Below are positions 1-47,813 of a stretch of 47,813 bases of DNA, one piece after another. The notes beneath the pieces were generated by a model. It searched no databases. It worked only from the letters and a program-made list of their open reading frames with translations, and was not told the origin of the DNA. The translations under genes were made by a program, and so were the position numbers. The stretch spans positions 1 to 47,813 of the forward strand of contig CALVNW010000010.1 in NCBI GenBank assembly GCA_944350015.1. The letters run 5' to 3'. Each line of letters starts with the position of its first letter. Positions within the stretch are counted from its first letter, which is position 1. The stretch comes from an uncultured Clostridia bacterium (lineage in GTDB: Bacteria; Bacillota; Clostridia; Christensenellales; UBA1242).

Positions 1-138
1 TATTTTATTTCCAGTCTTGAATGAACGGATTTTGTAGTTGTTTGCAAGTTTTCTAATAAGAAACTCGCTAAGACCAGTATTTGGGTCTTCCTTTTTTAAC
101 AATTGTAATGTTTCAGTTATTGTTCTAATTCTTTTCAT
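1..138 (-). CDS. Excisionase-like small HTH protein (3' end cut by window)
   Basis: An open frame runs from an ATG at 138 on the minus strand to the window edge, 46 codons with no stop. An AGAGG ribosome site sits just upstream. The visible protein begins MKRIRTITETLQLLKK and continues with LSEFLIRKLANNYKIRSFK, then TGNKI. This is the pattern of small excisionase/MerR-like DNA-binding proteins of Bacillota mobile elements (helix-turn-helix with a KxxKxGxK-like wing). Such proteins usually direct excision or act as recombination directionality factors. Its place in a tRNA-integrated element fits that role. The C-terminus is outside the window, so family assignment is by N-terminal pattern only. 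Confidence 0.6.
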   Translation of the reverse strand, partial: MKRIRTITETLQLLKKEDPNTGLSEFLIRKLANNYKIRSFKTGNKI

Positions 139-639
139 GATACCTCTCTGTGTGCTGATGCACACTAGACTTGAGGTTCTATGCGAAACAAAAAGTACCG
201 CAAAGAACTTAACAAGTCCAGTGAAACAGCTAAATAAATAAAATAAAATCCTTGTATCTTTGAAATTTTGTAATCTTGTATCTTTTTAACTTTGTAACTT
301 TGTAATCTTGTTTGAATGCTCAAATTCCTTGCGAAAACCCTTTCAAATCGCTTGAAGCTATATTTCTTGGATAATTTATTCATTTTGAAATAAAGATTGC
401 GACAATCGTTTTTAACGGCTTTCCAAAACTTAAAATTGCCGACCACCAAATATTTTGATTATTTTTGATTTCTATTTGATTTATTTTAAAAATCAAAATC
501 ACAAAAAATCTATTATTTTTCAATATTTATGGCATTTTTTATTATTTTAATTTTGATTTTTGATTTTGCGAAAGTTTTTGCGTGACTGCCGCCCCGCTCA
601 TAAAAGGGTTTTGCTTAGAGATTTGACCGCCCCTGGGGG
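139..639. other. AT-rich non-coding stretch with short repeats, possible origin region
   Basis: There is no convincing gene here. The stretch holds two kinds of repeats. At 251-310, degenerate tandem units contain CTTGTATCTTT (251-261 and 275-285) and TTTGTAATCTTG (267-278 and 299-310). At 454-565 there are five direct copies of TTTGATT (454, 464, 475, 552, 559) and one inverted copy (491-497). A GC-rich island at about 585-640 ends at the stop codon of the neighbouring gene. Repeats this dense next to a replication-type gene look like iterons. That is inference; no DnaA-box cluster or nick site was recognised. Confidence 0.4.
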
Positions 640-1302
640 TTATTCTTCTAGAAGTGCATTTAATGTATTGTCGAATGCATCCTTAAATTTCTGAGAGTGA
701 GTCTGTCCTATAAGTTTGATATTTCCAATATCAAATAAAATATCTTTATCAGTTATCTCATCAATTTCTATTTTATCTTCAATAAAGCTTCTATAAAGAA
801 TATCTCCATAATGGATTTTTAAGTTTGCTAGTAGGGTACTAAACAATTCATTTTTATCAAGTTCTTTCACGCGCGCGTTTTCATGTATTATTTTTATTTT
901 TTTAATATCATAATAATCTATTGTTAGCACTCCGTTGCCTTCATCGTGGAAGCCGACTTCCGATAAGTTAAACTTGTTTGGTAATTTGTTTCCGAAAAGG
1001 ACATCGAAATCCACATAAATATGCATTTCGTTTTTTAGTTCAGCATATCTTTGTAACACTCCTTTTTCTTCTAGTGAAGTAATAATATTTCTTAGTTGAC
1101 GTTCTTTTACGTGTAATACTGGTAAGTCTTCAAGTATCTTTTTGTAGGTTAGTCTATAATATCTTTTTCCACTTATAAACTTGTACCTCATGTGCCCACT
1201 ATTAATAAATTGAGCAACATAATCTAGAAATAATAATTCATTAAGTTTAAGATCTAATCTTAAAACTATCTCTTGTTCAAATTCAAAAATAAATTGTCGC
1301 AT
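640..1302 (-). CDS. Probable replication protein: winged helix plus DnaA-N-like domain
   Basis: The protein is 220 aa with a GGAGG ribosome site. Residues about 15-100 read like the winged-helix N-terminus of phage and plasmid replication (DnaD/RepA-like) proteins: a helix with LDYVAQF, then the YRLTYKKILEDLP segment, and a recognition-helix-like RQLRNIITSLEEKGVL. Residues about 150-218 resemble DnaA domain I, with an amphipathic start (LLANLKIHYGDILY) and a final FKDAFDNTLNALLE helix. Such chimeras occur in mobile elements and are thought to recruit helicase machinery. Start and stop are coupled to the upstream 87-aa gene through a TAATG overlap. An AT-rich repeat region lies directly downstream. 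The function is inferred from fold-like patterns, not from a strong motif. Confidence 0.45.
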   Translation of the reverse strand: MRQFIFEFEQEIVLRLDLKLNELLFLDYVAQFINSGHMRYKFISGKRYYRLTYKKILEDLPVLHVKERQLRNIITSLEEKGVLQRYAELKNEMHIYVDFDVLFGNKLPNKFNLSEVGFHDEGNGVLTIDYYDIKKIKIIHENARVKELDKNELFSTLLANLKIHYGDILYRSFIEDKIEIDEITDKDILFDIGNIKLIGQTHSQKFKDAFDNTLNALLEE

Positions 1303-1565
1303 TAAACCTCCTTGCTGAATAAAAGATTTCTTAAATCTCTATTTAAGGTTGAGATGTTAAAATATTTCAACACATACTGTTTTCTTTCTTCGAATTCTCG
1401 AGTGTTTGGTGCCTCAAATAAATAAACAGCCAACATATCCTCTCTTCGTTCAATTAGTTGTTTCATTTTGTCAATTTCAAATAAATCTAAAATCTGGACA
1501 AACTTATCATCCATGTCTAGAAGTTCAGATAATTCAATATCAAAATTTTCTTTTAATTTAATCAT
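1302..1565 (-). CDS. Small hypothetical protein, 87 aa
   Basis: The protein is acidic and helical (87 aa). It has a clear GGAGG site 5 bases before the ATG. Its stop codon overlaps the start of the downstream replication-type gene as TAATG, so the two are translationally coupled and probably act together. I see no recognisable motif. The sequence is rich in Asp, Glu, Leu and Phe, with short helices such as FVQILDLFEIDKMKQLI. It could be a partner or regulator of the replication protein. That is inferred only from the coupling. Confidence 0.6.
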   Translation of the reverse strand: MIKLKENFDIELSELLDMDDKFVQILDLFEIDKMKQLIERREDMLAVYLFEAPNTREFEERKQYVLKYFNISTLNRDLRNLLFSKEV

Positions 1566-1581
1566 ATTTCCTCCAATTAAA

Positions 1582-1624
1582 TTTTTTGTTGCAACAAAAA
1601 AAGAGTAAACTTTAATTTACTCTT
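1582..1624 (-). terminator. Palindrome and rho-independent terminator
   Basis: AAGAGTAAA (1601-1609) pairs perfectly with TTTACTCTT (1616-1624) around a 6-base loop. On the minus strand it is followed by a run of seven T, so it terminates the 256-aa gene at 1676-2446. Directly beside it, 1582-1601 is a perfect 20-base palindrome (T6 GTTG / CAAC A6). This lies just upstream of the ribosome site of the 87-aa gene and may be an operator. Confidence 0.75.
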
Positions 1625-1675
1625 CGCACTCATTATATAATAGGATTGAAATAGCACTAAAATCGTCCCAAAATT

Positions 1676-2446
1676 TTAAAAATTACCATCTTCGTCCATT
1701 ATTTCACTTACTCTAGCTAGTTCTGTGTAAGCCCATTTCATATCTTGAAAATATCTATCTGGCTTATCATTAACTTCTAGATCTAATATAATATTACAAA
1801 GAAGTTCGCTTTCCATTTCTGCTAAGCGTTTGTTCCTTTTACTTTTAAAAATAGGTAAAGCAACTTTGTATGAAAATAAATTGCTTTGTATAATATATTC
1901 TTGTGCAACCATTTTATATATTTTATTAACTAAATTCTCGGCAGTTTTCTTTTTGCCATCTAAATATTTTTTTGAATATTCACTTAACGACATTCCATTT
2001 TTAAATATTTCAGTATAGGGAAGTTCATAATCTTTTAAATCACTTTGAAATAAGTTGTTAAGAAATTTTATATCTTTTTTAATGTTTATAAGTTCGTCTT
2101 TTGTAATCCCTACAAACACACAATCTTTTATATTTTTTCCTTCATTCGTTAGTAAAAATTTATCCAATTTCGCTTGATCGTTTTTTAATCTACGAAGCAC
2201 AACTCTTGCTCGTTCATATGGGTTTGCGGGCAAGTATCTTTTTTCATAACTTTTACTTATCTCTTTTGAATACTCATCATTATTTTTCTTTTCCAACTCT
2301 TCTTTGCAAATCTCAACAGAGCTTTTAATATCTTCAATCAGCTCTTTATAATCTGCTAGTTTCTTTGAAGAATTGTTTTCAAAATTGTCTAAGCTATCAC
2401 ATATTTCATCAAACATTGCTTCAATAGTTGCTCTTTTATTTGCCAT
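1676..2446 (-). CDS. Hypothetical coiled-coil protein, 256 aa
   Basis: I do not recognise this 256-aa protein. It is highly charged and mostly helical. Residues about 15-75 are Lys/Glu-rich with heptad-like spacing (coiled coil), followed by a basic stretch (ARVVLRRLKNDQAKLDKFL) and further helices. There is no signal peptide or membrane segment. It starts at ATG 2446 with a weak AGG site and has its own terminator downstream, so it is probably a single-gene transcript. It lies between the replication-type genes and the methyltransferase operon of the element. A structural or DNA-associated role is possible, but nothing in the sequence shows it. Confidence 0.55.
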   Translation of the reverse strand: MANKRATIEAMFDEICDSLDNFENNSSKKLADYKELIEDIKSSVEICKEELEKKNNDEYSKEISKSYEKRYLPANPYERARVVLRRLKNDQAKLDKFLLTNEGKNIKDCVFVGITKDELINIKKDIKFLNNLFQSDLKDYELPYTEIFKNGMSLSEYSKKYLDGKKKTAENLVNKIYKMVAQEYIIQSNLFSYKVALPIFKSKRNKRLAEMESELLCNIILDLEVNDKPDRYFQDMKWAYTELARVSEIMDEDGNF

Positions 2447-2494
2447 AATATAATCCTCATGTTTATTATAACATAAACCATTTTATTTTTTTAT

Positions 2495-2518
2495 AAAAAA
2501 GAACGGATTTCTCCGTTC
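2495..2518 (-). terminator. Rho-independent terminator of the GHKL/methyltransferase operon
   Basis: GAACGGA (2501-2507) and TCCGTTC (2512-2518) form a 7-bp stem with a 4-base loop. On the minus strand a T run (2495-2500) follows. It lies 15 bp past the stop of the LAGLIDADG-like gene and marks the end of the operon. Confidence 0.85.
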
Positions 2519-2532
2519 AATTATAAAAATTT

Positions 2533-3405
2533 TTACTTATAATATCCTAAATCTTTAGCCAATTCAGTCCAAGAATTATAGTGTTTTCCTCTTATTTTCT
2601 CTGGTAAAGAAGCATCGTTCTCCATAGGATGATGAAGTTTAATCCTTGTTTTTGCCGCTTTTTCCCAATAAAATTGATGGGTTTGTTCTTTAGTTAAATG
2701 TAAAGTTAACTCTTGAGCATATTTCTCTAATGATTTTTGTTTATGACTAATATTGAATCCAATTGGAAGGAATTCATTTGCCCAAATTTTTAATTGATGT
2801 TCTTTTTTCCAATACAATGGTTTTCCTGCATTATATTTTTTTAAATTTGAATCTCTAAAATTTGGATGCCCAAAATCAATAGTTTGTACAGGAATGTTTA
2901 AATCCTTTAACATATTTGCTATATCGATTACCATTTGCCAATTGCCTGGAACCTCAATATAAACCCTATGTTGACCTTCTTGCCCATAAGCAATATTGGT
3001 TTTTCGAATATATCCTGTCACATCTGCTAGCCCCCTTAAAAGCGCTTGCTTTTCCTCATTTGTCATAGAAAAAAGCTCTTGGTTCATAACCATTGAAGAA
3101 TGATGTTTCTTATCTCCAATAAATCTTAAAATTTCTCTCATCGTATATTCTTCATTTTGCATTGTGAAAGAAAAACTTGTAGCTCTTTTGTTTTCGGATA
3201 TTGGTAACTTATATCCAATAAGAGGTTCTATAATATTTCTAATGTCAACCAAACTGCTTTTTACATAAATAGAAACCTCTCTTCCTTCATCGTCCATCAA
3301 ATTTTTGTGAGGTATTTCGATGGAAATTGTTGTAGTGTCGTTATTCTTATGAACTTCACCATTTCCTAAAATCATTCCTATTAAATAAGCCATTTGTGTA
3401 TTCAT
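2533..3405 (-). CDS. LAGLIDADG-like protein beside methyltransferase
   Basis: The protein is 290 aa. Two LAGLIDADG-like helices can be seen: AYLIGMILGNGEV (6-18) and LLRGLADVTGYI (122-133), each followed by a beta-rich stretch as in the homing-endonuclease fold. The position normally holding the metal-binding Asp/Glu is Asn in the first helix (N15) and Thr in the second (T130); D127 is two residues upstream. A C-terminal region (about 225-290, with LPEKIRGKHYNSWTELAKDL) is extra to a minimal enzyme. The gene follows the fused methyltransferase by 13 bp and ends the operon. Two roles are plausible: the restriction nuclease of this modification cluster, or a DNA-binding protein that lost cleavage. 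There is no intron or intein context, so ordinary homing is unlikely. Confidence 0.6.
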   Translation of the reverse strand: MNTQMAYLIGMILGNGEVHKNNDTTTISIEIPHKNLMDDEGREVSIYVKSSLVDIRNIIEPLIGYKLPISENKRATSFSFTMQNEEYTMREILRFIGDKKHHSSMVMNQELFSMTNEEKQALLRGLADVTGYIRKTNIAYGQEGQHRVYIEVPGNWQMVIDIANMLKDLNIPVQTIDFGHPNFRDSNLKKYNAGKPLYWKKEHQLKIWANEFLPIGFNISHKQKSLEKYAQELTLHLTKEQTHQFYWEKAAKTRIKLHHPMENDASLPEKIRGKHYNSWTELAKDLGYYK

Positions 3406-3418
3406 TAGTTTTTTCTCC

Positions 3419-5533
3419 TTAATTTTTATTGTTAGCTAAGTTTTTATAAATTGTGTCAGCGATTGCTTTAGCCATTAATGGGGGAACAGCATTGCCTATT
3501 TGTGTTCTAATTGCAACTTTAGTCCCATAAAATACAAATTTATCATCAAACGATTGTAGTCTTGCAGCTTCTCTTGGGGTTATAGCTCTATTTAAAAATG
3601 GATGATTGTTTGTACCATTTGAAGCCGCATCAAATCTAGTATCAATTGTAGGTGATGGCTCATCCCACTTTAAACGCCCCCAAGTTGAATGAAATTTTTG
3701 TTTTCCTAATAGTTCCTTTGGTAGATATTCTTTACCTTTTTCTGGAGGGATCATTTTTAATTTATCTATCGCTATTTTAGCATGATTCGAAGCTTTATGA
3801 TTATATAATTTTTCGGAATTTTTTCTCATACTTATTTGATATTGAGATGTTGCAAAAGTTTTGTAGTTTTGTTCGAATTCGCCTTCATTGGCTTCCCAAT
3901 ATGCTAAGTCTTCTATTGCCTCACGAACCGTTACCGACTTACTTACGGTAGGTAATGGAAGAGTTATCTTTTTTTCTTTACAGCAAATGAATATTGTTCT
4001 TTCTCTTGTTTGAGGCACTCCAAAATCCGTCGCTTTAAGAACTCCGACATCAACTTTGTATCCCAATCTTTCAATAGTGCAAACAATTTCATTTTTGAAC
4101 CAACCATTAGATGTAGATAGTAAAGCTTTTACATTTTCAATTACAAATACTTCTGGTTGCAGTTTCTCTACCAAATTAAGATATTCTACAAATAAGAAGT
4201 TCCTTGGATCTTTTAGTCCTAATTTTTTTCCTTTTAAAGAAAACCCTTGACAAGGTGGTCCGCCAATTATCATATTAACGCCACGTTTTATTGATAATTC
4301 TACAACCTTATCTTTTATCGTGTTGTTTTTAATATCTCCAACAACCACATCTACTTCAGGCATATTTTTCTTTAAAGTTTCTACTAATTTTTCATCAATA
4401 TCTAATGCTACAACTGTTTTAAAGTGTGGATTTTGATGCATTCCATATGACATACCACCAGCACCGCAAAACAAGTCTAACATTTTAAATTGTTTTTCGT
4501 CTATCATTTTTCTTTTATTTCTAATTAATATTCTCTTAAATATTTCCTTTCCATTTATTGTAGGTTTAAATAAATCAAACTCATTGTCAGAACCATGATT
4601 TGCCTCTCCTACAATCTCAAACTGTTCTTCATTATGGTATTTTAAGTAGGTAAGAGGAACGCCCATAATGCCCGAATAATCCTTAGGAATATCCAAAACT
4701 TTTGCTACATTGATTGCATCGTAATTATCAAATTTAGGGTATTTCTTTGGGTCGTAATATGCTGTCAGTTCTAACTTTAAGTGTTTTCTTTCAGTGTCCA
4801 AATTTGTTAACCACATTGCATTGCCTAAACTTCGCCATTTTTGTCCGTTTTCGTCTACCCAATATCTAGTAGTCCTAGGTTGTGTATCTTTGGGAACTTT
4901 GAATGCCATATCGCCAAACTTATATCCAATCCAAGCTTTGCCACTCTTTATTAATGGAAACACTTCTTTGTATGTTAAAGCATTTTGATTACCAATAATT
5001 AAATATTTTTTATTGTATCTTATAAGTAATGAAAATAGTTCAGCAAATTTTGAAAATGGGGGGTTGGTAACGACAATATCCGCCTCTTTTAAATACTCAA
5101 TACATTCGTTACTACGAAAATCTCCGTCGCCCTTTAATTTTTTTACCAACCTTTTACTTTTTAGAAATTTTAAAATTTTGTCATCATTTATTTCTTTTTC
5201 TTCTTTGATATCAATTTTATTTACAATCATTACATAAGCATGATCCTTACTCAACACTTTATTATTGGTGTCTTTTAAACCAAATTCATCAACAATACGA
5301 GAGTTTTTATATGACGTACAAATTAGTTTTTTTAATTTAAATGTATTAAAATTTTTTAAGAAGTAATTAGCAAAAGCAGATTTGTAAGGGTCATCGCAAT
5401 TACACAGAACAATTTTATTTTTAAACTGGTCTACATAATGAGAAACTTCATCTTCGACTGTTTTATAATCAGTGTACCATTCGTCAGTATTGTCTGAATA
5501 CTTTGCTTTATTCAATATCGAGTTCCCATTCAT
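3419..5533 (-). CDS. Fused EcoRI-type adenine and cytosine-C5 DNA methyltransferase
   Basis: I chose the ATG at 5533 (704 aa) because AAAGGAG lies 8 bases before it; an upstream in-frame start at 5578 has no such site. Residues 1-340 look like the EcoRI adenine methyltransferase family: an early WYTDY segment, a CNCDDPY motif (44-50), and the catalytic TNPPFSKF (156-163). Residues about 349-704 are a complete C5-cytosine methyltransferase: DLFCGAGG (353-360), GGPPCQG with nucleophile C428, IENV (465-468), QTRER (508-512), and a C-terminal PREAARLQSF and IGNAVPP. One polypeptide could thus place both m6A and m5C marks. It sits between the DUF6339-like gene and the LAGLIDADG-like gene of the operon. 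Target sites cannot be read from the sequence. Confidence 0.88.
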   Translation of the reverse strand: MNGNSILNKAKYSDNTDEWYTDYKTVEDEVSHYVDQFKNKIVLCNCDDPYKSAFANYFLKNFNTFKLKKLICTSYKNSRIVDEFGLKDTNNKVLSKDHAYVMIVNKIDIKEEKEINDDKILKFLKSKRLVKKLKGDGDFRSNECIEYLKEADIVVTNPPFSKFAELFSLLIRYNKKYLIIGNQNALTYKEVFPLIKSGKAWIGYKFGDMAFKVPKDTQPRTTRYWVDENGQKWRSLGNAMWLTNLDTERKHLKLELTAYYDPKKYPKFDNYDAINVAKVLDIPKDYSGIMGVPLTYLKYHNEEQFEIVGEANHGSDNEFDLFKPTINGKEIFKRILIRNKRKMIDEKQFKMLDLFCGAGGMSYGMHQNPHFKTVVALDIDEKLVETLKKNMPEVDVVVGDIKNNTIKDKVVELSIKRGVNMIIGGPPCQGFSLKGKKLGLKDPRNFLFVEYLNLVEKLQPEVFVIENVKALLSTSNGWFKNEIVCTIERLGYKVDVGVLKATDFGVPQTRERTIFICCKEKKITLPLPTVSKSVTVREAIEDLAYWEANEGEFEQNYKTFATSQYQISMRKNSEKLYNHKASNHAKIAIDKLKMIPPEKGKEYLPKELLGKQKFHSTWGRLKWDEPSPTIDTRFDAASNGTNNHPFLNRAITPREAARLQSFDDKFVFYGTKVAIRTQIGNAVPPLMAKAIADTIYKNLANNKN

Positions 5534-5661
5534 TAAAATTACTCCTTTGTTTTTCATTAAGTATACCATACTTTTCATAAAATTGTATTGATATTGAAAT
5601 ATTTTATTGAAAAACCAAAAAATTTTAATGGAGATGAGTCGAAAATATTGTAATTATTCTT

Positions 5662-6390
5662 TTAATTTCTCATATCTAGTATGTAATTTTTTGAAATTTC
5701 TTGAATTTCTTCAACAGATAAGAAATCCAACATGCTCACTGCTCCATATCTATTTAAATATTTAGCCAAACTGCGCCATTCTTCCATGATAACATCTTCA
5801 TATTCTATAGAGTCATTTATTTCTGCAATTGCACTTAATATGCCTACAATTACATTTTTATTCATGCTAAATTTTCTTTCAACTAAACTCAAACATAGAT
5901 CCGAGTTTGATAATAAAAGTTCGGTCAATACAAATGGGTTGCTTCGTCCTTCTTGATATGTTAAATACCCATACCACCACAACCTAGATATTCCATTTCT
6001 AAATAGTCCAATTCTTGATCCTTTAAACGAATCGCAAAAAAATCTATCCTTAATAGAACCTTCAGTATCTGGATTCCATCTATGCTGAATATAGTTAAAA
6101 AATACTTCGTGTGACAACCATGTCCACAAATAAACATTGCTTGCTTGTTCAGGAGTTAGCTTTTTCATGGACATATATAAATTTTTTACATTAATTATAT
6201 CATCTTCGATGTTGTGAGTATTTTCATATAAAGAGAAATTGTCAACTACTACACTAGACTCTTTTGAAAAACCACCTTGAGGAAAAATAGTTTCAGTTAT
6301 AGAATCTTTTAATTTATATAATTCCAGATTCTTATTAACACCTTTGTATAGTTGTTCATAAGCCCCTTCTGTTAAATACTTTAACTTCAT
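5662..6390 (-). CDS. DUF6339-like protein in GHKL operon
   Basis: The protein is 242 aa, with AAAGGAG before the ATG. It overlaps the upstream 297-aa gene by one base (TAATG). The central region holds LWTWLSHEVFFNYIQHRW (about 107-124), then RFFCDS, GISRLWWYGYLTY and a helical C-terminus. This aromatic-rich pattern is what I remember of the DUF6339 family, found in restriction-like and defence operons, but I cannot confirm it by search. No catalytic motif of a known nuclease is obvious. The gap to the following methyltransferase is 128 bp, the longest in the operon. The tight coupling to the 297-aa and GHKL genes suggests one complex. Confidence 0.6.
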   Translation of the reverse strand: MKLKYLTEGAYEQLYKGVNKNLELYKLKDSITETIFPQGGFSKESSVVVDNFSLYENTHNIEDDIINVKNLYMSMKKLTPEQASNVYLWTWLSHEVFFNYIQHRWNPDTEGSIKDRFFCDSFKGSRIGLFRNGISRLWWYGYLTYQEGRSNPFVLTELLLSNSDLCLSLVERKFSMNKNVIVGILSAIAEINDSIEYEDVIMEEWRSLAKYLNRYGAVSMLDFLSVEEIQEISKNYILDMRN

Positions 6391-7283
6391 TATTTTTCTC
6401 CTTTGTCACTGTATAGTTCATTAATTATATAATCAATATTTGACACAGCTGTTGATACTATAGGTAATATTTTATTTGCTACTTCAGATAATGAGTAAGT
6501 GGAATTTAAATCAATTTTTAAATGTTTAAGACGAGACGACAGAACTACATACCATTTTTTTGTTTTATAGCTTTCCAAATCATCTTCATTTGCATTTTTT
6601 ATTGCAGATAATACGTCTACAAGTGCAGGTGTAACAAATAAACTTGATAAAACAATTCTGTAGCTAGGTTCTTGTGATATTTTATTATAAAGACCATGCA
6701 ATCTTTCGTTTAAAGTGATTGATATATGATCATACTCCCAGCTTACTGTATAATCTTCTTTTAAATCATAGTCCACATGTATTTTAAAAATTGAAGGTTT
6801 ATCAGCTAGAGGGTCAAATTTGTTTAAAATAATATGTAAACCATTAGCTTCTGCTAAAAAATCACCTTTTCTTATAGAAATAGTAGAACTTCCAAACAAT
6901 ACCTTGTTATGCTCATTTAGAATAAATCCATCTTTATCTACATTAGAAACGATAAAAGGCTTTATGTCTATATAATCTCCTAACTCATTTTTATTTATTT
7001 CAAGCTCTAATTTTGTTGATTCACTATCAAAAGAAAAAGCCTTTCTATAATTAGTCATTTTACTTTCTAAGTATAAAACAACCTTAGCTTCTTTATCTAG
7101 AATCATTTTCTCTAAACCAAAACAAATAAGTTCATATTCTATTGTTAAAGTAAACTTTCCATTAATTTCTTTTTTAGAATTAAAAACTTCTTCTTGATCG
7201 CTAATTGTAAACTTGCAATCAATGTAATCCTCCGAACCTTCTTTTAAAATAGGGTGGGGAAAGCTAACATTGGTTCTTCTCAT
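6390..7283 (-). CDS. Unknown 297-aa protein coupled to GHKL ATPase
   Basis: I do not recognise this protein. It starts MRRTNVSFPHPILKEG. Residues 20-190 alternate short beta-like strands (KFTLTIEYELICFG, TVSWEYDHISITL); residues about 200-290 are helical (LSSLFVTPALVDVLSAIK). There is no membrane segment or signal peptide. The ribosome site GAGGT lies within the last codons of the GHKL gene, with only a 2-bp gap between genes. The stop overlaps the start of the DUF6339-like gene. So it is translated in step with both neighbours and is probably a core subunit of the same system. The PHPIL start and mixed strand-helix layout could suit a DNA- or protein-binding adaptor, which is speculation. 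Confidence 0.65.
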   Translation of the reverse strand: MRRTNVSFPHPILKEGSEDYIDCKFTISDQEEVFNSKKEINGKFTLTIEYELICFGLEKMILDKEAKVVLYLESKMTNYRKAFSFDSESTKLELEINKNELGDYIDIKPFIVSNVDKDGFILNEHNKVLFGSSTISIRKGDFLAEANGLHIILNKFDPLADKPSIFKIHVDYDLKEDYTVSWEYDHISITLNERLHGLYNKISQEPSYRIVLSSLFVTPALVDVLSAIKNANEDDLESYKTKKWYVVLSSRLKHLKIDLNSTYSLSEVANKILPIVSTAVSNIDYIINELYSDKGEK

Positions 7284-7285
7284 AT

Positions 7286-9196
7286 CTACCTCACTTGTAA
7301 GTCAATAAGCATTTTTTCTTTGTATTCTAATGTTACAAAAATTTCATACTTTTGTCCGGCTTTTAAATTTGTTAATGTAAAGTATTCTTGTTTATTACAA
7401 TTGGTCGATTTACTGTTTATTGTATATTTTAATATAGGTATACTTTCCCTTCTGCTATCGTCACCAATTGCCTTTAGTTCAATTTGCACTTTATCATAAT
7501 CTATGGTTGGGCATAAGATGATTCTATAAATTCCGTTTGGTACACTTACGGGCATTATCCTTTGAATAGACATTGATTTAGCTTCTTCAAATAAACTTTT
7601 AGTACCTTGATTTTTAGTTACTACGTCATTGTGTCCATTTCCATTATTTGTTCCGCCACTAGATGTATCGTTACTAATCCCATTTGAATTTTCGTTACGA
7701 ATTTCCTCATCTAAAGAATCGTCTCCAAGTTCTTTCAATCCTTGTACTGCAACTCTATTCATTAGAGTTGGTTTATCTTTGATTTTCTCTATTGTGGAAT
7801 CTAAATTTAAACTACTTGCATTTTTCTCATTTCCGACTCCTGAATCCAATGTAAAATCATCAAAAGACAAATACTCACTGACGCCTTCCGGGTCTATTTC
7901 CTTAACATTTTCAGTTTTACAATATTCATTAATTGAGTTGTTTGTCCAATTTATAATTTGCGAGCGAATGTTTTTTGCTCTTTTTCTTTCGTTCTCGTCA
8001 TTATCAATTATGTCAGGATCCCATTTATCGTGCTTAGGCGGTTCTATATTCTTTAAGATAGAATTTAATTTTTCACCATTAACAATTAACACAGCGGCAT
8101 ATTTTGTTAAGATATTTTTTGTTCTAATTCTTACAACCATACCTATAGAGCGCATCTCAACTATCTTTTTATTGTAATTGTCATCCTTTCTAATGTGTAA
8201 TTCTACATCTTCGTCTTCTAAAATTTTTGATCTCATGTGTTTAGAGTCTTCGCTAATTAGTGTTTCAAAAAAAGCAAAAGTATCTCTAAGTTTTTCGTCT
8301 TCGGGCTCTATTTCTAAATAATGTTTAATTCTCGTCAAAATAGTTTCTTTGTTTATTAATCTTGAACCAACTTTAACTTCCAATAAATCTTTATAAATCG
8401 AAACAAAGAAATTATTTATTATAGCTTTTTCAATATTGTTTTCCCAAGAATCTATTTTATTTAAACCTATAATTATAACATCTGTTCCATATTCGCTTCT
8501 TTTAAAATTATCTCTAAAACTACAGTTGTCATCCTCAAAAATTGGAGATCTTTCATTGCCTTCCACTTTTTGATAAAATCCTACACCTTGAGTAAATTCT
8601 CCACTTGTATTTTTATGAGTTACAAGACGAGAGACTCCTTGGAAAGCTTTTACGCCGTCTTCTGCGTATGTATTATAAAATACAGTCCTTAACGAAGAAC
8701 ATGCAAATGGAGCATTTTTTCCTATTCCATAAGAACCAGCACTAGTATTTCCTTTATTTGTAACCCCATCAGAATGTGTTAATGCTCGCCAAACTGACTT
8801 TTCCTGAATGCTTAGTTTTGATCCTGTTAAGCCTGTGGTATTGTAATCACTTATTACTAGACAATCAATTAAATCATTGGATAGAGTATTTTTTGCTTCC
8901 TGCAAAAACGAATCTAATCTAGTATCTTTTTTATTCTGCCAATATTTTTCACAAGCATCAAAAATTAAATCTAAATCTTGAAGTGCATTATACTTCTTTT
9001 TTTCAAAACTTTTAATTTGAAACTCCAGTTTGACTTTAGAGTCCTTTGTTCTTTTGGCGTCTAAAGAATTTTGACATATTTCTCTAGCCAAATTATCGTA
9101 AAGATCTGAACCTTTAAATGTAGCTATGCCTCCATTATTAAAGCCTTGTTCAGAACCACCATCTAAAAGAGGAAATCTCCATTGAGTGTTATTCAT
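7286..9196 (-). CDS. GHKL-family ATPase (MutL/Hsp90/MORC-type fold)
   Basis: The protein is 636 aa, with AGGAG before ATG 9196. The GHKL ATP-binding motifs are present in order: N-box LAREICQNSLDAK (36-48, with E39, N43, D46), a motif-II-like VISDYNTTGL (114-123), and a glycine lid GSYGIGKNAPF (154-164). A central transducer-like region follows (about 235-400, including KYAAVLIVNGEKL). The tail (about 450-540) is low-complexity, Asn/Ser/Gly-rich and probably flexible. The C-terminal 95 residues are beta-rich. GHKL ATPases dimerise on ATP binding and act as clamps or switches. MORC-like versions are known in prokaryotic restriction-modification operons. Here it is second in an operon whose later genes include a double methyltransferase, so an ATP-driven DNA clamp or translocation switch is likely. 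No nuclease motif is seen inside it. Confidence 0.85.
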   Translation of the reverse strand: MNNTQWRFPLLDGGSEQGFNNGGIATFKGSDLYDNLAREICQNSLDAKRTKDSKVKLEFQIKSFEKKKYNALQDLDLIFDACEKYWQNKKDTRLDSFLQEAKNTLSNDLIDCLVISDYNTTGLTGSKLSIQEKSVWRALTHSDGVTNKGNTSAGSYGIGKNAPFACSSLRTVFYNTYAEDGVKAFQGVSRLVTHKNTSGEFTQGVGFYQKVEGNERSPIFEDDNCSFRDNFKRSEYGTDVIIIGLNKIDSWENNIEKAIINNFFVSIYKDLLEVKVGSRLINKETILTRIKHYLEIEPEDEKLRDTFAFFETLISEDSKHMRSKILEDEDVELHIRKDDNYNKKIVEMRSIGMVVRIRTKNILTKYAAVLIVNGEKLNSILKNIEPPKHDKWDPDIIDNDENERKRAKNIRSQIINWTNNSINEYCKTENVKEIDPEGVSEYLSFDDFTLDSGVGNEKNASSLNLDSTIEKIKDKPTLMNRVAVQGLKELGDDSLDEEIRNENSNGISNDTSSGGTNNGNGHNDVVTKNQGTKSLFEEAKSMSIQRIMPVSVPNGIYRIILCPTIDYDKVQIELKAIGDDSRRESIPILKYTINSKSTNCNKQEYFTLTNLKAGQKYEIFVTLEYKEKMLIDLQVR

Positions 9197-9205
9197 TTGT
9201 TTCTC

Positions 9206-9424
9206 CTATAATTTAAATTTAGAATTATCGTTATCCGCACAAGAAAATTTCATTCTAGAAATCTTCAATTCCTTTTCTATTGAATTAAAAATTTTAGAAA
9301 TATCATCATCTGAATAGTCGTATGTTGACTTTGATGATAAATTTCCTAGTAATCTTACCATATCAATTATTTTATTTGTTCTAGCTTCGGCAAGTCTTTT
9401 AAATTTTTCTCTTTTGCTTTCCAT
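9206..9424 (-). CDS. Small first gene of the GHKL operon, 72 aa
   Basis: The protein is 72 aa, with GGAGG 6 bases before ATG 9424 and a near-consensus promoter directly upstream. It begins with a basic helix (REKFKRLAEARTNKIIDMVRLLGNL), followed by an acidic helix (DDDISKIFNSIEKELKISRMKF). I remember this type of small helical protein as common at the front of defence and mobile-element operons, but without a known function. It is separated from the GHKL gene by 9 bp, so it is co-translated. It may be a regulator or a small subunit. Confidence 0.7.
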   Translation of the reverse strand: MESKREKFKRLAEARTNKIIDMVRLLGNLSSKSTYDYSDDDISKIFNSIEKELKISRMKFSCADNDNSKFKL

Positions 9425-9448
9425 AGTATACCTCCATAATCTGAATTA

Positions 9449-9477
9449 AATATATCACTATATTTTTAAAATGTCAA
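9449..9477 (-). promoter_or_regulatory. Strong sigma-A promoter of the GHKL operon
   Basis: On the minus strand, TTGACA (9472-9477) and TATATT (9449-9454) are separated by exactly 17 bases. The ATG is at 9424. This promoter lies just past the terminator of the upstream methyltransferase gene, so the six-gene operon is transcribed independently. Confidence 0.8.
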
Positions 9478-9504
9478 TATATTTTCAAAATATTTTTTAC
9501 GAAA

Positions 9505-9540
9505 TTAAAAAATAACAGGCAAATATTTTAAGCCTGTTAT
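9505..9540 (-). terminator. Terminator overlapping the C5 methyltransferase stop
   Basis: ATAACAGGC (9512-9520) pairs perfectly with GCCTGTTAT (9532-9540) over an 11-base loop. On the minus strand an eight-T-like run follows (9505-9511). The stem includes the stop codon of the methyltransferase gene (9537-9539). Confidence 0.85.
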
Positions 9541-10796
9541 AATATTTTTAAAATATCTTCAATTTGTTTAAAGATTTGTTCAAGAACATTTACTACAATA
9601 CTATTGCCTGCCAAATGTAACAAAGTATCTCTTGTAAAGAACTTAGAAGATCCTCTGCCTTTTAAGTCAGCGTTGTTCACTTTTTCAAAATCTGTTTCGT
9701 CAAAACCCATCAGCATAAATGATTCTCTAGGTGTTATATATCTAAATTTACTTTTGCCGTTGTCTATATTAAAATAAATATTTCCTGAATTTGGATGACG
9801 ATCTTGTTTTGTTGTTAAGGTAGCAGCGAAGTCTCTTTCTATATATTGATTGTTCTCGTCTATTAATTTTGCATTATCGTTCCAAATATCTCTTCTTGAT
9901 TTTGTGTCATTTGGTTGAGATTCTAACGCCTCTTGTAAATAAATTGTATTAGAATAATCTACCTTTAATATTTCTTTTAGTGAATCTTTGTGTATGTTTA
10001 AGGAGCTAACATAACTCATATCTTCCAAGTTGTGTTTATTAAAATACGCATCAAGTTTTTTATTTAACTCCTCATCAAAATTTGTTAAAAAACTTATCAT
10101 TATTAATCTTTTTCTATTTTGAGCTGCTCCAAAATCTTTAGCATTAAGCGTGTAAATTTTATTATAATATCCAAGCTCAACGAGAATATCTTGCCACTCT
10201 TGAAAATTATGTTTATGTCTTTCACTTAATAAAGTGGCTACATTTTCAAGTACCAAGCTTTTAGGTAGGGGTAGATCTAATTTGATTCTTTCATTTAGTA
10301 TTCTTTCAACTTGCCATAATAATCCTGAACGATTATTTGCATCCCTATCTATTCCTTTGTTGTATCCATGAAATGCTCCAACATTTGATAAATCTTGACA
10401 AGGAAATGAATATGTCATTATATCAACAGTCTTTGGCAGCATATCCCCAGTCAAAGATTTTATGTCTATTAAATTTCCAGTATTTAATATAGAAGAATAT
10501 ATTTGACGCAATGTTTCTTCTGGAAGTGAAGATAAGTATTTTTCATTTATTGGATTCTTACAATCTCCGCTTAAATTATATTTACTTAATTCATTCAAAA
10601 GTTCTAATTTTGTCAATCCTAAAGAGCCACTGTGTAATAATCCATCATTATGAATCAAGTCATAAGCAACAAGGGCATGTATATCCCATTCACAGGTGTT
10701 AACTGTTTCAAAATTTATATTTATATTTTCAAGAGCTTTTGCTTGGCTGCCAATTCCGCTAAAAAGCTCAACCACATTAAGTTTTTTATTTTTCAT
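9537..10796 (-). CDS. DNA cytosine-C5 methyltransferase
   Basis: The protein is 419 aa with all main C5-methyltransferase motifs: ELFSGIGSQ (10-18, SAM site), SFPCQDLS (130-137, nucleophile C133), VLENVATLL (182-190), AAQNRKRLI (224-232), then YITPRESFMLMGF and LAGNSIVVNVLEQI near the end. It uses an AAGGA site. It overlaps the upstream Phd-like gene by 11 bases, and its stop lies inside a terminator. The pair therefore forms a separate two-gene transcript upstream of the GHKL operon. It is the second C5 methyltransferase in this 9-kb cluster and is not closely similar to the fused one. It could provide protective methylation for the neighbouring system or be an independent modification unit. 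Confidence 0.93.
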   Translation of the reverse strand: MKNKKLNVVELFSGIGSQAKALENININFETVNTCEWDIHALVAYDLIHNDGLLHSGSLGLTKLELLNELSKYNLSGDCKNPINEKYLSSLPEETLRQIYSSILNTGNLIDIKSLTGDMLPKTVDIMTYSFPCQDLSNVGAFHGYNKGIDRDANNRSGLLWQVERILNERIKLDLPLPKSLVLENVATLLSERHKHNFQEWQDILVELGYYNKIYTLNAKDFGAAQNRKRLIMISFLTNFDEELNKKLDAYFNKHNLEDMSYVSSLNIHKDSLKEILKVDYSNTIYLQEALESQPNDTKSRRDIWNDNAKLIDENNQYIERDFAATLTTKQDRHPNSGNIYFNIDNGKSKFRYITPRESFMLMGFDETDFEKVNNADLKGRGSSKFFTRDTLLHLAGNSIVVNVLEQIFKQIEDILKIL

Positions 10797-10992
10797 TTTT
10801 AATTCCTTTTCTTTTGATGTATTCAGAATATTCCATTATTACTACAAACGGTTTATTGTTTTTCATTACAACAGTATCGACTTTGTTATCATGAATTTTA
10901 TTAATTATTTTGGCAGCATGACCTTGAGATAATTCCGATGCATTAACACTAGGCATTTCTACTGGGAACAAATTATATCTTACCTTTCTCAT
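10786..10992 (-). CDS. Phd/YefM-type antitoxin-like regulator
   Basis: The protein is 68 aa from ATG 10992. A longer frame to 11028 exists, but the promoter -35 box lies on it, so I reject it. The sequence MPSVNASELSQG, then AKIINKIHDN, TVVMKNNKPFVVIMEYSEYI is the Phd/YefM fold signature: an N-terminal DNA-binding part and a short tail. Normally such genes precede a RelE- or Doc-type toxin. Here the next gene, overlapping by 11 bases, is a DNA methyltransferase and no toxin is present. It may act as a repressor controlling the methyltransferase, like a C protein. The -10 box ends 8 bases before the ATG and no ribosome site is seen, so the mRNA may be leaderless. M25 (10956) is an alternative start. 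Confidence 0.75.
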   Translation of the reverse strand: MRKVRYNLFPVEMPSVNASELSQGHAAKIINKIHDNKVDTVVMKNNKPFVVIMEYSEYIKRKGIKNEK

Positions 10993-10999
10993 AATGTAT

Positions 11000-11028
11000 A
11001 TTATATTATAATACTTATAATAAGTCAA
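11000..11028 (-). promoter_or_regulatory. Promoter of the Phd-like/methyltransferase pair, with dyad
   Basis: On the minus strand, TTGACT (11023-11028) and TATAAT (11000-11005) have a 17-base spacer. The spacer contains two palindromic TTATAA hexamers three bases apart, which could be an operator for the Phd-like protein (autoregulation). The expected transcription start falls at or within a base or two of ATG 10992. Confidence 0.7.
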
Positions 11029-11169
11029 CCAAATATTAATTTCTTAATCATTTTTTTAATTAAAAAAGTAATTACAATTTTAATTATATTTTTGTAAAAA
11101 ACATAAGAAAATATTTGAAAAAAATTAAAAGTATTATAAAAGACAAGCTATGTAGGAGAAAATATATAT

Positions 11170-11202
11170 AAAAAAAGAAGCAACAACAAATTATTGCTTC
11201 TT
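11170..11202 (-). terminator. Terminator of the DUF4143 ATPase gene
   Basis: AAGAAGCAA (11175-11183) pairs with TTGCTTCTT (11194-11202), followed on the minus strand by a T run. It lies 8 bp past the stop codon of the ATPase gene. Confidence 0.85.
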
Positions 11203-11209
11203 AGAAATT

Positions 11210-12508
11210 TTATATTAACTCTTTTGTTTTACCTACCAAATAAAGTGGAATGTTTATAAGGTTATCATCGTCTTTATAATTCAACATTGAGTATCTTATA
11301 GATTTTACAGGTTGATACTTTTCTCTATAAGCTTTTAAGCTTGGATAATTAACTGAAGTATTTGATTTTACTTCTATTGGATATATTTCTGAACCATCTT
11401 GTACCACAAAGTCAGTTTCATATCTTCCAAATGTAAAATATCTTGGTTCAACATCGAATGTTTCTTTTATTTGTTGCAGAACAAAATTTTCTGTTAATGC
11501 TCCTTTGAATTGAAAATCTTTTTCTAATACAATACTTGCATTATCAATACCGGCCATGTGTTTTAAAAGCCCAGTATCAAATAGATATAATTTAAATGCA
11601 TTTAATTCATCATAACCTTTTAATGGATATTGTGGGGTAGATGATTGATAAACTCTATTTATCATTCCTGCAGAAACTAACCATTCTATGGCTTCTTCAA
11701 AATCTCTTGCTCTAGCACCTTCTTGAACTTTGCCATAAATAAATTTTTTATTTTCTTTTGATAGTTGTGGGACTATATTTCTAAATACCATTAATATACG
11801 ACCACTATTTACTTTTCCGTTATGTTTACCAAAATCATTTTCATATAATGTAACAAGTTCATCTTGAATTTCTGAAACCTTCTTTGGATCTTTATATTTT
11901 ATCCACGAGTCAACACATTCTGGCAAACCACCTACAATTAAATAATTTTGATAAGCTTCTTTAAATTTTGTTGTAAATATAGATTCTAGGAATGTTCCAT
12001 CTTTCGCTGCTATTGTTTGATAGCATTTATATAATGTTTCATCTGTTGCTTTTAGAAATTCTTCAAAGCTTAAAGGATAAATATTTAATTTGTTTACCTG
12101 TCCGACAGGATAAGATTTTGGCTGAGCCAAAAGCGTTCCAAGAAGACTACCTGCAGAAATAATACAGTACTCTTTTGCATTTTCATTAAAATATTTCAAA
12201 GAATTTAAAGCGTCGCTACATTCTTGAATTTCATCAAATATTATAAGTGTTTTTTCTGGCTTTATATCTTCACCACAAACTAAACTTAATCTTTCTATTA
12301 ATCTTTCGGCAGATTTATTAACCTTAAATAATTCTTTCAAATCGTTATCTTCATCAAAGTTGAAATATACATAGTTATCAAAAAATCTTTTACCGAATTC
12401 TTTCATAATCCAAGTTTTGCCAACTTGTCTTGCACCTTGAAGAATTAAAGGTTTTCTGTCTTTTGAATTTTTCCATTCTGTTAGTTTTTCAAATACAAAT
12501 CTTTCCAT
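11210..12508 (-). CDS. AAA ATPase with DUF4143 C-terminal domain
   Basis: The chosen start is ATG 12508 (432 aa) behind GGAGGG; a TTG upstream overlaps that site. The N-terminal P-loop domain has Walker A GARQVGKT (25-32), Walker B LIIFDEIQEC and a sensor-like ISAGSLLG. The C-terminal DUF4143 part holds ETDFVVQDGSEIYPIEVKSN, which resembles a PD-(D/E)xK nuclease core (D...E-V-K). This large family of archaeal/bacterial ATPases is widespread, often in mobile elements, and its physiological role is unsettled. It has its own terminator. A set of direct repeats lies upstream (12555-12635), suggesting regulated expression. Linkage to the methyltransferase cluster is by location only. Confidence 0.9.
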   Translation of the reverse strand: MERFVFEKLTEWKNSKDRKPLILQGARQVGKTWIMKEFGKRFFDNYVYFNFDEDNDLKELFKVNKSAERLIERLSLVCGEDIKPEKTLIIFDEIQECSDALNSLKYFNENAKEYCIISAGSLLGTLLAQPKSYPVGQVNKLNIYPLSFEEFLKATDETLYKCYQTIAAKDGTFLESIFTTKFKEAYQNYLIVGGLPECVDSWIKYKDPKKVSEIQDELVTLYENDFGKHNGKVNSGRILMVFRNIVPQLSKENKKFIYGKVQEGARARDFEEAIEWLVSAGMINRVYQSSTPQYPLKGYDELNAFKLYLFDTGLLKHMAGIDNASIVLEKDFQFKGALTENFVLQQIKETFDVEPRYFTFGRYETDFVVQDGSEIYPIEVKSNTSVNYPSLKAYREKYQPVKSIRYSMLNYKDDDNLINIPLYLVGKTKELI

Positions 12509-12554
12509 TATTCCCTCCAACTATTGCCATTATATCATAAAGATTATAAAAGTG

Positions 12555-12660
12555 TGCACATTTTTTACACTTTTTTATAATATTTTTACACATTTTTTGC
12601 AATGTTTTATGCTTACTATAACACATTTTTTGCAGTTTTGCTAGTTTTAGTGACATTTTT
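12555..12660. repeat. Direct repeats upstream of the DUF4143 gene
   Basis: Three to four copies of a short unit read on the plus strand as ACACATTTTTTGCA (12588-12601 and 12620-12633), with a related GCACATTTTTTACAC near 12555 and TGACATTTTTTTG near 12651. They lie between the divergent DUF4143 gene and the small plus-strand genes. The roughly 32-base spacing (three helical turns) suits binding of one protein on one DNA face. Function is unknown. Confidence 0.55.
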
Positions 12661-12701
12661 TTGAAATGACTTGCAAAAGAATTGAAAGTACGGTAAAAGA
12701 C

Positions 12702-12723
12702 AAACACCTATAAGGAGGTGTTT
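12702..12723 (+). promoter_or_regulatory. Hairpin covering the ribosome site of the 77-aa gene
   Basis: AAACACCT (12702-12709) pairs perfectly with AGGTGTTT (12716-12723). The loop ATAAGG and the right arm contain the AAGGAGG ribosome site, and the hairpin ends at the base before ATG 12724. Such a structure should reduce translation unless it is opened. Confidence 0.6.
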
Positions 12724-12957
12724 ATGAAACAATTAATTAATTTAGTAAATAAGTCTTTTGTATGTTCTGAAAAACTTAAAACTCAAAAAGAAAAAGTTGC
12801 TGAAAAGAAGATGAATTTTGTTTCTGGTTTAACTGATGAGCAATGTATTAAGTTTTTGGAGTTTTGGGTAGAAGTCGAAGATATAATTAAAATGCAAACA
12901 GAAGAATATATCAAGCATACTCACAAGGTTTGCAAAGATGTATTTAAGTTGAGGTAA
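12724..12957 (+). CDS. Small unknown protein, 77 aa, paralogue of 13282-13530
   Basis: The ATG at 12724 lies five bases after AAGGAGG; a GTG six bases upstream is inside the ribosome site and is rejected. The protein is helical and charged. Its C-terminal half shares a pattern with the 82-aa product two genes on: F-V-x-G in the middle and HxxKxCxDxFxxR at the end. This suggests an old duplication. The layout recalls the small DUF6809-type proteins of Clostridia, but I am not sure. The three plus-strand genes are tightly packed and form one operon. Confidence 0.65.
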   Translation: MKQLINLVNKSFVCSEKLKTQKEKVAEKKMNFVSGLTDEQCIKFLEFWVEVEDIIKMQTEEYIKHTHKVCKDVFKLR

Positions 12958-12959
12958 TC

Positions 12960-13325
12960 ATGAAAACTAGGTTTATATGTGATGTTTCTAATGCCAGGTT
13001 GCTTAGAAATAGGATCGATAAAGGCGAAGGGTTTGAAGCTGAGTATGTAGTTGAAAGGGTTGTTTATCTTTCAAAACGAGAATTTATACCTTTCCGTGAA
13101 AAGCTATTAGAAGATGAACCCAATATATCAAAGTATCAAGATGATATGTTTATTGATAAAAATGGCGTTTTCCATGTTCTTATGTATTGCTGTATTCAAT
13201 GTGATGTGATGATATTGGTATACAGTGATGGTGAAAATTATCCTAAGTATTGCTCAATGAAATCTAATGGAGGTGTGAAAGTTGAACCACGTTTTACAAC
13301 TAGTCAGAGATATTCTAGAAAGTGA
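12960..13325 (+). CDS. Unknown small protein (DUF6329-like?), 121 aa
   Basis: The protein is 121 aa, starting 2 bases after the stop of the 77-aa gene and overlapping the 82-aa gene by 44 bases. It reads MKTRFICDVSNARLLRNRID, then strands and a FHVLMYCCIQCDVMILVYSDGENYPKYC segment with four cysteines. The order MKTR... followed by a DG-x-x-HVLM strand resembles the DUF6329 family as I remember it. I see no catalytic motif. Its position between two paralogous small genes suggests a three-part cassette carried as cargo by the element. Confidence 0.6.
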   Translation: MKTRFICDVSNARLLRNRIDKGEGFEAEYVVERVVYLSKREFIPFREKLLEDEPNISKYQDDMFIDKNGVFHVLMYCCIQCDVMILVYSDGENYPKYCSMKSNGGVKVEPRFTTSQRYSRK

Positions 13326-13530
13326 AAAGATGTCTGCTGAAATGCAATTACAATTAAACAAAATTTGCGAACTTGAAGATACTTTTGTTAAAGGGTTTTC
13401 GAAAGAAAAATGGAAAGAGTATTTTGATTTAGACATAGAAAAAGGTCAACTTCATAACCTTGAAATTGACCATGTAATTGAACTTACTTTTAAAATATGT
13501 TTTGATATATTTAATCAACGAAATCAATAA
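13282..13530 (+). CDS. Small unknown protein, 82 aa, TTG start
   Basis: The start is TTG 13282, with GGAGG at 13269-13273 (8-base spacing). The first 44 bases overlap the preceding gene in another frame. The product is helical and resembles the 77-aa protein at 12724-12957: CELEDTFVKGFSKEKW in the middle and LTFKICFDIFNQR at the end, matching HKVCKDVFKLR. No function is known. Its 3' end overlaps by 20 bases the convergent gene at 13511-13876. Confidence 0.6.
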   Translation: MNHVLQLVRDILESEKMSAEMQLQLNKICELEDTFVKGFSKEKWKEYFDLDIEKGQLHNLEIDHVIELTFKICFDIFNQRNQ

Positions 13531-13876
13531 AATCTTTGATGTCTTTTATATCTTTAGATTTTAGCAAAATGTGTGCATAAATACCAAATTTATCTTGGAT
13601 TAGGCGTTCAACCTCTGGTAACTGTTGAACATTATTGCTTTGTATTGGTGAATTAATTTTTGGCATAGCATTTGCAATAGTTAGCATTATAGTAATTTCT
13701 GGATATTTCCTGTATAACTCATCATCTAATTTCTTTGCTTCTTCGAGATCTGCTTGTGTAAAGATATGATTAATAGTATATTCTATCCTTGATAAATCCT
13801 TAAATGCGTCTACAAAATCTTTAACTGTATGCAGTGCATCCGCTTTCTTTCTTAACTCATCTTTGAAGTATATCAT
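13511..13876 (-). CDS. Hypothetical protein, 121 aa
   Basis: The protein is 121 aa, with AAAGGAGG before the ATG at 13876. It is mixed helical with acidic stretches (FTQADLEEAKKLDDELYRKYP) and ends in IKDIKDFIDFVD. There is no membrane segment or recognised domain. It is convergent to the small plus-strand genes and overlaps the last by 20 bases, so the two transcripts may interfere. It is the last gene before the element border. Confidence 0.55.
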   Translation of the reverse strand: MIYFKDELRKKADALHTVKDFVDAFKDLSRIEYTINHIFTQADLEEAKKLDDELYRKYPEITIMLTIANAMPKINSPIQSNNVQQLPEVERLIQDKFGIYAHILLKSKDIKDIKDFIDFVD

Positions 13877-14136
13877 AGCCTTGCCTCCTTTGTGAGATTA
13901 TACCATAATACGCATCAATAAAGCAATACAGAAAGGTGTCGTAAAAGTGTCAAATTGCACCCAAACGGTGAAAATGGGCAAAAGTGCACCAAATCGTCAC
14001 CGTGATTTTGAGTTGGTTTGATTAAAAGTTGGAAAAGATAGTCAATATGGTTGAGATTTTGGACGAAATTGGCTATAATTTTTATGATAATTAATAAAAT
14101 TGGTGTTAGAAATGATATTTTAATGATTTTCTATTG
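13877..14136. other. Non-coding border segment of the element
   Basis: No gene is visible. It holds an inverted repeat ACGGTGA (about 13974-13980) / TCACCGT (about 13997-14003) and two related GCACC-containing units around it. It also holds a promoter-like pair TTGAGA (14051-14056) and TATAAT (14074-14079) with a 17-base spacer, reading toward the tRNA fragment. Arm-type integrase or excisionase sites are expected beside an attachment site, so the repeats may serve that purpose. That is inference. Confidence 0.4.
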
Positions 14137-14180
14137 CTCCTAAGGGCTAGTCACAGGTTCGAGTCCTGTTGGGAACACCA
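14137..14180 (+). pseudogene. 3' half of tRNA-Arg(CCU): attachment-site border
   Basis: The segment reads as the 3' part of a tRNA: anticodon loop CTCCTAA (14137-14143, anticodon CCT), stem GGGCT, variable bases AGTC, T arm ACAGG-TTCGAGT-CCTGT (14153-14169), acceptor TGGGAAC, discriminator A and CCA (14178-14180). No 5' half with matching acceptor (GTTCCCA) or anticodon stem (AGCCC) precedes it. The break falls at the anticodon loop, the usual core for tyrosine-integrase elements. The intact gene should lie off the window to the left, at the other end of the element. Confidence 0.85.
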
Positions 14181-14188
14181 AATAGGTG

Positions 14189-14216
14189 AGCATAGCAAAC
14201 TTTGCTATGCTTTTTT
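14189..14216 (+). terminator. Original terminator of the split tRNA-Arg gene
   Basis: AGCATAGC...GCTATGCT (14189-14211) forms a strong hairpin followed by six T. It starts 8 bases past the CCA. A tRNA terminator kept behind a tRNA half supports reading this as the original chromosomal 3' side, with core genome to the right. Confidence 0.85.
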
Positions 14217-14319
14217 GTTAAAGAGATTTTAAAAAATATTTTATGTTCTTGCTTGTTCAAAATTTTTTGTGCAAACATAAAAGACATTTGTCATATTTTG
14301 TCAAATTTTTAGATAGTCT

Positions 14320-14781
14320 TTACCTATAACTAGAAATTTCTTGCAAAAACTCGGTATATTCTTTTTGTGCCTCTTGCAAAAACTTGTCTTGTTCTTGGAC
14401 AATTTCAAACAAAAACTTTCTCTTTTCCTTTTTAGCGACTTCAGCAAGCACGCAAAGCACCTCTCTTGGAGATGGTATAGCGCTAGAAAATTTGAGGCGT
14501 AAATACTTCTCCATATTCTCTATGCCACCTCGTTTAAAACTCATCCTCATTGCGTGCCTCATAGACCTGTCAATCAAATTGTCTTCAACATTAAATTCTT
14601 CGGCAATTTCAGGGTAAAGCACCTTATTTACTCTAAACTTTTTAGATGAATCGTGGCAAATCTTTTTGAAACAACTTTTTAAATAATGATAACCATTTAT
14701 ATTAGGGCTAATTTTTAATATTGATAGATAAGTAATTGCTTGTCTTTCTAGCACCTTATCATTCACATTTTCATAATCCAT
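14320..14781 (-). CDS. Stand-alone Spo0A C-terminal DNA-binding domain protein
   Basis: The protein is 153 aa, with AAAGGAG before the ATG. Residues about 18-86 match the Spo0A effector domain: ISPNINGYHYLKSCFKKI, VLYPEIAEEFNV and LIDRSMRHAMRMSF, then KRGG. In Spo0A this domain binds 0A boxes (TTTGTCRAA-like) and controls entry into sporulation. The phosphorylated receiver domain is missing, so it cannot be switched by the normal phosphorelay. The last 60 residues are a charged helical tail unlike Spo0A. A promoter (ATCCAA at 14834-14839, AGTATA at 14811-14816 as read on plus; TTGGAT-17-TATACT on minus) precedes it. TTTGTCA motifs occur at its 3' side and upstream of the next genes. Confidence 0.8.
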   Translation of the reverse strand: MDYENVNDKVLERQAITYLSILKISPNINGYHYLKSCFKKICHDSSKKFRVNKVLYPEIAEEFNVEDNLIDRSMRHAMRMSFKRGGIENMEKYLRLKFSSAIPSPREVLCVLAEVAKKEKRKFLFEIVQEQDKFLQEAQKEYTEFLQEISSYR

Positions 14782-14810
14782 ATTTGTCTCCTTTGTGAAA
14801 CAACATAAGG

Positions 14811-14839
14811 AGTATACAACTTATTCTTAAAAAATCCAA
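14811..14839 (-). promoter_or_regulatory. Promoter of the Spo0A-C-domain gene
   Basis: On the minus strand, TTGGAT and TATACT are separated by 17 bases. The ATG at 14781 follows after a 29-base leader that contains AAAGGAG. Confidence 0.6.
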
Positions 14840-14904
14840 AAGAATTTGCAATATTTTGTAAATAATTTTACAAAAATATACAAAATTAAAATTTAGTTAT
14901 ATAT

Positions 14905-14933
14905 TTGACAAAGTTTTATAGGATTATTAAAAT
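14905..14933 (+). promoter_or_regulatory. Promoter of the AlkD-like gene
   Basis: TTGACA (14905-14910) and TAAAAT (14928-14933) have a 17-base spacer. The -35 box is embedded in TTTGACAAA, whose complement TTTGTCAAA resembles a Spo0A box, so the Spo0A-domain protein next door could repress it. Confidence 0.65.
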
Positions 14934-14963
14934 ATATATAAATTCAAAGATAGAGAGGATGAT

Positions 14964-15635
14964 ATGAAGATAAAAGAACTTGTAAAGGATTATATTGACA
15001 AAATACAGGACCCACAAAAGGCTGAATTCGACAAGAAGTTGATTGATACGCAATACGAGATAAAGGGTACCAAGACAAGGCTTTTAAATGACTTTGCAAA
15101 AAGCCTTGTAAGAATTGGTGCCGACTTTTATGAGCTTCCGCTTGACAATTATGAAGAGATTTTGCTTGCCGGCTGTTTTATTGGAAGGGTGAAGGCGTCG
15201 CCACAAGAAAAGGTGAAGATGTTTCAAAAGGTTTTACCTTGCATAGATAACTGGGGTGCTTGCGATGCCATTGTTGCAAGACTTAAAGGTCTTGAAAGCG
15301 AAAGAAAGTTTTTTGAAAATTTGCTTAAATCAGAAGAGCCTTTCTATGTTAGGGCGGGAATAGTTTGGCTTATGAAATACCAGCTTAAGCAAGATATGCA
15401 AAATGTTATAAATCTTATAAGGAAGGTGAAAAACGACCATTTTTATGTGAAGATGGCAATAGCTTGGTGTTACGCCGAGGCGTTTGCGCTTGACTATAAA
15501 TATATGTACGACTTTATTCAGAAGGAGCCAGATATATTTATAAGAAACAAAGCCCTTCAAAAGGCGTGCGAGTCATACAGAGTTAAAAAAGAGGACAAAC
15601 AAGCCCTCAAAATGCTCAGGGTCAAAAATAAATAG
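14964..15635 (+). CDS. DNA alkylation repair protein, AlkD-like
   Basis: The protein is 223 aa, made of HEAT-like helical repeats typical of the AlkD/AlkC DNA glycosylase family. Typical segments are visible: VKASPQEKVKMF, DNWGACD, FYVRAGIVWLMKYQL and FYVKMAIAWCYAEAF. AlkD enzymes remove positively charged alkyl-purines from DNA without base flipping. Length matches the family (about 220-240 aa). A GAGG site lies 6 bases before the ATG. It is a single-gene unit with its own promoter and terminator (15653-15685). Confidence 0.88.
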   Translation: MKIKELVKDYIDKIQDPQKAEFDKKLIDTQYEIKGTKTRLLNDFAKSLVRIGADFYELPLDNYEEILLAGCFIGRVKASPQEKVKMFQKVLPCIDNWGACDAIVARLKGLESERKFFENLLKSEEPFYVRAGIVWLMKYQLKQDMQNVINLIRKVKNDHFYVKMAIAWCYAEAFALDYKYMYDFIQKEPDIFIRNKALQKACESYRVKKEDKQALKMLRVKNK

Positions 15636-15652
15636 AAGATAACATTTAACAT

Positions 15653-15685
15653 AATCAATGTACATATGTGCATTGATTTTTGTTT
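15653..15685 (+). terminator. Terminator of the AlkD-like gene
   Basis: AATCAATG (15653-15660) pairs with CATTGATT (15671-15678); an inner ACAT/ATGT extends the stem. A T-rich run follows. Confidence 0.75.
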
Positions 15686-15703
15686 GTTGTATTTTGGTGG
15701 CAT

Positions 15704-15755
15704 ATTGACATATTTTGTCAATTTATTTGTAAAATTTCCACTTTTTTATTATAAT
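15704..15755 (+). promoter_or_regulatory. comM promoter region with TTGACA/TGTCAA dyad
   Basis: A 19-base perfect dyad, ATTGACA (15704-15710) and TGTCAAT (15716-15722), precedes a promoter TTGTAA (15727-15732) -17- TATAAT (15750-15755). The dyad matches a repressor-type operator position. Its half-sites resemble the TTTGTCA motifs seen around the Spo0A-domain gene. Confidence 0.55.
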
Positions 15756-15776
15756 GAATTTTAGGAGTATATTGAA

Positions 15777-17315
15777 ATGCTGTCAAAAGTAAAAAGTTTT
15801 GGGCTAAAAGGTATAGAGGGTTATCCAATTGATATAGAGGCCGATGTTGGCAATGGACTACCTCATTTTGAAATTGTTGGACTTGCAGACACTGCAATCA
15901 AAGAGGCTAAGGAGCGTGTGCGCTCGGCAATAAAGAATAGTGCGTTTGAGTATCCTACGAAGAGGATAACTATCAACTTGGCGCCAGCCGATATTAAAAA
16001 AGAGGGTGCGCTCTATGACCTTGCTATGGCTATTGCAATTCTTTCGTGTAACAGTGAGTATAAGATAAAGAATGAAGATAAGTTTGTTTATATTGGCGAG
16101 CTTTCTTTTGATGGAAGCGTCAAGCCTGTACGAGGGGTGCTTCCGCTTTTAATATCGGCAAGAGAGCTTGGCTATAAAAATATCATCATACCGCTTGGCA
16201 ATAAGGAAGAGGCAAGTTATATAACAAATATCAATGTTTATGGTGTGAAATCATTAAGACAGACCATAAGTTTTTTGTGCGGAGAGGAAGAGCTTGAGCA
16301 AATAAAGAGCTGTGAATATAGTTCACTTCAAAATAATGATGACTATGATGGCTTAGACTTTGCAAACGTCAAGGGTCAAGCAATGGCAAAGCGCGCCCTT
16401 GAAATTGCGGCAGCGGGCGGGCATAATCTATTGATGGTGGGACCTCCTGGAAGTGGTAAGAGTATGCTTGCCAAGTGTTTTCCGTCAATACTTCCTGATA
16501 TGACCTTTGAAGAGGCGCTCGAGGTAACCAAAATTCACTCAATCGCAGGTGAGCTTGACCTTAAAAAGGGTATTGTCTCCACTAGACCTTTTAGAAGCCC
16601 GCATCATACAGCAAGCACTGTCAGTCTGACGGGTGGCGGAGCAAATGCAAAACCTGGCGAGATATCGCTCGCTGATAACGGCGTGCTTTTTCTTGACGAG
16701 TTTCCTGAGTATTCAAGGCAGACAATAGAGACTCTTCGTCAGCCTCTTGAAGATGGTGTCATTACCGTTGCGCGTAGCAATGCAACCATAACCTATCCTG
16801 CAAATTTTACGCTTATTGCAAGTATGAACCCTTGTCCTTGTGGCTATCGCGGGTCGAAAGATAGAGAGTGCCATTGCCCGCCGAGCAAGATTAATAGGTA
16901 TCTTGCAAAGCTTTCTGGTCCAATTATGGATAGAATAGATATCCATATTGAAGTGGACAATGTCACATATGAACAACTGAGAAGTGAGGAGAAAGAGGAA
17001 AGCTCAAAGGAGATTAGGCAGAGGGTCAACAAGGCAAGGGCATTGCAGGCGGAGCGTTTTAAAAACTCTAAAAACTTTTGTAACGCCAAGATGTCGGTTG
17101 CTCAGACTAAGAAGTATTGTAAACTTGACTCGATGGGCGAGGCTATGCTTGAAAACTCCTTTAATAGTTTAAAACTTAGCGCAAGGGCGCACGAGCGAAT
17201 TTTGAAAGTGGCAAGAACTATTGCCGACCTTGAAGGCTGTGAAAACATTGAGGCAAGGCACATTGCAGAGGCAATTTCATACAGAAATCTTGATAGAAAA
17301 CTTTGGAAAGAGTAA
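15777..17315 (+). CDS. comM: ComM/YifB-type Mg-chelatase-like AAA ATPase
   Basis: The protein is 512 aa, the standard ComM length. The N-terminal Lon-substrate-like domain holds GLPHFEIVGLADTAIKEAKE (27-46). Walker A is GPPGSGKS (222-229), and a Walker B with NGVLFLDEFPEY follows; the Mg-chelatase signature PCPCGYRG is present. ComM is a hexameric helicase that drives branch migration during natural transformation. It is followed by dprA 68 bp downstream, another transformation gene, which supports the call. The start ATG lies behind TAGGAG. Confidence 0.95.
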   Translation: MLSKVKSFGLKGIEGYPIDIEADVGNGLPHFEIVGLADTAIKEAKERVRSAIKNSAFEYPTKRITINLAPADIKKEGALYDLAMAIAILSCNSEYKIKNEDKFVYIGELSFDGSVKPVRGVLPLLISARELGYKNIIIPLGNKEEASYITNINVYGVKSLRQTISFLCGEEELEQIKSCEYSSLQNNDDYDGLDFANVKGQAMAKRALEIAAAGGHNLLMVGPPGSGKSMLAKCFPSILPDMTFEEALEVTKIHSIAGELDLKKGIVSTRPFRSPHHTASTVSLTGGGANAKPGEISLADNGVLFLDEFPEYSRQTIETLRQPLEDGVITVARSNATITYPANFTLIASMNPCPCGYRGSKDRECHCPPSKINRYLAKLSGPIMDRIDIHIEVDNVTYEQLRSEEKEESSKEIRQRVNKARALQAERFKNSKNFCNAKMSVAQTKKYCKLDSMGEAMLENSFNSLKLSARAHERILKVARTIADLEGCENIEARHIAEAISYRNLDRKLWKE

Positions 17316-17383
17316 AAATTTTTGAAAAATTGCTTGTAAAATCACATAAAAGTTGTATAAAATAAAGACTTAAAGGGTTAATT

Positions 17384-18481
17384 ATGAAATTAGAAGATGA
17401 TTTTAAAAGTTTTTTAGTATTTTTATCGCTGTTTGATAATACATATTCAAAAAACCAACAGATTATAGATAGTTTAGGCGAGGATGTCAGCTTGAAACAT
17501 TTTTGCAAGAGCAAGTTTGACGGAATTTTAACAAAAGAAAATCTTGATAAAATGAAGGAACGCGCCGACATAAATCGTATAAATAATTATTATAACAATA
17601 TGCTTGATAGTGATATTGTGCTTTTAACAAAGTTTGATAAGGACTATCCTGAAAAGCTTAGAGACCTGCCAGACGCACCGTTCTTTTTGTTTTGCAGGGG
17701 AGATTTGTCGCTATTAAACGAGAAGGCACTAGCGGTTGTAGGCACAAGAAAGCCAACAAACTATGGTAGAGTTGTTACAAATAGGATTGTAGGCGATGTT
17801 GCGCGCGAAGGTGTGGTAATCGTAAGCGGGCTTGCATATGGAGTAGACAGTATCGCTCATAGGAAATGTTTGGAAGTTGGCGGAAAGACTATCGCTGTGC
17901 TTGGGTCAGGTCTTAATGAGATATATCCAGCAGAGCATATCTCGCTTGCAGAAGAGATAGCAAAGAAGGGGCTTTTAGTGAGCGAATATTCACCAAATAA
18001 GAAGGCGACAAAATATTCTTTCCCTCAGCGTAATAGAATAATAGCAGGGCTTAGTGACGGCGTGCTTATAACTGAGGCAAGCATCAAAAGCGGTACAATC
18101 CATACAAAAGATTACGCCTTAGATTATGGCAAGAACATCTATTCAGTTCCTGGGAATATTGATAGCCCTCTCAGCGAGCTTACAAATGATATCATTAAGT
18201 CGTCGCAAGCACAACTTGTCACAAAGGCAAGCGATATACTTGTCGACTATAATATAGTTAAGGGTGAAAGCGGAATAAAGAAAGCAGAAAAAAGCTCAAA
18301 TTACCAGCTTTCTATTGAAGAGAGCGCCATAGTAAACCTTCTTAAAGATGGTATGAAGGAGATGGATTTTCTTGCAAAGAATTCAGGGCTTAGCATCAGT
18401 GACTTAAATAGCAACTTGACAATGCTTGAAATTAGAGGCATAATAAGTAGGCTACCTGGTTCAATCGTGTCATTAAATTAA
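17384..18481 (+). CDS. dprA: DNA processing protein DprA
   Basis: The protein is 365 aa. The Rossmann-like DprA core shows AVVGTRKPTNYGR, IVSGLAYGVDSIAHR, TIAVLGSGLNEIYP, FPQRNRIIAGLSDGVLITEA and SVPGNIDSP. DprA loads RecA onto incoming single-stranded DNA. The last ~60 residues form a winged-helix-like domain (LLKDGMKEMDFLAKNSGLS). A TTGTAA-to-TATAAA promoter-like pair lies in the 68-bp gap after comM. topA starts 13 bp downstream, and this pairing is common in Bacillota. Confidence 0.95.
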   Translation: MKLEDDFKSFLVFLSLFDNTYSKNQQIIDSLGEDVSLKHFCKSKFDGILTKENLDKMKERADINRINNYYNNMLDSDIVLLTKFDKDYPEKLRDLPDAPFFLFCRGDLSLLNEKALAVVGTRKPTNYGRVVTNRIVGDVAREGVVIVSGLAYGVDSIAHRKCLEVGGKTIAVLGSGLNEIYPAEHISLAEEIAKKGLLVSEYSPNKKATKYSFPQRNRIIAGLSDGVLITEASIKSGTIHTKDYALDYGKNIYSVPGNIDSPLSELTNDIIKSSQAQLVTKASDILVDYNIVKGESGIKKAEKSSNYQLSIEESAIVNLLKDGMKEMDFLAKNSGLSISDLNSNLTMLEIRGIISRLPGSIVSLN

Positions 18482-18494
18482 TTTGGAGGAAAAA

Positions 18495-20564
18495 TTGAAG
18501 TTAGTCATAATAGAGTCACCATTTAAAAGAGAAGCATTAAAGAAATATCTAGGCAGTGGGTATGAGGTTTTTGCAACCAAAGGACATATCCGCGACCTTC
18601 CACAAAAGGCATTTGGAATTGATTTAAAGAACAATTTTGAGCCTAAGTATGAGATAGTGCCAGAGAAAAAACAGATGATAGAGGACCTTCGAAAGAAAGC
18701 CCAGCAGGCAGACGAAGTTCTTATTGCAACCGACCCTGATAGAGAAGGAGAAGCTATCTCTTGGCACGTTGCAAACATACTTGGCTTTAAGTCTGACAAA
18801 AATTGTAGAATAGAATTTAACGAAATATCTAAGAAAGCGGTTACCAAAGCGCTTGAAAATCCGAGGAAGATAGACTTAAAACTCGTCAATGCTCAGCAGG
18901 CAAGAAGGGTGCTTGATAGGCTGGTGGGTTACAAACTTTCACCAATTCTATGCAAGAAGATAGCGCCAAAACTCAGCGCCGGCAGAGTTCAGTCGGTTGC
19001 GCTAAAGCTTGTAGTTGATAGAGAGCGCGAGATTGAGGCGTTTGTACCAGAGGAGTATTGGACTGTTCAAGCCTTTTTGAAAAAAGGTGAAAACATTGTC
19101 AAAGCAAACCTTGTAAGTTTTAATAAAAAGAAGTTCGTGCCAAAAAATAAAGAGGAGGTTGACACTCTTCTCTCTGCCGTACAAGGCAAAAAGTTTACAA
19201 TAACCGAGATTAAGAAAAGTAAAACAAAGTCGCACGCGCCAGCGCCTTTTACTACTTCAACAATGCAACAAGACGCGCTAAATAAGCTTGGTATGAGTCT
19301 AGCGCGTACAACATCTTCAGCCCAACAGCTCTATGAAGGGGTTGACGTTGAGGGCGAAGGCAAGATTGCCCTTATTACCTATATAAGAACAGACTCGGTA
19401 CGTGTTTCCACCGATGCACAAAACGCCTGCCGTGAATTTATAAAAGAAAAGTACGGAAGCGAGTATCTGCCTGAGAAGCCTAATATCTATCACACTAAAG
19501 AGAGCGCTCAAGATGCGCACGAGGCAATCAGACCAATTACAATGGATATCACGCCAGAGATGACCCAAAAGACGCTCAGCAATGATAATTATAGGCTTTA
19601 CAAACTCATCTATGAAAGATTTTTGGCAAGCCAGATGAGCGAGGCAGAGTATGCTAGTGTGTCTGTCAATTTTGACTGCGAAAATTATGGCTTTAAGGTA
19701 AGCGGGCGAACGATGGAGTTTGCAGGTTACACCAAAGTATATAAAGAGTTTGTAGAAAAAGAGGGCGAAGAGGGTCTTGCTGGCAAGCTTCCTAAGATGG
19801 AAGAGGGCGAAAGCTTAGATTGTGATAAGCTTGCAACTGAGCAGAAGTTTACAAAGCCACCAGCTCGCTATACCGAGGCAAGCCTTGTAAAGGCAATGGA
19901 AGAAAAGGGTATCGGCAGACCTGCCACCTACGCTTCAACAATAACAGTGTTAACCTCAAGACATTACACCGAAAAAGAGGGTAAATATCTCCATCCAACC
20001 GAGCTTGGAAGGAAGGTTACCACCTATCTTGAGAAATTCTTTAGTAGTGTCATCAATGTTAAATTTACCGCGCATATGGAACAGCGCCTTGACGATATAG
20101 CAAATAAGGACGAAGATTGGCACAATGTTGTATCTAATTTCTGGCAAGGCTTTGAGGGACTACTTGGCAAAGCCGATGCAAGCTCGTTATCTATGAAAGA
20201 GCCACCAAAGGAGACCGATATAACCTGCGAAAAATGTGGCGGAAAGATGGTGATTAGAGATGGACGATATGGTAAATTCCTTGCCTGCTCAAACTTCCCA
20301 AAATGCAAAAACACAAGACCAATTGAGGCTGAGGTTAAGAAGGTTGGCATCTGTCCAGAGTGCGGGTCTGCAATGGTTGAGCGAAAGAGCAAAAAAGGTA
20401 AAATATTTTACTCTTGCGAGAGGTATCCAGACTGCAAATTTATGAGCTGGGATGTGACAACCGGAAAAAAATGTCCAAAATGCTCAAGTCCACTCATTGT
20501 TAAGGGTAAAAAGATTAAGTGTAGCAGTGCAAGCTGTGATTATGTTGAAGAACCTTCAACTTAG
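18495..20564 (+). CDS. topA: DNA topoisomerase I
   Basis: I place the start at TTG 18495 (689 aa), because GGAGG (18485-18489) lies five bases before it and the product then starts KLVIIESP as in other TopA proteins. Toprim motifs are seen (ATDPDREGEAISWH). The catalytic tyrosine is Y296 in LITYIRTDS. Three C-terminal zinc ribbons follow (CEKCGG...CSNFPKC, CPECGS...CERYPDC, CPKCSS...CSSASC). The enzyme relaxes negative supercoils. The early loop reads ESPFKREALKKYL where most have ESPAKAKTI; the key Lys is kept. It sits after dprA and before the trmFO-like gene, a classic order. Confidence 0.95.
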   Translation: MKLVIIESPFKREALKKYLGSGYEVFATKGHIRDLPQKAFGIDLKNNFEPKYEIVPEKKQMIEDLRKKAQQADEVLIATDPDREGEAISWHVANILGFKSDKNCRIEFNEISKKAVTKALENPRKIDLKLVNAQQARRVLDRLVGYKLSPILCKKIAPKLSAGRVQSVALKLVVDREREIEAFVPEEYWTVQAFLKKGENIVKANLVSFNKKKFVPKNKEEVDTLLSAVQGKKFTITEIKKSKTKSHAPAPFTTSTMQQDALNKLGMSLARTTSSAQQLYEGVDVEGEGKIALITYIRTDSVRVSTDAQNACREFIKEKYGSEYLPEKPNIYHTKESAQDAHEAIRPITMDITPEMTQKTLSNDNYRLYKLIYERFLASQMSEAEYASVSVNFDCENYGFKVSGRTMEFAGYTKVYKEFVEKEGEEGLAGKLPKMEEGESLDCDKLATEQKFTKPPARYTEASLVKAMEEKGIGRPATYASTITVLTSRHYTEKEGKYLHPTELGRKVTTYLEKFFSSVINVKFTAHMEQRLDDIANKDEDWHNVVSNFWQGFEGLLGKADASSLSMKEPPKETDITCEKCGGKMVIRDGRYGKFLACSNFPKCKNTRPIEAEVKKVGICPECGSAMVERKSKKGKIFYSCERYPDCKFMSWDVTTGKKCPKCSSPLIVKGKKIKCSSASCDYVEEPST

Positions 20565-20594
20565 AAAAAAACAAATTTTTAAGCGATTTTTAAG

Positions 20595-20625
20595 AAAAAA
20601 TTATGGTTTTTGCCATAATTTTTTT
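20595..20625 (+). terminator. Terminator after topA
   Basis: AAAAAATTATGG (20595-20606) and CCATAATTTTTT (from 20613) form a hairpin with a TTTTTG loop and a T tail. The following 180 bp up to 20809 holds inverted TTTTACAAA / TTTGTAAAA pieces and no gene. Confidence 0.8.
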
Positions 20626-20809
20626 GTTTTTTTGGCTAAAATGCTAAATAAAATTATGAAAAATCAATTTTTTTTGCTAGAATAAAAGAGTAAAGCGTCA
20701 AAATTTTACAAACTTTGACCCTTTTCGCAGAAAATAGCATTCTTTCAAATTTGTAAAACTTAAAAAATGCAATATACTTAAGTAGTCTAATATGACTTAA
20801 GGAGCTAGT

Positions 20810-22063
20810 ATGAATTGTTATTTGCCTGTTGTCAACATTATAGGTTGTGGTTTTGCGGGGATTGAATGTGCTTTATTCTTAGCAGGACACGGGATTAAGG
20901 TACACGTCTTTCAAATGCACAGGGACTATAAATGTAACTGCGATAGATGTACAGGCAAGGTTTTAAGTGAGAAAGAACAGTTTTGGCAAGGGTTACTAAA
21001 AAGAGAGCTGTCTTTTCTTGGCTCTCCGCTTATAAGAGAAGAGGACAGATTGTCAAGAGAAGGTTATGGCGGATGCCTAGCCTCTAAACTTCTTGAGTAT
21101 GGCGAAAACCTTGTTAAAAAGAGCGAGAACATCGAGTATTTTGAGGCTGGGATATCAGAAATCAATCCGCGCGAGATAAATATAATCGCAACAGGCTCTA
21201 ACACCGATGAAAAGATGTTCGACTTTTTGACAAGAAAGTTTGGTTCAATGCGATGCTTTAGACATTTGCAGGTCAATCCTGTTATTGATAATATTGATAC
21301 AAGTTTGCTTTACCGCCGAAAGGGAGATGAAGGACACCTCTTCCTTCCGCTTGAGTATGACGAGTATCTTAATTTTGTCAACGCAATTATCAAAGAGTTA
21401 AATAGGCTTGAGATAAGCCTTGATTATAAATTTTGCCAAAGCACCATTGAGGACCTAGCTTGCAAGGGTAGGGACGCACTTAAAAATTATGCAATGATGC
21501 CACGCTACATTGATGGACTTAAAGAAAAACCTTATGCACTCATCTGCCTAAAAGAAAACAAGAAGGGTTATAGCATAGAGGGCTTTTCTTCTAAACTGAG
21601 TGCGCAAAGCCAAATTGAAATATTAAAAAGTTTAAAAGCGTTTGAAAACATCACTTTGCTTAAGGCGGGCGATGTTGAAAATGCGGTATATATAAATTCA
21701 AAATATGTAATCAATGATTACAACCAAAGTTTGCAAGACCATAACTTATTTTTTGCAGGCTCAATACTCGGGCTAAGCAGTTATTACGACTGCATAGCAA
21801 GTGGGCTTTATACTGCAATGAATGTCTTTAAGTACTATAGTGGCAAAAAGATGGTGCTTTTGCCATCGACAAGCTTGATAGGAAGCTTATCTAAAAAAGT
21901 AATCAATTCAAGCCTATTAAAAAGAAATGTAAACAGTGAAAATTACGATATTTTACAACAAGATGACTATTCAAACCTGACTGTAATTGAAAGGTTGTTC
22001 AATAGGTCGGTTGAAAGTCTTAAACATTTTAAGGAGGAGTATACTAATGGAAAGTATGTTTAG
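20810..22063 (+). CDS. Divergent TrmFO-like FAD protein
   Basis: The protein is 417 aa. The N-terminal FAD-binding signature [17 protein letters not shown] (9-25) is clear. The C-terminal [21 protein letters not shown] matches the FAD-closing motif of TrmFO/GidA. The location topA-this-hslV is that of trmFO, which makes 5-methyluridine-54 in tRNA with methylene-tetrahydrofolate. However, it is strongly divergent. The HHT...CSNS block holding the catalytic Cys (C53 in Bacillus) is replaced by a CNCDRC cluster (about residues 43-48), and the second conserved Cys region (GCMPIE) reads CQSTIE. It may have altered chemistry, or bind a metal or Fe-S cluster. It overlaps hslV by 17 bases. Confidence 0.75.
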
Positions 22064-22586
22064 AGGAACCACCATCTGTGGTGTAAAAAGGGATGGAAAG
22101 ATTGCCATCGCTGGTGACGGGCAAGTTACAATGAGCGAAAGCGTAATCTTTAAGTCCAACGCACATAAGGTGCGCAGAATATATAACGATAGCGTAGTGA
22201 TAGGCTTTGCAGGCTCTGTTGCCGATGCTTTTTCGCTCTGTGAAAGATTTGAAAATATGCTCAATAAATTTTCAGGCAATCTTATGAGAAGCGCGGTTGA
22301 ACTTGCAGGCACTTGGCGCGAGGATAAGGCGTCAAGACAGCTTAATGCTATGATGATTGTAGCAGATAAAAATCAGCTCTTAATCGTCAGCGGTACAGGT
22401 GAGGTTATAGAGCCAGATGACGATGTTTGCGCAATAGGCTCTGGCGGTAATTATGCTCTTGCAGCAGCAAAAGCGCTCAAACAAAACACCAAACTTTCAG
22501 CAGAGGAAATTGCTAAAAAGGCGCTTGAGATTGCAGGTCAAATTTGCGTATTCACAAATGACCATATTACAGTAGAGGAGGTTTAA
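22047..22586 (+). CDS. hslV: ATP-dependent protease subunit HslV
   Basis: The chosen start is ATG 22047 (179 aa) behind AAGGAGG. The proteasome-beta-type fold is seen: [20 protein letters not shown] with a catalytic Thr after a short propeptide (T8 most likely), [20 protein letters not shown] and [16 protein letters not shown]. HslV forms the double-hexamer peptidase of the HslUV protease. hslU follows after 2 bp. The first 17 bases overlap the TrmFO-like gene, so translation is probably coupled. Confidence 0.95.
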
Positions 22587-22588
22587 AG

Positions 22589-23884
22589 ATGAATTTAACA
22601 CCAAGACAAATAGTTGAAGAACTTGATAAGTATATTATAGGACAGGCTAAGGCAAAGAGGGCAGTAGCTATAGCACTACGAAATAGATATAGAAGAAGTC
22701 AACTTCCAAAAGAGCTAAGAGAGGAAATAACTCCAAAAAATATTATTATGAAAGGTCCAACTGGTGTTGGTAAAACCGAGATTGCAAGACGTCTTGCCAA
22801 ACTTGTCGGCGCACCATTTATTAAAATTGAGGCAACTAAGTACACCGAGGTTGGATATGTTGGACGCGACGTTGAAAGTATGATTCGTGACCTTGTTGAA
22901 GTTGCAGTTAGAATGGTAAAGGATGAAAAGGCGCACGAAATTGAGTCTAAAGTCAGCCCTATCGTTGATAATAAATTGATTGATGCTATCTGTGATACAA
23001 GAAGATCAAACGATGTTGCAGTAGATAAAACAGTTATAACCGAAGAGTATAAGGCAGGAAAGCTTGAAAATGAGCAGATTGACATCTTAGTCATCGATAA
23101 CCCTAAGCCAATGGTTGCGATTGGTGGACCAGAAATCAATATTGGTTCTATGTTTGATGGGCTTTTGCCTCAAAAGAGAAAGAAGAGGAGAATGACTGTT
23201 CAAAGAGCAAGAGAAATCATTACAGCCGAAGAGTGCGATAGAATAATTGATAAGGATAACGTTTATGCTGAGGCAATACGAAGAACCGAAGAAGAAGGCA
23301 TCATCTTCATAGATGAGATAGATAAGATTATCGGCAAGGCTGGTGGCTCTAATAATCAAGACGTTTCAAGAGAGGGTGTTCAAAGAGATATCCTTCCTAT
23401 AGTTGAAGGTAGCACAGTGGCAACTAAGTATGGCAATGTAAAGACCGACTTTATTCTCTTTATTGCCTCGGGCGCTTTCCACGTTTCAAAAATTGAGGAT
23501 ATGATACCAGAGCTTCAAGGACGATTCCCAATTAGAGTGGACCTTGATAGCCTCACAAAAGACGACTTTAAACGCATTTTGAAAGAGACTAAAAACTCAG
23601 TTTGCCTTCAATATGCATCAATCTTGAAAGTTGATAATATTGACCTTCAATTCACCGATGATGCCATTGATGAGATTGCTGAAATCTCAGCTACTGAAAA
23701 TGAGACAAGCGAAAATATCGGTGCAAGACGACTTCACACTGTTATGGAGTCACTACTTGAAGATATATCCTTTAACGCGACTAATGAGCTTCCACTTACT
23801 ACAGTTAAGATTGATAGAAGTTATGTTCAAAACGCCTTTAAAGACACCAAGAAAAAGTTTGACCTCAAGAAATATATCTTGTAA
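22589..23884 (+). CDS. hslU: HslU ATPase/unfoldase subunit
   Basis: The protein is 431 aa, close to the usual 440-470. It starts MNLTPRQIVEELDKYIIGQ, with Walker A GPTGVGKT (56-63), Walker B IIFIDEIDKI, the intermediate domain (about 105-215), and a sensor-2 ENIGARRLHTVME arginine finger region. The C-terminus KKYIL resembles the HslV-docking tail. It unfolds substrates for HslV. No codY follows, unlike in Bacillus. Confidence 0.96.
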   Translation: MNLTPRQIVEELDKYIIGQAKAKRAVAIALRNRYRRSQLPKELREEITPKNIIMKGPTGVGKTEIARRLAKLVGAPFIKIEATKYTEVGYVGRDVESMIRDLVEVAVRMVKDEKAHEIESKVSPIVDNKLIDAICDTRRSNDVAVDKTVITEEYKAGKLENEQIDILVIDNPKPMVAIGGPEINIGSMFDGLLPQKRKKRRMTVQRAREIITAEECDRIIDKDNVYAEAIRRTEEEGIIFIDEIDKIIGKAGGSNNQDVSREGVQRDILPIVEGSTVATKYGNVKTDFILFIASGAFHVSKIEDMIPELQGRFPIRVDLDSLTKDDFKRILKETKNSVCLQYASILKVDNIDLQFTDDAIDEIAEISATENETSENIGARRLHTVMESLLEDISFNATNELPLTTVKIDRSYVQNAFKDTKKKFDLKKYIL

Positions 23885-24290
23885 TAATTATTGTGTTTTT
23901 GATAACAAGGTTTTGATGCTGGTTTTATGACAAGGGTGGCAAGAAAGGGATTTTAAACGTTGTTTAAAATCCAAAAGGCTTCGCCTTTTTGCGCGCTCTT
24001 CGCGCGCTCTTTCTTGCCAAAATCCCCAATTGCACCACTTCGCTTAGCTTTATTGCTAATTTTAGTTATAAACTCCCAAGCACATCATTTCGCTTAGCTT
24101 TTTCTTTACTTAACCCAAGTTTTCGATTGCACTGCGCTACCTTGCATCACATTGCTTAATTTTATTGTATAGCTATATAAAGGTAGAAAAATCAACTTTA
24201 TCGTTGTAAATCACCCAAAATTTAACAAATTTAATGCAATTTGCTATAAAAACTTGCTAAAATCTATAAATTTTGCTAATTTTATTGTAT
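23885..24290. other. 406-bp intergenic region with branched palindromic element
   Basis: The stretch holds the branched element described separately (23938-24018). Right of it are direct repeats: TTCGCTTAGCTTT twice (about 24048 and 24092) and a gCTAATTTTATTGTATA-type unit twice (near 24163 and just before the tcdA-like ATG). No gene and no clear ribosome site for the downstream gene are seen. Confidence 0.5.
23938..24018. repeat. Branched palindromic element (outer stem with three hairpins)
   Basis: The outer arms GGCAAGAAAG (23938-23947) and CTTTCTTGCC (24009-24018) pair perfectly. Inside, back to back, are three perfect hairpins: GGATTTTAAAC/GTTTAAAATCC (23948-23972), AAAAGGC/GCCTTTT (23973-23989) and GCGCG/CGCGC (23991-24005). 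Nearly every base is paired, giving a four-way junction. The second hairpin with its T run may also end hslU transcription. Confidence 0.8.
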
Positions 24291-24971
24291 ATGGATAATT
24301 CACGCACTGAAATTTTAATAGGTAAGGAAAATTTAGAGAAAGTAAAAAACGCTCACGTTACAATAATTGGCTGTGGTGGCGTTGGCGGGTACTGCGCTAT
24401 TTTCTTGGCAAGGGCAGGAGTAGAAAAGTTTACACTAATTGACTTTGATAAGGTCAGCCCAAGCAATCTAAATAGGCAGGTCATAGCATATGAAAACACA
24501 ATAGGCAGGGTAAAGGTTGAGGTGTTAAAAGATATGCTCATTGCAATCAATAGCGAGGTTAAAGTTAATGGAATAGATGCAAAGGCAACTGAAGAGAACC
24601 TAGCAAGCCTTATAAAAGATACCGATATTGTTATTGATGCGATTGATAGCGTAAAAGATAAAATTGCTTTAATTTTGTACTGCAAAAAACACAATATCTA
24701 TATAATTTCGGCAATGGGCGCTGGCAATAGGTATGATACACCAAACTTTTATCTGACCGACATCTATAAAACTCACGATGACGGACTTGCAAAGGCAATA
24801 AGGAAGAAATTAAGAGAAAATAATGTAAACTCACTTGACGTTGTCATTTGCAATTCAAAACCACAAAAAGTTGACGGCGTTATTGGAAGCATAAGTTATT
24901 ATCCGGCATCTAGCGGGGCGACGATAGCCTCGGTAGTAATAAATAAAATCATAAAGGAGGAGATATGTTAG
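24291..24971 (+). CDS. tcdA: ThiF/MoeB-fold protein, TcdA-like tRNA t6A dehydratase
   Basis: The protein is 226 aa from ATG 24291; a TTG at 24273 is in frame but weaker. It has the E1-like nucleotide site IIGCGGVGGYCAIFLARAG (25-43), then DFDKVSPSNLNRQ and DIVIDAIDSVKDK. This arrangement and length fit TcdA (CsdL), which cyclises t6A37 in tRNA to ct6A with ATP. No ribosome site is visible before the ATG. The last 7 bases overlap the thioredoxin gene, and GGAGGAGAT for that gene lies inside this one. Confidence 0.85.
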   Translation: MDNSRTEILIGKENLEKVKNAHVTIIGCGGVGGYCAIFLARAGVEKFTLIDFDKVSPSNLNRQVIAYENTIGRVKVEVLKDMLIAINSEVKVNGIDAKATEENLASLIKDTDIVIDAIDSVKDKIALILYCKKHNIYIISAMGAGNRYDTPNFYLTDIYKTHDDGLAKAIRKKLRENNVNSLDVVICNSKPQKVDGVIGSISYYPASSGATIASVVINKIIKEEIC

Positions 24972-25273
24972 AAATAGAAGAAAAGGATTTTGAAAAGGAG
25001 ACCAAAGAGGGCATCACACTTGTTGACTTTTTTGCCACTTGGTGCGCACCTTGTAGAATGATGGCTCAAATTTTGCCAGATATTGAAAGTGAACTTGATG
25101 GCAAGGTTAAGATTGTAAAGGTTGACGTAGACAAAAACCCAAACCTTGCAAGACAATATGGCGTTATGTCAATCCCAACGCTTATCATCTTCAAAGACGG
25201 TAAGGAGCAAGAGAAACACATAGGCATCTGGCAATCAGACGACTGCGTCACTGCACTTAAAAAATACCTGTAA
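24965..25273 (+). CDS. trxA: Thioredoxin
   Basis: The protein is 102 aa, a full-length thioredoxin. The active site WCAPC is at 26-30, the cis-proline is in MSIPTLIIF, and VDFFATW and KVDVDKNP strands are present. It reduces disulfides in cytoplasmic proteins. It is coupled to the tcdA-like gene through a 7-base overlap. Downstream is a hairpin-flanked repeat element. Confidence 0.95.
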   Translation: MLEIEEKDFEKETKEGITLVDFFATWCAPCRMMAQILPDIESELDGKVKIVKVDVDKNPNLARQYGVMSIPTLIIFKDGKEQEKHIGIWQSDDCVTALKKYL

Positions 25274-25284
25274 AACCAAAAAGA

Positions 25285-25500
25285 GCTAAATCAATCTGAT
25301 TTAGTTCAGACTGTAGACAAACTTCGCGACCGAAAAATTACGTGTAATTTTTCTTGCTTCGTTAACTGAAAAACGCCCAAAACCAGTCATTTAGGTATAC
25401 TAAACTCCTGGCTTTGAGCATTTTTCGAGCCTTGCCTCGCTTGTTTCTCTACAGTCTGTTAATTTGTCGACACACTGGCTAAATCAATCTGATTTAGTTC
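25285..25500 (-). repeat. MITE- or ncRNA-like element flanked by duplicated terminator hairpins
   Basis: A 23-base hairpin sequence (CTAAATCA/TGATTTAG) occurs perfectly at 25285-25307 and 25478-25500; the right copy is followed by six T (plus strand), the left by T's on the minus strand. Between them, arms at 25307-25322 (CAGACTGTAGACAAAC) and 25443-25458 pair 15 of 16. Inner hairpins are GAAAAATTAC/GTAATTTTTC (about 25332-25353), a long stem (about 25370-25387 with 25408-25424) capped by TTTAG/CTAAA, and CGAG/CTCG. All three mismatches in the long stem are A-C, which become G-U if the minus strand is the RNA. A second terminus-like CAGTGTGTCGACAAAT (minus) lies at 25462-25477. Confidence 0.7.
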
Positions 25501-25574
25501 TTTTTTGCCATAGTACATCATTTTGAAACTTGCTTTTTAACACCCTTTAAATTTTATAAAAATAACATTTACTA

Positions 25575-25603
25575 TTGACTTTAAAGGCTTATCGTGATAA
25601 AAT
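25575..25603 (+). promoter_or_regulatory. Promoter of the cysteine desulfurase operon
   Basis: TTGACT (25575-25580), a 17-base spacer and TAAAAT (25598-25603). The ATG follows at 25628. Confidence 0.7.
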
Positions 25604-25627
25604 TAAGTTAACAAAAGGGGTTTTATT

Positions 25628-26803
25628 ATGGCTAAAAAAGTTTATTTAGATAACGCGTCTACTACTTATGTTTCAAGCGAAGTCCTTGCTGAAATGTTGC
25701 CTTGCTTTAATGCTATCTATGGCAACAGTAACTCGCTTCACAGTTTCGGAAGAGAGGCTAGCTCCATTGTTGACAGGGCAAGAGACCGTATTGCAAGAGC
25801 AATCAATGCAAATAAATCCAATGAGATTTATTTTACTTCTGGTGGTACTGAGGCTGACAACTGGGCAATAAAGGGGCTTGCTCACGCATATTCTAATAAG
25901 GGCAAACACATCATCACAAGCGCTATAGAGCATCACGCAGTACTTGATGCTTGCAAACAGCTTGAAGAGGAAGGGTTCGAGGTGACCTATCTTCCAGTTG
26001 ACAAGACCGGTCTTGTTGATATGGCAGAGCTTCTTCACTCAATTAGAGAGGATACTACTATCGTGTCAATTATGGCAGTAAATAATGAAGTTGGCACAAT
26101 TCAAAACATCAAGGCAATAGCAAAGATAGCTCACGACTATGGCTTAATCTTCCACACTGATGCAGTGCAGGCAATCGGTGCGGTAAAACTTGATGTTCAA
26201 GATATGGAAATCGATGCAATGACGCTTTCAGGGCACAAGATTTATGGACCTAAAGGTGTTGGCTGTCTCTATCTTAAGAATGGCGTAAGAATTGAAAACT
26301 TGATAACAGGCGGAAATCAAGAGAGAGGCAAGCGTGGCGGAACAATAAACGTTCCTGCTGTAGCTGGCTTTGGCAAGGCGGTTGAGATTGCAGTGCGTGA
26401 TATGAGCATCAATCAACAAAAACTGCGTAGTGAGCGAGACTTCTTCCTTAGAAACCTTGAGCAGAAGGTTGAATACATCCACATCAATGGTCATCCACAA
26501 CAAAAGGTAAACGGAATACTCAATATATCCTTTGAAATGGTAGACAATGAGTCGCTTTTAATGCTTCTTGATATGGAAGGCGTGGCAGTTTCAATTGGCT
26601 CTGCTTGTACATCAGGGTCTGCTGAACAATCTCACGTACTTAAGGCAATGGGGCTTGATGGTGACGAGATAAAATCATCTATCAGAATATCTTTCGGCAA
26701 AAACACCAGCCGTAGCGACATAGAATATGTTATAGATGTAATAGAAAAGTCGGTAGCACAACTTAGGTCAATTTCAGCTCTTACAAAAGCAGGGAGGAAG
26801 TAA
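25628..26803 (+). CDS. Cysteine desulfurase (NifS/IscS family)
   Basis: The protein is 391 aa, a PLP enzyme that strips sulfur from cysteine. It has YLDNASTTYVS at the start, the PLP lysine K204 in LSGHKIYGPKG, and the persulfide cysteine C327 in SIGSACTSGSAEQSHVLKAMG, typical of the NifS/IscS type with the long mobile loop. A NifU-like gene follows after 2 bp, so it probably feeds Fe-S cluster or thio-tRNA synthesis. It starts at ATG 25628 behind AAAGGGG. NifS and IscS cannot be told apart here. Confidence 0.95.
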   Translation: MAKKVYLDNASTTYVSSEVLAEMLPCFNAIYGNSNSLHSFGREASSIVDRARDRIARAINANKSNEIYFTSGGTEADNWAIKGLAHAYSNKGKHIITSAIEHHAVLDACKQLEEEGFEVTYLPVDKTGLVDMAELLHSIREDTTIVSIMAVNNEVGTIQNIKAIAKIAHDYGLIFHTDAVQAIGAVKLDVQDMEIDAMTLSGHKIYGPKGVGCLYLKNGVRIENLITGGNQERGKRGGTINVPAVAGFGKAVEIAVRDMSINQQKLRSERDFFLRNLEQKVEYIHINGHPQQKVNGILNISFEMVDNESLLMLLDMEGVAVSIGSACTSGSAEQSHVLKAMGLDGDEIKSSIRISFGKNTSRSDIEYVIDVIEKSVAQLRSISALTKAGRK

Positions 26804-26805
26804 TT

Positions 26806-27210
26806 ATGTATAGTAATGAAGTTTTAGAAAGATTTAAATCTCCAAAATATGCAGGCGGACTTCGTGGCGCAAACGGCACGGGCAAGGCTGGCAATAAGGA
26901 GTGTGGCGACCTCGTTAAACTTTACATCCTTGTAAATGAAGAGGGCATAATCACGTCTGCAAAGTTTAAAGCATATGGAGGAGTAAGCACTATTGTTGCT
27001 TGCGACGAGGCTTGTGAGATGCTGATTGATATGACTCTCGAAGAGGCACTTAGTATAACTGTAAACGATATTATGGAGCATCTTGAAGATGGTGTGCCTG
27101 ACAGCAAGTCATACTCAGCGGTAATTGCTGAAGAGGCTATCACAAACGCAGTAGAGGACTACTATAAAAAGAAAGAAAAAGAAGAGAAAAAGCAATCAAA
27201 TTTAATTTAA
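26806..27210 (+). CDS. NifU/IscU-like scaffold with missing cysteines
   Basis: The protein is 134 aa, alignable throughout to IscU/NifU N-domain proteins: YSNEVLERFKSPKYAGGL, GKAGNKECGDLVKLYI and AEEAITNAVEDYY. Normal scaffolds bind the cluster with three cysteines. Here only the first is in place (C33). The second (FGCG in others) is G59, and the third (HCS in others) is S104. Two other cysteines, C66 and C70, lie nearby (ACDEAC). So it may bind a metal differently or have become an adaptor for the desulfurase. The C-terminus is a Lys/Glu-rich tail. It is cotranscribed with the desulfurase gene. Confidence 0.85.
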   Translation: MYSNEVLERFKSPKYAGGLRGANGTGKAGNKECGDLVKLYILVNEEGIITSAKFKAYGGVSTIVACDEACEMLIDMTLEEALSITVNDIMEHLEDGVPDSKSYSAVIAEEAITNAVEDYYKKKEKEEKKQSNLI

Positions 27211-27250
27211 GTTTTGCCTATTTTCTCTTGCGACTTATTTAGAGGAGAAA

Positions 27251-27712
27251 ATGAAAGACATACTTAAATCAAAAAAATCATTTAAATTAATTAGAAGGCT
27301 TGCTCTTGCAACTTTACTTGGCGCCTCATTAGGACTTTTTGTCACTGGCATATGCCTAGATAATGCTGGCACAGATAAAAGAGATAGCGCGCTCGCCACT
27401 TTTGAAGAAACAGTTTATTATCAAAAGGAGCTTGCAAGCGAGCTTGACAGATTAAACGCAATGCTTAGCTCAAATCAACTTACAATGGAAGGCTATGTCG
27501 AACAGCTAAATAATATAGTGTCAACAAAGTATATCGAAGAAAAACTTTATGATAGCGACTATAAAGATTTGATTTCACAGTATTCGGAAGGTAAAACCAC
27601 AAGAACGGTCGGAATAGGACTGGGACTTTCAATTTTGCCTATGGGCGTTGTCACATATTTAGTAAATGAAAAATTAAAGAAGATAGAGCAATACTGCGAG
27701 CCTTCAAAATAG
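27251..27712 (+). CDS. Small membrane protein with two TM helices
   Basis: The protein is 153 aa, with TAGAGGAG before the ATG. Residues about 17-37 (LATLLGASLGLFVTGICL) and about 120-138 (VGIGLGLSILPMGVVTYLV) are hydrophobic. The loop of about 75 residues between them is charged and coiled-coil-like. The family is not recognised. It is 40 bp after the NifU-like gene and followed by a terminator, so it may belong to that operon. Confidence 0.65.
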   Translation: MKDILKSKKSFKLIRRLALATLLGASLGLFVTGICLDNAGTDKRDSALATFEETVYYQKELASELDRLNAMLSSNQLTMEGYVEQLNNIVSTKYIEEKLYDSDYKDLISQYSEGKTTRTVGIGLGLSILPMGVVTYLVNEKLKKIEQYCEPSK

Positions 27713-27802
27713 AAAATAGGCTAAAAATTAACAAAATTTTAACTTTGATTGCATTTTTTATGGATTTTAACAAAAAATCAATGAAATTATAGGTCATAAA
27801 TT

Positions 27803-27830
27803 AAAGAGGCGTCTTGGTGCGCCTTTTTTT
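27803..27830 (+). terminator. Terminator after the two-TM gene
   Basis: AGGCG/CGCCT (27807-27811 and 27820-27824), extended by flanking A-T pairs, is followed by a T run to 27830. Confidence 0.8.
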
Positions 27831-27883
27831 GTTTATATGTATATTATATAAATTTTTGCAGATACTAAGAGCGAGGAGGTTAT

Positions 27884-28108
27884 ATGAAAGACGTAATGAT
27901 GTTACTTGGCTTTAGTATGGGGCTTTTAACGGGCGCACTTTTATACAAGTATTCGCAAGGTGCTAAGGATATAGTAGATCAAGGCGAAAAGAAGATTATG
28001 AAAGGCGCTAAAAAGATGGAGCAAAAAGCAGAAGAAAATATAGAAGAGCTTGAGAAGAAAGTCAAAGAAGGCGTAAAAAACGTTGAAAATAAAATGAAAA
28101 ATCAATAA
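27884..28108 (+). CDS. Small YtxH-like membrane-anchored protein
   Basis: The protein is 74 aa. One N-terminal membrane segment (MMLLGFSMGLLTGALLY) is followed by a Lys/Glu-rich amphipathic helix (KKMEQKAEENIEELEKKVKEG). This is the layout of YtxH-like general stress proteins. GAGGAGG lies before the ATG. It is a single gene ended by a terminator at 28143-28179. Function unknown. Confidence 0.65.
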   Translation: MKDVMMLLGFSMGLLTGALLYKYSQGAKDIVDQGEKKIMKGAKKMEQKAEENIEELEKKVKEGVKNVENKMKNQ

Positions 28109-28142
28109 ATTCAACCATTTTATTAAATCTTTGAAGCTAGCA

Positions 28143-28179
28143 AAAAAGGAACTTTACAAACTAAGTAAAGTCCCTTTTT
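28143..28179 (+). terminator. Terminator after the YtxH-like gene
   Basis: AAAAAGG-A-ACTTTAC (28143-28157) pairs with GTAAAGT-C-CCTTTTT (28165-28179) with one mismatch and ends in a T run. Confidence 0.85.
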
Positions 28180-28292
28180 AGTTATGAAATAACGTTTTGT
28201 ATTTTATTGTTGAAACATAGTGTAATTAGTAGTGCTATAAAAGTAAGTCAACATCAAACTTAAATATCACTTTAGTTCATTAAAAACCAAAA

Positions 28293-28315
28293 AAGGTAGG
28301 CGTTTTGCCTACCTT
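28293..28315 (-). terminator. Terminator of the SRP RNA
   Basis: AAGGTAGGC (28293-28301) and GCCTACCTT (28307-28315) form a 9-bp stem. On the minus strand a T run follows (28288-28294). Confidence 0.9.
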
Positions 28316-28317
28316 AT

Positions 28318-28596
28318 ATATTTCAAAGGCCGAGAACTTGGTTTGATAAGATTTTACCAACTGCCTTATAGATTTTTAGCTCCACCAAAGCTACCTTATG
28401 GCACACCAAAGTGTCTCCTTAATGATGCTTCCGTCAGGACCTGACATAGTTCAGAGATTTTGATTGCATAAGACCTTGATTTCAACGCCAAAAATTTATA
28501 CACATATTTGACAAAACCGAACCGCACACAAGCGTTCAATCCCACTATAGCGGATTGTGGGTTACAGAGCACCGCTAACTCTCCATCTATCTCGGT
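28318..28596 (-). ncRNA. ffs: Signal recognition particle RNA (large type)
   Basis: Read on the minus strand, the domain-IV core is ATGTCAGGTCC-TGAC-GGAAGCA, then TCATTAAGG (about 28426-28457), with the asymmetric loop that binds Ffh. The tetraloop is UGAC (URRC type) instead of GGAA. The 5' part has GGTGCTCTGTAACCC and a GCTATAG segment, the Alu-like domain of the long Bacillus/Clostridium SRP RNA. The length of about 280 bases fits. A promoter (28603-28631) lies upstream and a terminator downstream. The exact ends are approximate. Confidence 0.92.
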
Positions 28597-28602
28597 TTTT
28601 AT

Positions 28603-28631
28603 ATTTTAGCATAAAAAAATTAAATTTGCAA
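28603..28631 (-). promoter_or_regulatory. Promoter of the SRP RNA gene
   Basis: On the minus strand, TTGCAA (28626-28631) and TAAAAT (28603-28608) have a 17-base spacer, with TATGC before the -10 (extended). The predicted start is about 28596. Confidence 0.75.
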
Positions 28632-28757
28632 TAAAAAGCAAGCAAAATCTAGTTATTTCTTAATTTTTTTACTAAAACGAGGAATTATAAATATTTCGAC
28701 AATATATTATTGATGATGAAAAATAGATTAAAAATTGCATTAAGCAATGAAATAATT

Positions 28758-28801
28758 ATGATTTTATTATGATTATATTACGATTTTATTATGATTTTTT
28801 A
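28758..28801 (+). repeat. Four tandem 11-bp repeats upstream of the CBS gene
   Basis: ATGATTTTATT, ATGATTATATT, ACGATTTTATT and ATGATTTTTTA follow one another exactly at 28758, 28769, 28780 and 28791. They end just before an extended -10 (TGCTATTAT, about 28810). An 11-bp period keeps copies on one face of the helix, so they could be regulator sites or an upstream promoter element. Confidence 0.75.
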
Positions 28802-28840
28802 AAAATATATGCTATTATATTAAAGGTAAACGGAGATACA

Positions 28841-29572
28841 ATGGAAGATAATTTTAAAAACAGCAATGCAAAGAGATTTTTAGACGCTTACAATAATATT
28901 GACTATGCACTTAAAACGAGATACGGTCTTAATAGAGCAATGGGCTTTTCAGATTTGATTAGAAAATCAGTTGTCGTAAATTATGTTGTAAGAAAGTATG
29001 AAGATGATTTGATTGATTATGGCAGGTTGCGCAATGCGATAATACACAACAATAACGAAGATTTTGTTATAGCAGAGCCTCACGACAGTGTAGTTGAGAA
29101 TATTGAGCGAATCGAGAGGCTATTAACAACACCACCAAAAGTGCTTGACAGTGTTGGCACAAAGGACGTTGTATTAACTTATGCCGGCAAGAGTATGCGA
29201 GAGGTTATTATTTTGATGGCAAGCTCAAACTTTAGTAATATTCCTGTTTATAAAGATAATCATTTGATTGGTGTGGCAAACGGACAAAAAATTATCAATT
29301 CAATGGGACAGTATTTGCTTTCAGGTGGTAAATGTTCGACATTTTTAGATAATGTACAGATTGAAGATATGCTTTCAACGCTTCAAAATAGCAACTACTA
29401 CTGTGTTAAGAAGGCGGACTGTACAATAGAAGAGGCACTAGGAGAGTTTAATAACAATCACAAACTTCTAGCTATACTATTTACTAAAAATGGACTTAAT
29501 ACAGAGCTTCCGCTTGGCATTATGACTGGCGCCAATGTGGTTGAGGCGCAAAAGATACTTGAAGATTATTAA
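28841..29572 (+). CDS. CBS-domain protein with HEPN-like N-terminus
   Basis: I choose ATG 28841 (243 aa) with CGGAG upstream; a longer frame begins in the tandem repeats. Residues about 1-75 are helical and contain RNAIIH (an R-x4-H motif, as in HEPN RNases or their relatives), with the IAEPHDSVVENIERI continuation. Residues about 95-240 carry two CBS-like halves: MASSNFSNIPVYKDNHLIGVA, then MLSTLQNSNYYCVKKADCTIEEALGEF and LPLGIMTG. CBS pairs bind adenosyl nucleotides and gate attached domains. The whole may be a nucleotide sensor. No partner gene is adjacent; ileS follows after a long leader. Confidence 0.75.
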   Translation: MEDNFKNSNAKRFLDAYNNIDYALKTRYGLNRAMGFSDLIRKSVVVNYVVRKYEDDLIDYGRLRNAIIHNNNEDFVIAEPHDSVVENIERIERLLTTPPKVLDSVGTKDVVLTYAGKSMREVIILMASSNFSNIPVYKDNHLIGVANGQKIINSMGQYLLSGGKCSTFLDNVQIEDMLSTLQNSNYYCVKKADCTIEEALGEFNNNHKLLAILFTKNGLNTELPLGIMTGANVVEAQKILEDY

Positions 29573-29637
29573 TCTTTATAGTTTTTATGGATTAAACAAT
29601 CAAAATACTAATAAAATTGTAAAAATATAAAATTTTA

Positions 29638-29666
29638 TTGACAAACTACTGCTTTTTGTTTAAAAT
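29638..29666 (+). promoter_or_regulatory. Promoter of the ileS leader
   Basis: TTGACA (29638-29643), 17 bases, TAAAAT (29661-29666). The T-box leader follows. Confidence 0.8.
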
Positions 29667-29689
29667 ATATGTGAAAATTTAATAAATGT

Positions 29690-29940
29690 GATTTTAAAAT
29701 GCGTTGATGAAAGACAAGGTTTACATTCTATAACTTTTCAGAGAGTTGCCGTTTGGTGCGAGGCAATAAGGGGGAATGCAAATTATCACTTTCGGAGTTG
29801 CAACCTTGAACGCCCAAGTAAAGGTTGCCGGGTAATCCCGTTATAGATGATGTGAGTGGTGGCTCACTAGAAAGATTACAAGTGGTTTAGACAGCCGTAT
29901 TAGGTTCTTGTAACTTAATATGGCTTTTATTTTAAAAGGA
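29690..29940 (+). promoter_or_regulatory. T-box leader of ileS, isoleucine specifier
   Basis: The Stem I base pairs CAAGGTT (about 29718-29724) with AACCTTG (about 29802-29808). CAGAGAG and the distal loop lie inside it. An ATC codon at 29785-29787 in the 3' side is the likely specifier. The antiterminator is TTACAAG (29876-29882) with CTTGTAA (29907-29913), enclosing TGGT (29883-29886), which can pair with the ACCA end of uncharged tRNA-Ile. The competing terminator is AGCCGTATTA (29893-29902) with TAATATGGCT (29916-29925) and a T run. So low Ile-tRNA charging turns ileS on. The T-box sequence is divergent from the common form. Confidence 0.88.
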
Positions 29941-29947
29941 GAGAAAG

Positions 29948-32900
29948 ATGTATAAAAAGGTTGACTCAAAACTTGATTTCGTAAAAAATGAAGAAAAAAT
30001 CTTAAAATTTTGGGAAGATAATAAGATTATCTATAAAGGGCTTGAGCTTAACAAAAATAGCGACAAGAGCTTTGTCCTTCACGATGGCCCGCCAACAGCG
30101 AACGGCAAACCTCATATAGGTCACGTGCTTACGCGTGCTATGAAGGATATCATACCAAGATTTAAGGCGATGAAGGGCTACTATATCTATAGAAAGGCAG
30201 GCTGGGATACCCACGGACTTCCTGTTGAGGTTGAGGTCGAGAAGAAACTAGGCTTTAACGGCAAAAAGGACATCGAAAACTACGGTATAGACAAGTTTAT
30301 TACCCTTTGCAAAAGCTCGGTATGGGAATACAAGTCAATGTGGGAAGACCTTACCAAAAAGATAGGTTACTGGGTGGATATGGATAATCCATACATAACA
30401 TATGATAATAACTACATTGAAAGTGTTTTTTGGGCGCTAAAGGAGATGGACAAAAAGGGGCTTATCTATCAAGGACATAAAGTTGTGCCATACTGCCCAA
30501 GATGCGGAACCTCTCTATCAAAGGCAGAGCTTGAAAATGGCGATAACTATAAAATCTTAAAAGAAAACTCGGTGTATGTAAAAATTAAAAGCCTAGATGA
30601 AGACAACACCTATTTTCTTGTTTGGACAACAACGCCTTGGACACTTCCTTCCAATGTCGCCCTCTGTATGAACCCAAATGAAGATTACACCAAATTTTCA
30701 TTTGAAGGCAAAAATTACATTATGCTTGACAGCCTTATCCATACTCTTTTTGATGAAAGCCAAATTAAGAAGCTATACACAAAGAAAGGTAGCGAGTTTG
30801 AATATCATAAGTATCAACCGCTATTTGACTATGTAAAAGACGAGGTGAAAAAGGGATATTTTGTCATTATTGATGACTATGTTACAACCGAGGATGGTAC
30901 CGGTATAGTCCATATAGCTCCAGCGTTTGGTGAAGATGACTATAAAGCAGGCATCAAATATGGCTTGACTTTTGTTCAACTTGTTGACGAAAGCGGTAAA
31001 ATGTCAGATAAGACCGACTTCGGTGGAATGTTTGTTAAAGATGCAGATAAACTCATTATTGAAAAGTTAAAAAATGAAGATAAGATGTTTAAGGTTGCGC
31101 CAATCGAGCACTCCTATCCACATTGCTGGAGATGCAAAAGCCCGCTTTTGTATTACGCACAAGACGCTTGGTTTGTTAAGACCACTGCAATCAGACAACA
31201 ACTTATTGACAACAATCAAAAGATTAATTGGATACCAGACCATATCAAAAATGGACGTATGGGCAACTTCCTTGCAAACAACATTGACTGGAACATATCA
31301 AGAAATCGTTATTGGGGAACGCCATTGCCATTTTGGAAGTGCGAAAACGGGCATATCCACGTTATAGGCAGTGTGGAAGAGCTTAGAAAACTGTCGGGCG
31401 TGCAAGGCGAGCTTGACCTTCATAAGCCAACACTTGACAAAATTACTTTCCCTTGCCCAGAGTGTGGCAAAATTATGCACAGAACGCCAGAGGTTATGGA
31501 CTGCTGGTTTGATAGCGGTTCAATGCCATTTGCTCAATACCATTATCCATTTGAGAATAAAGAGACCTTTGAAAAGGCTTTTTGCGCTGACTATATAAGT
31601 GAGGCGATTGACCAAACAAGAGGTTGGTTTAACACACTTTTGTCGGTCAACACGGCAGTATTTGGCAAAGCTCCATTTAAAGCTTGCAATGTGCTTGGAC
31701 TTGTGCTTGACAAGAATGGTTTAAAGATGAGTAAGAGTCTTAAGAACGGTGTCGACCCTTGGGACGTGTTATCAAAGTATGGCGCAGATGGCGTGAGATG
31801 GTATTTCTTCTCAAGTTGCAACCCGGCGCAAGGACTACCTTTCATCGAAGAGAACCTTGTGGATATGCAACGTAAATTTATGGGCACACTTTGGAATGTC
31901 TATTATTTCTATGTGCTTTACGCCGAAATTGACAAGATTGACCCAAGCAAATATGACCTTAAAGATTGCAAACTATCCTTCCTTGACAAGTGGCTACTTT
32001 CTGACTATAACGCCTTAATCAAACTTGTCGATGCAAGCCTTGAAACATATGATATGCAAACTCCAGCAAGAGCTATCAGCGAATTTGTAGATAGGCTGTC
32101 AAATTGGTATATCAGACGCTCCCGTGAAAGATTTTGGGGTAGCGAAGAGAATGACGATAAAAAGGCTGCCTACAAGACGCTCTATGAAGTGCTTGTAAGC
32201 CTTAGCAAACTCATTGCACCTTTCGTGCCATTCCTTGCCGAAGAAATTTATCAAAATCTTGTTCGTAGTCTTGATGAAAATGCACCAGAGAGCGTACATT
32301 TTTGCTCTTTCCCTGTTGCAGATGAGAGTATGATAGACAGCAAGCTCAACGAGGGTATGGATAAGGTGCTTGAGATTGTCAACCTTGGCAGAGCCTGCCG
32401 TAGTGCAAGCAACGTTAAAAACCGTCAGCCTCTTGCTAAAGTTATAGTTTGCACAAGCAAAGAACTGATACTTGATAGCGAACTTAAAGAGCTTATCAAG
32501 GACGAACTTAACGTTGAAGATATAGAGATTTTGCATAACGCCGACGAGTATGTGTCATATGAACTTAAGCCACAACTTAGAACGGTTGGTCCAAAATACG
32601 GAAAACTTCTTGGGAAAATTAAGGAATATTTGCTTTCAGCAGGAAGCACAGAAAATGTCAATAAGGTAAGAGCGGGCGGACATCTCGAGTTTGACGTTGA
32701 CGGTCAAAAGGTTGAACTTGCCGAAGAGGATTTGCTTATCGGACTTAAGAATAAAGAAGGCTATTCAAGCGAGACAAACGGTGAAATGACAGTTGTGCTT
32801 GATGCTGTCTTGACAAAAGAACTTGTCGAAAAAGGTGTCGTAAAAGAATTTGTAAGCAAGATACAAAATCTAAGAAAAGAGAGTGATTTTGAAGTTGTAA

Positions 32901-33079
32901 ATCATATAAAGATTGAAATAAGTGGCGATGACAATTTGATGCAAATGCTTCTTAAATATAGTGACGCTATAAAGAAAGGTACTCTTTGCGACGAATTAAA
33001 GATAGGACAAAATGGTACAAATGAAATGATATTTGAAAATAATAGCGAAAAAATTTGCGCAAAAATATCAAAAATATAG
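29948..33079 (+). CDS. ileS: Isoleucyl-tRNA synthetase, class-2-like form
   Basis: The protein is 1043 aa. It has PHIGHV (HIGH, 56-59) and KMSKS (593-597), the Trp-rich and editing regions (CP1) and CxxC pairs (CPRCGTS, CWRCKSP). The N-terminal pattern AGWDTHGLPVEVEVEKKLG, followed by GKKDIENYGIDKF, is that of the eukaryote-like type (IleS2), which is typically less sensitive to mupirocin. It charges tRNA-Ile with isoleucine. GGAGAG precedes the ATG. Expression is under the T-box leader upstream. A 31-bp tandem repeat and a terminator follow. Confidence 0.95.
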   Translation: MYKKVDSKLDFVKNEEKILKFWEDNKIIYKGLELNKNSDKSFVLHDGPPTANGKPHIGHVLTRAMKDIIPRFKAMKGYYIYRKAGWDTHGLPVEVEVEKKLGFNGKKDIENYGIDKFITLCKSSVWEYKSMWEDLTKKIGYWVDMDNPYITYDNNYIESVFWALKEMDKKGLIYQGHKVVPYCPRCGTSLSKAELENGDNYKILKENSVYVKIKSLDEDNTYFLVWTTTPWTLPSNVALCMNPNEDYTKFSFEGKNYIMLDSLIHTLFDESQIKKLYTKKGSEFEYHKYQPLFDYVKDEVKKGYFVIIDDYVTTEDGTGIVHIAPAFGEDDYKAGIKYGLTFVQLVDESGKMSDKTDFGGMFVKDADKLIIEKLKNEDKMFKVAPIEHSYPHCWRCKSPLLYYAQDAWFVKTTAIRQQLIDNNQKINWIPDHIKNGRMGNFLANNIDWNISRNRYWGTPLPFWKCENGHIHVIGSVEELRKLSGVQGELDLHKPTLDKITFPCPECGKIMHRTPEVMDCWFDSGSMPFAQYHYPFENKETFEKAFCADYISEAIDQTRGWFNTLLSVNTAVFGKAPFKACNVLGLVLDKNGLKMSKSLKNGVDPWDVLSKYGADGVRWYFFSSCNPAQGLPFIEENLVDMQRKFMGTLWNVYYFYVLYAEIDKIDPSKYDLKDCKLSFLDKWLLSDYNALIKLVDASLETYDMQTPARAISEFVDRLSNWYIRRSRERFWGSEENDDKKAAYKTLYEVLVSLSKLIAPFVPFLAEEIYQNLVRSLDENAPESVHFCSFPVADESMIDSKLNEGMDKVLEIVNLGRACRSASNVKNRQPLAKVIVCTSKELILDSELKELIKDELNVEDIEILHNADEYVSYELKPQLRTVGPKYGKLLGKIKEYLLSAGSTENVNKVRAGGHLEFDVDGQKVELAEEDLLIGLKNKEGYSSETNGEMTVVLDAVLTKELVEKGVVKEFVSKIQNLRKESDFEVVNHIKIEISGDDNLMQMLLKYSDAIKKGTLCDELKIGQNGTNEMIFENNSEKICAKISKI

Positions 33080-33145
33080 CAAAAAATCGAAAAATATGAA
33101 GAATGTCAAAAAATATTAAAAAATAGTAAAAACGGCATAAAAATA

Positions 33146-33207
33146 TCAAAAAATAATAAAAAATCGCTAATAATAGTCAAAAAATAATAAAAAATCGCTA
33201 AAAATAG
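33146..33207. repeat. Tandem 31-bp repeat after ileS
   Basis: Two copies (33146-33176 and 33177-33207) match at 30 of 31 positions, with a third partial copy after them. They are A-rich and carry a conserved TCGCTAA. The function is unknown; they may come from slippage. Confidence 0.75.
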
Positions 33208-33230
33208 TCAAAAAATCGTTAAAAAACAAT

Positions 33231-33268
33231 AAAAAATCAGCAATATTTAATAAAATTGCTGATTTTTT
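33231..33268 (+). terminator. Terminator of ileS
   Basis: AAAAAATCAGCAAT (33231-33244) pairs perfectly with ATTGCTGATTTTTT (33255-33268). The stem is symmetric and could also stop the convergent gene at 33369-34019. Confidence 0.9.
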
Positions 33269-33368
33269 AATTTATAAAATGTTTTAAAAAATTAAATATA
33301 TTTTGTTTTTATTTATTTATATTAACACTTATTTTTATTATTTATTTTCGACATTGATATTTATTTTG

Positions 33369-34019
33369 TTATTTATTTTCTTCGCTATTAATAAAATAAT
33401 CTATTCTATAATCAAGACCTTCTTTTTTAATTTCTTTTATCCACTCATCTTTTAAAGCGTCATATGATTTTTGGTGATTATTTTTATCAACCATTGCGGA
33501 CAAACAACGCAGATTTTTATCAATGAAGGCTTTATATTTGTTTATATTTATTTTATCAAGCCTGCTAAACAGCGTATTGTCATCTGCGATTTGTTCATAG
33601 GTGTAAGGTGAGATGGTTGCTCTCTTTATATTAAGGTATATCTCATTGTTAATGTCTTTATCAAGGGCTATAATAGAGCCAAGATAGATATACGAGCCGT
33701 TATGCTGTTTCATAAAGAAAACCTTTCTGGCATTTTCACCAAACTTATCTTCTATGAGTTGAATATTTACCTCTTTTTTATTCTTTTCAAGTTCAAAGTA
33801 TATTTTAGGGCTTAAGTATACAAGTATATCATCAAAATATTTATATATTGTTAAATTGTTTGTATGCAGTCCGGAGCGTTTTACACTTTGATTGATTTCA
33901 TAGCTGATGGTGTCAAGCTTGTCGATAAAATATTCGGCAACTTCCTCTTTTATAAGTCCTTCGTTTGCCTTTTGAAAAAGCTCCATAATAGCAATCTTTA
34001 TGTTTTTAATATTCTTCAT
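33369..34019 (-). CDS. Hypothetical protein, 216 aa
   Basis: The chosen start is ATG 34019 behind AGGAGG; a further upstream start overlaps the ribosome site. The protein is 216 aa and unrecognised. It has an N-terminal helical region (IKIAIMELFQKANEG), central strands (NLTIYKYFDDILVYLSPKIYFELE) and KVFFMKQHNGSYIYLGSIIALDKD, then helices. No membrane segment. It is a single gene, convergent with ileS. Confidence 0.6.
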   Translation of the reverse strand: MKNIKNIKIAIMELFQKANEGLIKEEVAEYFIDKLDTISYEINQSVKRSGLHTNNLTIYKYFDDILVYLSPKIYFELEKNKKEVNIQLIEDKFGENARKVFFMKQHNGSYIYLGSIIALDKDINNEIYLNIKRATISPYTYEQIADDNTLFSRLDKININKYKAFIDKNLRCLSAMVDKNNHQKSYDALKDEWIKEIKKEGLDYRIDYFINSEENK

Positions 34020-34235
34020 ATTTCCTCCTAAAATCATTTTACATTATGCTTTATAAAATGTCAAATAAAAACGATAATGCGTTATATCTTTTGGTAGAAA
34101 GGTTTGAGGGCACATCTATAACAAGGTCTATCAAGAAAACATCCTATTACTTCGCAAAATTTTTAAAATATTTTTTATTGTAATTTAAGTTTTGATTGAT
34201 AATAAAATTAAAAGCGCAAAATGGCTGGATTTTTA

Positions 34236-34264
34236 TTGAAAAATTAGTTAAATTTTGCTATAAT
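34236..34264 (+). promoter_or_regulatory. Promoter of the rRNA methyltransferase-like operon
   Basis: TTGAAA (34236-34241), 17 bases, TATAAT (34259-34264); the ATG is at 34285. Confidence 0.75.
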
Positions 34265-34284
34265 TAATATATTAAAGGATAATT

Positions 34285-35133
34285 ATGAAATTAGCGAAGG
34301 ATTGGAAAGATTATAAGGTGCTTGCTACTGGAGATGGCGAAAAACTTGAAAGATGGGGTGATTACACACTTTTGCGACCAGACCCACAAGTGATTTGGCG
34401 CGCAAGGGCGCCTCTTGCAAATTATAGTGGGCTCGATGGACATTATATCCGCTCAAGCTCTGGCGGTGGAGCTTGGCAGTTTAAAAATAAGGTGCCAGGT
34501 ACCTGGAAGGTGTCTTGGAAAGGTATGCATTTTATTATCAAGCCTATGGGCTTTAAGCATACCGGCTTATTCCCAGAGCAGGCAGTAAACTGGAATGACC
34601 TAATGGCTCTTATTCAAAATTCGGGCAGGCAAATAAAGGTTCTAAACCTATTTGCGTACACTGGCGGAGCGAGCGTTGTATGTTCGAAGGCTGGCGCGCT
34701 TGTCACTCACGTTGATGCAAGTAAGGGTATGGTTGAGCGCGCAAAAGAGAACGCACTTGCAAACAATATTACAAATATTAGGTTTATAATTGACGATTGT
34801 CAAAAGTTTATCGAAAGGGAAATTAGGCGGGGTAATTTTTACGATGCAATCATAATGGACCCACCAAGTTACGGCAGAGGCACGAACGGCGAAATGTGGA
34901 AACTTGAGGACAATTTATTTGATTTTGTCGAGCTTACCAAAAAGGTGCTTTCAGACAAGCCTCTTTTTGTGCTTATATCGTCATACACAACAGGGCTTGG
35001 TGCAAGCGTGCTTGCAAATATTCTTTCGCTTGTGTTTGGAGAGGGCGATATTGACGCCGATGAAATAGGTCTGCCAACAGATGAAGGCATAGTTCTTCCT
35101 TGCGGAACAAGAGGTATAAAGATATGGAAATAA
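34285..35133 (+). CDS. Class I SAM-dependent rRNA methyltransferase-like protein
   Basis: The protein is 282 aa. The SAM motif VLNLFAYTGGAS (119-130), acidic strand THVDASKGMVERAKEN and catalytic-type DPPSYGRG (192-199) match the RlmI/RlmK-type family that makes m5C/m7G in 23S rRNA. The N-terminal PUA-like part is reduced, with an unusual GAWQF region. Motif DPPSYGRG lies where the target-base binder is expected. The substrate cannot be said. It overlaps the next gene by 10 bases. Confidence 0.8.
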   Translation: MKLAKDWKDYKVLATGDGEKLERWGDYTLLRPDPQVIWRARAPLANYSGLDGHYIRSSSGGGAWQFKNKVPGTWKVSWKGMHFIIKPMGFKHTGLFPEQAVNWNDLMALIQNSGRQIKVLNLFAYTGGASVVCSKAGALVTHVDASKGMVERAKENALANNITNIRFIIDDCQKFIEREIRRGNFYDAIIMDPPSYGRGTNGEMWKLEDNLFDFVELTKKVLSDKPLFVLISSYTTGLGASVLANILSLVFGEGDIDADEIGLPTDEGIVLPCGTRGIKIWK

Positions 35134-35939
35134 AGGAAAATTTAACAAAAAATCAAGGAAAAATAGAAAAAAATCAAGAAAATACATCAAATTTACAAAA
35201 AAACAATGAAATTGAGACAGAAAAAAGCAAAGCTAATGATGCAAACAAACTACTCGTTCTCTATGAAGATAATCATTTGATTGTGGTGGTAAAACCGCAA
35301 AATTTGCCATCTCAAGCTGATTCTTCGGGTGATGAGGATATGCTAAGTTTAGTAAAACAATACATCAAAGAGAAGTATCACAAAGAAGGTGAGGCGTTTG
35401 TTGGACTTGTGCATAGGCTTGATAGACCAACTGGCGGGATAATGGTGTTTGCAAAAAATTCTAAGACGGCAAGCAGATTGTCACAGCAAATAAAAGATAA
35501 CAGTATGAATAAAATATACTATGCTGTCACAACAATGGTTCCTAAGGAGCGAAAGGGCACCCTTATCAATTATTTAAAAAAGGATGAGAAGAATAACATT
35601 GTAAAGATAGTACCGCAAGGCGAAAAGGATGCTAAAAAGGCAGAGCTACGCTACAATGTCTTGCAAACAGAGGGAGACTATGCGCTTATTGAAATCAAAC
35701 TTGTCACAGGACGCTCCCACCAAATAAGAGTACAATTTGCAGGTATCAATTGTCCGCTTTATGGTGATAATAAGTACGGCAAAAACAAGAGTAAAATGTC
35801 AAACAATCTTGGCTTGTGGGCGGGCAGGCTCGAGTTTATTCATCCAACAACTAAGCAGAAGATGACCTTTGCTTGTCCTCCGCTTGAGGTTGGCAAACCT
35901 TGGAGCTATTTTTATATGGATAAATATTTTATAAGATAA
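35124..35939 (+). CDS. RluA-family pseudouridine synthase
   Basis: The chosen start is ATG 35124 (271 aa), with AGAGG 9 bases before; it overlaps the methyltransferase gene. Residues about 1-42 are Asn/Lys/Glu-rich, low complexity. The catalytic HRLDRPTGG (97-105, D100 nucleophile) is present, and SRLSQQIKDNSMNKIYYAVT and TGRSHQIRVQFA follow, typical of RluA. The target uridine is unknown (23S rRNA or tRNA). The extended tail at the N-terminus is unlike most family members. The RNA-modification pairing with the preceding gene supports a shared role. Confidence 0.88.
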   Translation: MEIKENLTKNQGKIEKNQENTSNLQKNNEIETEKSKANDANKLLVLYEDNHLIVVVKPQNLPSQADSSGDEDMLSLVKQYIKEKYHKEGEAFVGLVHRLDRPTGGIMVFAKNSKTASRLSQQIKDNSMNKIYYAVTTMVPKERKGTLINYLKKDEKNNIVKIVPQGEKDAKKAELRYNVLQTEGDYALIEIKLVTGRSHQIRVQFAGINCPLYGDNKYGKNKSKMSNNLGLWAGRLEFIHPTTKQKMTFACPPLEVGKPWSYFYMDKYFIR

Positions 35940-35984
35940 TTTGTTTTAAAATAGAAAATAGATAGCAAAAAATAGGAGAATTTT

Positions 35985-37760
35985 ATGAAAAAAAGACAGG
36001 AAATTGAAGAAGAGTACAAATGGGATTTAAGCCCGCTATGCAGTGGGAAAGAGGAATTTTATCAAAAAATCAATAAAATTAATGATTTTTTACCAAAAAT
36101 TAAGGCATTTGAAGGTAAATTAAATAATAAAGAAAATATTTTGGCTTTCTTAGAACTTGATGCGCAATTTTCAAAGTTTGTTGAGCCACTCACGCTTTAC
36201 TCTCATCTTAAGTCAGCAGAAGTTTTGTCGGACAGCGAAAGGCAGGAGATGAGTGAGAAACTATCAAATATATTAAACAACATCTCGGTTGAGTCGTCCT
36301 TTGCAAGCTCCGAGCTTAACAAACTTTCAAACGAAGCGTTGGATGACATCATAAGTGATAAGCGCTTTAAAGACTATGATAGGACATTTGAGAGTATCAA
36401 GAGGAACAAAAAGCACACACTGTCAAAGGCAGAAGAAAAACTACTTTCTGGTATGAACTTCTTGTCTGGTTTCTCTTCAAATATGGATATGCTGAGCGAT
36501 GTTGATATGAAGTTTGGCAATATCAAGGATAGCAAAGGCAAACTTCACGCACTCACTCATTCAAGTTACTCATCCCTCGTAAGAAGTGGTGACCGAAAAC
36601 TCAGAATGCTCGCCTTCAAAAAGATGAACGGAACATATGGCAACTATATCAACACTCTTTCTAACAACTATATTAATGACGTCAAGGCAGACTGCTATTT
36701 TGCTAAGGTGAGAAAGTATAAAAGCGCACTTGATAGAGAACTTGAGGGCGAGGAGATAGACAAGAAGGTTTACACAACCCTTGTCAAGCAGGTTGAGAAC
36801 AATTTGGACCTTCTTTTTGATTATTTTGAGGTCAAAGGCAGTTTGCTTGGCTTAAAAAAGATGTATATCTATGACACTCTTGCGGATGTTGGCAAAATTT
36901 CAAACAAAAAGTACACCTATGACGAGGCAATTGAGATTATAAAGAAGGCAGTAAGTCCTCTTGGCGAGGAGTATGTCTCGCTAATCCAAAAGGCAAAAGA
37001 CGAGCGCTGGATAGACGTCTATCCAAATCAAGACAAAAGCTCAGGTGCCTTTGAAACTGCAATTTACGGCTGCCATCCATATGTTTTGACCAATTTTGAA
37101 GGTGAACTCGATGACATCTTCACTCTTGCGCACGAACTTGGTCACGCAATGCACTCATATTTTTCTGATAAAACTCAAGCTTATCCAAAAGCCCAATATC
37201 CAATTTTCCTAGCCGAAATTGCAAGCACAACAAACGAGATGCTACTTATAAATTATCTTTTAAAAATTGCTACAAATAAGGAAGAAAAGATAGCATTATA
37301 TAACAAACTTTTTGATGAGGTCAAAGGCACCATATATAGACAGACTATGTTTGCCGAGTTTGAAGAGAAGGTGCATAAAGTCTGTGAAGACGGCGAACCA
37401 CTAACTAAGGATATCCTCTGCGGACTATATTATATTCTCAACAAAAAATATTTTGGACCTGTAAAATTAATTGATGAAATAAGATATGAATGGGCAAGAA
37501 TTCCTCACTTTTTCAACGCCTTTTATGTGTTCAAATATGCAACAGGTCTTGTAAGCGCAATCACATTTGCAAATAAAATTTTGTCAGGCGAAGAAGGTGC
37601 GCTTGAAAACTATATCAAATTTTTATCCTCAGGTTGCAGTCAAAACCCTGTAAAAATATTGAAAGATTGCGGTTGCGATTTGACAAGCGAAAAGACCTTT
37701 ACAACTTGCTTTGATTATCTATATAAGATGCTTGACGACTTTAAAAAACTGGCAAAATAG
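35985..37760 (+). CDS. pepF: Oligoendopeptidase F
   Basis: The protein is 591 aa, the usual M3B family length. The zinc motif HELGH (383-387) is followed by a downstream Glu in LAEIASTTNEM. N-terminal helices match PepF (EEYKWDLSPLC). It cleaves short peptides, probably in the cytoplasm as there is no signal peptide. TAGGAG precedes the ATG. It is followed by a strong symmetric terminator. Confidence 0.95.
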   Translation: MKKRQEIEEEYKWDLSPLCSGKEEFYQKINKINDFLPKIKAFEGKLNNKENILAFLELDAQFSKFVEPLTLYSHLKSAEVLSDSERQEMSEKLSNILNNISVESSFASSELNKLSNEALDDIISDKRFKDYDRTFESIKRNKKHTLSKAEEKLLSGMNFLSGFSSNMDMLSDVDMKFGNIKDSKGKLHALTHSSYSSLVRSGDRKLRMLAFKKMNGTYGNYINTLSNNYINDVKADCYFAKVRKYKSALDRELEGEEIDKKVYTTLVKQVENNLDLLFDYFEVKGSLLGLKKMYIYDTLADVGKISNKKYTYDEAIEIIKKAVSPLGEEYVSLIQKAKDERWIDVYPNQDKSSGAFETAIYGCHPYVLTNFEGELDDIFTLAHELGHAMHSYFSDKTQAYPKAQYPIFLAEIASTTNEMLLINYLLKIATNKEEKIALYNKLFDEVKGTIYRQTMFAEFEEKVHKVCEDGEPLTKDILCGLYYILNKKYFGPVKLIDEIRYEWARIPHFFNAFYVFKYATGLVSAITFANKILSGEEGALENYIKFLSSGCSQNPVKILKDCGCDLTSEKTFTTCFDYLYKMLDDFKKLAK

Positions 37761-38135
37761 TGATAATTTTAGATTTTTAGCTAACATTTTATTAAAAATA
37801 AAAAAATATAAAAAATTTAAAAGAAAAAAGTAAAAAACAATAAAAATAAATTTTTAATAAATAAAATCTTAAATAAAAATATTTTCAACTAAAATTAATA
37901 AATAAAAAATGTTAAAAAAGAGAAAAAACTTAATTTTTTCTCTTTTTTATGTAATTTATTAAATATTAAGCAAAATTTAACGTTATATTTATCTTTTTAA
38001 TTGTCAAATGCTTAAAATTTTAATTAATTCAATTAAATTTATTTAAAAATCAGTTTTTTACTGCAAATTTATAAAAATTTTTTATCATAATTGAATAAAT
38101 AAAAAACTTTATAAAAACAAAATTATAAAAATTTT
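37761..38135. other. 375-bp A/T-rich gap with symmetric terminator
   Basis: The stretch is over 85% A+T by eye. The only clear structure is a 15-bp perfect stem, AAAAAAGAGAAAAAA (37914-37928) with TTTTTTCTCTTTTTT (37934-37948), which acts as a terminator in either direction between convergent genes. Nothing else is visible. Confidence 0.75.
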
Positions 38136-38840
38136 CTAAAATACAAACTCTTGTTTAGGGTGAGTTTTGTTTAAACCTAGCTCATCTGCAAGTTTTTGAG
38201 AGTTATAAGACAGGTGAACAGGGTAGAAGTTTACATCTTTATATTCTTCTGCTAAGGCTTTAACTTCGCCTGCTGAAAGATGCTTTAAATTTTCGCTCGT
38301 TGAGGCGCTGTCAATAAAGATGTTACCGCAATGTTTTATTATCTTATGAAGGCTATTACACATACAACTGTCACCAGAAAATCCAACTTTCACACAATTT
38401 TGTTCAATAATAAAGCCATATGCATCAAGTGAGGCGTGCACCATCTTGTATGCCTTTATTTTATAATCGCCTATCTTATAACTTTTGCCATTTTCGCACT
38501 CTAAAAAGGTGACGTTTTCTTCTACATAGTTTATTAGATAACTCACTTCAAAGGTCTTAAAGATATTGTAGAGCCTCTCTTTGCAACCCTTTGGCGCTAA
38601 AATTACAACGTTTTTTATATTGTTGTTCTTCAATATCTCTATCACTAGATGTAGGTCGGCAAAGTGGTCACTATGGAAGTGGGTGATAAGGATATATTTA
38701 ATCTTCTTTAAATCATAGTCACAGTACAAGGTTTTAAAGCTCCCTTGAGGAACATCTAAAAGCATATTGTCATTAATAATGTAACTCGTAGAAAGCTCCT
38801 TTGTCCAAGTGCACATATTGCTTACAAGTGTTACTTTCAT
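38136..38840 (-). CDS. MBL-fold metallo-hydrolase
   Basis: The protein is 234 aa. It has the metal-binding HFHSDHFADL (HxHxDH), a later GFSGDS Asp and the FYPVHLSYN His. This fits the RNase Z/metal-dependent hydrolase superfamily. The substrate is unknown. The start ATG overlaps the upstream membrane protein gene as ATGA, so they are coupled. Confidence 0.88.
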   Translation of the reverse strand: MKVTLVSNMCTWTKELSTSYIINDNMLLDVPQGSFKTLYCDYDLKKIKYILITHFHSDHFADLHLVIEILKNNNIKNVVILAPKGCKERLYNIFKTFEVSYLINYVEENVTFLECENGKSYKIGDYKIKAYKMVHASLDAYGFIIEQNCVKVGFSGDSCMCNSLHKIIKHCGNIFIDSASTSENLKHLSAGEVKALAEEYKDVNFYPVHLSYNSQKLADELGLNKTHPKQEFVF

Positions 38841-39562
38841 TTTTTCGCTCCTGTCAATTTTAATGTAGAAAAAGTTGTTTTTTTATTGTTTTTGTAGTAA
38901 AATTTACGTTTTTTCAGCAAAAAATAGTGTTTTTTATTAAATTTATGAAGATAAACAAACATATAGATGCCAATCGTAAATGTAATTAAGCCTGCTATGA
39001 TGCCAATCAAGGTGTTAGAAAGGATGTAGCTTTGAGTGTTGTCTGGCAGGGCAAGCAGTGCAATTTGAGTTAGGACTAAAGAGGATAGCGCGCTACAGAC
39101 ATTTATAAGTTTAAGCCCGACAAGAAGCAGGTCCTTTGAGTTTCTCGTCTTTATAAGCCCTCTTATTGAAAAGAATATTTCACAGAAGGCAACCGTTGCT
39201 ATCGTAATTGCAATGATGATACCATATTTTTGAGCGTGAGAGTCTAAGAAAATTTGCACGATATATAAAAGATAAATTAGCCCTGCAACTATCAGCATAC
39301 AGGCTATTTGCACAAAATATTTTTCCTCTTTGAGTTGACTTTTTGCGTTGCGCCTTCCGTCGAAATAAGAGCATTTAGCAAGCGCGATACATATGGTATA
39401 AAATCCGCTTAAGGAAAGAAAATAGGATGAGATAAAATAGGCTAAAATCAGTTTCATAACCGCCCAAGCGAAATTGGTTGCCATCGAGACTTTGTTGTTT
39501 ATGCTTGTCTTATTTTTATATGGAAGGTTGCGATAGTCTTTAATAAAATTTTTAATTGACAT
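38837..39562 (-). CDS. Integral membrane protein, unknown
   Basis: The protein is 241 aa with at least six hydrophobic segments: about 30-50, 52-68, 82-105, 112-133, 148-170 and 185-212. Segments include MKLILAYFISSYFLSLSGF and IACMLIVAGLIYLLYIV. The ends are basic (KNKTSIN; KKRKFYYKNNKK), suggesting cytosolic termini. Its family is not recognised. It is coupled to the MBL-fold gene by a 4-base overlap, which could mean a shared pathway. Confidence 0.65.
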   Translation of the reverse strand: MSIKNFIKDYRNLPYKNKTSINNKVSMATNFAWAVMKLILAYFISSYFLSLSGFYTICIALAKCSYFDGRRNAKSQLKEEKYFVQIACMLIVAGLIYLLYIVQIFLDSHAQKYGIIIAITIATVAFCEIFFSIRGLIKTRNSKDLLLVGLKLINVCSALSSLVLTQIALLALPDNTQSYILSNTLIGIIAGLITFTIGIYMFVYLHKFNKKHYFLLKKRKFYYKNNKKTTFSTLKLTGAKK

Positions 39563-39706
39563 ATCTAAACCTTGCCTTAAAATATTGTATAACTATTATA
39601 ACATAATATTTTTAAAAATAAAAGCCTTTTTTATTGAATGATTTTGCTAAAGCTATTGCAAAATATAATCAAGTTGTGGTAAAATAGATTTACAAAAGAG
39701 GGTACA

Positions 39707-41188
39707 ATGAACAAAAAGATTGCAAGAGGAAGAGATAATTTAAAAAACAAAAATACAGGTGTGCCAAAGAGAAGGAAACAAACTCCTGTTTCAAGAGAGA
39801 TTGAGGCGTATCTAACTTCAGGGGAGGAAACCTATTCACTATTGAAACTTGCTGTTGCTTTTAAAAATTTAGGTATACCAGCCCAGGCTGTTAAGCGTGT
39901 GACTAAAGAGGCAATACGAGAAAATATTGCTCTTCATAATCCAATGTTTGATAGTTATAGCCTTTTTCTTCATACAAATTTGCAAGATTTGACATCGTCG
40001 TTTGATGCCAGCGACTTCATTGAAAGGTCTTGGCAGTATATGCCTATGATACTACAAAATAGAGAGTATTTGCTTTTACACGAACAAGAAAAGTATCCTA
40101 TTTTTGTTGATAAATACAATTATGATGAGCCACTATATAAATTTTCAAACAATATAAACTTCCAAAATGAGACCACTTTTAAAAGGCGTAAGATACAAAA
40201 CTCAAACGACGTTCAGTTTTATACTAATAAAGATGAAAAGATGCTCTTTGCAAAGGTTATAAACATCAATTTTGCGCCGATAAGTCATAAATTAATTAAG
40301 CAAGTTAAGAAAACTTTAAACGAGGATGACCAAAAGCGTATTATTTATAGCCCAGAGTTGTACAACAGAACTTTTTCAATTTCATACTACGTTATGCTTG
40401 ATGGCGACCCTAAAAGGTGTCACTCATTTTTAAGATATGATAGCGCGGTTGAGCCTCATAAAAATGTCTTTTTCAAAGGCGACCAAAGAGAAGAGGTGTA
40501 TGGCACTGTCGCAGACAATCCACACTTTCATTTTAATAATGAAGACGATGGACTGCTATGCATAAAGAAGTATAGAGATAAAGATAGGCACACAAGGTGG
40601 AAGACAGGCAGATGTAACGCTATTGACTGTAAACACCTGATTAGTTATCTTCAAAGCCTTGACAAGAAATCTACATCGGAGATTGAAAATCTATTTGACA
40701 GTGGAAAACACTACAATATGCCATTTTTAAAGATGAAACTTTTAGGTAGAAAGGTTGAACTTCCAACAGTTGACAATCTATTGAAAAAGTTTTTGTCAAA
40801 AAAAGAGGAAAGCGAAGGCAAGTTCATTGACTGTTTAAATAGAGAATTTAATGAAAAGGTTACAAAAGGCAAAACCGCTGGCTGTTTTTCAAAACTTATA
40901 ACTACTTTAGAGTTATTAAACTTTATTACTACAAAGCGTGCCAAAACCGATAAACTTTCAGAGCTTGAAATCTTATCTAATTTAGAGGTCGAGGTAGCCT
41001 CAGAAGTTGTTAACGCGATAAGCCATACCCATCATAAGATATTAGAAAAAGATTATAAACCAAAGTATGTCATTGACGGTGGGTTTATATGCCGAGAGCA
41101 GTCAGCAAATGATAAGACCGAAGAGCTAGCAGAAGATATAGGATTTATCGATTGTGAGGATAGTGAGGTTGAAGATGAAAATCAGTGA
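39707..41188 (+). CDS. Unknown 493-aa protein, first of two-gene cassette
   Basis: I do not recognise this gene. It begins with a Lys/Arg-rich tail (RRKQTPVSREIEAYL), has helical regions (YSLLKLAVAFKNLGIPAQAVKRV), and a central segment with DGDPKRCHSFLRYD, NPHFHFNNEDDG and RCNAIDCKHLISYLQ. The His/Asp/Cys-rich central part could bind metal or form an enzyme site. The C-terminus is acidic (EDSEVEDENQ). It overlaps the next gene by 14 bases. GAGGG lies before the ATG. Confidence 0.6.
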   Translation: MNKKIARGRDNLKNKNTGVPKRRKQTPVSREIEAYLTSGEETYSLLKLAVAFKNLGIPAQAVKRVTKEAIRENIALHNPMFDSYSLFLHTNLQDLTSSFDASDFIERSWQYMPMILQNREYLLLHEQEKYPIFVDKYNYDEPLYKFSNNINFQNETTFKRRKIQNSNDVQFYTNKDEKMLFAKVININFAPISHKLIKQVKKTLNEDDQKRIIYSPELYNRTFSISYYVMLDGDPKRCHSFLRYDSAVEPHKNVFFKGDQREEVYGTVADNPHFHFNNEDDGLLCIKKYRDKDRHTRWKTGRCNAIDCKHLISYLQSLDKKSTSEIENLFDSGKHYNMPFLKMKLLGRKVELPTVDNLLKKFLSKKEESEGKFIDCLNREFNEKVTKGKTAGCFSKLITTLELLNFITTKRAKTDKLSELEILSNLEVEVASEVVNAISHTHHKILEKDYKPKYVIDGGFICREQSANDKTEELAEDIGFIDCEDSEVEDENQ

Positions 41189-41522
41189 ATATATTGAAGA
41201 GTTACAGAGAAGAGATGTTTCTATAGCGAAGCTTACAGAAAACAAATACTTCATTGACACAAAAATTATTATGCAAGACGGCAGTGCATTGCCAGTTTTT
41301 CTTACATCAATTGCAAGTGAATTATATCTTGCCGATTATGCCGGTGTTTTAAAGGAATTCAATCCATCCCAAGAGGAGTTTTCTCTTATTAAAAAACTTG
41401 CAAAAAAATATGATGTAACATTTGAAGATTATGGGTTTTTACTTAAAGTTAGCGGGGACATATATGATAGCTACAATGACTTTGTAAAGGTAGTTGTCTC
41501 AGCCCTTGCGATATGCGAATAA
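41175..41522 (+). CDS. Unknown 115-aa protein (DUF1828-like?)
   Basis: The chosen start is ATG 41175 with GAGG 6 bases before, inside the previous gene (14-base overlap). The order SIAKLTENKYFID, DGSALPVFLTS, LYLADYAGVLKEF, then a helical KKYDVTFEDYGFLLKV resembles DUF1828-type proteins (strand-rich N-terminus with a 'DDG' strand, then a helical pair). It forms a probable two-protein unit with the 493-aa product. No catalytic residues are evident. Confidence 0.55.
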   Translation: MKISEYIEELQRRDVSIAKLTENKYFIDTKIIMQDGSALPVFLTSIASELYLADYAGVLKEFNPSQEEFSLIKKLAKKYDVTFEDYGFLLKVSGDIYDSYNDFVKVVVSALAICE

Positions 41523-41600
41523 TGTCAATAAAATTTGGATAAAAGTTTGTTTTTTCGGTAAAATTTGATATACTAAAGTTACAGAAGCGAAAGGAGACAT

Positions 41601-42551
41601 ATGGAAAATATAATTGTGGTTGATAATCTAACTCAAGATTACGGGCACGGTAGAGGTGTCTTTGATGTCTCTTTTGTTGTTAAAAAAGGGGAAGTGTTTG
41701 GCTTTTTAGGTCCAAACGGTGCAGGCAAGTCAACGACAATACGCCATATTATGGGCTTTTCAAAGGCTCAGAAAGGCAGAATTGAAGTTTTTGGACTTGA
41801 AACATTTTCAAATTACTATAAAATCCTTGATAAAGTTGGTTATCTTCCAGGCGAAATTGCCTTGCCAGAAGGCTTGACAGGCTGGGAGTTTATCAAGATG
41901 ATGTGGAGCTTAAGGAAGGTTGAAAATAAGGAAAGGCTTGAATATTTGCTTGATATGTTTAAGCTCGACCCTTCTGGCGAAACTAAAAAGATGAGCCTTG
42001 GTGACAAACGAAAGCTTGCAATTGTCACAGCCTTTATGCACGACCCAGAACTTCTTGTCCTTGACGAACCAACAAGCGGGCTTGACCCTGTAATGCAACA
42101 GAGGTTTATCGACTTTGTAAAAGAGGAGAAGAAGCGTGGCAAGACCATACTTTTATCTTCGCATATGTTCAACGAAGTTGAGGCAACTTGTGACCGTATT
42201 GCGATAATTAAAGATGGCAGAATTGTCTCAGAATTTGACACCAGCGATATAACGCACAACGAAAACAAAAACTTTGAAGTTGTCTTTAAAAATGAGGACG
42301 AATTTAGTAAAGTGCTTGAAATTTTGCCAAAATTACGCAAAAATACCATAAAAATCAAGCAAATTTCAGTAAAAACCTTTGATAAAGATAAATTGACGAT
42401 AATAATTGCCGTAAATGACAATGATATAAACGCCCTTGTTCAAATGCTCAGCGACTATAGTGTTCAGTCTTTTAAGCAGGTCAAGTTTACCCTTGAAGAC
42501 TACTTTATGCAGTTCTATAGGGAAGACAAAAAGTTTAGGCTGGAGGTGTAA
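41601..42551 (+). CDS. ABC transporter ATP-binding protein 1
   Basis: The protein is 316 aa, a BcrA/CcmA-type ATPase. It has Walker A LGPNGAGKST (35-44), signature MSLGDKRKL (a drug-export-type variant of LSGGQ), Walker B LLVLDEPTSGLDP and the H-loop LSSHMF. The last ~90 residues are a regulatory-type tail. It is followed by a related ATPase 1 base on and a permease; together they make a heteromeric exporter. GAAAGGAG lies before the ATG. Confidence 0.93.
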   Translation: MENIIVVDNLTQDYGHGRGVFDVSFVVKKGEVFGFLGPNGAGKSTTIRHIMGFSKAQKGRIEVFGLETFSNYYKILDKVGYLPGEIALPEGLTGWEFIKMMWSLRKVENKERLEYLLDMFKLDPSGETKKMSLGDKRKLAIVTAFMHDPELLVLDEPTSGLDPVMQQRFIDFVKEEKKRGKTILLSSHMFNEVEATCDRIAIIKDGRIVSEFDTSDITHNENKNFEVVFKNEDEFSKVLEILPKLRKNTIKIKQISVKTFDKDKLTIIIAVNDNDINALVQMLSDYSVQSFKQVKFTLEDYFMQFYREDKKFRLEV

Positions 42552-42552
42552 T

Positions 42553-43692
42553 ATGGAAAGCATAATTGTCGCAAAAGATTTAACAAAAGATTATGGCGAA
42601 AATAGAGGCATATTTGGCTTAAATTTTGAAATCAAAAAGGGTGAAGTATTTGGCTTTGTTGGCACAAATGGCAGTGGGAAAACAACGACAATACGTCATA
42701 TTATGGGCTTTTTAAAGCCTCAAAAAGGCTCTATCACTGTGATGGGACTTGATGCTTGGAAGGATTCTTGTGAGATAAAAAAATATGTCGAGTATGTGCC
42801 TGGAGAGATTGCTTTTCCAGACCTTGTTGACGGAACAACCTTTTTGAAGGCACAAGCCGAACTTTTAGGGCTTGAAAATATGGACTATGCAAATTATCTT
42901 GTCGATAAACTTCAGCTTGACCCGTCTGCCAACTTAAAGAGGATGAGTAAGGGTATGAAGCAAAAAACAGCCATTGTCTCAGCGTTTATGGCAGATAAGG
43001 ATATACTTATCCTAGATGAGCCAAGCACAGGACTTGACCCCTTGATGCGAGAAACCTTTGTTGAGCTTTTGCTTGAAGAGAAGGCAAAGGGCAAAACCAT
43101 ACTTATGAGCAGTCAAAGTTTTGACGAACTTGAGGACGTGTGTGATAGGGTTGCACTCATCTTTAATGGTAGAATTATCGACATTGCCAACATAAAAGAG
43201 ATACATAATATAGGTTATAAAACCTATAAGATTGAGTTTCTTGATAGAGAGGACTATTTAAAATTCAAAAAGCTTAAGTATGAGATAGTTAGAGACCAAG
43301 AAAAGTATAGCCAGGTGACTATAAAAATAGAAGATAAGAATTTAAATAGGCTATTTAATACGCTAAAAAATTATAAGCTTAAGTTTATCTCTGAGATTAA
43401 ATACAATCTTGAGAAATATTTTAAGGATGTTCTAGCAAGAGAATATCAAAAACAAGAGAAAGAGAATAAACTTGAAAATATGTCGCTTAGAAAAGTGCGC
43501 AAGGTGATTAAACACGAACATAAAAAGGTTGAAAAGAAAGAAAATTTGGAAGAGAAAAATGAAAAGTTTTTCAATAAACCAAAGGTAAAAGCTGAGAAGA
43601 AAGAGAACAAGATGCACAAAAAAGAAGATAAACAGGTAAAAAAGATATTAAAAAAGGATAAAAAACAAGTAGAGGAGGATAAAGATGTTTAG
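42553..43692 (+). CDS. ABC transporter ATP-binding protein 2 with charged tail
   Basis: The protein is 379 aa, starting at ATG 42553 with GGAGGTG; longer upstream frames overlap the first ATPase gene and are rejected. It has Walker A VGTNGSGKTT, signature MSKGMKQKTA and Walker B ILILDEPSTGLDP. It is paralogous to the previous gene (MESIIV.DLTKDYG matches MENIIV.DLTQDYG). The C-terminal ~80 residues are highly Lys/Glu-rich (EKENKLENMSLRKVRKVIKH), probably unstructured and able to touch lipid or nucleic acid. It overlaps the permease by 8 bases. Confidence 0.9.
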   Translation: MESIIVAKDLTKDYGENRGIFGLNFEIKKGEVFGFVGTNGSGKTTTIRHIMGFLKPQKGSITVMGLDAWKDSCEIKKYVEYVPGEIAFPDLVDGTTFLKAQAELLGLENMDYANYLVDKLQLDPSANLKRMSKGMKQKTAIVSAFMADKDILILDEPSTGLDPLMRETFVELLLEEKAKGKTILMSSQSFDELEDVCDRVALIFNGRIIDIANIKEIHNIGYKTYKIEFLDREDYLKFKKLKYEIVRDQEKYSQVTIKIEDKNLNRLFNTLKNYKLKFISEIKYNLEKYFKDVLAREYQKQEKENKLENMSLRKVRKVIKHEHKKVEKKENLEEKNEKFFNKPKVKAEKKENKMHKKEDKQVKKILKKDKKQVEEDKDV

Positions 43693-45385
43693 TAAAGCGC
43701 TTTTCAAACAATCAATGAAAGCAAACTGGGTGAAGTGGCTATCAGCGACACTTTCCACCTGTATAATGCTTGCAATAGTAATTATAGTGCTTGGCAATCT
43801 TGGTATAAACAACATAAGAGACTCGCTAAAAGCCGTGTTTACTCAAGCTGACCAGCAATCATATCTAAAAGAGAACGTTTTAGATAGCTATGATATCTAT
43901 CTATCCTCTGTTGGGCTTGAAAACACACTTCAAACTATGGATGCGGGGACCTATCAAACAGCTTATGGCTTAATAGTGGCACCCTATGTTGACGCGATTG
44001 ACCAGTACAGACAAGAAAATGACGGCGCCGAGCCCGACGAGACTGCCTTAGCCGAAATAAGAGCAAGTGTAGTTGAGACAAACGCACCACTTCTATCGCT
44101 GGGTGGCGGAACAATAGGAATGTCTTTCACACTAGAAGAGGCGAAGATGTTTTTAAATGAGCTGTATCTAACGTACGACCAAAATAGGTTTACTCCTGAC
44201 GACCAACTTAGCACAAATATGGCAAACCTTCTTAGAACAACCTATCTTAACCTAATCTATACCAATGCGTATGCACAGGCGCAAGGACAGCAGGGCTCAA
44301 CTTCGGCGCAAGCAGAATATTCGGCAACTAAAATGAGAGAACTTATTGCAGGCGCAATGGACTCCTACCAAACACCAGAAGGTGAGTTTGATGAAAGTCT
44401 ATACAAAGCTGACGCTTTAGCAAACATTACCACAATGATGCGTGATGTAACTTACTATACATATTATAATCAATATATTGGCTTAGGTTTTTCAAATGAA
44501 GATGCAAACCAAAAAGCAAACGAGTATGCAATAGCTGTAAAAGTTATCGCAGACACGACAATAAACACCTATGAGCTTTGGCTAGCAGAGCTTACCACAG
44601 ACGAGAGTGGCGCTCCACTTGAGCTGACTGATGAAGAGATGCAAAGCGCTATCACTCAAGCAAGAGATGAGGCAACCGCCAGCATCACCGACCAAATAGA
44701 TAGCGAAGTTGCCGTAGCACTAGAAGAACTAGGCAATATGGATATCTATGGCTTGATAGTTGGTGCGATATTCTTTAGAATTGCTGGACTTTTAATGCCA
44801 ATGGTGTTTGTAATTATGACGGCAAACAGCCTTCTTGCAGGTCAAGTTGATAGTGGGTCAATGGCTTACGTGCTTTCAACGCCAACCAAGAGACGCACCG
44901 TCACAGTAACTCAAATGACGTATATGATAGTATCACTCTTCGCAATGTTTGCACTTCTGACAATCACAAGCGTCATAGCAGTGTTTATTTCGGGTGGGAA
45001 CGCCTTTGCGATAAATTATTCAGAGATTTTACTTTTTAACCTTGGTGCCTTTTTAACGATGTTTGCCTTTGCGGGCTTTACCTTTATGTGTTCGGCACTA
45101 TTTAATAGAACAAAATATTCAATGGGAATAGGTGGCGGTATATCAATATTTTCTTTGGTATGCACCATCTTAGGCTTGTTTGGCTCAACAATTGTGCCAT
45201 CAGCAATGAGAATTAATGCAATGAACTTCTTTAACTACCTATCAATCATAACCCTTTATGACACAGTGTCAATTATGAGCGGTTCGCTAAGTTGCCTATG
45301 GAAGTTTGGAATACTTCTCCTAATCGGCATAGCAACCTTTATCGTCGGCATATTCCGCTTTGACAAAAAGGATTTACCGTTGTAG
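43685..45385 (+). CDS. ABC transporter permease with large extracytoplasmic domain
   Basis: The protein is 566 aa. One N-terminal TM helix (about 17-37, KWLSATLSTCIMLAIVIIVL), an extracytoplasmic region of about 310 residues (about 45-355; acidic, Ala/Thr/Gln-rich), then five TM helices (LIVGAIFFRIAGLLMPMVFV onward to the end). This is an ABC-2-type half with an enlarged soluble loop. With the two ATPases it likely exports a peptide, lipid or drug. The substrate cannot be read. The expression unit is ended by the terminator at 45421-45448. Confidence 0.85.
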   Translation: MFSKALFKQSMKANWVKWLSATLSTCIMLAIVIIVLGNLGINNIRDSLKAVFTQADQQSYLKENVLDSYDIYLSSVGLENTLQTMDAGTYQTAYGLIVAPYVDAIDQYRQENDGAEPDETALAEIRASVVETNAPLLSLGGGTIGMSFTLEEAKMFLNELYLTYDQNRFTPDDQLSTNMANLLRTTYLNLIYTNAYAQAQGQQGSTSAQAEYSATKMRELIAGAMDSYQTPEGEFDESLYKADALANITTMMRDVTYYTYYNQYIGLGFSNEDANQKANEYAIAVKVIADTTINTYELWLAELTTDESGAPLELTDEEMQSAITQARDEATASITDQIDSEVAVALEELGNMDIYGLIVGAIFFRIAGLLMPMVFVIMTANSLLAGQVDSGSMAYVLSTPTKRRTVTVTQMTYMIVSLFAMFALLTITSVIAVFISGGNAFAINYSEILLFNLGAFLTMFAFAGFTFMCSALFNRTKYSMGIGGGISIFSLVCTILGLFGSTIVPSAMRINAMNFFNYLSIITLYDTVSIMSGSLSCLWKFGILLLIGIATFIVGIFRFDKKDLPL

Positions 45386-45420
45386 GAAATCATTTTTGAA
45401 CAGGGGTGAGATGTTATACA

Positions 45421-45449
45421 AAAAATCGGATGCAAAAGTCCGATTTTTT
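45421..45449. terminator. Bidirectional terminator between transporter and glmM
   Basis: AAAAATCGGA (45421-45430) pairs with TCCGATTTTT (45439-45448). A-runs on the left and T-runs on the right let it serve both converging transcripts. Confidence 0.85.
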
Positions 45450-45528
45450 AAGCGATTAATTTAATATGTTATTAACATAATACAAATATAACTGTAAGTG
45501 TAATAGTTTTTAGAGGTGGCTTAAGTGA

Positions 45529-46833
45529 TTAATTTCCAGCACTATTAATCTCATTTACCATCCGCTCTAGTTCCTGCGCGCAGGCTAGGGCGGTGTTTTT
45601 GTTCCTATGCTCGCACATTATTCTTATCTTGTTTTCAGTGCCACTTGCACGCACTAAAATTCTACCATTGTCCTTAAACTCTTGTTTGAAGGATAGTATC
45701 GTCTTGGTTAATTTTTCAGAGTTTAATATCCTAAATTTGTCAACAACCTTAACATTTATATTGATTTGCGGGAATTTTTTGTAATTTACCAGTTTTGAGA
45801 GTGGTTTTTTGCTGTTTTTTATAATTTTTGCAAGATTTAATCCTACTAAAAGCCCGTCACCTGTAGTGCTATGAGATTTTATAATTATATGTCCTGACGG
45901 CTCTCCGCCAAGCAAGATGTTTTTATTTTTCATAATTTCAATGACATATTTGTCACCAACATCGGCGCGATATAGCACGCATCCCTTTTTCTCTAAGGCG
46001 TTTTCAAGCCCTTTGTTTGTCATACTTGTGCCTACTAATTGTGAGCAGTTTTTGTGGAAACTTGAAAGCACATACAAGATATCATCTCCATCGACAATTT
46101 TACCATTTTCATCACAAGCGATAATTCGGTCACCATCTCCATCAAAGGATAGGCCTAAGTCACAATGCTTTTGCCTCACGACGTCGGCGATAACATTTGG
46201 ATAAAGCGCTCCGCAACCGCCATTTATACTAAGCCCGTCAGTCTTATCATTGAGTGACAATACTTTTGCGTTAAGTTTTTTAAAAATTGCCTTCGCGTAT
46301 TTGCCACAAGCTCCGTTTCCGCAGTCTATCACAATTTTAAGCCCGCCAAGGTCGCCAATATCTAAGATGATGTTATTTAAATAGAGCTTTAATAGGGTGG
46401 GGCTAAACTGATAGTGACCAATCTTGCTAAAAGGCACGCTTGCTGGAAACATAAATTTGCGTTCAATGTCTGCCTCCTGTTGCTCGCCAATTTTGTAGCC
46501 GTCCTTGTCAAATATTTTTATACCGTTATACTCGGGTGGGTTGTGACTTGCCGAAATCATAATGCCGTAGTCGCATTTAAGTTTGCGCGTCAAAAAGGCT
46601 ATTGCAGGCGTAGACAGCACACCAACATTTATTACATTGACGCCGTTTTGCATAAGTCCATTTGCAACAGAGAGCAGTATTATATCACCAGTAACTCTTG
46701 TGTCCTTGCCTATTATCACTTTCTTATTTTCACAGAATCTGCTTAGACTATTTCCACACTTAAAAGCAAGCCCAGGCGTCAGCTCCTCGCCATAGATGCC
46801 ACGCAGTCCATCAGTACCAAAATAAATTCCCAT
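45529..46833 (-). CDS. glmM: Phosphoglucosamine mutase
   Basis: The protein is 434 aa. It has FGTDGLRGIYGEELTP (substrate entry), the phosphoserine loop ISASHNPPEYNGIK with catalytic S96, the metal motif SFDGDGDRIIACDE, and RASGTENKIRIMCE near the end. GlmM makes glucosamine-1-phosphate for UDP-GlcNAc and peptidoglycan. It is slightly shorter than usual (about 445). It is downstream of a GlmU-acetyltransferase-like gene, so the two form a minus-strand operon making UDP-GlcNAc. AAGGAG lies before the ATG. Confidence 0.95.
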   Translation of the reverse strand: MGIYFGTDGLRGIYGEELTPGLAFKCGNSLSRFCENKKVIIGKDTRVTGDIILLSVANGLMQNGVNVINVGVLSTPAIAFLTRKLKCDYGIMISASHNPPEYNGIKIFDKDGYKIGEQQEADIERKFMFPASVPFSKIGHYQFSPTLLKLYLNNIILDIGDLGGLKIVIDCGNGACGKYAKAIFKKLNAKVLSLNDKTDGLSINGGCGALYPNVIADVVRQKHCDLGLSFDGDGDRIIACDENGKIVDGDDILYVLSSFHKNCSQLVGTSMTNKGLENALEKKGCVLYRADVGDKYVIEIMKNKNILLGGEPSGHIIIKSHSTTGDGLLVGLNLAKIIKNSKKPLSKLVNYKKFPQININVKVVDKFRILNSEKLTKTILSFKQEFKDNGRILVRASGTENKIRIMCEHRNKNTALACAQELERMVNEINSAGN

Positions 46834-46915
46834 ATTTTCTCCTTTTATTTAAAAAAACAACAAATTTTCAAAAATTTTGATGTTTTTAATAATTTTTTTG
46901 ATAATTTTCAATAAA

Positions 46916-47527
46916 TTACCAATATTTTTTAGCTTTTCCACTCTTGTTTTCTTGCCTTGCTCTTCCTATAACAAAGTCGCCGGCGTTGACATTGTCAGTC
47001 ACCGTTGTGCCAGCGCAAATAAAACTGTCGCTATCAATCTTAACCGGCGCAATGATGTTGCAATTTGACCCCACAAAAACGTGATTGCCTAGGTTGCATC
47101 TATTTTTGCTCTTACCGTTATAGTTTGCAAAAATAACACCACAACCTATGTTGCAGTCATCTCCAATGTCGCAGTCACCAACATATGCAAGGTGACTTAT
47201 TTTATTTCTCTGACCTAGTACAGAATTTTTTATCTCGACAAAGTTGCCAATTTTGCATCCGTCGCCGATTACACTGCCTGGGCGAACTCTCGCAAAAGGT
47301 CCGATAGTGACATCATTTTTAATCTGACTTTTTTCAATTACACTTGAAAAAATCTGGCAGTTTTTACCAATATTGCTATCTATAATAAAATTGTTAGGAA
47401 GTAGCGTTGCATTATCTCCAATCTCGCAGTCGCCATCTATGTGGTTGTTTTCATAGATGACAACATTTTTGCCGAACTTTATATTTTTGCCTATGTAACA
47501 ACTATCTTTATTTAAAAATTTAACCAT
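46916..47527 (-). CDS. Stand-alone GlmU acetyltransferase-type left-handed beta helix
   Basis: I choose ATG 47527 (203 aa) with GGGAG 8 bases upstream; a longer frame has no such site. Hexapeptide repeats (IGKNIKFGKNVVIYEN, IGDNATLLPNN) are followed by the GlmU acetyltransferase core: GPFARVRPGSVIGDG, IGNFVEIKNSVLG, ISHLAYVGDCDIGDDCNIGCG, IFANYNGKSKNRC, VFVGSNCNIIAPV, ICAGTTVTDNV. The likely catalytic His is in SHLAYVG. In most bacteria this is the C-terminal half of GlmU, but the N-terminal uridyltransferase is absent here. It lies 82 bp upstream of glmM. The uridyltransferase must be elsewhere. Confidence 0.85.
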   Translation of the reverse strand: MVKFLNKDSCYIGKNIKFGKNVVIYENNHIDGDCEIGDNATLLPNNFIIDSNIGKNCQIFSSVIEKSQIKNDVTIGPFARVRPGSVIGDGCKIGNFVEIKNSVLGQRNKISHLAYVGDCDIGDDCNIGCGVIFANYNGKSKNRCNLGNHVFVGSNCNIIAPVKIDSDSFICAGTTVTDNVNAGDFVIGRARQENKSGKAKKYW

Positions 47528-47599
47528 ATTTTCTCCCTTTCCTATTTGCATACTATCTTTTATGAAATTGTAATAGCTTTGTTGAGAATTATTTTTAGA

Positions 47600-47813
47600 T
47601 ATATTATCGGAAGCCGAACTTGCTTGCAAGGGTGAGGCTGATGGTTATACACACTATGTGATGGACACAATTTATTGTGTTTTTGCGTTTAGCAAAATTA
47701 AAATTTAACTTGTTTAAATTTTAGCATCACATAGTTTATATTATCGGAAGCCGAACTTGCTTGCAAGGGTGAGGCTGATGGTTATACACACTATGTGATG
47801 GACACAATTTATT
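47600..47813. repeat. Tandem 137-bp repeat with foldable units, cut by window end
   Basis: The 77 bases at 47600-47676 recur without a change at 47737-47813 (the window end), a period of 137. Each unit has a hairpin AGCC...GGCT with inner CTTGC/GCAAG, and a branched part: outer stem ACTATGTGATG (47653-47663) / CATCACATAGT (47725-47735) enclosing ACACAAT/ATTGTGT (47665-47680) and TAAAATTTAA/TTAAATTTTA (47699-47723). It is upstream of the GlmU-like gene. More copies may follow outside the window. Confidence 0.85.

Follow-up and report, generated by a model that had tools for sequence, protein, structure and literature searches.

A conserved four-gene core with a paraMORC2-like ATPase and its neighbouring DNA methyltransferases in an uncultured Clostridia bacterium

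MORC-like ATPases of prokaryotes were linked to restriction systems in 2008, when Iyer, Abhiman and Aravind gave an ExxxH motif as the signature of paraMORC2 (PMC2292703). According to the text of that paper, paraMORC2 shares with loci of the type analysed here the GHKL motifs, the ExxxH motif and neighbouring m5C methyltransferase and Vsr genes. The text stresses helicase neighbours, however, of which none is present among the ten window genes scanned, and it does not describe a 297-aa and a DUF6339 protein as partners, although its figure may show them (PMC2292703). Among the literature found, the sole tested MORC-like member from prokaryotes is the Shedu-type paraMORC3 (PMC12137116). As described there, VcSduA likewise employs a GHKL ATPase in defence, with a dimer clamp as its model, but this type I-D Shedu protein carries a fused C-terminal DUF4263 nuclease, whereas the GHKL protein of the window has no such domain in Pfam. 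The HEF_HK/Response_reg_2 systems, as presented in PMC8011034, also contain GHKL genes adjoining m5C methylases, but no such domain was matched in the window proteins scanned. Similarly, the text on the Z1-domain/DUF4220/cytosine methyltransferase system (PMC9523054) describes a cytosine methyltransferase and a MORC-type neighbour, as found here, but no Z1 or PD-(D/E)XK-DUF4220 gene occurs among the ten window genes scanned.

The window, i.e., the whole analysed stretch of 47,813 nucleotides, also compares with an entry of the PADLOC collection. PADLOC assigns three adjacent window proteins, namely the GHKL, 297-aa and DUF6339 proteins, to candidate PDC-M33 (components A, B and C), where PDC stands for 'phage defence candidate' in the text of PMC11514479. 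All three proteins and their order are common to PDC-M33 and the window; in contrast to PDC-M33, the window also comprises a small protein, p72, that matches no PADLOC model, an m5C methyltransferase and a second restriction-modification (RM) module. No paper that names PDC-M33 or DUF6339 came up in our literature search. Mza and Z1-AIPR systems employ Z1, AIPR and PD-(D/E)XK partners, none of which was detected by Pfam or PADLOC among the ten window genes scanned.

Six reading frames in two modules

The locus lies in low-GC DNA of a small bacterial genome, with a GC content of 27-32% up to about 14 kb and of 30-42% beyond 15 kb. Six open reading frames, every one intact, occupy the minus strand from 2533 to 9424, as the first-pass annotation of this DNA had stated. 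Together with their upstream neighbour and the putative signals, the features are:

9537..10796, minus strand: m5C DNA methyltransferase of 419 aa (PF00145, E 5.3e-49)
9449..9477, minus strand: sigma-70-like promoter of the core by consensus match only, TTGACA-17-TATATT plus TG (extended -10), 11/12 matches
9206..9424, minus strand: p72, small conserved protein, first core gene, with homologues ahead of GHKL
7286..9196, minus strand: GHKL-type ATPase (by motif), PDC-M33A, paraMORC2-like (PDLC04582, E 1.1e-152)
6390..7283, minus strand: 297-aa protein, PDC-M33B (PDLC04583, E 1.3e-46; model pLDDT 88.5, pTM 0.60)
5662..6390, minus strand: DUF6339 protein, PDC-M33C (PF19866, E 1.7e-49; PDLC04586, E 1.4e-58)
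5560..5568, minus strand: putative extended -10 element TGGTATACT upstream of the fusion methyltransferase, picked by eye, without a -35 and absent from the promoter scan list
3419..5533, minus strand: fusion methyltransferase, EcoRI-type adenine plus m5C (PF13651, E 1.3e-111; PF00145, E 6.8e-73)
2533..3405, minus strand: degenerate LAGLIDADG-like protein (weak Pfam matches, E 0.02 and 0.05)
2501..2518, minus strand: terminator, hairpin plus T, directly 3' of the LAGLIDADG-like gene (terminator scan)

Both signals predicted to bracket the genes, a promoter at 9449-9477 and a terminator near 2495-2518, were recovered. Since 57 promoter-like sites were counted and 53.4 expected by shuffling, this promoter is notable solely by its strength and place; terminator-like sites numbered 5, with 2.5 expected. 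The p72 and GHKL genes are 9 bp apart, the GHKL and 297-aa genes 2 bp, and the 297-aa and DUF6339 genes overlap by TAATG at 6390, so that both couplings claimed earlier are seen in the coordinates. The fusion methyltransferase and LAGLIDADG-like genes are separated by 13 bp. The fusion methyltransferase frame opens at 5578, while an ATG at 5533 stands behind an AGGAG site; because the putative extended -10 sits just upstream of 5533, the start at 5578 is probably not real. Taking 5533 as the start, 128 bp separate this gene from DUF6339, and with this gap and the putative extended -10 the description of six tightly spaced genes under one promoter and one terminator is not borne out. Thus, the six frames make up two modules and not one operon; a single six-gene operon was ruled out, as the ATPase core and the methyltransferase-LAGLIDADG pair occur apart in other genomes. 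Accordingly, the six-gene order is not conserved elsewhere, whereas that of a four-gene core is. Three proteins on the left side, p256, p87 and p220, were considered as parts of the system and rejected, having no homologue in the pooled loci beyond the window's own copies.

Upstream of the core, the 419-aa methyltransferase gene has a terminator-like hairpin of its own at about 9540-9506 (-11.9 kcal/mol), whose loop exceeds the limit of the terminator scan and which is therefore unlisted. Judging from the gap, this hairpin and the promoter before p72, the methyltransferase and the core are probably transcribed as two separate units.

The p72-GHKL-297aa-DUF6339 core

At the level of sequence, p72, GHKL, 297aa and DUF6339 form a conserved four-gene unit. 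The order GHKL, 297aa, DUF6339 is kept in 71 of 74 testable loci, a count that leaves out the window, its copies L004 and L094 and the short LAGLIDADG loci L095-L098 (L004, L094 and L095-L098 were dropped before locus counts generally). It also recurs around all seven further DUF6339 genes from a phylum sample. Of 91 loci (window counted), 64 have a p72 homologue ahead of GHKL, and gaps between core genes are at most 30 bp in 81/88 and 76/82 cases. The loci found are mostly from Bacillota, with some Melainabacteria/cyanobacterial ones, in a search that was seeded with Bacillota proteins. p72 itself matched nothing in Pfam below E 0.036 and nothing in PADLOC.

Among the 90 GHKL proteins with a length of 600 aa or more, E39, D117, G122, G154, G157, G159 and G237 are present in all, N43 in 89 and T238 in 88. 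We take these residues to constitute the GHKL ATP-binding motifs. E385 and H389 of the ExxxH motif are likewise invariant (90/90); in paraMORC2 this motif is placed in the C-terminal part of the S5 domain, to which a putative S5 stretch corresponds here. As judged from sequence and gene order, module 1 is a PDC-M33 member bearing the paraMORC2 signature, which gives a name to the three core proteins in a combination that the first-pass annotation could not name. The GHKL identity is a motif reading, because family, PDB and hhalign comparisons give no profile-level match: neither Pfam nor NCBIfam matched a GHKL/HATPase family to the protein, its profile found no chain among PDB sequences, and hhalign returned a probability of 3.1% (E 0.014, in first-motif register) for the relatives' MutL, 0.9% for GyrB-type proteins, 0.5% for kinases and 0.0-0.7% for five unrelated controls. 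The 'clear' GHKL ATPase of the earlier description therefore stands by its motif residues and not by family, and the missing profile or structure match counts against our best explanation of the locus (see below).

The 297-aa protein is probably an Ig/fn3-like beta-sandwich with a helical C-terminus, as its model suggests in general shape only (fold matches of fn3 type are weak, E 4.7e-3 at best). An enzymatic role was rejected, the fold matches being fn3/cytokine-receptor-type sandwiches with TMq of at most 0.26 among the 50 of 1318 matches listed. DUF6339 is modelled as a confident helical fold (pLDDT 94.7) without a significant match to PDB structures (best E 0.85), and N67, W89, R104, L137 and W139 are invariant in 64 sequences. 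It had been proposed to act on unmarked DNA, but it matched no nuclease family in Pfam and no nuclease fold, the best PDB sequence match being a designed protein (E 0.0046), and we rejected it as a nuclease. Moreover, Pfam, PADLOC and NCBIfam scans recognised no nuclease in the core or among the ten window genes scanned, which also counts against our best explanation. Thus, a paraMORC2-like unit has two near-constant partners, one of which, DUF6339, is without a significant PDB structure match.

PrrC is known to guard a type I enzyme. By analogy, the core could be a guard that responds when the adjoining restriction system fails or is attacked, or when phage-made DNA ends appear, and stops the cell via a toxic DUF6339 or 297-aa protein. 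We consider this unlikely: the confident but unmatched DUF6339 fold with its invariant residues is what an unfamiliar effector could have, and the core's partners vary widely, yet no toxin family or fold was matched and no antidote gene recognised.

Methyltransferase neighbours and a possible mechanism

The 419-aa methyltransferase at 9537-10796 is 51.6% identical to the methyltransferase directly ahead of p72 in L091 and is the likely methylation partner of the core. The gene had been absent from the first-pass annotation. In 31 of 42 loci with long flanks (window left out), the core has an m5C methyltransferase within 9 kb, and six of the other 11 have Pfam-confirmed N6/N4 methyltransferases. 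With a background of 61 m5C match segments, counting fragments, across 61 genomes that total ~84 Mb (rounded sizes summed), an m5C methyltransferase is expected in about 1-2% of such stretches. Counting against our best explanation, five of 43 long-flank loci are without a confirmed methyltransferase, as judged by clustering and motif pattern only. In the window's own GHKL clade, 25 of 26 rows (window included) have an m5C methyltransferase and 16 also a Vsr-cluster gene, as judged by clustering. Of the 66 m5C proteins pooled, 57 carry both m5C motif patterns and Pfam confirmed a further one (L023); an m5C profile matched 65/66, although it was built from pool members and is thus not independent.

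Taken together, we tentatively favour the reading of the locus as a restriction-type defence island of two modules, an m5C methyltransferase with an ATP-driven clamp core and a second system that is probably modification-only. Together, the two modules may distinguish self from foreign DNA. The likeliest mechanism would be self-marking combined with an ATP-driven clamp. Here, the m5C methyltransferase would mark the cell's DNA, and the GHKL-type protein would dimerise on ATP into a MutL/MORC-like clamp carrying the 297-aa and DUF6339 proteins as fixed partners. This clamp would load on DNA that is without the mark, or nicked or cut at it, and would then block or destroy the target. The choice of target would come from whichever RM partner adjoins, not from the core, and this would explain why the core's partners vary. 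The defence model proposed earlier survives in that the ATPase module is tied to DNA methylation and probably serves defence, but not in its treatment of the six genes as one unit.

Restriction genes near the core bear on a different reading, in which the core is accessory to type II or other restriction endonucleases (REases), its clamp gathering or holding sites or cut ends, and the window's partner enzyme is lost or located elsewhere. Annotated type II REase genes lie near the core in five of nine plasmid loci, i.e., AlwI-type in L007 and L009, MutH/Sau3AI-type in L006 and type II REases in L010 and L011. HpaII-type genes were found in at least two and Mrr in at least one of 13 close-clade loci, and three neighbour proteins contain GmrSD domains, so that the core's role may be no more than to help other enzymes. 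These pooled REase counts are minima, as each rests on the first 25 families (of 105 and 108, respectively); ten nearer genes per set were then scanned singly. The partner methyltransferases also differ in chemistry (MmeI-type, D12, N6/N4). Against this, the near genes examined in the close-clade loci L018, L028 and L030 comprise a methyltransferase, the core and, in L028 and L030, Vsr, with no recognised REase; this argument is weak, as only some near genes were scanned singly and REases diverge fast. Overall, an accessory role appears somewhat unlikely.

A bolder version of the clamp mechanism seems doubtful to us. The core, p72-GHKL(ExxxH)-297aa-DUF6339, would then be the restriction arm of a new RM class found in bacteria and haloarchaea, with a MORC/MutL-like ATP-driven clamp, DUF6339 as an effector of new helical fold, no classical nuclease, and a target choice borrowed from the adjoining DNA methyltransferase. 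Independent of these readings, the core and its methyltransferase, with methyltransferase neighbours in most long-flank loci, offer a clear gene set for probing methylation-dependent defence and MORC-type clamp action on DNA.

The fusion methyltransferase and its LAGLIDADG-like partner

The double specificity predicted for the fusion methyltransferase was borne out at the domain level by matches to both PF13651 and PF00145. Homologues occur in L099-L103, and in L112 and L113 its two parts are adjacent genes, as judged by eye. Module 2 has these two families in common with type II RM systems employing an EcoRI-type methyltransferase, but differs from them in the fusion of the two domains and in its degenerate LAGLIDADG-like partner.

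This partner had been described as homing-endonuclease-like. A 10-row profile (L102 being outside the alignment) matched an alignment of 11 LAGLIDADG proteins with a probability of 71% (E 3.6e-5, compared with 0.3-0.4% for three unrelated controls) but the same proteins singly with 0.3-11.6%; given also the weak Pfam matches, the likeness is weaker than had been described. The acid at the end of each LAGLIDADG motif is, we assume, the catalytic position; these positions are N and T in all ten aligned proteins, window included. Because both acids are replaced, the protein probably reads DNA rather than cuts it, and we rejected it as an active homing endonuclease; the proposal that it acts on DNA is hence unlikely as regards cutting. 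Its sequence makes it a probable DNA-recognition subunit. Comparison with a 405-aa REase of L108 gave an hhalign probability of 6% (E 0.006), and PDB sequence searches with the 297-aa, LAGLIDADG-like and nuclease-like profiles returned nothing useful.

On plasmids, on phages and in relatives' genomes, the fusion methyltransferase and the LAGLIDADG-like protein are found again together, but with no ATPase gene. In all ten such loci outside the window (two being near-identical plasmids; G073 is left out, having only LAGLIDADG fragments with internal stops, L097, L098 and L105), a small PD-(D/E)XK-like gene is the third member. The window has none, its terminator at 2501-2518 occupying that place, and none was found in the 28 contigs of its own genome by a search run without a positive control. 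In the stretches examined, the LAGLIDADG-like gene is absent from all 92 GHKL loci other than the window, and GHKL from the LAGLIDADG loci outside it. Module 2 would be a second type II-like system, in which the LAGLIDADG-like subunit reads DNA and the PD-(D/E)XK-like subunit would cut; as the latter is absent here, the module is probably modification-only. Under the bolder reading of the core given above, the catalytically dead reader, its own nuclease lost, may have been added here as a further targeting part.

The absent nuclease-like gene and the low GC content would also suit a decaying island, in which both modules are remnants that kept methyltransferases and lost nucleases and the core is passive. 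We regard this as very unlikely, given six intact frames, retained ATP-motif and ExxxH residues, genes that still lie close together and a promoter-like site that is still strong. Elsewhere, the trio of methyltransferase, dead LAGLIDADG-like protein and small PD-(D/E)XK-like protein plausibly constitutes a restriction enzyme of unusual design, in which one chain would read DNA and another cut it, and it occurs on phages and small plasmids.

Genomic setting and the conserved core

The source genome measures 1.25 Mb in 28 contigs, and the window makes up all of contig C10. GC content lies at 27-32% in the first ~14 kb and at 30-42% (most values >34%) past 15 kb, where the ORFs look like ordinary chromosome as judged by eye (comM-, topA-, trmFO-, hslV/hslU- and ileS-like). 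The minus strand of the low-GC stretch carries genes for an m5C methyltransferase, p72, a GHKL-type ATPase, a 297-aa protein, a DUF6339 protein, a fusion methyltransferase (EcoRI-type adenine plus m5C) and a degenerate LAGLIDADG-like (LAG-like) protein. Features placed by coordinates are:

640-2446: genes of p256, p87 and p220, the last weakly similar to phage replication initiators (E 1.2e-5)
7286-9196, minus strand: GHKL-type ATPase
9537-10796, minus strand: m5C methyltransferase
10786-11028: small Phd-like antitoxin ORF (by eye), overlapping the methyltransferase gene start
11210-12520: AAA/DUF4143 ATPase gene, beyond the Phd-like ORF

Homologs of p256, p87 and p220 were sought in the pooled loci with GHKL or LAG-like genes (L numbers), and none was found.

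PADLOC models the ATPase, the 297-aa protein and the DUF6339 protein as PDC-M33A, PDC-M33B and PDC-M33C of a candidate system. We scanned genomes with a narrow GHKL alignment and kept the best 80 of 226 relatives, so that the scanned loci are the nearer ones. Besides the window, 92 GHKL loci were examined, including three from relatives and nine from plasmids. The order ATPase, 297-aa protein, DUF6339 protein was found in 71 of the 74 loci with at least 2.5 kb after the ATPase gene; in the other three, the 297-aa protein was not found as a single frame (L064), the third protein was unrecognised by the model (L012) or the ATPase frame measured 292 aa (L049). p72 precedes the ATPase in 64 of 91 loci, window counted, and occurs in two genus-mates (G030, G034) and an order-mate (G079). 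A search of 398 genomes of the phylum found DUF6339 in eight, the window's among them, and all seven others adjoin a 297-aa gene and a GHKL end. The core ATPase was present in 4 of 101 relatives, the source genome counted. Plasmids of Lactococcus, Ligilactobacillus, Priestia, Planococcus, Deinococcus, Arthrobacter, Paenarthrobacter and a haloarchaeon carry the set, and Enterococcus has a diverged form. p72, the ATPase and its two followers are thus a conserved core.

A literature search with few subscription papers returned none on PDC-M33 or DUF6339. Among the matches listed for PDC-M33, DUF6339, M33A, M33B, paraMORC2 and PF19866, only the 2008 paper (PMC2292703) was on the subject; matches for paraMORC included papers of 2008, 2021 and 2025. 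PMC9523054 was among the matches listed for GHKL/MORC proteins in restriction, and the passages of PMC9252829 consulted on the origin of the PDC names do not mention these names.

The ATPase and its partners

The motifs of the window ATPase follow the order E-xxx-N, DxNTxG, GSxGIGK and GT, the order of GHKL ATPases. Residues E39, Q42, D46, D117, T120, G122, G154, G157, G159, S167, G237, R349, M353, E385 and H389 are invariant in 90 ATPases of at least 600 aa. The pair E385xxxH389 is the ExxxH motif that Iyer et al. (PMC2292703) name for paraMORC2. Neither Pfam nor NCBIfam gave the window ATPase a GHKL family match, and its profile found no PDB chain. Comparison by hhalign gave 3.1% for MutL, 0.9% for GyrB-type proteins and 0.5% for kinases, with five unrelated controls at 0.0-0.7%; the MutL match is weak, yet in register of the first motif. 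As the ATP-motif residues are nonetheless invariant in 90 of 90, the missing family match would mean either that these libraries have a gap or that this GHKL branch has diverged very far.

The DUF6339 structure was modelled with a pLDDT of 94.7 (64 sequences), and its best PDB chain reached only E 0.85. The 297-aa model (pLDDT 88.5, pTM 0.60) gave many fn3/Ig-type matches, all weak. We infer that the core comprises a clamp ATPase and two fixed partners. Methylation would mark self, the GHKL clamp would load the core onto unmarked or damaged DNA, and DUF6339 may serve as the effector.

Methyltransferases and nucleases around the core

An m5C methyltransferase lies within 9 kb of the ATPase in 31 of 42 non-window loci with flanks >8 kb on both sides. 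The 66 pooled m5C enzymes were called by clustering; the two motif patterns searched for are both present in 57, and a CAPCQ-type variant is seen by eye in most of the remaining nine. As background, 61 relatives of differing taxa from the GHKL loci held 61 m5C match segments, fragments counted, over ~84 Mb (sum of rounded sizes), so that ~1-2% of such stretches are expected to have a match. The tie between core and methyltransferase is a statistical one. Six of the 11 long-flank loci lacking m5C enzymes have Pfam-confirmed N6/N4 methyltransferases (L065, L078, L080, L005, L007, L061); in the others (L076, L042, L044, L049, L056) the motif pattern found no methyltransferase, barring one 262-aa candidate ORF in L049.

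A tree of 90 ATPases places the window inside a supported clade of 26 rows. An m5C methyltransferase accompanies 25 of them, window counted, and a Vsr-cluster gene as well in 16, Pfam-confirmed in both loci checked (L023, L030); the sole row without the methyltransferase, L014, runs into the end of its contig. Neighbour labels track this quick tree, which has several long branches, better than shuffles. They still need 12 changes, so partners were swapped. The 419-aa window methyltransferase is 51.6% identical to an enzyme directly ahead of p72 in L091 (84-1436), whose ATPase is distant in the tree; we read this similarity as partner exchange. Since 67-225 bp separate methyltransferase and p72 in 17 plus-strand loci where both adjoin, and the window has a hairpin and a strong promoter-like site between them, the methyltransferase probably forms a separate transcription unit, in the window too.

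Scans of the core proteins and of ten window genes recognised no nuclease. Among 99 neighbours from 13 close-clade loci, a set that leaves out m5C and Vsr genes, the 25 families listed first included an HpaII-type match in two and the GmrSD N-terminal domain in three; AAA_14/DUF4143 matches were present too. Single scans of ten near neighbours per library recovered an Mrr gene (L029), a TIR protein (L015) and PDC-M46A of another candidate system (L036), the remainder being transposase-type, a peptidase-like protein, pyruvate phosphate dikinase or without match. A type II restriction enzyme gene lies near the core in five of nine annotated plasmid loci. From these scans and annotations, the core occurs with restriction enzymes and, as far as recognised, without them. 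That it assists ordinary restriction enzymes is a minority reading in our judgement, and that it is a guard stopping the cell is slightly less likely again.

A family of large proteins (~900-1180 aa when whole) often adjoins the core (L072:13438-16191 and 16 other loci; by position also L106:13004-16549 and L107:4881-8006). Some members have a zinc-ribbon-like start; L072 matches RpoA-CTD and sigma-r4 models, and L106 weakly resembles PglW. Directly 3' of DUF6339, close relatives carry one of two small families (L015:13560-14120, L021:13630-14202 and L054:13603-14169; L016:13527-13961 and L019:13537-13971). One member of each was scanned and matched nothing in Pfam or PADLOC; by eye they look like proteins that read modified bases, of the PUA/EVE and SRA types.

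The methyltransferase and LAG-like pair

The fusion methyltransferase and the LAG-like protein, which the first-pass annotation had placed in one operon with the core, are a separate module. The pair recurs on two L. plantarum plasmids (identical LAG-like protein), in two phages filed as Ca. Heliusvirales, in genus-mates' genomes G039 and G023 and on four viral contigs; G073 has just pieces of the LAG gene, broken by stops. Stretches of 6.5 to 11 kb around these loci (a further 9.5 kb in G039) showed no GHKL gene. The methyltransferase half is a fusion in L099-L103, adjacent EcoRI-type and Dcm-type genes in L112 and L113 (by eye), and two other adjacent methyltransferase genes in L104, L110 and L111, one in L104 being Eco57I/N6 type by Pfam and the rest typed by eye. 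The separate genes of L112 and L113 suggest that the fusion is derived or reversible.

All ten non-window loci encode a protein with the pattern D-(16)-E-A-K, 157-179 aa long when measured as ORFs, whose gene either follows the LAG-like gene or overlaps it. The one member scanned matched DUF7194 at E 0.039, with no other Pfam and no PADLOC match, and the profile matched no PDB chain; PD-(D/E)XK is thus a motif reading. The window lacks this nuclease-like gene and has a terminator in its place, and a search of its own genome, run with no positive control, found none. Decay of the locus, a reading that such an absence may invite, seems improbable to us, the core ATPase keeping its ATP-motif residues.

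What links the LAG-like protein to the LAGLIDADG family is a set of weak Pfam matches together with a comparison of its profile with a pooled alignment. The two motifs of the protein end in N and T in all ten aligned sequences, window counted, where active LAGLIDADG enzymes have acids. Among the matches listed for LAGLIDADG restriction enzymes, no title names one. L108 (18427-19644) encodes a 405-aa type II restriction enzyme (PDLC03514, HNH C-terminus), and the gene next to it resembles those of m5C methyltransferases. The stretch FIRGFCELRASI of this restriction enzyme is similar to the second LAG motif, and the enzyme may possibly be a LAGLIDADG-like reader fused to a nuclease.
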